A DNA stretch of 26,887 nucleotides from a virus. Every line of letters starts with the position of its first letter. Within the stretch, counting starts at the first letter, position 1. Of the stretch, positions 1-26,887 are shown one piece after another. The notes beneath the pieces are model-generated. The model saw only the letters and a list, made by a program, of their open reading frames with translations, searched no databases and had not been told where the DNA came from. The stretch lies in IMG/VR virus record IMGVR_UViG_3300043357_000133, positions 1 through 26,887 of that record, one strand, 5' to 3'. Both the position numbers and the translations under genes were made by a program.

Positions 1-963
1 CTACTGTTGCCCTGCAATAGTTCCTACAGTCGCTTTTCCTGGGCAAATGGCATTGAGCGCTTCTGCTTTGGCGGTTATCCGAATTCGAGAATAATACCGC
101 GACATTTTGATCGACTGGTGGCCCGCAATTGACATAATGGTTTCATCGGGCGCTCCCGATTCAAAAAGTTTCGTGATGATCTGGTTGCGAAAATTTCGCG
201 GCTGCAGCCACTCCAGGCCGGTCTTTTTTCTCATTGTCCTGAACGCCGACCGTATAAAGTATGGCGAGGCCGGCTTGGTCACGTCATAGCTGCTGCGCTT
301 CAGACGATATGGGAATATGTAGTGGTCAGGATGCCATGCTCCCAGACGTTTTGCCCGCTCCACAATCCTGCGCACTTGTTTCGTGGCAACAGCATTCAGA
401 GGCACCACGCGTGCGCGAAATTCATTCTTCACTTTAGTATCTGGAATATGGATTGTTGGCGGCTCGTGCTCCAGAAAGACATGTTTCATCTGCAAGTACC
501 GCAGCTCAATTCCCATGGCCGACGTATTATTTGTCAACGAGACCGCCCAATATGCAACGCTCCAGTCTGGATTGCCGGCCACCACGCGAAAGAATCTTTC
601 TTCTTCCTCCGCGGTCAGTACTTTCGGAGGAGTCCAATTGGGGAGCGGTAGCGGTTTATAGTGTTTCTCAACCAGGTCCCATAAATCGGCCGCCTTCAAA
701 ATCTGCGCCAGCGTATTCAACTCATGGTTCACGCAGGACGCTCCTGCTTCCATCCGCCTTTTCCGCTGATATTCCAGAAAATGGCCAATATGAATTTGCG
801 ACAGCAACACTCCCGCAAACATTTTCTTCAAGTTCCGGACATACCATTCATACATTTCGATCGTCCGGGGCTTTTTGCTGTGCATTTTCTTGATCTCCAG
901 CCAGTGCCGGGCTGCTTCCTCAAAAGGAAGGGTGCGAAACTGTAATGGCGTCATCACTCTCAT
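1..963 (-). CDS. Tyrosine recombinase / phage integrase with degenerate catalytic site
   Basis: A 320-residue protein of normal length for a phage integrase, which would recombine attP and attB. The N-terminal part (about residues 10-100) looks like a SAM-like core-binding domain and the rest like the catalytic domain. The C-terminal signature is clear: R256-N-F-R259-N, then G281-H282-Q-S and Y291 in the sequence MSRYYSRI, followed by the typical C-terminal helix. Two expected catalytic residues are missing. The position of the first arginine, in the segment NTSAMGIELRYL, is M150. The box-II histidine is R256, and the second histidine of that box is N260. Arg259, His282 and Tyr291 remain. It is the last gene of the leftward array and may mark the prophage end. 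ATG at 963 is used; ATG at 954 is an alternative. The family call is secure; activity is doubtful. Confidence 0.9.
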   Translation of the reverse strand: MRVMTPLQFRTLPFEEAARHWLEIKKMHSKKPRTIEMYEWYVRNLKKMFAGVLLSQIHIGHFLEYQRKRRMEAGASCVNHELNTLAQILKAADLWDLVEKHYKPLPLPNWTPPKVLTAEEEERFFRVVAGNPDWSVAYWAVSLTNNTSAMGIELRYLQMKHVFLEHEPPTIHIPDTKVKNEFRARVVPLNAVATKQVRRIVERAKRLGAWHPDHYIFPYRLKRSSYDVTKPASPYFIRSAFRTMRKKTGLEWLQPRNFRNQIITKLFESGAPDETIMSIAGHQSIKMSRYYSRIRITAKAEALNAICPGKATVGTIAGQQ

Positions 964-1204
964 AGGTTCGGGCCTTGCTTTGCAGCACTCCGGCCGTAGG
1001 AAGTAGCCGGGAGCACCGCTTACTTGGGCTCGAAAGTCATTCTATGTGATTCGTTTTTATTTCGCTACAACAAAATATAGCGCAGTTATGGGGCCTTGGC
1101 CCACAACATATAGTTTTTGACCAAAAGCCCTCTGAATGGAGACGCGGGATCTATCTCGATTTCCCATAATGGATCGCCTGAAGCCGCTGCTTGCCTCCGC
1201 GCTC

Positions 1205-1498
1205 TTATCCTTCGACGGCCGGCTGTAACGGCGTGCTCACCGGTATGAGCGCCATCACGCTTTCAGGCGTCATCTCTTTCCCTGCCACATCGTGCGCGGC
1301 CTGGATCGCAATCGCCGCCAGATTGCTGAACGCGGCCGTTACCCGCTCCGTTGCGGCTGCATCGAACTCGCCCATCCCGCTAGCAGGCGCGACTGCACCA
1401 AGGATCTGTTCAATGAATAACGCTGCGTCCGTCACCGTCCTCAGTGTCTGTTTTAGTTTGTCTGCGGTGGAAATGCTGCTTACAGGATTTGTTGCCAA
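1205..1498 (-). CDS. Small hypothetical phage protein
   Basis: A 97-residue protein I cannot assign to a function. It is alanine-rich and probably helical, with no signal peptide or membrane segment. The start is TTG at 1498, supported by a GAGGTG ribosome binding site at 1505-1510, five bases upstream; there is no better ATG. It lies between the lysis genes and the integrase on the same strand. That position, and the good ribosome binding site, suggest a real accessory phage gene. Confidence 0.6.
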   Translation of the reverse strand: MATNPVSSISTADKLKQTLRTVTDAALFIEQILGAVAPASGMGEFDAAATERVTAAFSNLAAIAIQAAHDVAGKEMTPESVMALIPVSTPLQPAVEG

Positions 1499-1517
1499 GA
1501 TTGCACCTCGTGAAAAT

Positions 1518-1556
1518 CGGTATTGGGTATTCAGTATTTGGTAATTGGTAGTTGGT
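1518..1556. repeat. Degenerate 7-base tandem repeat (TTGGTAT-like)
   Basis: Loose repeats of a GGTATTTGGTA type unit lie just upstream of the TTG-started small gene. A second short block of the same unit is at 25971-25991, at the other end of the element. Such strings are common between genes in acidobacterial chromosomes; that part is general knowledge, not shown here. Confidence 0.5.
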
Positions 1557-1570
1557 GATCAGAGGGTGGA

Positions 1571-1622
1571 GCAGGCCTTCAGGCCTGCGTTAGCGCTGTA
1601 AAAAATTACTGGGCTTCAGCCC
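1571..1622. repeat. Two REP-like hairpins
   Basis: GCAGGCCTTCAGGCCTGC at 1571-1588 is a perfect 8-base stem with a 2-base loop. A second hairpin, GGGCTTCAGCCC, is at 1611-1622. The second overlaps the last codons of the neighbouring gene, so its C-terminal residues (GAEAQ) are encoded by the repeat. Close relatives occur at 21842-21891 and 25391-25402. The first hairpin could also act as a weak terminator for the 1606-2349 gene, but it lacks a clear T run. Confidence 0.55.
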
Positions 1623-2349
1623 CTGGAATCACCGGCTTCAATGCCGCAATCGCCGCCACAGGGTCCCGATCATCCGGCCGCTGAATCTCGCTCACCGGCT
1701 TCTTCCCCATCAGCCCGCGCACCGCGTTCAGCAGAGCCGGAAACTGCTCCAGCAATCCCACAACCGCCGATTGTTTTTCCTGCAACGTTGCTGATTTATC
1801 TTTTGCCACTTTGGCCACGGCATACGCGGCAAAGGCATCCACCGCGGCAATCTGCGCCTGGCGCGCTTTCTCCACGGTCTGTTGCGCTTCGCGCGTCTGC
1901 GGTAGGTAGAACACGTGCGGATCAAAGGCCGCATTTTGCGGATCGCCCGCGCAGGCGTGCCGGATATCGGCGTCCAAGTGGTTATAGCCGGCCACCGCGC
2001 AATCGATCAGCGCTTTGCTCGCGGCCAGCGATGCGTACGTTGTCTGGTCCCACGTACTCACGCATCCTGCCAGCAGCGCGCACGCAGGTATCGTCACGCA
2101 AAGCGCCAGCACGCTGGTAATCTTCGTCCAGTCAGTAATTCTTGTCGGCTGGTTTCCCGGCAATGGCGACTGCTTCAGATACAGCAGCACTGACTTCACG
2201 CCAATCACCAGCGCAGCCGCGCCAACTTTCGTCAATCCGGCTTTGGAAAAGTTAAAGCTTGCCGGATCCAGTTGCATGGTAGCCAGCGCGGTAATCATTG
2301 AGCTCAGCGCAAACACGCCCAGCCCCTTGAACCAGGTTGCAAGGTTCAT
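1606..2349 (-). CDS. Putative holin-like/lipoprotein fusion of the lysis cassette
   Basis: A 247-residue protein with two distinct parts. Residues 1-60 hold two hydrophobic stretches (about 9-26 and 43-57), as in a small holin. Residues 78-96 form a second export-like segment ending in a lipobox, LLAGC, with the cysteine at residue 96. After it comes a soluble helical region with many charged and alanine residues (about 100-220). Its place next to the endolysin suggests a lysis role: a holin joined to an outer-membrane spanin-like lipoprotein, or a lipoprotein whose own start is internal (GTG at residue 80). The ATG at 2349 has GAGGA about seven bases upstream. Its C-terminal codons overlap a REP-like hairpin. 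The function is inferred from topology and position only. Confidence 0.55.
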   Translation of the reverse strand: MNLATWFKGLGVFALSSMITALATMQLDPASFNFSKAGLTKVGAAALVIGVKSVLLYLKQSPLPGNQPTRITDWTKITSVLALCVTIPACALLAGCVSTWDQTTYASLAASKALIDCAVAGYNHLDADIRHACAGDPQNAAFDPHVFYLPQTREAQQTVEKARQAQIAAVDAFAAYAVAKVAKDKSATLQEKQSAVVGLLEQFPALLNAVRGLMGKKPVSEIQRPDDRDPVAAIAALKPVIPGAEAQ

Positions 2350-2395
2350 GGTGTTGTCCTCTTTTCAATTTGAATTGTTTTTAAGTTCGGATCTT

Positions 2396-2437
2396 GAGAG
2401 CCGCGGCTCTTGGCTTTTCGCTCTTGGCTCTTGGTGA
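2396..2437. repeat. GCTCTTGGCT-type tandem repeat
   Basis: Several copies of a CTCTTGGCT unit follow each other (CGGCTCTTGGCTTTTCGCTC and onward). The repeat lies in the 250-base gap between the endolysin and the holin-like gene. No coding potential is apparent. It resembles low-complexity intergenic strings of Acidobacteria. Confidence 0.45.
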
Positions 2438-2526
2438 AGAGCGGCCATGGGTCACGTAAAAACATCGTTATGGATCGTGCTTCAGCTCCTGCAAACTCGT
2501 ACTCCCACGAAATATCTTCCCGTAGC

Positions 2527-2557
2527 GAGACAAGTGTCAGGGCACGAATTCATTCGT
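2527..2557. repeat. Dispersed repeat, inverted partner at 25436-25456
   Basis: A 21-base stretch at 2527-2547 starting GAGACAAGTGTCAGGG is an exact reverse complement of 25436-25456. In both copies it is followed by a hairpin arm (here ACGAATTCATTCGT at 2544-2557). A GGGCTTTAGCCC-like element is nearby (2581-2592; at 25391-25402 in the other copy). The whole arrangement is a composite intergenic repeat present at both ends of the element. Confidence 0.65.
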
Positions 2558-2598
2558 CGTCTCAGCGACCTAAAGAATTTGGGCTTTAGCCCTGAGAT

Positions 2599-3108
2599 TT
2601 ACGCCTCCGCCCTTTTCAGCCATCCCGCCAAATTCACCGCCTGGGCCGGGTTGTTGGCAGCTATGTGGCGATAATGCGCCGCGCTGAACTGGCAGAGCAG
2701 CCCGTAAAAGGTTTGCGGATCAATGGCATTGATGGCCGCCAGAGTCTTCGGCCCGATCCTGCCGTCCTCGGCAAGCTGCTGGCCCTGGGAGTTCGCCGCG
2801 CGCTGGGCATAGACCGCCGCCTGCCGCACTCCCATGTTCACGCCCATATCAAAAAGTTTGTTGGCCACGTCCTGGCTTTCTACCTCGGCCAGGCGCATGC
2901 TGTCCCAGTATTCGCGTTCCTCAATCTCTTCTGCTTCAGCCAGCGCGTCTTCCGCAGGCCGGGTAAAAAACTCTTCCGGCAGATCAGGATGGAACTTTTC
3001 TGCAATGCCAAAGCGCGTACGCCCTCCGGCATCTACGGTCACTCTGCCAGAACGGGTTGAATCTTCATGTTGCAGCGTGAATAAGAATGCCGGCTTGAAA
3101 TCGGCCAT
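2599..3108 (-). CDS. Endolysin, GH108 N-acetylmuramidase with peptidoglycan-binding domain
   Basis: A 169-residue muramidase that cleaves peptidoglycan glycan strands at lysis. The N-terminal half has the GH108 pattern: a likely catalytic Glu at residue 15 (LQHEDS), then DAGGRTRFGIAEKFHP at 26-41 and NKLFDMGVNMG at 83-93. The C-terminal part (about 105-165) matches the PG_binding_3 domain, with DGRIGPKTLAAIN and FSAAHYRHIAANNP followed by GWLKR. Length is normal for the family. I chose ATG at 3108 because GGAGG lies at 3114-3118 with ideal spacing, and because a longer frame to 3210 would overlap the preceding gene. It sits downstream of the HNH gene and upstream of the holin/lipoprotein gene, so it belongs to the lysis cassette. 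It has no signal peptide, so it would need a holin to reach the wall. Confidence 0.9.
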   Translation of the reverse strand: MADFKPAFLFTLQHEDSTRSGRVTVDAGGRTRFGIAEKFHPDLPEEFFTRPAEDALAEAEEIEEREYWDSMRLAEVESQDVANKLFDMGVNMGVRQAAVYAQRAANSQGQQLAEDGRIGPKTLAAINAIDPQTFYGLLCQFSAAHYRHIAANNPAQAVNLAGWLKRAEA

Positions 3109-3145
3109 GGATGCCTCCAAATTGAAATGTAGGTAGCAACCTTCA

Positions 3146-3703
3146 TCAAAGCTCGCCTTCAGGACTCGCAAAAACAATGGATTCCTGATTTGACCGGCCG
3201 ACAGCTTCACTTTCTTCTTCCATCACTTCCGGCCTTGGTACCGCCTCCACATGCCGCCACGTTCTTCCTTTCGCGATACGGGCGATCGTCGCGGCTGTCA
3301 CGCCGTATTCACGCGCCAGTTCGGTCATATACATGCGGCCTTCCGCCAGCAAAATTTTGATCCTGCTTACTTGTTCCGCTGATAGCTTGGAACTGCGAAT
3401 CTTTTCACCGACCGGGCTTCTGCCCTTTTGTCGCGTGTCGTGTGCATTGTCGCGAGGTGTTCCAAGGAATAAGTGATCTGGATTAACGCATGCCCGCACA
3501 TCACACTTGTGGCATACGACCAAACCTGGACCGATCTCACCACGAAATAACACCCATGCAACGCGATGCGCGAGTTGCTGTGTGCGGCCAAGGGTCACGA
3601 TCCCATATCCGTCCGCACGAACCATGCCCCGCCACAGCCAGCATCCGCTGGCCGGTTCAGGACACACCTTAGCTAGAAATCTTTCTCTTGGAGTAAGTTT
3701 CAT
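3146..3703 (-). CDS. HNH homing-type endonuclease with helix-turn-helix
   Basis: A 185-residue nuclease. The HNH_3 core is plain: AHRVAW (His46), then CHKCDVRACVNPDHLFLGT at residues 64-82, with paired cysteines that probably bind zinc and the catalytic His65, Asn74 and His77. A DNA-binding HTH follows at about 107-150 (LSAEQVSRIKILLAEG and YGVTAATIARIAKGRTW). This order is typical of free-standing phage homing endonucleases. ATG at 3703 is preferred; a TTG at 3733 would add ten residues and has no ribosome binding site. It lies between the small membrane protein and the endolysin, a common site for such insertions. The family is secure; the target site is unknown. Confidence 0.88.
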   Translation of the reverse strand: MKLTPRERFLAKVCPEPASGCWLWRGMVRADGYGIVTLGRTQQLAHRVAWVLFRGEIGPGLVVCHKCDVRACVNPDHLFLGTPRDNAHDTRQKGRSPVGEKIRSSKLSAEQVSRIKILLAEGRMYMTELAREYGVTAATIARIAKGRTWRHVEAVPRPEVMEEESEAVGRSNQESIVFASPEGEL

Positions 3704-3767
3704 TGGATACCTGAAAATTTGGTTGATGGGCAAGAATATTAATTAGCGTCGAACCATCTTTAGTCTG

Positions 3768-3797
3768 ATTCATGTTCATTCGCGTGAATTCGCGGCT
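3768..3797. repeat. Dispersed 30-base repeat, inverted partner at 7752-7780
   Basis: The segment beginning ATTCATGTTCATTCGCG and ending AATTCGCGGCT matches the reverse complement of 7752-7780. Two substitutions and one indel separate the copies. The two copies flank the methyltransferase/tail-fibre block. Related TTCATTCGCG strings are widespread in bacterial intergenic DNA, so this is a repeat family rather than an attachment site. Confidence 0.6.
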
Positions 3798-3817
3798 CAA
3801 ATTGGGACTATTATCGA

Positions 3818-3982
3818 TTACACGCTTGCCGCGTGCTTTTCGTTCGCGCTGATTCCTTTGCGCTCGGCAAAGTCTGTCCACATGAGCTTGTGCTGGTACA
3901 CGATGATCGACATTTTGCGATAAATCCCCAGCAGCACCAGCAAGTTCGCTGCAGTAACAAAATCGGTAAAGTGAATTTGCAT
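3818..3982 (-). CDS. Small membrane protein, lysis-cassette candidate
   Basis: A 54-residue protein with one hydrophobic segment (about residues 5-21, VTAANLLVLLGIY) followed by a basic, aromatic C-terminal part (QHKLMWTDFAERKGI). The ATG at 3982 has an AAGG ribosome binding site six bases upstream (3989-3992), which favours it over an ATG at 4000. It is the first of the leftward lysis-region genes. Topology and place fit an accessory holin or antiholin, but no specific motif shows this. Confidence 0.55.
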   Translation of the reverse strand: MQIHFTDFVTAANLLVLLGIYRKMSIIVYQHKLMWTDFAERKGISANEKHAASV

Positions 3983-4069
3983 GGGTTCCCTTCTGATCAA
4001 AATGGTTCACTCAAAACAAAATTGGTCCGCAAACATAAAACCGGCGGCCCGCTCCGCTAAAATCCGTAT

Positions 4070-4843
4070 GTGCATCAGGCCGCATCTCACAAATATCGTT
4101 TGCTGTTAAAGCTCCTTTTCAGCCGTCCATCCGAGTTTTTCGACCGGGTTAAGACCGCGGCTGAAGGAATGGCATCACCACCGCAATCTGCTGCCGGACT
4201 TAAGGGGCTTGATCTTGCGGCGATGCTCGATCTGAGCTCGAAATATCTGGGCATGGACCTGAGCGGCTTCCTGCATGATCCGGACGCCGTGGCTATACGA
4301 GAGCACATCGCATCCGAGCGGGCGCTTTTGAACCGGCCTCCATCAGCCTCCATGCACGATGCCGATGCAGAACTACCGGATTTTTGCTACGTCATCTGCC
4401 GCGCCCTGCGGCCGCGCGTTGTGGTGGAAACCGGAGTTGGCAGCGGCGTGACCACTTCTTTTATTCTGCAGGCGCTGGCCGCCAACGGCGAAGGGCATCT
4501 CTGGAGCATTGACCTCCCGCCCATTGGCGCGGAACAGTTTGCCGGCAGCTTTGTGCCACAGCCGCTGCACAGCCGCTGGACTCTGCTCCGTGGCCGCTCC
4601 CGGGATCTGCTGCCGCGCCTCCTGAGCGATCTTCCTGCTCCTGACGTGTTCCTGCATGACAGCCTGCACACCACAAGAAACATGACTTTCGAATTCCAAG
4701 CTGCGTGGCAAAAGATGAACCCCGGCGGCGTTCTTCTCTCCGACGACATCCATATGAGCAAAGCTTTTGCCCGCTTCATCAGCAATAAAAGGGTCGGCCT
4801 GTCGCTGGCGGGCAATCGATTCGGAGTGGCATTCAAGCGCTAA
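4070..4843 (+). CDS. Class I SAM-dependent methyltransferase (Methyltransf_24-like)
   Basis: A 257-residue methyltransferase on the strand opposite the phage late genes, so probably an accessory (moron) gene. The SAM-binding loop is clear at about residues 122-133 (VVVETGVGSGVT), with the acidic motif WSIDLPP about 25 residues on. Later come FLHDSLHTTRNM and a typical MNPGGVLLSDDIHMS strand near 220-234. The fold is that of small-molecule or sugar methyltransferases often found in cell-surface polysaccharide clusters. The listed start is GTG at 4070 with no visible ribosome binding site, so the true start could be further in. It lies next to a second methyltransferase and the receptor-binding tail genes. 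Modification of the host surface after lysogeny is a reasonable but unproven role. Confidence 0.8.
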   Translation: MHQAASHKYRLLLKLLFSRPSEFFDRVKTAAEGMASPPQSAAGLKGLDLAAMLDLSSKYLGMDLSGFLHDPDAVAIREHIASERALLNRPPSASMHDADAELPDFCYVICRALRPRVVVETGVGSGVTTSFILQALAANGEGHLWSIDLPPIGAEQFAGSFVPQPLHSRWTLLRGRSRDLLPRLLSDLPAPDVFLHDSLHTTRNMTFEFQAAWQKMNPGGVLLSDDIHMSKAFARFISNKRVGLSLAGNRFGVAFKR

Positions 4844-5035
4844 ACCAGGCGTCCGCGCTATAGCTTACCTGTGGTGTTTATTAGCCTGAAGACAAGAGTT
4901 CACGTATTGAATCGAGTACCTCGGTGTAAAATATTTTCACCATTAACACCAGCAGCTCAACCTTCTCCTGTGTTTTCAGCGTACGGCACGTGAACGATTT
5001 AGGAGTTGGTGCCATCGTTTAGAGGAAAGCGCAAC

Positions 5036-5805
5036 ATGATTCCGTGGTATGTAAAGATTCCCGCCAAAGTTGTCCTATCTCGGCTGCCGGTTAGCGGCAA
5101 GGCTTGGCAAAAACTTCATCTGTTCCGAGCCGGTGGCATGGACAGTGATCAGTATGCCCGCTCAATCTTTGATAAGCATTTTGATGCAACTGGGTTCTCT
5201 GATCTCAGCAACAAAACGGTCCTTGAAATTGGCCCGGGCAATGGCCTGTTGACAGGTAAATATGCTAATGAGCTAGGCGCGGCAAAAACATGGCTGATCG
5301 ATTCAGAACCTATTGCCGACGTTGAGCCATTCCCTAACACCGTTTACTTAACTGAAGGACTTAAGTCTTTTCGTGAAGTTCCCGACGCTTCTGTCGATTT
5401 TCTTTTCTCGAATGCAGTGCTTGAGCATATTCGGTTGAAAGAATTTGTGCCCCTGGTAATGGAAATGAAGCGTGTTCTCAAACCAGAAGGAATCGCCTCA
5501 CATCAAATCGATTTCCGCGATCATCTCCAATATGCGTTGAATAACCTTAGGTTCTCAGAACGCGTGTGGGAAAGCGAATTCATGGCTAAATCGGTTTTTA
5601 TACAAACCGGATTCCCTGGGCCAAAATGCAAGCGCTGCTTGAAGAACATTTTGTGGTGTCCATTAAGCACCGTAACTTCTGGCCGTCTATACCCACAGCA
5701 CAAAATAAAATGTCACCGCCATTCAGGACAATGCCTGAACAGGATCTAATGACGCTGGATTGTCACGCTGTCCTGACGGACAAATTCCGCAGCCTGCGCG
5801 TTTGA
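5036..5805 (+). pseudogene. Class I SAM methyltransferase with apparent one-base frameshift
   Basis: The N-terminal part is an intact methyltransferase: VLEIGPGNGLLTGKYA is the SAM loop, and NAVLEHI and MKRVLKPEGIASHQIDF are later motifs. Near 5594-5600, in a run of five Ts, the reading frame breaks. The original frame runs on to a stop at 5747-5749 through unrelated sequence. The frame one base back (from 5596) is open to TGA at 5805 and reads like the family's normal end (FYTNRIPWAKMQALLEEHF, then NFWP and MPEQDLMTLD). So one base seems to be missing, by mutation or by sequencing error. ATG at 5036 is preferred, with GAGGAAA upstream. Base composition looks more AT-rich than the phage genes, suggesting separate acquisition. 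It converges with the tail-fibre gene. Confidence 0.75.
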
Positions 5806-5837
5806 AAGAAGCTTGCGTCAAACGGTCTCTCAGCCAC

Positions 5838-7727
5838 TCAATTTCCGATCACCCAGTAGTAAAACGCATAGTTGACTCCAGCCACGCATGTTCCGTTGAG
5901 TCCGAAAAGTGCGGTTGTAGTGGTCGTGCCAAAAGTATTCGCCGGCACTGCAGGAGCAAATCCATCGCCTCTTGCTGCTAAAGCCACGGGTGCCGCCGGA
6001 AAGGCACCGTCGTGAAACGTCAGCCGAAACCCAGGATTGGCAGTTTGTCCCGTGCCTGAACAGGCGATCACAACGGAGCCAGCCGTATCATTGCCGGTGA
6101 CAGCCACAACGCTCGCTGTAGTTCCCCAACTTCCCAGGCCAAGGCCAGTAATGGTCCAATCGCCTATCGCGACAGATGTGCCTTGGTTCGCTCTTAATCG
6201 ATTCAGCGGCGTAGTTCCGCCCAACGTCTTATTGGTCAGCGTGTCAACCGTGGTTCTTGCAACCAGCGTATCGGTAACGGTTGCGGGTAAAGTGAGAATG
6301 CCAGCGCCAGCAACTGAAGACGCCTGAACAAACGTAGTACCTGAGGTAGCACCGCTCCATCTGATGCCCTGTGGGCTATTTAAAAACAATGTGCCGCCGT
6401 TGCCAAATTGCATTGAACTACCAGCATTGTTCGTGAAGAGTATTCCGCCTGCCGTGTCATTTGTGATGCTTGCCGGAAGTGTTTGCGATGTGGTTTGTAG
6501 CGTAAGGCCGCCGGCAGTGGTAATGGTTCCGGTAGTATCGGCAACAAGCGCTTTGTTGGCAGTGCCCAGAAATACACTGCCTGAGCCATTGCCCTGCACA
6601 AAGGTATTCAGATAAGGCGAGGAATTTGAAATAAAGAAATGACTGACACCGAGGTTGTCCGAAATATTGAACCCGGTGGTCGGGGAAACTTGTTTGATCG
6701 TCGCAACCCCAAGCGTATTCGCCGCGCCCAGATTCACGTTGCCCAGCGTAGAAGTCCCTGCCACTGATAGCGTGCCTGGAATAATCGATCCGCCACTGCT
6801 TTGCATCGGCCCGGAAGATACCGCATTCGATCCATCAAACCAGAACTCCTGCGTACTGCAGGCGTTCGCCGTGCTCACGATGGTCCCCATGTTCAAAACA
6901 TTGGCCGGAGGAACAAAGGTGCGGCCGCCGGTCGCGTCCTGGCAGATTTCAAAGCTGATCGGCTCGCCCGCCACGGCATTGCTCAGCGTTGAGCTGGTGA
7001 CATTCCCCGTCAGCGTCAATTTGAAGCTGGCCGCCGTGGACGCGTCGAATGTTGGCGTGGCTGAGAAGGTGACCGTGGTAAGCGATCCCAGGCGTACATC
7101 CGTGCGTGAGGTCCCGGCATTGTCGGAGCAAACCATCCCCGCCAGGCAGTTGAAAGCCGTGCGCTGCGTAAGCCCGACTCCAGCATTGAAAATCTGTTGC
7201 AGGATGCTGGAAGGGATATTGGATCCCGTGACCGTCCCCGTGGCCGCCACGTTTCCGCTAACGGCCAGGTTTCCGGAAACGCTGTTGCCGCTGAGTGGCG
7301 CAAAGCTCCCCAGATTTACCGGCGCATAATTATCAAAGTTGAACGTGGCTCCGGTGAATGAAACTCCTGTGTACCTGAGCACTTCCTGCCCGGTGCTGGA
7401 ATCCTTTACCGTGATGCGATAGTAGATTCCCGAAGGCAGAGTGGCCGCCGGGTTTGGTACAGTGAAAGTTGGGGTAACCGCGCCCGCCGCAACGGGCGAG
7501 CAGTAGCCGCGCTTGAGCGCCTGTCCGCCGCCGCCGATGGAAACCGAAATAGGATTGTCACTCTGATCAGTAATCAAAAAGCAGAGCTGGCCGGCAGCAA
7601 GCTTTGTGCCGTTGATGTCCGTGATGTTGGACGCTGAAACTGTGGTCAGGTTTTGCGCGTGGGCATCAATCGAAAACCCTGCCGCAAAGGCCGCAATAAT
7701 CGCAAAGACAAAAATAAATTTCTTCAT
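5838..7727 (-). CDS. Tail fibre / receptor-binding protein with N-terminal signal peptide
   Basis: A 629-residue fibre-like protein at the distal end of the tail operon. It is rich in Thr, Ser, Gly and Asn and poor in charged residues, with repetitive beta-structured modules (SGNSVSGNLAVSGNVAATG, LTLTGNVTSSTL, DTLTNKTLGG) common in phage fibres. A compact C-terminal domain ends in YAFYYWVIGN. Unusually, it begins with a Sec-type signal peptide: MKKFIFVFAIIAAFAAGF then AHA|Q, with cleavage likely after residue 24. ATG at 7727 has TAGGAG five bases upstream, so this start is well supported. It follows the gpJ-like hub across a 234-base gap. It could be a structural fibre carrying an export signal, or an exported conversion protein derived from a fibre. 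Confidence 0.8.
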   Translation of the reverse strand: MKKFIFVFAIIAAFAAGFSIDAHAQNLTTVSASNITDINGTKLAAGQLCFLITDQSDNPISVSIGGGGQALKRGYCSPVAAGAVTPTFTVPNPAATLPSGIYYRITVKDSSTGQEVLRYTGVSFTGATFNFDNYAPVNLGSFAPLSGNSVSGNLAVSGNVAATGTVTGSNIPSSILQQIFNAGVGLTQRTAFNCLAGMVCSDNAGTSRTDVRLGSLTTVTFSATPTFDASTAASFKLTLTGNVTSSTLSNAVAGEPISFEICQDATGGRTFVPPANVLNMGTIVSTANACSTQEFWFDGSNAVSSGPMQSSGGSIIPGTLSVAGTSTLGNVNLGAANTLGVATIKQVSPTTGFNISDNLGVSHFFISNSSPYLNTFVQGNGSGSVFLGTANKALVADTTGTITTAGGLTLQTTSQTLPASITNDTAGGILFTNNAGSSMQFGNGGTLFLNSPQGIRWSGATSGTTFVQASSVAGAGILTLPATVTDTLVARTTVDTLTNKTLGGTTPLNRLRANQGTSVAIGDWTITGLGLGSWGTTASVVAVTGNDTAGSVVIACSGTGQTANPGFRLTFHDGAFPAAPVALAARGDGFAPAVPANTFGTTTTTALFGLNGTCVAGVNYAFYYWVIGN

Positions 7728-7751
7728 GGAGTCTCCTAGAGTCAAAAAGCA

Positions 7752-7780
7752 AGCCGCGAATTTCGCGAATGAACACGAAT
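7752..7780. repeat. Dispersed repeat, inverted partner of 3768-3797
   Basis: The stretch beginning AGCCGCGAATTTCGCGAATG is the reverse-complement relative of 3768-3797. It lies just upstream of the tail-fibre start, beyond its ribosome binding site. Confidence 0.6.
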
Positions 7781-7888
7781 CAATTCGCACTTTTCGGCCT
7801 GATTCGTGGCTAAAGTTGATGTGTTTGCGACAGGCCGCCGGATAGTCACAAGAATGACCGGCGAAGAAACTTAAGATCTGTTGCGATT

Positions 7889-7910
7889 GAGACGTAGCAT
7901 GCTACGTCTC
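7889..7910. repeat. 22-base perfect palindrome (REP-like)
   Basis: GAGACGTAGCA is followed directly by its exact reverse complement, giving a 22-base palindrome with no loop. It lies in the gap between the hub gene and the tail fibre. Sequences of the form GTAGCATGCTAC flanked by GAGAC are frequent in acidobacterial intergenic DNA (general knowledge). No T run follows, so it is not an ordinary terminator. Confidence 0.7.
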
Positions 7911-7961
7911 TACGCTGAAAAGGTTGGCTAAAGGCCAGCGGCTAGGAGCTAGCGGCTCGCC

Positions 7962-10900
7962 CTACATCTGGGGCAGCTTGCGATTGCCTGAGCCTGATCC
8001 GCCGGAACCGGAATCGCCCAGGCCGCCAGTGGTGCCGCCCGTTCCGCTGGAATTCACGGTTGCCACCAGGCCCACGCGCATCTGCCCGCGATACACGGCT
8101 TGAACATAATTGTTGTAGTTTGCCCAGGCCCGATGCGTAACAGCGTTGAAGTCGTAACTGATCCAGTAATTCGTGGTAACTTGCGGGCTGGCGCCCGTGT
8201 CATCGACAGTGGTAATGGTCTGGGCCGGGATACTGCGCACGCCGCCCTGGTCTTTCATTTTCCAGGCATTGTAAGAAGTTCCCACGCCGCCCGGACCGTA
8301 GGCCCGTATGTTGACTGCAGTTCCGCTGACAAAAACCGAATCCAGCGTGGCATTATTGGCCGGCGTTTCGTCATGATTACCGAAGATGCCATTGAAGGCA
8401 AAGCTGTAAGGAGTTGCGTTGGCCAGCGACTGCTCCATTAATCCCATGCGGTTGAAGCTGGTGAACTTGAAATAGATAGTGGTGCCCACCAGCGTCGGGT
8501 CGGCTTCCCAGACAAAAACTCCATTGTCCAGCCGAAGGAAAACAGAGCCAGCGTTGTGCGTTGCGACGGACGACCCGAAGACTCCGCGCCGCAGCCGCGC
8601 CGCCACTGCCGCTGTCCCGCCCGATGTGTATGCGCCGCTGCCGGTACTGCTGTTCAGCGTGAAATTATTGGCGTCGACAACGGTGATGACCCACGTTCCG
8701 TTTGCCGCGGTGTTGCCGCCGACGCCGGCAATCACCACGGTCTCGCCGGTGTTGAGGCCATGATTCGCCACCGTGATCTTAATCGGGCTCGCGTTGCTGG
8801 CCGTAGTAATGGCCATGGGAGAACCGTGAGCGCCCAGGTCATAACGATAAGCGCCCGTAAGCGTTGCGTCTTCGTAACTGATGAGCTCGCCATCGACATA
8901 ACAGAGCGTGCGGAAATTGTCACAGTCAGCCTGCGTGCCGGAGTTCAGAATGCCCGTCGATTGCGTTACATCCAGCGCAAGCGTGTGCGTGGTATCAGGA
9001 TCGGACGAAGAAACCAGTTGCGCGGTGAGCACGCCCATGCGCGACGGCCCATACATCTTGCCGATCTGCACGTAGTTGCTGTTGTCCGGTGAGAGCCAGA
9101 CGGAAGCGCCGCCCCAGTCCTGATTGACGGCCACACCACCTGAAGTGTAGGTGCCATTGCCGATGGATCCGTCGAGAGTGAAATTGTCAGGGTCAACCTG
9201 CGTTATGGTCCATGTGCCATTTGCCGCCGTGTTGCCGCCAACGCCGGCGATGGTAACTTTCTGTCCGCTCTTGAATTTGTGCCCTGTAGCAGTGATTTTG
9301 ATAGGTGTAGGGGGCGCTGGGGTCGTTGCGCTCGTAATTGCAACTGTTGGGCCGCAGACTCCAAGCCAGACTTCGTAGTTTCCGGTCAGGCTCAGCCGGT
9401 CATTAGCCTCAAAAATAATCGGCGTGCTTACCGCGCCGGGATCTGAATTGGCTTGCGTCACAAATCCCGCGCCTGCCTGATGCGGGTAGAGCGTTGGCGC
9501 CGCCGTTCCCCAGGGAAAGTCTTCACAGTCCACTTCCAGCTTGCCGGAATCATCTTCCCGCATGGCGGTGATCCGCACCGGTTTTTTGTTGTATCCCAAT
9601 TCCGGAATAGTGAGTGTGACCAGATCCATGGGTTCAAGCAGGTTGAATTGCCAGCCCAGAGAAAACGTGTACGTTGCCCGGATTTCCACTGAACGCTTGC
9701 GCAGCAGATTGGCTGCAAACTTGGCTACAGTGGTGGTGGTGATGGAATGCGCGTGCACGGGTGACGCCTTACGCAAACCGTAAAGCGCGATCATGGCATC
9801 GTCTTTGTCTTCCGCAACGTCTGGGTTGTAGTCGTTCGCGCGATTGGCAAATTCAATCGAGACAGAATTCATCACGTCCGCAACGGATGGCCGCTTGATA
9901 ACTACCGGCGTGAGAAGGTCACTGGTCGTGAGGTCATAGATGGGCGACGTATTGGGAATGAATGTTGCCCCGTTTCCCACGTTCGTCGTGTCGCCATAAG
10001 GGACGACCTTCAAAACACCTTCACTCCACACCGCCGCAGCATTCGTGATGTCCAGAATTTCCTGTATCCAGTCACTTGCGGCTTTTTGTGCGTCCAGCAC
10101 CGGAGAAAGAAACAACCCGTTGGCCGTGCAGAAATTTCGGTACTGCGTGAGATCGCCGGGAGTGACCACACCGGCCAGTCCGTAAAATTGATTCGCCAGA
10201 ATGTCAGCGATAATCACTGAAGGCTCAGCGTCGGCAATTCCGGCACCAAAGGTAATGGCGCTCAGCACTTCAAAGCTTAAATTCGGCAAAGTGCCGCTTT
10301 CGCCCAAATCCATGGCGGACGCCGCGACATAAGCTATCCCGTTATATCCAAGGTCCTGTCCGGGATGCTGCGAGGTCAGATAACTCCAAGGCGTCTGCGG
10401 ACGCGAGCCGAGAAACAGCGTGAGGCTTAACTTCTGTTGTGGCTGGCCGTTCGAATTGGAATCAGGGACCGAATAGACGTAGCTGATCGTGACAACCTTG
10501 CCGGCATCGGCAGCAGAGAAATTAAAGACCGCGCCGGATTGCGTGAACTGCCCGGCTCCCGGCGAGCTTCCAACCTGCACCATGGCGGTCTGCTGCGTTC
10601 CTGAATGAAGTACGGAACCATCAGAACCAAAATCAGTTTGCGAGAAACTGAAAGCGTCCGCTCTGCCTATGCCCCGGTGCGAATGAAAAACCCCGCCGCC
10701 CGGAGGTGTAACGGTAATTCCGCCGCCGCCGCCCGGAACCGTGAAAGGCACGGTAGCGGAAATCATGGTCAGCTTGCCCTTCGTGTCCCAGATGTTATGG
10801 AAATTCAGGATGGGTCCCTGGCACAACGCCATGGCAACTGCGGTTTGATACGTATATGTGGTATTTGAAATTGCGTTGCCGCCCCCGGAGCCCAGCCCCT

Positions 10901-11102
10901 TGCCGCCAACCTTGGTGGTGGACGTGTGCGGAATGGAAGCGAAATCACCAGCCCAAATCAGCCGTGCTGCAATCCTATTCTGTCCGTAGAGGATCGGAAT
11001 GACCTGTCCATACGAACTGGTTTGCACGCGCAGTGCGGAAAGCAGATTCGGTTTTGCCGCGAGACCATTTTTTCCACCGCCTTTTCCGCCCATCAAAGCC
11101 AT
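7962..11102 (-). CDS. gpJ-like tail tip / baseplate hub protein (Phage-tail_3 type)
   Basis: A 1046-residue protein forming the distal tail hub that contacts the cell and anchors the fibre. The N-terminus is glycine-rich, and about 20-100 resembles the start of lambda gpJ and gene-transfer-agent megatron proteins (YGQVIPILYGQNRIAARLIW). Residues about 395-530 carry the Phage-tail_3 signature (PIYDLTTSDLLTPVVIKRPS; SLGWQFNLLEPMDLVTLTIP). Two copies of a roughly 70-residue module, at 588-658 and 765-832, share AGVGGNTAANGTW and FTL and resemble FCCH-type domains seen in phage tail proteins. The C-terminal tail is a Gly/Ser linker ending KLPQM. ATG at 11102 has GAGG eight bases upstream. It follows the NlpC/P60 peptidase, as in lambda and Rhodobacter GTA tail clusters. 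It lacks a recognisable GTA TIM-barrel domain. Confidence 0.87.
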   Translation of the reverse strand: MALMGGKGGGKNGLAAKPNLLSALRVQTSSYGQVIPILYGQNRIAARLIWAGDFASIPHTSTTKVGGKGLGSGGGNAISNTTYTYQTAVAMALCQGPILNFHNIWDTKGKLTMISATVPFTVPGGGGGITVTPPGGGVFHSHRGIGRADAFSFSQTDFGSDGSVLHSGTQQTAMVQVGSSPGAGQFTQSGAVFNFSAADAGKVVTISYVYSVPDSNSNGQPQQKLSLTLFLGSRPQTPWSYLTSQHPGQDLGYNGIAYVAASAMDLGESGTLPNLSFEVLSAITFGAGIADAEPSVIIADILANQFYGLAGVVTPGDLTQYRNFCTANGLFLSPVLDAQKAASDWIQEILDITNAAAVWSEGVLKVVPYGDTTNVGNGATFIPNTSPIYDLTTSDLLTPVVIKRPSVADVMNSVSIEFANRANDYNPDVAEDKDDAMIALYGLRKASPVHAHSITTTTVAKFAANLLRKRSVEIRATYTFSLGWQFNLLEPMDLVTLTIPELGYNKKPVRITAMREDDSGKLEVDCEDFPWGTAAPTLYPHQAGAGFVTQANSDPGAVSTPIIFEANDRLSLTGNYEVWLGVCGPTVAITSATTPAPPTPIKITATGHKFKSGQKVTIAGVGGNTAANGTWTITQVDPDNFTLDGSIGNGTYTSGGVAVNQDWGGASVWLSPDNSNYVQIGKMYGPSRMGVLTAQLVSSSDPDTTHTLALDVTQSTGILNSGTQADCDNFRTLCYVDGELISYEDATLTGAYRYDLGAHGSPMAITTASNASPIKITVANHGLNTGETVVIAGVGGNTAANGTWVITVVDANNFTLNSSTGSGAYTSGGTAAVAARLRRGVFGSSVATHNAGSVFLRLDNGVFVWEADPTLVGTTIYFKFTSFNRMGLMEQSLANATPYSFAFNGIFGNHDETPANNATLDSVFVSGTAVNIRAYGPGGVGTSYNAWKMKDQGGVRSIPAQTITTVDDTGASPQVTTNYWISYDFNAVTHRAWANYNNYVQAVYRGQMRVGLVATVNSSGTGGTTGGLGDSGSGGSGSGNRKLPQM

Positions 11103-11127
11103 AGGATGAACCTCGTCTTCTTCTTGG

Positions 11128-11628
11128 TTACAGGATGGTTGTCATCTCTGAAACATCATTCAGTCCACGGATCGTTCCTGTCGCGGCTACTGACCGCACT
11201 TCAAAACATTTGTGTTCCCTTCCCAGCAGTTCGCCGTCGCGCAAGACATCGCTCAACAGAACACCATGGGGAATATACGCATGGATTACAATCGGCCACT
11301 CCACCACGATGGCGCCATGGGAGTAAGTCCGGCCGAATCGAAAAACAATGAAGTCTGCTGGTTGCGGAGGTGTCTGAATCTCCAACACAAACTTTGCGAT
11401 TTCGTTCAAGTAGAGTTCTTCACTTCGGTGAAGATGCCATTGGACCGAGTATTGCGGAGGTCTATACTCTCGTGGCAACACGCCGCACTCCTGATACACA
11501 GCCAGCGGAAACATGGCGCAGTCAGCTCCAGCTCGCTTTACTCGCGCATGATGGTGATATGGAGTCCCCAGCCATTCTTTTGCTGCGCGAACAATGTTGG
11601 CACGTTGCGCAATTGTGAGTCGCTGCAT
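11128..11628 (-). CDS. NlpC/P60 tail-tip cell-wall peptidase
   Basis: A 166-residue cysteine peptidase that would locally open peptidoglycan during injection (lambda gpK C-terminal part, RcGTA g14 counterpart). The catalytic Cys37 lies in RAGADCAMF, His104 in YSHGAIVVEW, and His116 is a candidate third residue. WLGTPYHHHA before the cysteine is typical of the tail-associated subfamily. ATG at 11628 has a perfect AGGAGG (11638-11643) that overlaps the stop codon of the gene before it, so the two are likely translationally coupled. The upstream in-frame ATG at 11685 lies inside the preceding gene and is not needed. Confidence 0.92.
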   Translation of the reverse strand: MQRLTIAQRANIVRAAKEWLGTPYHHHARVKRAGADCAMFPLAVYQECGVLPREYRPPQYSVQWHLHRSEELYLNEIAKFVLEIQTPPQPADFIVFRFGRTYSHGAIVVEWPIVIHAYIPHGVLLSDVLRDGELLGREHKCFEVRSVAATGTIRGLNDVSEMTTIL

Positions 11629-11641
11629 TTTGCGGTTCCTC

Positions 11642-12517
11642 CTAAATAGCTGTTTCCGGAGCAGGCACGTAAGGAAAGCCCTCAAAGTTCACCAGATTGG
11701 AAAACTTATTCGTGCATGTGGCCTGTGTTTTGTCGCACCCCGGATACGCTGTGAACGTGTCGCCGGCATTAGGAACAAACGGAAGCGGAGAATTGAAGGT
11801 AAAGAAAGGACCGCCAGTGGAAGAATAAGTTTTTACCGCTTTGACTAGCCCTGTGTTCGCGCCTGACGTGAAAACAATTTGCCCGTTATCGTAATAGGTG
11901 TCCAATTTCAGCGAATTGGAAAGCAGCTTATTGACAGTGCTCCCGGCCTGTACCACGTTCGCCTCGGCAAAGCTGGCCTTGATCAACCCACAGCGAGCGT
12001 CAAAGAGAGTGTTTGTACAGCCGGGTTGCAGAATCACCGCCGGAAGCTGCATGCTCAGGTAAGCCGTGCCGGCGTTCACGGAAAGCTTCGCCGCGGAGCG
12101 CGTAAGTTCGTCCAGCGCGCCGATGAAACCGGAAAACCTCACCACTGTACCGATCTGGTTTGAAGCAGAATCCATAAACAAGCGGTCGATGCGGAAGCCC
12201 GCGCCGTCGAACAATCCCTGCCCGATCGCTTGCAGGATCGGCACGCCATTGATCACGTCGGTCAAGCTGGCCTCGATCGTTACCTCGAGCGTCGCCACGT
12301 CCATGCCAAGCTTTTCTTCAATAGCCGATCGCGCAATGTTGGGTGGGCCAGTCAGGAATGTGTTTCCCAGCACCGTCAGGTTCGTGTCCCAGCTTGTGTA
12401 GCGCAGCGCCGTGCCGTTCTTGAGAGTAATGGTGTAAAGGTCGGCCATGCGGATTTCTGTTGCGCTCTGGAGCCACGTCACCAGGTTGTTGCCGCCGATA
12501 TTTGTTGGTGTTTTCAT
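11642..12517 (-). CDS. Tail hub protein, DUF2163 / phage BR0599 family
   Basis: A 291-residue protein matching the family of RcGTA g13, which takes the place of lambda gpL. The N-terminal DUF2163 part is about residues 10-160 (LYTITLKNGTALRYTSWD). The C-terminal BR0599 part ends with YPGCDKTQATCTNKF and NLVNFEGFPYVP, a hallmark of the family. Four cysteines (167, 176, 261, 268) are placed as in tail-tip proteins that bind an iron-sulphur cluster; that binding is inferred here. The start is ATG at 12517, which has no strong ribosome binding site. It lies between DUF2460 and NlpC/P60 genes, the conserved order. Confidence 0.9.
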   Translation of the reverse strand: MKTPTNIGGNNLVTWLQSATEIRMADLYTITLKNGTALRYTSWDTNLTVLGNTFLTGPPNIARSAIEEKLGMDVATLEVTIEASLTDVINGVPILQAIGQGLFDGAGFRIDRLFMDSASNQIGTVVRFSGFIGALDELTRSAAKLSVNAGTAYLSMQLPAVILQPGCTNTLFDARCGLIKASFAEANVVQAGSTVNKLLSNSLKLDTYYDNGQIVFTSGANTGLVKAVKTYSSTGGPFFTFNSPLPFVPNAGDTFTAYPGCDKTQATCTNKFSNLVNFEGFPYVPAPETAI

Positions 12518-12650
12518 TTTTTCGCAAACCGCCTGACTCTATTCGTGTTGCTCGGGATCGTGAATGCACCTGATGCAGCGCTGCTCGCCGCGTGAGCGGG
12601 CTCGCTGCTTTCCGGCTTTAGCTGGGCTAATTGCTAACGGCTGGTGCGCG

Positions 12651-13331
12651 TTATTTGCGCACTGAAATCAACTGCACTTCCTTACATTCGTAAAGATTGA
12701 AATAGAAATTGCTGAACTCGATCCCCTCACGCGTTCCGCTCGAAGAACTGCCGCGCGAGGTTCCGGCGTCAAACCGCACGCGGTGCAGGAAAGTAAAGTC
12801 CGCCGTGATAGCGGCGCCTACCGCCGGTGCGGAAGTGAAACTTACAAGTCCCAGGGAAATGGTGTAATCCACTCCCTGCACCTGCAGTGTCGGCGTGCGT
12901 CCGCTCACATAAACCGTCGCCGTCTGGTTCGCCGGATTCTGGCACGCTTCCAGAAATCCGCCAAAGTTGCGCACAAGCTGAAAGTTCTTCGTCACTCCGT
13001 CGCCGGTTCCGATGGGCTGCCCGGTGAAAACGGAATCTTCCAGTCGTTGCGTCAGGTCGCTTTCATTGAGCAGGAAGTCGTCAAACTGGCCGCCGCGGGC
13101 CAGAAAGAAACCGACCAGCGTCTCCAGCGGCGTCTGTTCGTTTTCATCTCTCGATCGCGGATCGTTCAACAGATACTCATAGGCCAGGGTGAACTCCCAG
13201 ATGGGATTCTGAAAGTTCTGCACCCTCACCTCGCGGCCGGCAAGTGAGGATTGGATCTCCGTCGAGAACGTGGGGTTCTTCGTAATACTCCAGCCCAGTC
13301 CGCGGATTTTAGGAAAGAGAAGGTTGCTCAT
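12651..13331 (-). CDS. Distal tail protein, DUF2460 family
   Basis: A 226-residue protein of the DUF2460 family (RcGTA g12), which forms the ring between tail tube and hub. The family pattern is visible: an N-terminal FPKIRGLGWSITKNPTFST, a middle segment WEFTLAYEYLLND, FFLARGGQFDDFLL near 93-106, and IGTGDGVTKNFQLVR near 120-134. Its ATG overlaps the tape-measure stop codon as ATGA, with AAAGGAG upstream, so translation is coupled to the tape measure. Confidence 0.92.
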   Translation of the reverse strand: MSNLLFPKIRGLGWSITKNPTFSTEIQSSLAGREVRVQNFQNPIWEFTLAYEYLLNDPRSRDENEQTPLETLVGFFLARGGQFDDFLLNESDLTQRLEDSVFTGQPIGTGDGVTKNFQLVRNFGGFLEACQNPANQTATVYVSGRTPTLQVQGVDYTISLGLVSFTSAPAVGAAITADFTFLHRVRFDAGTSRGSSSSGTREGIEFSNFYFNLYECKEVQLISVRK

Positions 13332-15403
13332 CTGGCTCCTTTCCGCTTGAGCGCCCGCGTTACTTCATTGGCGATCATGTTGCTATGCCGGCGGATGTGT
13401 CCCTGGAATGACGCTGCATCCACGGCGCTGACGGAATGGTTTACGACAATCGTGATTCCTCCACCTCCGCTGTAGCCTGGGCCTTGCATGCTGGCTGGGA
13501 TCACTTTTTCGCCTTTGTGTAGATAGGCAAGGCCGTCCATGGGGACAAAATCGGTTCCAATCGCGAGAGAGGCTGCGCCCATTGCTATAGCGCCCATTCC
13601 TGAAGCCGTTGCTCCGGCTGCTGCTGCAACTGCCGGGGCCATGGACACATTTATCGGAAACGGTAGCGCCTGCATCGCCGAGGCGAACCCAGCAAGGGCA
13701 GCGATGCCAGAGGATGCAGCTGTTGCGCTGGTAATTTTCTTTTGGGTAAAGAGTTTGTCAATCAGCCATTCTTCAGCTTTTTTCTCCGCTTTCTGTGCAA
13801 CGTAATCGGCGAATGAGCCGATCAGTGAGTTGAACATCTTGGCGAAGCCCTGAGCTACGGTTTCCGTCCCTTGAATCATTCCAAGGATTTCTGTTTTGAA
13901 GGCATTGCCGATCTGTGAGAATGCTTGCCGGTACTGCTGCTCTTGCGCTTTCAGCCCGTCCGTGACGGCCTTGGCGCCAACCACCTCGCCTTGCGCCTTA
14001 ATTTTATTAATCTGGTTTTGAATTTCCTGTACTTTCTTGGGGTCCTTGTCCCAGAGCGCCTGGCGCTTCTGCTGATAGAAGATTTCCAGTTGGAGTTCAT
14101 CCTGCTTTGCTTTGGCGATCAGTGCGATTTCCTGCTGCTGCGTAATCTTGCCTTTTTCAAAGTCCTGGGTGATTAGCTGGATTTTCACTTCGCCGGCGAT
14201 CTTCGCGACTTCAATCTGGCCTTTGTAGCCTTCGTCCCAGGTTTGGAATTGCTCATTGGCGGCTTTTATGACAGCGTCATTTTCCGCTTTGATTGCGGCA
14301 AAATCCGCCGCCATCGTCTGCTTGCTAGCGCTTTCGTCAATTGCAATAATGGCTCTCGTGCTCGCATCGACCGTAGAGACCTTGTCGCTCTGCTCTTTCT
14401 TGAAAGCGGCGCTACTCTTCTGTGCTTCAGCAACTGCAATTTGGCGGCTGAGAGCGTTATTTTTTGCGACCTGAGCTGAGGCTGCACCATAACTTTCGGA
14501 GTAAATTGTGAGATCATTCAGTAGACGCTGCTCGTCACGGTATTGTTCATTCACTTGCTTCGTGGCATCTGCCAAGCTCAGCGCTTCTCGCACCTGGGTT
14601 TCGCCATTCGGTCCGCTCGCTACGCTCTCATCTCTTTTGGTCAGCGTGTCTATTCCGGCAGCCTTTTTGTCGGCAAGAGCTTTCTGCTGGTCGGCGATAT
14701 AGCGGCGAAACTCCGCCTGTTTTTTATCCAACGATGTTTTATAATCCGCAGCTTCCTTCTGGTGACCGAGAGCGGCAGCCGTGTTCATCTGCTGCGACAA
14801 GTCATCGATCGCGGTCTTAAATTCGTGCGCCTTGTCAATTACCTCATTTGAACCGTTATTGCCGTTCATCAAACGGTCCCAAAAGCCCTGTTTCTGTTTT
14901 TGCAGCAGTTCGTCCAGCTTATCGATGGCTTTCGTAAACTCGTCCACCAGATCGGCAGTTGCTTTTCTGCCCTCCTCCATTGCGATCTTGACCCCGTTAG
15001 TGGGAGGCCTCTTTTGCAAAATCGCAAGCTGGTCCTGCAACTTGAGGTTGTTCGTCTGGAGAGCAGTGGCATACTGGTTCACAGCCAGCGACTCGTTCAA
15101 GGTTTCAGCCTTGGTTTTTTCCAGCTCTTCCCTTTCCTTCTTTAGTTTCTCGGTTAAATCAAAGATCGCTATACCCAGAGTAATGACTGCCAGGGGCGCG
15201 AATGCCGCGTCCAACACGGGCCCTATTAGCTCGCTCGCTGCAAGCATTTTTGAAATCCCATCGGGTACCTTAAGCCCGATAAGATCGCCCAACATCTCAA
15301 CAGATTTGCTAACTCTATCCAGGTGCTCTTTGGCCGCGTCGGCGGCATCTTTGACTTCAGTGGCATCACCCGTTATTTTGATGGGAACTTCATTGTCAGC
15401 CAT
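13328..15403 (-). CDS. Tail tape measure protein
   Basis: A 691-residue protein that sets tail length and is ejected ahead of the DNA. By the usual ratio of about 0.15 nm per residue, a tail near 100 nm is expected (inference). A hydrophobic segment (LDAAFAPLAVITLGIAIFDL) near residue 70 is followed by about 400 residues of charged coiled coil. The C-terminal region is Ala/Gly-rich and ends in the family's motif GTDFVPMDGLAYLHKGEKVI. ATG at 15403 is chosen because GGAG lies upstream; the GTG at 15436 has no ribosome binding site. A fragment resembling its N-terminal coding region lies at 16110-16196, beyond an inserted plus-strand gene. Confidence 0.9.
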   Translation of the reverse strand: MADNEVPIKITGDATEVKDAADAAKEHLDRVSKSVEMLGDLIGLKVPDGISKMLAASELIGPVLDAAFAPLAVITLGIAIFDLTEKLKKEREELEKTKAETLNESLAVNQYATALQTNNLKLQDQLAILQKRPPTNGVKIAMEEGRKATADLVDEFTKAIDKLDELLQKQKQGFWDRLMNGNNGSNEVIDKAHEFKTAIDDLSQQMNTAAALGHQKEAADYKTSLDKKQAEFRRYIADQQKALADKKAAGIDTLTKRDESVASGPNGETQVREALSLADATKQVNEQYRDEQRLLNDLTIYSESYGAASAQVAKNNALSRQIAVAEAQKSSAAFKKEQSDKVSTVDASTRAIIAIDESASKQTMAADFAAIKAENDAVIKAANEQFQTWDEGYKGQIEVAKIAGEVKIQLITQDFEKGKITQQQEIALIAKAKQDELQLEIFYQQKRQALWDKDPKKVQEIQNQINKIKAQGEVVGAKAVTDGLKAQEQQYRQAFSQIGNAFKTEILGMIQGTETVAQGFAKMFNSLIGSFADYVAQKAEKKAEEWLIDKLFTQKKITSATAASSGIAALAGFASAMQALPFPINVSMAPAVAAAAGATASGMGAIAMGAASLAIGTDFVPMDGLAYLHKGEKVIPASMQGPGYSGGGGITIVVNHSVSAVDAASFQGHIRRHSNMIANEVTRALKRKGAR

Positions 15404-15563
15404 GGTGGTGACTCTCCGTGTTTCTTGATAAGGCACTTTAAAATCTAAAGAAAAGCCGCTTCTAGATCGCTCAGTATGCCGAAGAAATTAAAGCGACTCC
15501 GTTTAAGTTGAACGCCGGAAAACAATAGACCAACGCAATCGAACGCATATAGAATCTGACGCC

Positions 15564-16043
15564 ATGACAATCCCAAAACTCTGGATACCTCTCTCCGCGA
15601 TCTTGGCAATCTCGATCATTGCCGATAGCGCACCGGCACAAACATCACCTGCCAAAATTAAAACGGAACCGCCCGCCTTGGCCGCCCTACATGCTATTGA
15701 CGAATATGAGGCCAGCCTGGAAACCTGGGTACCCTATACAGGACAGGATGATTTCGAGGAACGAGAGAAAGCATCCGGCCACAAAGCCAAACAGGAACGG
15801 GCTATTGAAGCGCTGGCCAGCGTTTCCGACCCAGAATTGCACAATGATTTGAATATCTTGATGACCGATACAAGCCTGATATTAAACGCAGGGATGGGAT
15901 TGCTGCTGGACAAGAATGATAAGAGTCTTCCAAAAAGGATGGCTGAATTTCATTCCGACCGAAACCTGGTTGCTACCGAAATCGCCACAAATAAGCACGG
16001 CCTTTTGCGCGATGCGGTATTGAAGCGCTATCAAAAGAAGTAG
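15564..16043 (+). CDS. Exported protein of unknown function (plus-strand moron)
   Basis: A 159-residue protein with a signal peptide: a short basic start, a hydrophobic core (IPLSAILAISIIADS) and APAQ, with cleavage probably after residue 25. The mature part is helical and highly charged, with no motif I recognise. It runs against the late operon, between the tape measure and the tail chaperones, and ends before a bidirectional terminator. This is the pattern of a moron expressed from the prophage. No clear ribosome binding site or promoter is visible. Confidence 0.65.
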   Translation: MTIPKLWIPLSAILAISIIADSAPAQTSPAKIKTEPPALAALHAIDEYEASLETWVPYTGQDDFEEREKASGHKAKQERAIEALASVSDPELHNDLNILMTDTSLILNAGMGLLLDKNDKSLPKRMAEFHSDRNLVATEIATNKHGLLRDAVLKRYQKK

Positions 16044-16109
16044 ATGCCGGCGATGCGATGACACGTTTAAAATGAAGCGGAGGCAGGGCACATTTGTTCA
16101 ACGGCCGCG

Positions 16110-16196
16110 TCCAACATTTCGCTTCGACCGCGGCTTTTGTTAGCTGACTGGCATCACCGGTAATCTTGATTGAAAAGTATGACGTGGAGTTTTCGT
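16110..16196 (-). pseudogene. Fragment resembling the 5' end of the tape-measure gene
   Basis: Read on the minus strand, this stretch encodes DENSTSYFSIKITGDASQL and continues TKAAVEAK. It lines up with residues near the start of the tape measure (PIKITGDATEVKDAADAAK). In the core, 20 of 24 bases agree by eye (ATCAAGATTACCGGTGATGC against ATCAAAATAACGGGTGATGC, plus four more). There is no long reading frame after it. It looks like a leftover of a second or replaced tape-measure gene, separated from the current one by the exported-protein gene. Confidence 0.55.
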
Positions 16197-16217
16197 CGAT
16201 AGCAATTTGGCGGCAAT

Positions 16218-16244
16218 AAAAAGGCAGCCCGCAGGCTGCCTTTT
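16218..16244. terminator. Bidirectional intrinsic terminator
   Basis: The stem GGCAGCC/GGCTGCC (16223-16229 and 16234-16240) has a CGCA loop, flanked by five As on the left and four Ts on the right. It works in both directions on paper. It sits between two convergent genes, the exported proteins at 15564-16043 and 16263-16973. Confidence 0.85.
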
Positions 16245-16262
16245 GGCTCTAACCAGTGACGA

Positions 16263-16973
16263 CTACTCATCCAGTACCCAGCCGTCGCCGGATTTCTTCA
16301 ACATCTTCTTTCCAGGCCGCGGCGTGGTGCTTTGTCGTATATCCGTCAAATTAAAGGTCTCGTCATGCCGCATGAGCAGAGCTGGATTCCTCAAATTGTC
16401 ATTGAGCTGTGCTAACTCCTTCTGCGAAAGATTATCGATGAGCTTGACACCGGTGGGGGCCAGGACCCATTTCCAGGTAAACTCAACTTCAGACTTTTGA
16501 GTGGTAACCTCGTAGATACTTTTGATATCCACAAAGGATTTTGTCGCGACGGTATCCAACATAGTAAGAGACCGACACCCATCTTTCTCGTTATATTTGG
16601 CCTTCTTTAAATTCTCCAGCACCTGTGGCTTGGCATTTGCCAGCTCAACTTTCCAGAAATCAGGGCCATCCGGCGCAATGGTCACTAATCCAGCCTTTTG
16701 TGCAGCCATAAAGTCGATCTGCGCAGGAATCGGATCCTGTTTCCCGAATGCGGTGCATTTTCCAGTAACTCGGCCAATCGCATAAACAAGCTTGATCGAG
16801 TCCTTATTCATTGATAGATTCAGCGCGTCCGTTATCGCCTTCGTGTCCGTTTCATTCGAGAATCCTGCTGTGAAGATGAGAAGAATGACGAGGACCAAAC
16901 TCGGAACCCTGATTATGTTTGCTCCCGCACTCCGTTTAAGACCGGTTCGAATCCTGATGCCCGCCTGGCGCAT
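16263..16973 (-). CDS. Exported or membrane-anchored protein of unknown function
   Basis: A 236-residue protein. It begins with a long basic N-terminus and a hydrophobic segment at about residues 22-38 (RVPSLVLVILLIFTAGF), which is a signal peptide or anchor. The rest is soluble, with two cysteines (C73 and C133) that may pair outside the cytoplasm. No family is recognised. ATG at 16973 has AAAGGAGAG upstream with good spacing. It follows the tail chaperones on the late strand but ends in a terminator, and composition looks less GC-rich than the structural genes, so it is probably a moron. An effect on the host envelope is a guess. Confidence 0.65.
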   Translation of the reverse strand: MRQAGIRIRTGLKRSAGANIIRVPSLVLVILLIFTAGFSNETDTKAITDALNLSMNKDSIKLVYAIGRVTGKCTAFGKQDPIPAQIDFMAAQKAGLVTIAPDGPDFWKVELANAKPQVLENLKKAKYNEKDGCRSLTMLDTVATKSFVDIKSIYEVTTQKSEVEFTWKWVLAPTGVKLIDNLSQKELAQLNDNLRNPALLMRHDETFNLTDIRQSTTPRPGKKMLKKSGDGWVLDE

Positions 16974-17105
16974 GAGTTACTCTCCTTTGGAAAGCGAGAT
17001 ACTAATGAACATTTCCGCATTTGCAAAGTAAAAAGTGAACGATCTGGCACAACCATAACATCTAAAGTTTTACGTCTCAATATCGGCACGCAGCGCCTTA
17101 TAAAG

Positions 17106-17698
17106 TTATGCCTTATAGAACTGTGGAAGCTTTTTGGCTACACTTCCGCCGGCAAAAGACACAGCCTGCGTCAGTTCATTGAAGTGTCCATCAGTAAAGT
17201 CTCGGGTCTTGCCTGCCGATTTCCGCTTTCCTCCCATCAAATACGCAGCCACAAGAACATGTGTCGGCGGATAATCTTTCCAGTAAGCCATCAGATCATT
17301 GAACTCCCAAAGAGTTAGCTGCTCGATCTCGGAGAACGTCCATCCGGTAGCGGTGGCGACGTGGCCAAAGACAAACGGCCAGTCAGCTATACCGGTACCG
17401 GAGTCGGTTCCCCCGCGGCCGCCTTTTTAAGACCGGACACTTCAAGCATAGTGTTGAAAAGAACATTGAAGTCATCGAAGGTAAGGCCGTTCTCAAGTTG
17501 CTCAGCGGTCAGGTCCTGGTGCACTTTTCTTACGGCATTCTGGATCACGGGCAGATACCGAAGCAACGAAGCCAGCCCGGAATTTTCCGCGGAAGGTTTT
17601 TCCTGGAACAGCGAGTCCAGTTGGCGCAATTCACCGAGCGTGAGCGATGAAACCGTAAGTTGTCCCAGCGATGTCGGAACCGTTTGCTGCTTAAGCAT
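17106..17698 (-). CDS. Tail assembly chaperone, frameshifted long form (gpGT-like)
   Basis: The short chaperone frame (17387-17698) can continue by a -1 slip into a frame open from 17426 to TAA at 17106. The joined product would be about 197 residues. The added domain reads GIADWPFVFGHVATATGWTF, then SEIEQLTLWEFNDLMAYWKD and YPPTHVLVAAYL. That is the kind of sequence found in the T part of phage tail chaperones, just before the tape measure. Candidate slip sites are T-AAA-AAG at 17423-17429 and a run of five Gs at 17410-17414 (GCG-GGG-GAA in frame 0). A TAA in the -1 frame at 17427-17429 means the slip must occur after it. Neither site is a classical X-XXY-YYZ heptamer, so which one works is open. 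Confidence 0.7.
17387..17698 (-). CDS. Tail assembly chaperone, short form (gpG-like)
   Basis: A 103-residue, mostly helical protein (LGELRQLDSLFQEKPS; LTAEQLENGLTFDDFNVLFN) ending in a Pro/Val-rich tail. ATG at 17698 has AGGAGG five bases upstream. It lies between the tail tube and the tape-measure region, the standard place for lambda G-type chaperones, which coat the tape measure during tail assembly. The short form ends at 17387. The longer frameshift product shares its start. Confidence 0.8.
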   Translation of the reverse strand: MLKQQTVPTSLGQLTVSSLTLGELRQLDSLFQEKPSAENSGLASLLRYLPVIQNAVRKVHQDLTAEQLENGLTFDDFNVLFNTMLEVSGLKKAAAGEPTPVPV

Positions 17699-17782
17699 GA
17701 TTTCCTCCTGATAGAAATTGGCAAAGCCGATGGATGAAAAAAGCGGGCACGGCAAGGGACCCGGCCCGCACTGGAGAGAGCG

Positions 17783-18535
17783 CTATTCGTTGGAATACAT
17801 ATCAATGACCTGGCCGGCGGCATTGGCAAAGGCCTCAAAGTCAAATTCAGGGATGATGAAATCTTCCTGCTTGGTGGCAAAGCTGAGCTTCGACGCCACC
17901 ACCGAGTAGAGAAGCACGTTGAATTGGTTGCCGTTGTAAACGTTTTCCAGCAGCACCTGGATGGTCGGCGCGAAGCCCATGAGTTGATTGGTGATATTGA
18001 GCTGTGAGCCGACGGCCGCAAGCGAGTATGTGTAGCTGATAAGAGCTACGGCGCCAGCCACGTTATCCGCCGAGGCAAACGTATAAACCCCGCCCGCAGT
18101 GACGGAATACTGTCCCAACACAGGGGCGGAGGCAACGCGGGTAAATGGGAGCCCGGTGGCCGCGTAACGTACTCCCCAATCCTGCACAAACACGCCGGAG
18201 TTTGGCGGGACAATCGTCACCTGAAAAGGTGTAGCGGGGATGGGGTGAGATTCATCCAGAGACACCTGTTTCATGCCGGCGGGCATCGTCTGGCCGAAGA
18301 ACAGGTCATTGAGCATTTTGCCGTTGATGGCGGCAAACTTTGACTTACCGGTGATCTTGCATTTGCCCCGGGCCACAGCCTCGGGAAACTGTTTCTGTCC
18401 GTAAAGCTGTTTGACGTCGCCCGAGATATCGAGCGAAACGTCCTGCAGCGTTCCAAATTTCATGGGAGTGGGGTTGGCGGCGGTATTGCCGCCCACGGGA
18501 AAGCCCCACAAGGTGCCTGATCCAAATTCAAACAT
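17783..18535 (-). CDS. Major tail tube protein
   Basis: A 250-residue protein in the tail-tube position, directly before the chaperones. The start MFEFGSGTLWGFPVGG and the segment FGTLQDVSLDISGDVKQLYG fit tail tube subunits of this phage group. Residues about 95-165 look like an inserted or C-terminal beta domain (YSVTAGGVYTFASADNVAGA). ATG at 18535 has AAAGGAG upstream; a longer frame to 18595 lacks support. The assignment rests on position, length and beta-rich character. Confidence 0.8.
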   Translation of the reverse strand: MFEFGSGTLWGFPVGGNTAANPTPMKFGTLQDVSLDISGDVKQLYGQKQFPEAVARGKCKITGKSKFAAINGKMLNDLFFGQTMPAGMKQVSLDESHPIPATPFQVTIVPPNSGVFVQDWGVRYAATGLPFTRVASAPVLGQYSVTAGGVYTFASADNVAGAVALISYTYSLAAVGSQLNITNQLMGFAPTIQVLLENVYNGNQFNVLLYSVVASKLSFATKQEDFIIPEFDFEAFANAAGQVIDMYSNE

Positions 18536-18626
18536 TTTTTGTTTCTCCTTTTGGGGAGCCAGCCCTGCACTCCCATAAATTGAAGGCCGCGGCAACGGCT
18601 GCGGGTTTGTGAACTCAAGGTGGTGT

Positions 18627-19079
18627 CTAAGCGGTGGTGAGAATTTCTACCGGCACAACGGCGAGCGCCATGGAGCCAATAACGTTCTCGACGATCTCAA
18701 TCTTTCCTTCAATGCGGCAGTGCGAAACCTTGCCGCCCAGCGACTGCGCAATTCCCGGCGTCGCGTTGCGAATGGCCGCTTCCACGGCGTCCAGAAGTGA
18801 ATTCAGTTCAGTGGAAGGGACCGAATTGGGTTCGCTGTCACCCGCCGTGTAAAGAACAAGATCAACCGTCAACCTGGCATGGATCGGCAGACCATTCACG
18901 CTGGTTCCTGTCAATTCATCTTTCTGCACCTGATATAACGACGGACGATCAGTGGGCGAGAGCTGCGAGGGATCCTGCCAGCGCCGGCTGACCGTTTTGA
19001 ACGGACCAGCCGGCGTGAGGAGCGCGCCCTGCAACACGGAGAACAGCGCGGAATAAATTTGCTCACGGGGAAAAATCAT
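18627..19079 (-). CDS. Tail terminator / tail completion protein candidate
   Basis: A 150-residue protein (MIFPREQIYSALFSVLQGAL, then TVSRRWQDPSQLSPTDRPSL). It sits between the gp10-like neck protein and the tail tube, where gpU-like tail terminators are found. The pattern of an N-terminal helix, RPSLY and a central LTVDLVLYT strand fits that group. Its ATG overlaps the preceding stop as ATGA. Confidence 0.7.
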   Translation of the reverse strand: MIFPREQIYSALFSVLQGALLTPAGPFKTVSRRWQDPSQLSPTDRPSLYQVQKDELTGTSVNGLPIHARLTVDLVLYTAGDSEPNSVPSTELNSLLDAVEAAIRNATPGIAQSLGGKVSHCRIEGKIEIVENVIGSMALAVVPVEILTTA

Positions 19080-19540
19080 TCCGACACCTGAACTTGCTGG
19101 ATTGCCTGCTCAAGCAGATCAGGCAATGCCTGTTGAAGATCATTGACTGCAGGACGCAGATACGGCCGAGGCCGAATGTAAGGACGGCGCCCGTCTTTCT
19201 TCTTAAACGGGCCGGCACGGCCGGCAAAGCCACCGTATTCGTGTATGCGGGCGTACTTCAAATTCGACCCAATACTGACGGTCAGACTTTGGCCGTCAAT
19301 CTTGGTCTCTATCGATTGCAGGACGGAATTCATCAGGTTCCCACTCCGCGAAGTCAGCAGGTCGCTCGATCCGCCTTTGCCCGCCGATCCGGCAAAATAT
19401 TTTGGGACTGCCGTGCGCAGCGACTGGTAGATAAGCGGTTGCAACGCCTCATAAACCTGGGTCACCACGCGAGGCGCGAGTCCGGCAAGCCGCTGCTGAA
19501 GTTGCTGCACGGCGGAATCGTCAATTTGAACGCTAATCAC
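19076..19540 (-). CDS. HK97 gp10-like head-tail joining protein
   Basis: A 154-residue protein of the HK97 gp10 family. The diagnostic motif YARIHEYGG is near residue 96, followed by a basic GRRPYIRPRPYLRPAV. The N-terminal helix begins with DDSAVQQLQQRL. It starts at GTG 19540, overlapping the preceding stop as GTGA, and its own stop overlaps the next start. The three neck genes therefore form a tightly coupled set. Confidence 0.88.
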   Translation of the reverse strand: MISVQIDDSAVQQLQQRLAGLAPRVVTQVYEALQPLIYQSLRTAVPKYFAGSAGKGGSSDLLTSRSGNLMNSVLQSIETKIDGQSLTVSIGSNLKYARIHEYGGFAGRAGPFKKKDGRRPYIRPRPYLRPAVNDLQQALPDLLEQAIQQVQVSE

Positions 19541-20109
19541 AGCGCCAACCTCCGGTACTGGCTGAAAATAGCCATAGAGCGCGGCGGAACGTCGCCCATA
19601 TCGAACGAAACATTTACCTGGCCGCTCATGCTGTTGGATTTCTCGCCAATGCGTACGCGCTGGCGATAGGTCAATGCGAATGCCTCAATCGCTGCCTGCT
19701 TCAGATCGAGCGGCACACTCGGATAGCCTGCGGAATATGAAAGCTGAACATTCTGCAGACCGCGGCAGAAGCGAAAGCCGCGCAGCAGAATGCGCCGCCC
19801 GTCCCACAGATAGCCCGCGGTGGTAGAAGTTGACGCAGCTTGAATGTTCACGCCATCGATGCTGACGCTGCTGACAGAAATAATAGGAAAATTTCGCGGG
19901 AGCAGGCGGTCCGAATCATTGCCGTCATAGTTTTCCGTCAACGGACCGAGCACAGACGACAGGATGTGCGGGCGATCGATGTACTGCAACACTTGCAGGC
20001 TGGCGTTGGTGATAAGGCTTTGCAGAGTGACGTCATCGTTATTGCCCTGGTTGGGCAGCCACGATTTGAGTTCTGCAACGGTGCAAAGATCGTCAGGTGC
20101 GGCGGCCAT
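19537..20109 (-). CDS. Head-tail connector, gp6-like
   Basis: A 190-residue protein of the phage head-tail connector family. The N-terminal helical pattern is typical (LCTVAELKSWLPNQGNNDDV, then LQSLITNASLQVLQYIDRP). A beta segment and a Tyr/Pro loop follow (LSYSAGYPSVPLDLKQAAIE near 123-142). It would form the adaptor ring under the portal. ATG at 20109 has GGAGG six bases upstream. It is the first gene after the capsid. Confidence 0.88.
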   Translation of the reverse strand: MAAAPDDLCTVAELKSWLPNQGNNDDVTLQSLITNASLQVLQYIDRPHILSSVLGPLTENYDGNDSDRLLPRNFPIISVSSVSIDGVNIQAASTSTTAGYLWDGRRILLRGFRFCRGLQNVQLSYSAGYPSVPLDLKQAAIEAFALTYRQRVRIGEKSNSMSGQVNVSFDMGDVPPRSMAIFSQYRRLAL

Positions 20110-20173
20110 GGGCTACCTCCAAAATGAAGCAGATTTGCAGCAAACATGCTGGTTTTATGGAATTTGAAAGAGA

Positions 20174-20208
20174 AAGGCAGTCCGGGTCGGGAAGCCTCAG
20201 ACTGCCTT
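20174..20208 (-). terminator. Possible terminator after the capsid gene
   Basis: A 9-base stem, AAGGCAGTC (20174-20182) with GACTGCCTT (20200-20208), encloses a 17-base loop. On the minus strand it is followed by TCTCTTTC. It lies between the capsid stop and the connector start. The long loop and interrupted T tract make it weak; it could instead protect the capsid mRNA end. Confidence 0.5.
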
Positions 20209-20288
20209 CCTTCTCCTTCAAAAACCTGCTGGTTGGCAGGCGAGGAGCACCGGCGGCGATTCGCGCAATCAAGCCGCCGATGAATCGT

Positions 20289-21782
20289 TTATCCGTTGGC
20301 TACGTTGGCAATCACACCAAGCGAGAACGGTGCGCGGCAGACGAGTACTTCGTCGGCATACACGCCATAGACATACTGGCGAGAAACCACGGGCCACTCG
20401 ATCTGGTAATAATCGCGGCGGCAGCGGACAAAAGATACGTTGTCCACGCCGGAAAGCGGGTAAGGAATTTCCGAGCTGTTGAAGAAGATCGTTCCCGGAG
20501 CCAGATTGGGATGGATGCGGATATCAAGGAACTGCTGCGTGAACTTGTTCCAGTACTTGGCAATACTGGCGCCGCCCAGCAGAGCCGGCTTGTCATCTTC
20601 CGATCCGGTACCGCCCGGCAAAGTGAAACGGAAGAGCGGCACGCCGCCAGAAGCAACGATCTTCTTGTTGATATTGCGCGCTTCCTGCGAATTCACCCAG
20701 ATTTCCGTTGGGCTGAGACGCTTGTTGTCCCAGAACCACTGGAGAGCGGTATCAATCTCCAGGATGCCGTTGGCCTGGTCGGCAGTGAGTGTGTTGCCGT
20801 CGAGCGAGGCAAAGTAGCCTGCATTGGACTTCAAGGCCTGGGTGAGAAAGCCATCAAAGACCAGAGCGTTGGCTGACCCATCCGTGCTAGAGTTTGCGGC
20901 GTTGGCCAACTGAGTGCCCGCAACCGGAGCGCTGATGGTGACCTTGTTCACGGTGGTAATGGTGTTCAGGGTCGCAGTTGCCGCGCTGGTGCCGATATAC
21001 CACGCGTATCCGGCCGCGCCTTTCACAGCGGGCACAGTAGCGATTACGGTCTGCTGGCCTGCCGTGGTCACGGCAGCGGACGATGCAGCACTGATGGCGC
21101 TGGCGCCCGCACCGTACTGCGTGGAAGTGCCGTCAATATTGACGCGCGTTACCTGACCGTAAGGAACGCCGCTAATGGAGACGGTGGAATTGGCCAGAGC
21201 CCGCGCCGTGAGCGCCGTCACAAAAACAAGAAGGCTCAACCCGGAGCCAAGTGTTCCGCCGTTGGCCAAAGCAACGGTAGGCGCAGGAGGCGTGCCCAAA
21301 GGCATGGATGCATTGCCATTGAGAATTACATTCTCTTCACCGATCATGACCGCGCGCAGCAACGACTGAACGAGAGTGGCTTTGTTATCGAATTCTTTGC
21401 CGCCGGACCAGACTGCTTCCCAGTCGATGGAGGCTTCGAGTCCAAGGCCCGCGTAGGACGCAACGTAATCTTGCTCGGTGACACTCATTTCCGCTGAGCG
21501 ACGGCCCGGAGCAACACCGAGTTCGAAACCCGAAGTGTTTACACCGGTGATGGCCTTCCAGCGCGTGGCGAGATCGCCCCGATCGCTTACCTGCCGAGGC
21601 AGGCGGTTACGCAGCGGCGTGATGACCGGATAAAGCTGAAGCGCCGGCCCGCGCAGATCAAACGCGTTCAAGTTGCCAGCTACGCCGCTGATCGTGGCCT
21701 GGCTAATGGTGGTTTTGTTCAAGGAGGACAGGTCCGCCTTGTTGAGCAGATCAAACGTCTGCTGACTGAGATCGCCAAACAT
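20289..21782 (-). CDS. Major capsid protein with inserted Ig/FN3-like domain
   Basis: A 497-residue protein in the capsid position, after portal and protease. The outer parts (about 1-165 and 305-497) fit an HK97-type capsid chain: LYPVITPLRNRLPRQVSDRG early, ILNGNASMPLGTPPAPT near 153-169, and DTALQWFWDNKRLSPTEIWV in the C-terminal part. Residues about 165-305 are a Thr/Ala/Val-rich beta insert with AVKGAAGYAWYIGTS, resembling FN3- or Ig-like domains displayed on some capsids. This explains the length, which is above the usual HK97 size. ATG at 21782 has AAAGGA upstream. Confidence 0.87.
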   Translation of the reverse strand: MFGDLSQQTFDLLNKADLSSLNKTTISQATISGVAGNLNAFDLRGPALQLYPVITPLRNRLPRQVSDRGDLATRWKAITGVNTSGFELGVAPGRRSAEMSVTEQDYVASYAGLGLEASIDWEAVWSGGKEFDNKATLVQSLLRAVMIGEENVILNGNASMPLGTPPAPTVALANGGTLGSGLSLLVFVTALTARALANSTVSISGVPYGQVTRVNIDGTSTQYGAGASAISAASSAAVTTAGQQTVIATVPAVKGAAGYAWYIGTSAATATLNTITTVNKVTISAPVAGTQLANAANSSTDGSANALVFDGFLTQALKSNAGYFASLDGNTLTADQANGILEIDTALQWFWDNKRLSPTEIWVNSQEARNINKKIVASGGVPLFRFTLPGGTGSEDDKPALLGGASIAKYWNKFTQQFLDIRIHPNLAPGTIFFNSSEIPYPLSGVDNVSFVRCRRDYYQIEWPVVSRQYVYGVYADEVLVCRAPFSLGVIANVANG

Positions 21783-21841
21783 TTTTCTAGTCCTTTTCTC
21801 CGCAAGAGAATTGCGGTTGTCGAGTGAGTCCGATGCCTAAA

Positions 21842-21891
21842 CGGCTAAAGCCGGCTGATTACTGGCAATAATCGCAGGCATAAATGCCTGC
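21842..21891. repeat. REP-like hairpins between protease and capsid genes
   Basis: CGGCTAAAGCCG (21842-21853) and GCAGGCATAAATGCCTGC (21874-21891, 8-base stem) are close cousins of the hairpins at 1571-1622. They fill most of the 157-base gap between the two head genes. Confidence 0.55.
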
Positions 21892-21939
21892 TCCACCCCC
21901 TGCTGGGTACAAGGCTTGAGCCAGGTGGTCGTGGTCGCT

Positions 21940-23027
21940 CTAGCGCAGGTATACGGAGGCGGGCTGCGGTTGCTGCAGTGTCCGCTTCAGCAGCTCATGG
22001 ACGCTGGGTTCGCCGGCAGACTTGGCCAGAGCGGGACGCGCATCGTCTTCTTTGGTTACGGTCTGTGTGGGTACACCGGTACGCGCCACACGGCCCGTAG
22101 ATTCCTGCGGCGACACGAATTTTTCGACGAGTGAAAGGAGATTGCTCAGCGAACGCTGGATCTCCTGGTTATTGCTCTCCATTTCGCTGCGCAAGCCGGC
22201 TACTTCCTGCTCCATTTCAGCCAGTTTGGCGAGCGCAGATGCGGAGCCGGCCCGTGCCTTTTCCAATTGCGCTTTGTCATTTGCTTCCAGCATTGTGCTT
22301 TGATCTCCTGTCTTTACTCCGGAACGTGAATCGCCCGGGATCTTTTTCATGCCTGGGGAAGCCGCTCGTGTGGCGGCAGCATCGTCGGTATCGAGAAGTG
22401 CATCCACGTGCGTTGCAGCTTCTTCATGGTTTTGTGCCATCTTCTCCATACAGTTCTTGATCGCGTCAAGATGCGCCAGAGTGGCTTTGGAATGGCGCGC
22501 ACCGACCTTAACAACCTGGTGAGCGCCAGATGCAGCTGTGAATTTGCGGACTTCGCAAGTGCCGTCGGCTTTGACGGCGGTGAAGTGCGCGCCAGGAACG
22601 CAAGGGTTATCGACCACGCTGATTTCGACGGGGTTGGCGGTGAAGCGGACAAACTCGCCGTCCTTCCAGGCTTTTACATAAGCGCCGCCGATGCTGAAGC
22701 CTGTATAGACGCCGAGCATGCATTTCTGCCAGGCCACGCTATCAACGATGCGCGCGCCGACGCGGATCTGTTTCAGGTCGTCATCAAAGGCGATGGCGAC
22801 GAGCTTGCCGACAGCGCTGGGCTCGTGCATTTCGCGAACGTTGCCCAGGCTCTTGCCGTCAGTGACTTTGGCGATTTCGTCACTCCAGGTCTTGAAGTAA
22901 GGCTTGGAGGATTGGTAGTCGAAGATTTCGCCTTCTTTGTCGACGACTTCAGCTGTGGCAACGCCCCACACTTCGTGTTTTGACTCGTCAATTTGGCGAT
23001 CTGGGCAAAAAGGTTCATGGATTTCAT
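21940..23027 (-). CDS. XkdF-like prohead serine protease, apparent frameshift near the N-terminus
   Basis: The main frame (21940-22971, 343 residues from a GTG) is a prohead protease of the XkdF/S78 type. The likely catalytic His is in REMHEPSAVGKL (residue 49) and the Ser in VYTGFSIGGAY (residue 93). The C-terminal part, about residues 225-285, is a coiled coil that may serve as a scaffold. The normal N-terminus is in another frame: ATG at 23027, with GGAG five bases upstream, reads MKSMNLFAQIAKL. The sequence DESKHEVWGV then continues in the main frame, joining at 22989-22992. So one base appears to be missing, or translation slips by -1. No classical slippery heptamer is present there. It lies between portal and capsid, its usual place. 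Confidence 0.82.
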
Positions 23028-23041
23028 GTTGGCTCCATAGG

Positions 23042-23065
23042 AAAAGGCAGCCTGAAGGCTGCCTT
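23042..23065 (-). terminator. Intrinsic terminator between portal and protease
   Basis: On the minus strand, GGCAGCC-TTCA-GGCTGCC is followed by TTTT (positions 23063 down to 23042). The stem is the same as in the terminator at 16218-16244. It would cut late mRNA after the portal unless antitermination acts. Confidence 0.7.
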
Positions 23066-23138
23066 GGTGGTTGATGTCTTTTGTCTTCAATCTTCAGTTC
23101 TTTGCTATTCGACCCAAATCACAGCCGGGATGGCTGTG

Positions 23139-24602
23139 CTACATGAGTTCGTCGACTTGAAGTTCTTCCGGCAATTCAGAGTTTTGCTCTGCGCCTTTGA
23201 TCTCCAGCGAAAAGATTCCTCTTGTTGTGATCACGGCATTGTTGACACCGATGGGATGCTTGCCCAAGCTTTCGCGGACTTCGTCGATAGAGAGCACGCC
23301 GGCGCGAACATAAATATCATCGATCTTTGCCTGCTCAAGCGGGTTCAAGGTGCGGTCCTGCTCCCAGACAAATTCGATATCGTTGAAGCCGAAGTGGTGA
23401 GTGACGATAAAGTTAAGCGTGTCGGCCAGATAGCCGAGGATCGGGACGAGGCCTTCCGCAGCCGCCTGCTCGACGCTGGTTTCAGCTGTGGCGCGGTTCA
23501 TTACGCTCACAAACTGTTGCGGCGAGAGACCAAAGGCATAACAGACGATGCGGGTGATCCACTCGTCGAGCGCGTCCTTGAGCATGGGATCGCGCGTGAA
23601 CTGGAGATTGCCGCATTCAGGGACAAAGGTGATTCGACGGCGACGAGCAGAGTTTCCGGCCAGCGCGCTGTCAAACCATTCCTGAAATTCGCTGATCTGG
23701 TCCGCCGACCATTCTTTGGGAACCTGCGCCAGGGCTTCCGGCACGTTGCCCTCAGTGTAGTAATTCAGTAAGTGAATCTGGCGGCGAAGGCCGATGTTGA
23801 TGGTGAGAATGATCTGCTCCACCGGCGAAAAGCCAAAGAACTTGTGGGCGCGCACATTGCGCGGGCGATAGATAAGCTGGTCGGCGCTGAAGTCAACGGC
23901 TGGCAGGCCCTTGAGAATCTGCTGGTACGCGACAGCCGGGGCTGCCGGTGTGCGTCCCATTGCGTCAATCTTGCGCGCGATGGTAGAGCCGTCAATGACC
24001 TCCAGGGCATAGAGCGTTTTGCCGGGAGACCATAGCTCGCCATCCTGCGAGACGATGGGCACGAGAACGGGCGCGTCGAGGACGAGAAGGTCTTCCAACA
24101 GCAGGCGGACCCACTGCTGCCAACTGTGCTCGCGGTCCGGGTAAGAAAAGAAATTTGTCAGTTGCGTGAGCCGCGGATCTTGCTGCTCATCGTCATTGCC
24201 GCCGATGGCGCTATTGCTGGTGTTGGCCGAACGCTTGGGCACACCGGGTTGCATCTTCAGGCGGAACGCCCAGGGCATTCGGCTGACCTGGTCTTTGCGC
24301 GTTTCAATACAGAGACGCACAAGATCAAATGAGTCGGCCAGCGAGCGCATCTGCTCAAAAGAGATGGGCTCCATGTTGCGCGGCTGAATGTTGATGTTGT
24401 AACCGACAGGGTAGTCGAGCGTCCGCGGTGGAGTGCCTGCGGGCGCGCTGGGCGACATGGGCAGGTCAGGTCCAAACCATACATCGAGCGTGTTGCGCAG
24501 CTTGCGGCCGACGCGCTCAACAAAGCTTCTTTCAAGCAAGCTTCTTTCTGGTGACCCAGGCTCCAGCGCAGTAAGTTTTCCGCCGTTGAGAGTTTCAGGC
24601 AT
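23139..24602 (-). CDS. Phage portal protein
   Basis: A 487-residue portal, the dodecameric ring through which DNA is packaged and leaves. The family pattern is clear: FDLVRLCIETRKDQVSRMPW near residues 92-111, HSWQQWVRLLLEDLLVLDAP near 159-178, RPRNVRAHKFFGFSPVEQII near 248-267, and WITRIVCYAFGLSPQQF near 348-364. The C-terminal ILSIDE-type turn (VLSIDEVRESLG) is also present. ATG at 24602 starts two bases after the preceding stop. Length is normal. No terminase gene lies upstream of it within this window. Confidence 0.92.
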   Translation of the reverse strand: MPETLNGGKLTALEPGSPERSLLERSFVERVGRKLRNTLDVWFGPDLPMSPSAPAGTPPRTLDYPVGYNINIQPRNMEPISFEQMRSLADSFDLVRLCIETRKDQVSRMPWAFRLKMQPGVPKRSANTSNSAIGGNDDEQQDPRLTQLTNFFSYPDREHSWQQWVRLLLEDLLVLDAPVLVPIVSQDGELWSPGKTLYALEVIDGSTIARKIDAMGRTPAAPAVAYQQILKGLPAVDFSADQLIYRPRNVRAHKFFGFSPVEQIILTINIGLRRQIHLLNYYTEGNVPEALAQVPKEWSADQISEFQEWFDSALAGNSARRRRITFVPECGNLQFTRDPMLKDALDEWITRIVCYAFGLSPQQFVSVMNRATAETSVEQAAAEGLVPILGYLADTLNFIVTHHFGFNDIEFVWEQDRTLNPLEQAKIDDIYVRAGVLSIDEVRESLGKHPIGVNNAVITTRGIFSLEIKGAEQNSELPEELQVDELM

Positions 24603-24604
24603 AT

Positions 24605-24772
24605 TCAGGCAATCCCCACTTTCACGCCCATCACGGCGGAAGTTTCAATGATGAATTCAATCAGAGAGTTCTTGCGGTAAGCGGACTTCATTTGCTCATC
24701 TTGAATGCGCAGGCCCTCATGCCAGCGGCACTGGCCTGCGTCATCGATGATGTACTCACCAATCCATTTCAT
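24605..24772 (-). CDS. Small conserved-looking phage protein
   Basis: A 55-residue protein (MKWIGEYIIDDAGQCRWHEG and onward), mixed charged and aromatic, with no known motif. The ATG at 24772 has GAGGCGG upstream; a longer start at 24790 is not needed. It is packed two bases before the portal start, which supports it as a real gene of the head operon. Function unknown. Confidence 0.6.
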   Translation of the reverse strand: MKWIGEYIIDDAGQCRWHEGLRIQDEQMKSAYRKNSLIEFIIETSAVMGVKVGIA

Positions 24773-24825
24773 TTTGCCGCCTCGTTCCAAACCGCTTTCG
24801 CGGCGTTGAAGAATTTGAGTGTGTA

Positions 24826-25365
24826 TCAGTAGCCGACGATCACGCGGTCAGTACAAGTGCCGGCTACGGCGACTTGATTTTTCTCAAAGAATGAGACAGC
24901 CAGCTGCGGAAGGCGGACGGGCGCACCCAGAGTGCCACTGGTGACGGTGGGAGCAAGTTCAGTGGCCAGGTATGCCTGTTGAGCGCCGGATGTCATGTTG
25001 GTGGCGATGATGTAGCTGTTATAGAAGCTAAAATTCGGGCTCGACTGGCCCTGATCGTCTGCCGTGTAGACGTTCATAACCAGATCAAAGTTCTGGGTGC
25101 AGGAAGCGAAGACGGTCATTTTGGTGGCATCGCCAAGACGGATGATGCTGGTATTAGGCGTTGCGCCGCCGACGGAAGCCGGCAGTGCGACACCGCTATG
25201 GGCCAAGTCGGTAGGCGAGTAAACCAAGTGAGGCATAGGGCGCGGCAGCACAGGCTTGCCGTTTTTGTCCATCTCAGGGAACTGGCTGGAAGTTTGAGAG
25301 AAGACGAAAAGGGTGGTGACGCAAAGCAGGGCGAGAAGGGCGACGTACAAAGTTTTTTTGTTCAC
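24826..25365 (-). CDS. Secreted beta-rich protein of unknown function
   Basis: A 179-residue protein with a clear signal peptide: MNKKTLYVALLALLCVTTLF then VFSQ, with cleavage near residue 24. The mature part is beta-rich (TKMTVFASCTQNFDLVMNVY; SFYNSYIIATNMTSGAQQAY), with two cysteines (C109 and C172 region) that may form a disulphide. The start is GTG 25365 with AGGAG seven bases upstream. It lies upstream of the portal on the late strand, an odd place for an exported protein. It could be a moron, or a decoration-like protein that gained an export signal. Confidence 0.65.
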   Translation of the reverse strand: MNKKTLYVALLALLCVTTLFVFSQTSSQFPEMDKNGKPVLPRPMPHLVYSPTDLAHSGVALPASVGGATPNTSIIRLGDATKMTVFASCTQNFDLVMNVYTADDQGQSSPNFSFYNSYIIATNMTSGAQQAYLATELAPTVTSGTLGAPVRLPQLAVSFFEKNQVAVAGTCTDRVIVGY

Positions 25366-25389
25366 GGTTAATCTCCTGGATGCTTTTCA

Positions 25390-25456
25390 GGGGCTGAAGC
25401 CCATATATTTGCGGAACTTTGCGGCACGAGTGAACTCGTGCCCTGACACTTGTCTC
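25390..25456. repeat. Composite dispersed repeat, inverted partner of 2527-2592
   Basis: It contains GGGCTGAAGCCC (25391-25402), the hairpin GGCACGAG-TGAA-CTCGTGCC (25423-25442), and the exact reverse complement (25436-25456) of the 21 bases at 2527-2547. It sits just upstream of the secreted protein gene. Inverted orientation rules out a simple attachment-site pair. Confidence 0.65.
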
Positions 25457-25648
25457 ATTGGTGAACACGGTTCTGTTCGAGACGTGTTTGTTGCGATGAA
25501 AACCGATTCTGGCTCACGCGATGCGCCAGCGGAGCCGGTCCCTCACCCGCTCGGTCTTACCAAGGCTCGACCTCGGAGTTCGGGATGGCATGTTGAGGGA
25601 GGAGACAGTTATTCAGCTCTAAATTGTCCGTTACATTCAAGCTATGTT

Positions 25649-25906
25649 TTATGGTCTCCCCAGGGACTCAATCTCAGAATTCGACATGGCAGTCTCAAAG
25701 TGTGAGACTGCAGACAAACTGGCACGCAATGCGATGCGGCGGCGACGTTTCTGCTTCACGACGGGAAACGGATAGAGCGCGCAATAGCAGTCGACACAGA
25801 GCGATCGCGATAGCTCCGATACCGAACGCCGGTCATCTGCATTAAGTGGCGCGTTACATTCTTCACAGCGCGGCGGACCGACACGTCCATTATGATCGTG
25901 TGCCAT
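25649..25906 (-). CDS. Small zinc-finger protein
   Basis: An 85-residue protein with a four-cysteine zinc site, CEEC and then CVDC about 20 residues later, followed by a basic stretch KQKRRRRIALR. ATG at 25906 has TTGAGG upstream; GTG at 25915 is a less likely start. Proteins like this can bind DNA or a partner protein. It is the most upstream minus-strand gene I can support. The C-terminal 25 residues are less convincing. Role unknown. Confidence 0.5.
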   Translation of the reverse strand: MAHDHNGRVGPPRCEECNAPLNADDRRSVSELSRSLCVDCYCALYPFPVVKQKRRRRIALRASLSAVSHFETAMSNSEIESLGRP

Positions 25907-25915
25907 TGGAAACAC

Positions 25916-26348
25916 CTCAACGCCAGACGCAGGCCGGAGAGCAAGCGAATACGGCCTGAGACGGAACGGTATTTAGTATTTGGTATTTGGTGCGTGCAGT
26001 CTTTAGCTTGCAGGTTTCAATTCAGTGGGTCAGGCTTGGATGGCCTGAACGAGCAAATTTACAGAAGCGTTAACCTGTTGATCTTGAGTTTCGAGGTCCT
26101 TTTTGACGGTTTTCGGGAACCTATCATTCTGCGATGGAGCAAGCACCCGCGAGGGTCCTGAAGCCCTACTTCCGATGTGAGCGCGCATTCCCCGCCGAAA
26201 CAGGCAAAGACGCCACATGCAAAAGCCCAGAATGAGGTTCCCGCAGCAGACGCAAACGATACGCCGGCATTGGAAAGGTTGCAGGCCGTTTGATTAAGCC
26301 GGCGCCGCTCCCGGCTATGCAGAACCAACTTCCGCTCTACATAGACAT
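25916..26348. other. Leader region without a convincing gene
   Basis: About 430 bases between the late-strand promoter candidate and the zinc-finger gene. It holds a GGTATTTGGTA-type repeat block near 25971-25991. Two overlapping minus-strand frames exist: 26059-26328, with a hydrophobic Phe/Ala/Cys stretch, and one ending at 26030 that reads DQQVNASVNLLVQAIQA. Neither has a good start with a ribosome binding site. A short or broken gene here is possible. Confidence 0.4.
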
Positions 26349-26378
26349 CTTATACGACAACTCGCGTTTTGAAGTCAA
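26349..26378 (-). promoter_or_regulatory. Sigma-70-like promoter for the leftward phage genes
   Basis: On the minus strand TTGACT (26373-26378) and TATAAG (26349-26354) are separated by 18 bases. Each box matches the consensus at five of six positions. Transcription would start near 26342 and run into the zinc-finger and head genes. It lies in an AT-rich stretch. Confidence 0.55.
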
Positions 26379-26432
26379 TAGTAAAAATCAATTTTCTCGA
26401 TTTTTCTCAAGCTTTTCGCGTATTATCGGACA

Positions 26433-26476
26433 TGTCAAGCATTGACAATTATTTAGACATTACTTAGACTTTAGAC
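26433..26476 (+). promoter_or_regulatory. Promoter with overlapping operator-like repeats
   Basis: TTGACA (26442-26447), a 17-base spacer and TAGACT (26465-26470) form a good promoter 13 bases before the ATG of the rightward gene. The -35 box is half of a perfect inverted repeat, TGTCAA-GCA-TTGACA (26433-26447). TTAGAC occurs three times (26453, 26464, 26471). The short leader leaves no room for a ribosome binding site, so the mRNA may be nearly leaderless. Confidence 0.6.
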
Positions 26477-26482
26477 ACACTT

Positions 26483-26887
26483 ATGGCGCGCGAAACTTAC
26501 AAGCAGGCATACGTGACAGCGAAGCAGGACCTGCTGCAACAGCTACAAAAACGAGACGACCTGGACCAGAAGATCCGCAAGCTGAAGCAGACGGTCAAGG
26601 CCCTGGGCGAACTGTGCGGCGCCGACCCGGAGGAGATTGACAAGCTGCTCCTGGTGGAGGGCTTTGCCATTGACGCCAAGCCGGGATTTACCGATTCCAT
26701 ACGACGGCTTTTCCGCATACACCAGACGGCGCTCAGTCCGACCGATGTCCGCGAGGACCTGGTGAAGATGGGCATCGGCGTGGGCCAGGTAAATTTGTTG
26801 TCGTCCATTCATACCGTGCTGCGCCGCATGGCGGAAGCCGGCGAAATTGAAAAGACCGAAGACGCGAAATTCAGGTTGCCGGGGTGA
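26483..26887 (+). CDS. Coiled-coil / winged-helix-like protein of unknown function
   Basis: A 134-residue protein. The N-terminal half is a charged coiled coil (LLQQLQKRDDLDQKIRKLKQ). The C-terminal half looks like a winged-helix domain: LSPTDVREDLVKMGIGVGQV, then SIHTVLRRMAEAGEIEKTED and a short FRLPG end. It is the only rightward gene at this end, transcribed divergently from the phage late strand. It could be a regulator of the element or the first gene beyond it. ATG at 26483 follows a strong promoter without a ribosome binding site. The stop is at the last base of the window. Confidence 0.7.
   Translation: MARETYKQAYVTAKQDLLQQLQKRDDLDQKIRKLKQTVKALGELCGADPEEIDKLLLVEGFAIDAKPGFTDSIRRLFRIHQTALSPTDVREDLVKMGIGVGQVNLLSSIHTVLRRMAEAGEIEKTEDAKFRLPG

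Follow-up and report, generated by a model that had tools for sequence, protein, structure and literature searches.

The window, by which we mean the whole stretch of DNA analysed here, is a 26.9-kb virus contig that, judged from its genes, belongs to a temperate siphovirus-like phage. Read from right to left, the minus strand carries genes for portal, head, connector, tape measure, DUF2460 protein, hub, tail tip, fibre, GH108 endolysin and integrase, in that order. The tip and hub proteins belong to the Phage-tail_3/Gp84/DUF2460 type. Our subject is the fibre gene, which the sequence-only reading had placed correctly on the minus strand as an ORF of 629 aa. The features of the locus are as follows.

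1–963, minus strand: integrase, by domain match, indicating a temperate phage
2599–3210, minus strand: GH108 endolysin, downstream of the fibre, by domain matches
5838–7727, minus strand: tail-fibre gene, 629-aa precursor, from the ORF and relatives
5841–6179, minus strand: C-terminal domain, residues 517–629, with weak resemblance in structure search to R-pyocin foot, tailspike and H-type lectin domains
6093–6716, minus strand: shaft, residues 338–545, 55% identical to the leaderless L022 fibre by alignment
6825–7070, minus strand: module, residues 220–301, common to the isolated phages Macromonas BK-30P and Arthrobacter Jinkies, from the phage-record search
7302–7655, minus strand: mature N-domain, residues 25–142, whose fold is predicted to be tail-docking; all 21 aligned relatives keep Cys49 and Cys76 (model, alignment)
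7656–7727, minus strand: predicted Sec leader, residues 1–24 (MKK, hydrophobic core, AHA), its kind but not its letters kept in relatives
7728–7961, minus strand: 234 nt separating the tail-tip and fibre genes
7733–7737, minus strand: AGGAG ribosome site, 5 nt ahead of the ATG
7962–11102, minus strand: tail-tip/J-like protein, 1046 aa, upstream neighbour of the fibre in this phage group (Phage-tail_3, Rcc01698_C, phrog_1101)
11642–12517, minus strand: baseplate hub-like protein (Gp84_N/BR0599)
12651–13331, minus strand: DUF2460 tail protein, by domain match
13328–15436, minus strand: tape measure, by profile match

The phage is a virus of soil Acidobacteria. Its closest cellular relative found, and the sole one from the genome-contig scan, is an Acidobacteriaceae metagenome-assembled genome (MAG). 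The mature N-domain of the fibre occurs in 22/300 genomes drawn from the family of that MAG, in 40/397 drawn from its order and in 6/396 drawn across the phylum, all six of the last also being among the order-draw matches. A host gene caught in a virus contig is ruled out by the tail-gene neighbours and by the same order in prophages L104, L105, L106, L108 and L123; a plasmid search with the fibre returned no match. Several other genes of the window may be recorded here. At 24826–25365 (minus strand), upstream of the portal, another protein starts as a leadered one would, with MNKKTLYVALLALLCVTTLFVFS and then Q; the leader rule described below is passed by 3/3 of its scored homologues, itself counted. 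The protein at 16263–16973 (minus strand) has a hydrophobic N-terminal stretch and neither a Pfam nor a clear PHROG match, and its L037 relative carries a lipobox-like LLFAGC. Between endolysin and integrase, 1606–2349 (minus strand) encodes hydrophobic segments and an LLAGC motif and is by eye a lysis protein candidate. Downstream of the fibre, on the plus strand, are two further genes, at 4070–4843 (methyltransferase-like by eye) and at 5006–5749 (a methyltransferase by Pfam).

The fibre protein begins with MKKFIFVFAIIAAFAAGFSIDAHA followed by QNLTTV, that is, two lysines, an uncharged hydrophobic core and AHA ahead of Q. As read from its letters, MKKFIFVFAIIAAFAAGFSIDAHA is a Sec/signal-peptidase-I leader, with the positive n-region, core and AxA-type site of such leaders and no lipobox; the residue at +1, Gln25, is invariant in 21 aligned relatives. 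A lipoprotein or Tat substrate is ruled out, since there is neither a Cys at +1 nor a twin Arg. Leaders of relatives differ in most letters (for example, MKKLLLFSVFLCVLCGEGFC and MKKLITVFAFVCLAIGFAMDARA) but keep the charge and the core, and a small residue precedes their invariant Gln-Asn. The leaders of L126 (MKKLLQLFAFVCLCIAPLMA) and L011 (MKKLLTVFAFVCLGLGAHA) are strikingly alike, with distant domains behind them; the leader may travel as a module.

How widely the leader is shared was assessed with a hand-written rule (score of 11 or more, all starts tried) applied to relatives with a nearly complete mature N-domain, made non-redundant over the first 100 residues. By this rule 62/77 relatives have a leader, or 64/77 when L085 and L125, read by eye, are included; the remainder comprise 11 leaderless proteins, one fusion (L077) and one frameshift (L025). 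Among homologues of 16 other window genes, 6/203 pass, and most of these come from two control genes that themselves look exported or membrane-bound (p24826, 3/3 pass; p16263, 2/5 pass). Without those two, 1/195 homologues of fourteen window genes, nearly all virion genes, pass. The leader is thus not a chance feature, given its frequency among N-domain relatives and its near absence from homologues of other phage genes. The signal peptide with an AHA-Q site that had been read from the sequence is therefore real, and so is the start from which it was read: the ATG at 7727 is preceded by AGGAG, and relatives start at the same MKK or LKK, although a GTG at 7790, 21 codons upstream, is a possible alternative.

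Surveys of viral contigs gave the same picture. Among the 24 relatives found by searching with the whole fibre, 22 are leadered, L022 is leaderless in the same place and L025 is frameshifted. The L025 frameshift (4950–5010) falls precisely at the junction of leader and mature protein, and its neighbours are HTH-like by eye rather than tail genes. Because one of the six search words lay inside the leader, the survey was redone from the tail-tip gene. In 18 of 28 such loci the next gene downstream is a leadered fibre, nine contigs stop at the tip gene or within 750 nt of it, and L048 has its leadered fibre further off. A leadered fibre is thus common to many relatives of the window phage, and both in the window and at those 18 loci it adjoins the tail-tip gene, encoded among tail genes. 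One contig (L051, 15814–17922 and 17919 onwards; L019) has two leadered fibres, and a third gene, whose start is leader-like too, overlaps the first of them.

Behind the leader, the protein is built of fibre modules, as had been claimed. Searched by sequence, the fibre has no significant match in Pfam, PHROGs or the PDB, and phage records gave just two matches, both partial and both at residues 220–301. The N-domain is modelled as a beta domain (pLDDT 81). Its best structural match is the tail fibre of cyanophage A-1(L) (PDB 8KEC), residues 1–105, with Z 10.1 and an rmsd of 2.2 Å over 95 residues, followed by a Bxb1 tail-tip protein chain (Z 7.1). Foldseek E-values against the PDB are weak; against predicted viral proteins the best is 6e-4, with minor tail and tail fibre proteins among the further matches. 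The predicted fold of the mature N-domain is accordingly that of a baseplate-docking tail-fibre domain. Mean column identity is 80% in this domain (13 rows) versus 41% in the whole fibre (21 rows). The shaft is at low confidence in the monomer model. The C-terminus varies widely among relatives; its lectin- and pyocin-foot-like folds score Z of about 6–7 with a Foldseek E of 0.009 at best, and the likeness to tailspike, pyocin foot and H-type lectin may reflect a mere common arrangement. Other members of the family carry a GDSL esterase (leadered L126, under the Pfam cut-off; leadered L113; leaderless L109) or a beta-helix (leadered L115).

Leadered and leaderless forms of the fibre occupy the same slots. 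Between tape measure and hub, L109, L111 and L112 are leaderless and L116, L117, L126, L163 and L180 leadered; downstream of the cTIP tail-tip gene, which the fibre does not always adjoin, L120 and L121 are leaderless and L165, L166, L167, L175 and L179 leadered; after the L118-type tip gene (L118tip), L118, L185 and L186 are leaderless and L184 is leadered; and after a double-HTH, excisionase-like gene, L110 is leaderless and L114, L170, L172, L176, L181 and L183 are leadered. The leaders of L175 and L184 were read by eye. In the tape measure/hub slot the leadered fibre replaces the leaderless one and never stands beside it, and in none of the surveyed N-domain loci are the two forms neighbours. 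Genome G141 does contain both, leaderless L111 on one contig and leadered L114 on another. The leader is an add-on ahead of an intact domain: over that domain leadered L126 and leaderless L112 share 54% identity, and both occupy the tape measure/hub slot. On the domain tree the leader state changes a minimum of four times, three of them on well-supported branches, without gain being separable from loss. The leaderless L022 fibre lies behind a tail-tip gene of the window type (47% identity over 430 residues, the longest aligned piece), and its own N-terminus aligns weakly with the N-domain. By eye, a Hint/intein-like stretch forms the end of the L022 tail-tip protein, at about 3740–4150.

The sequence-only reading had named leaderless relatives in the same position as evidence against its proposal. 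Such relatives do exist (L022, and the leaderless fibres of the four slots above), but they do not refute export because the leader varies together with paired cysteines. The number of cysteines in the N-domain is even in 63/64 leadered versus 4/11 leaderless proteins (Fisher p 1.3e-6), and leaderless N-domains often have a single Cys. After clustering at 70% the counts are 33/34 versus 3/8 (p 4e-4) and at 50% they are 24/25 versus 1/3 (p 0.02), with p rising to 0.24 at 40%. Of the 19 distinct Cys patterns among leadered domains, 18 are even, and in these domains alignment columns 25 and 56, 107 and 154, 170 and 181, and 57 and 79 are mostly paired; in leaderless domains the Cys of column 56 or 154 is without its partner. 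A phylogeny-aware test of leader against cysteines finds three independent pairs on the tree (p 0.5), such that kinship could account for the association. Over whole mature proteins, Cys parity is nearly alike (even in 48/59 leadered and 6/9 leaderless), and the median density is 1.5 per 100 residues in leadered versus 0.76 in leaderless proteins. Folding of the leadered form in an oxidising compartment, with disulfides, would be expected to leave even cysteine numbers.

The spacing of tip and fibre genes bears on when the fibre is made. In 18 loci of the window type, counting the window itself, the tip stop and the fibre start are 18–24 nt apart in five (L013, L029, L034, L037 and L041), 41–58 nt in three, 113–241 nt in seven including the window, and at least 598 nt in three. 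For L030 and L031 the computed fibre start lies 15 nt ahead of a likely TTG; these two loci have an extra gene, Fic/Doc-like by eye, between tip and fibre. No sigma-70-like site was seen in the window gap, although acidobacterial promoters may differ. The gap does contain a 20-base perfect palindrome at 7890–7909; the idea that this is a common repeat is unsupported, as among 190 loci it occurs solely in L001, the window's own copy. From this arrangement, the fibre is likely co-expressed late with the tail genes in the window-type group. This does not hold in general, since leadered fibres also lie behind an excisionase/HTH-like gene instead of tail genes (six loci) or upstream of the portal (L107).

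Tailed virions are, by the textbook account, assembled wholly in the cytoplasm. The sequence-only reading was thus right to call the export of a fibre unexpected, virus particles being built inside the cell. Nonetheless, we consider it very probable that this fibre is exported. What it does after export is less certain. Our preferred but tentative explanation is that a true tail fibre here takes a detour through Sec and the periplasm, is disulfide-bonded there and is mounted on the tail at lysis. The fibre would be made together with the tail genes, as gene order and the short tip gaps of five relatives suggest; it would be exported and cut after AHA, in keeping with the leader and its cleavage pattern; it would fold in the periplasm with disulfides impossible for cytoplasmic versions, as the cysteine pairing points to; and, having kept its predicted docking N-domain, it would be taken up by virions once holin and endolysin open the envelope. 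Gaining or losing the leader would then decide whether one and the same part is assembled in the cytoplasm or in the periplasm. We favour a virion fibre because the protein retains a docking fold, one that is strongly conserved, with the leader merely toggling on a like-placed protein. Counted against mounting are the weakness of the cysteine test once relatedness is considered, the near-equal Cys parity over whole mature proteins, the excisionase/HTH slots and L107, the weak Foldseek E-values against the PDB, and the failure to find an earlier case of a tailed phage docking a fibre that had been exported. Open-licence literature on exported tail fibres, Acidobacteria prophages and exported phage proteins yielded no recognised Sec-exported tailed-phage fibre; in the available portions of PMC3556154, PMC3765740, PMC3338817 and PMC11447400, the term is used in methods, references and other contexts.

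It is possible, if doubtful, that the fibre no longer joins the virion and is instead an exported receptor mask or decoy that occupies the host receptor from the periplasm or after lysis, keeping siblings from re-infecting or progeny from being lost on debris. The weak lectin-like C-terminal fold, the tandem leadered fibres of some phages (L104, L105 and L123) and the leadered fibres in excisionase/HTH-adjacent slots would fit such a role, as would the precedent of T5 Llp, a periplasmic protein encoded beside the receptor-binding protein gene that jams FhuA, according to the part of PMC9586334 available. However, a mask has no need for a tail-docking domain, yet this is the fibre's most conserved part; no surveyed N-domain locus has a leadered and a leaderless fibre next to each other; a Sec leader by itself is insufficient for crossing the outer membrane; and the HTH slot also holds a leaderless fibre (L110). 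Both roles, mask or decoy and fibre added at lysis, had been put forward in the sequence-only reading. Because the predicted docking fold is kept and both forms occupy the same slots, we rank a fibre added at lysis above a mask or decoy.

An unlikely alternative use of an exported fibre is lysogenic conversion, in which the prophage would supply its host with a surface adhesin. This draws on the layout of the Bdellovibrio MAT proteins and on the position of lambda Lom, a signal-peptide protein made in lysogens whose gene is flanked by those for tip and fibre, per the accessible portion of PMC12309495. Against it, no outer-membrane anchor is seen, and the 18–24-nt gaps together with the want of a promoter-like site in the window suggest late expression. 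Known tailed-phage fibres are assembled in the cytoplasm, which counts for a leader that goes unused, the fibre joining the virion with an uncut hydrophobic N-terminus. We regard this as very improbable, given that charge, core and cleavage pattern persist in leaders of differing sequence, that cysteines are paired, and that the leader is absent from sister fibres of the same slot. A chance hydrophobic start or a wrongly chosen start codon, for which the upstream GTG might speak, is already contradicted by the ribosome site at the ATG, the relatives' common start and the leader counts in relatives and controls, and we reject it as scarcely credible.

Extending the preferred reading of a fibre mounted at lysis to the wider group, we propose with a little more reserve that Acidobacteria phages practise two-compartment assembly, in which fibres would be exported, disulfide-bonded, stored in the periplasm and docked only when lysis breaches the inner membrane, the slot toggling with leader and cysteine pairs. 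A fibre that combines a docking domain with paired cysteines and an export leader would imply one of two things: the particle is partly finished beyond the inner membrane, or phages have repeatedly turned fibres into secreted proteins. Sister phages with and without the leader offer a natural experiment.

Several known systems resemble parts of this arrangement. T5 Llp is likewise an exported protein encoded beside a receptor-binding protein gene (available part of PMC9586334), but it is a small lipoprotein, whereas the window fibre has Gln at +1 and no T5 Llp/Cor-type lipobox. Lambda Lom shares export and a place beside the tail-tip gene (accessible portion of PMC12309495), but Lom is an outer-membrane beta-barrel and no fibre; the window fibre matched no Pfam family, and its model has a beta N-domain, a shaft and a C-terminal domain but no barrel. 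The tail fibres of A-1(L), a cyanobacterial myophage, are anchored to the baseplate by their N-terminal domains, as described in the available text of PMC10966104, and the likeness of the window fibre to them lies in the predicted N-domain fold, at 15% sequence identity. The matched chain, which from its length and residue range we infer to be the short fibre gp33, has its domain beginning at residue 1 and thus no leader, unlike the window fibre. A parallel in layout alone is with the Bdellovibrio MAT proteins, in which, according to the available part of PMC10769870, a signal peptide and a beta-rich domain of ~130 aa precede a phage-fibre-like body and varied tips. MAT proteins are bacterium-encoded and used in predation, whereas the window fibre comes from a phage genome and so offers a phage-encoded counterpart of these exported fibre adhesins.
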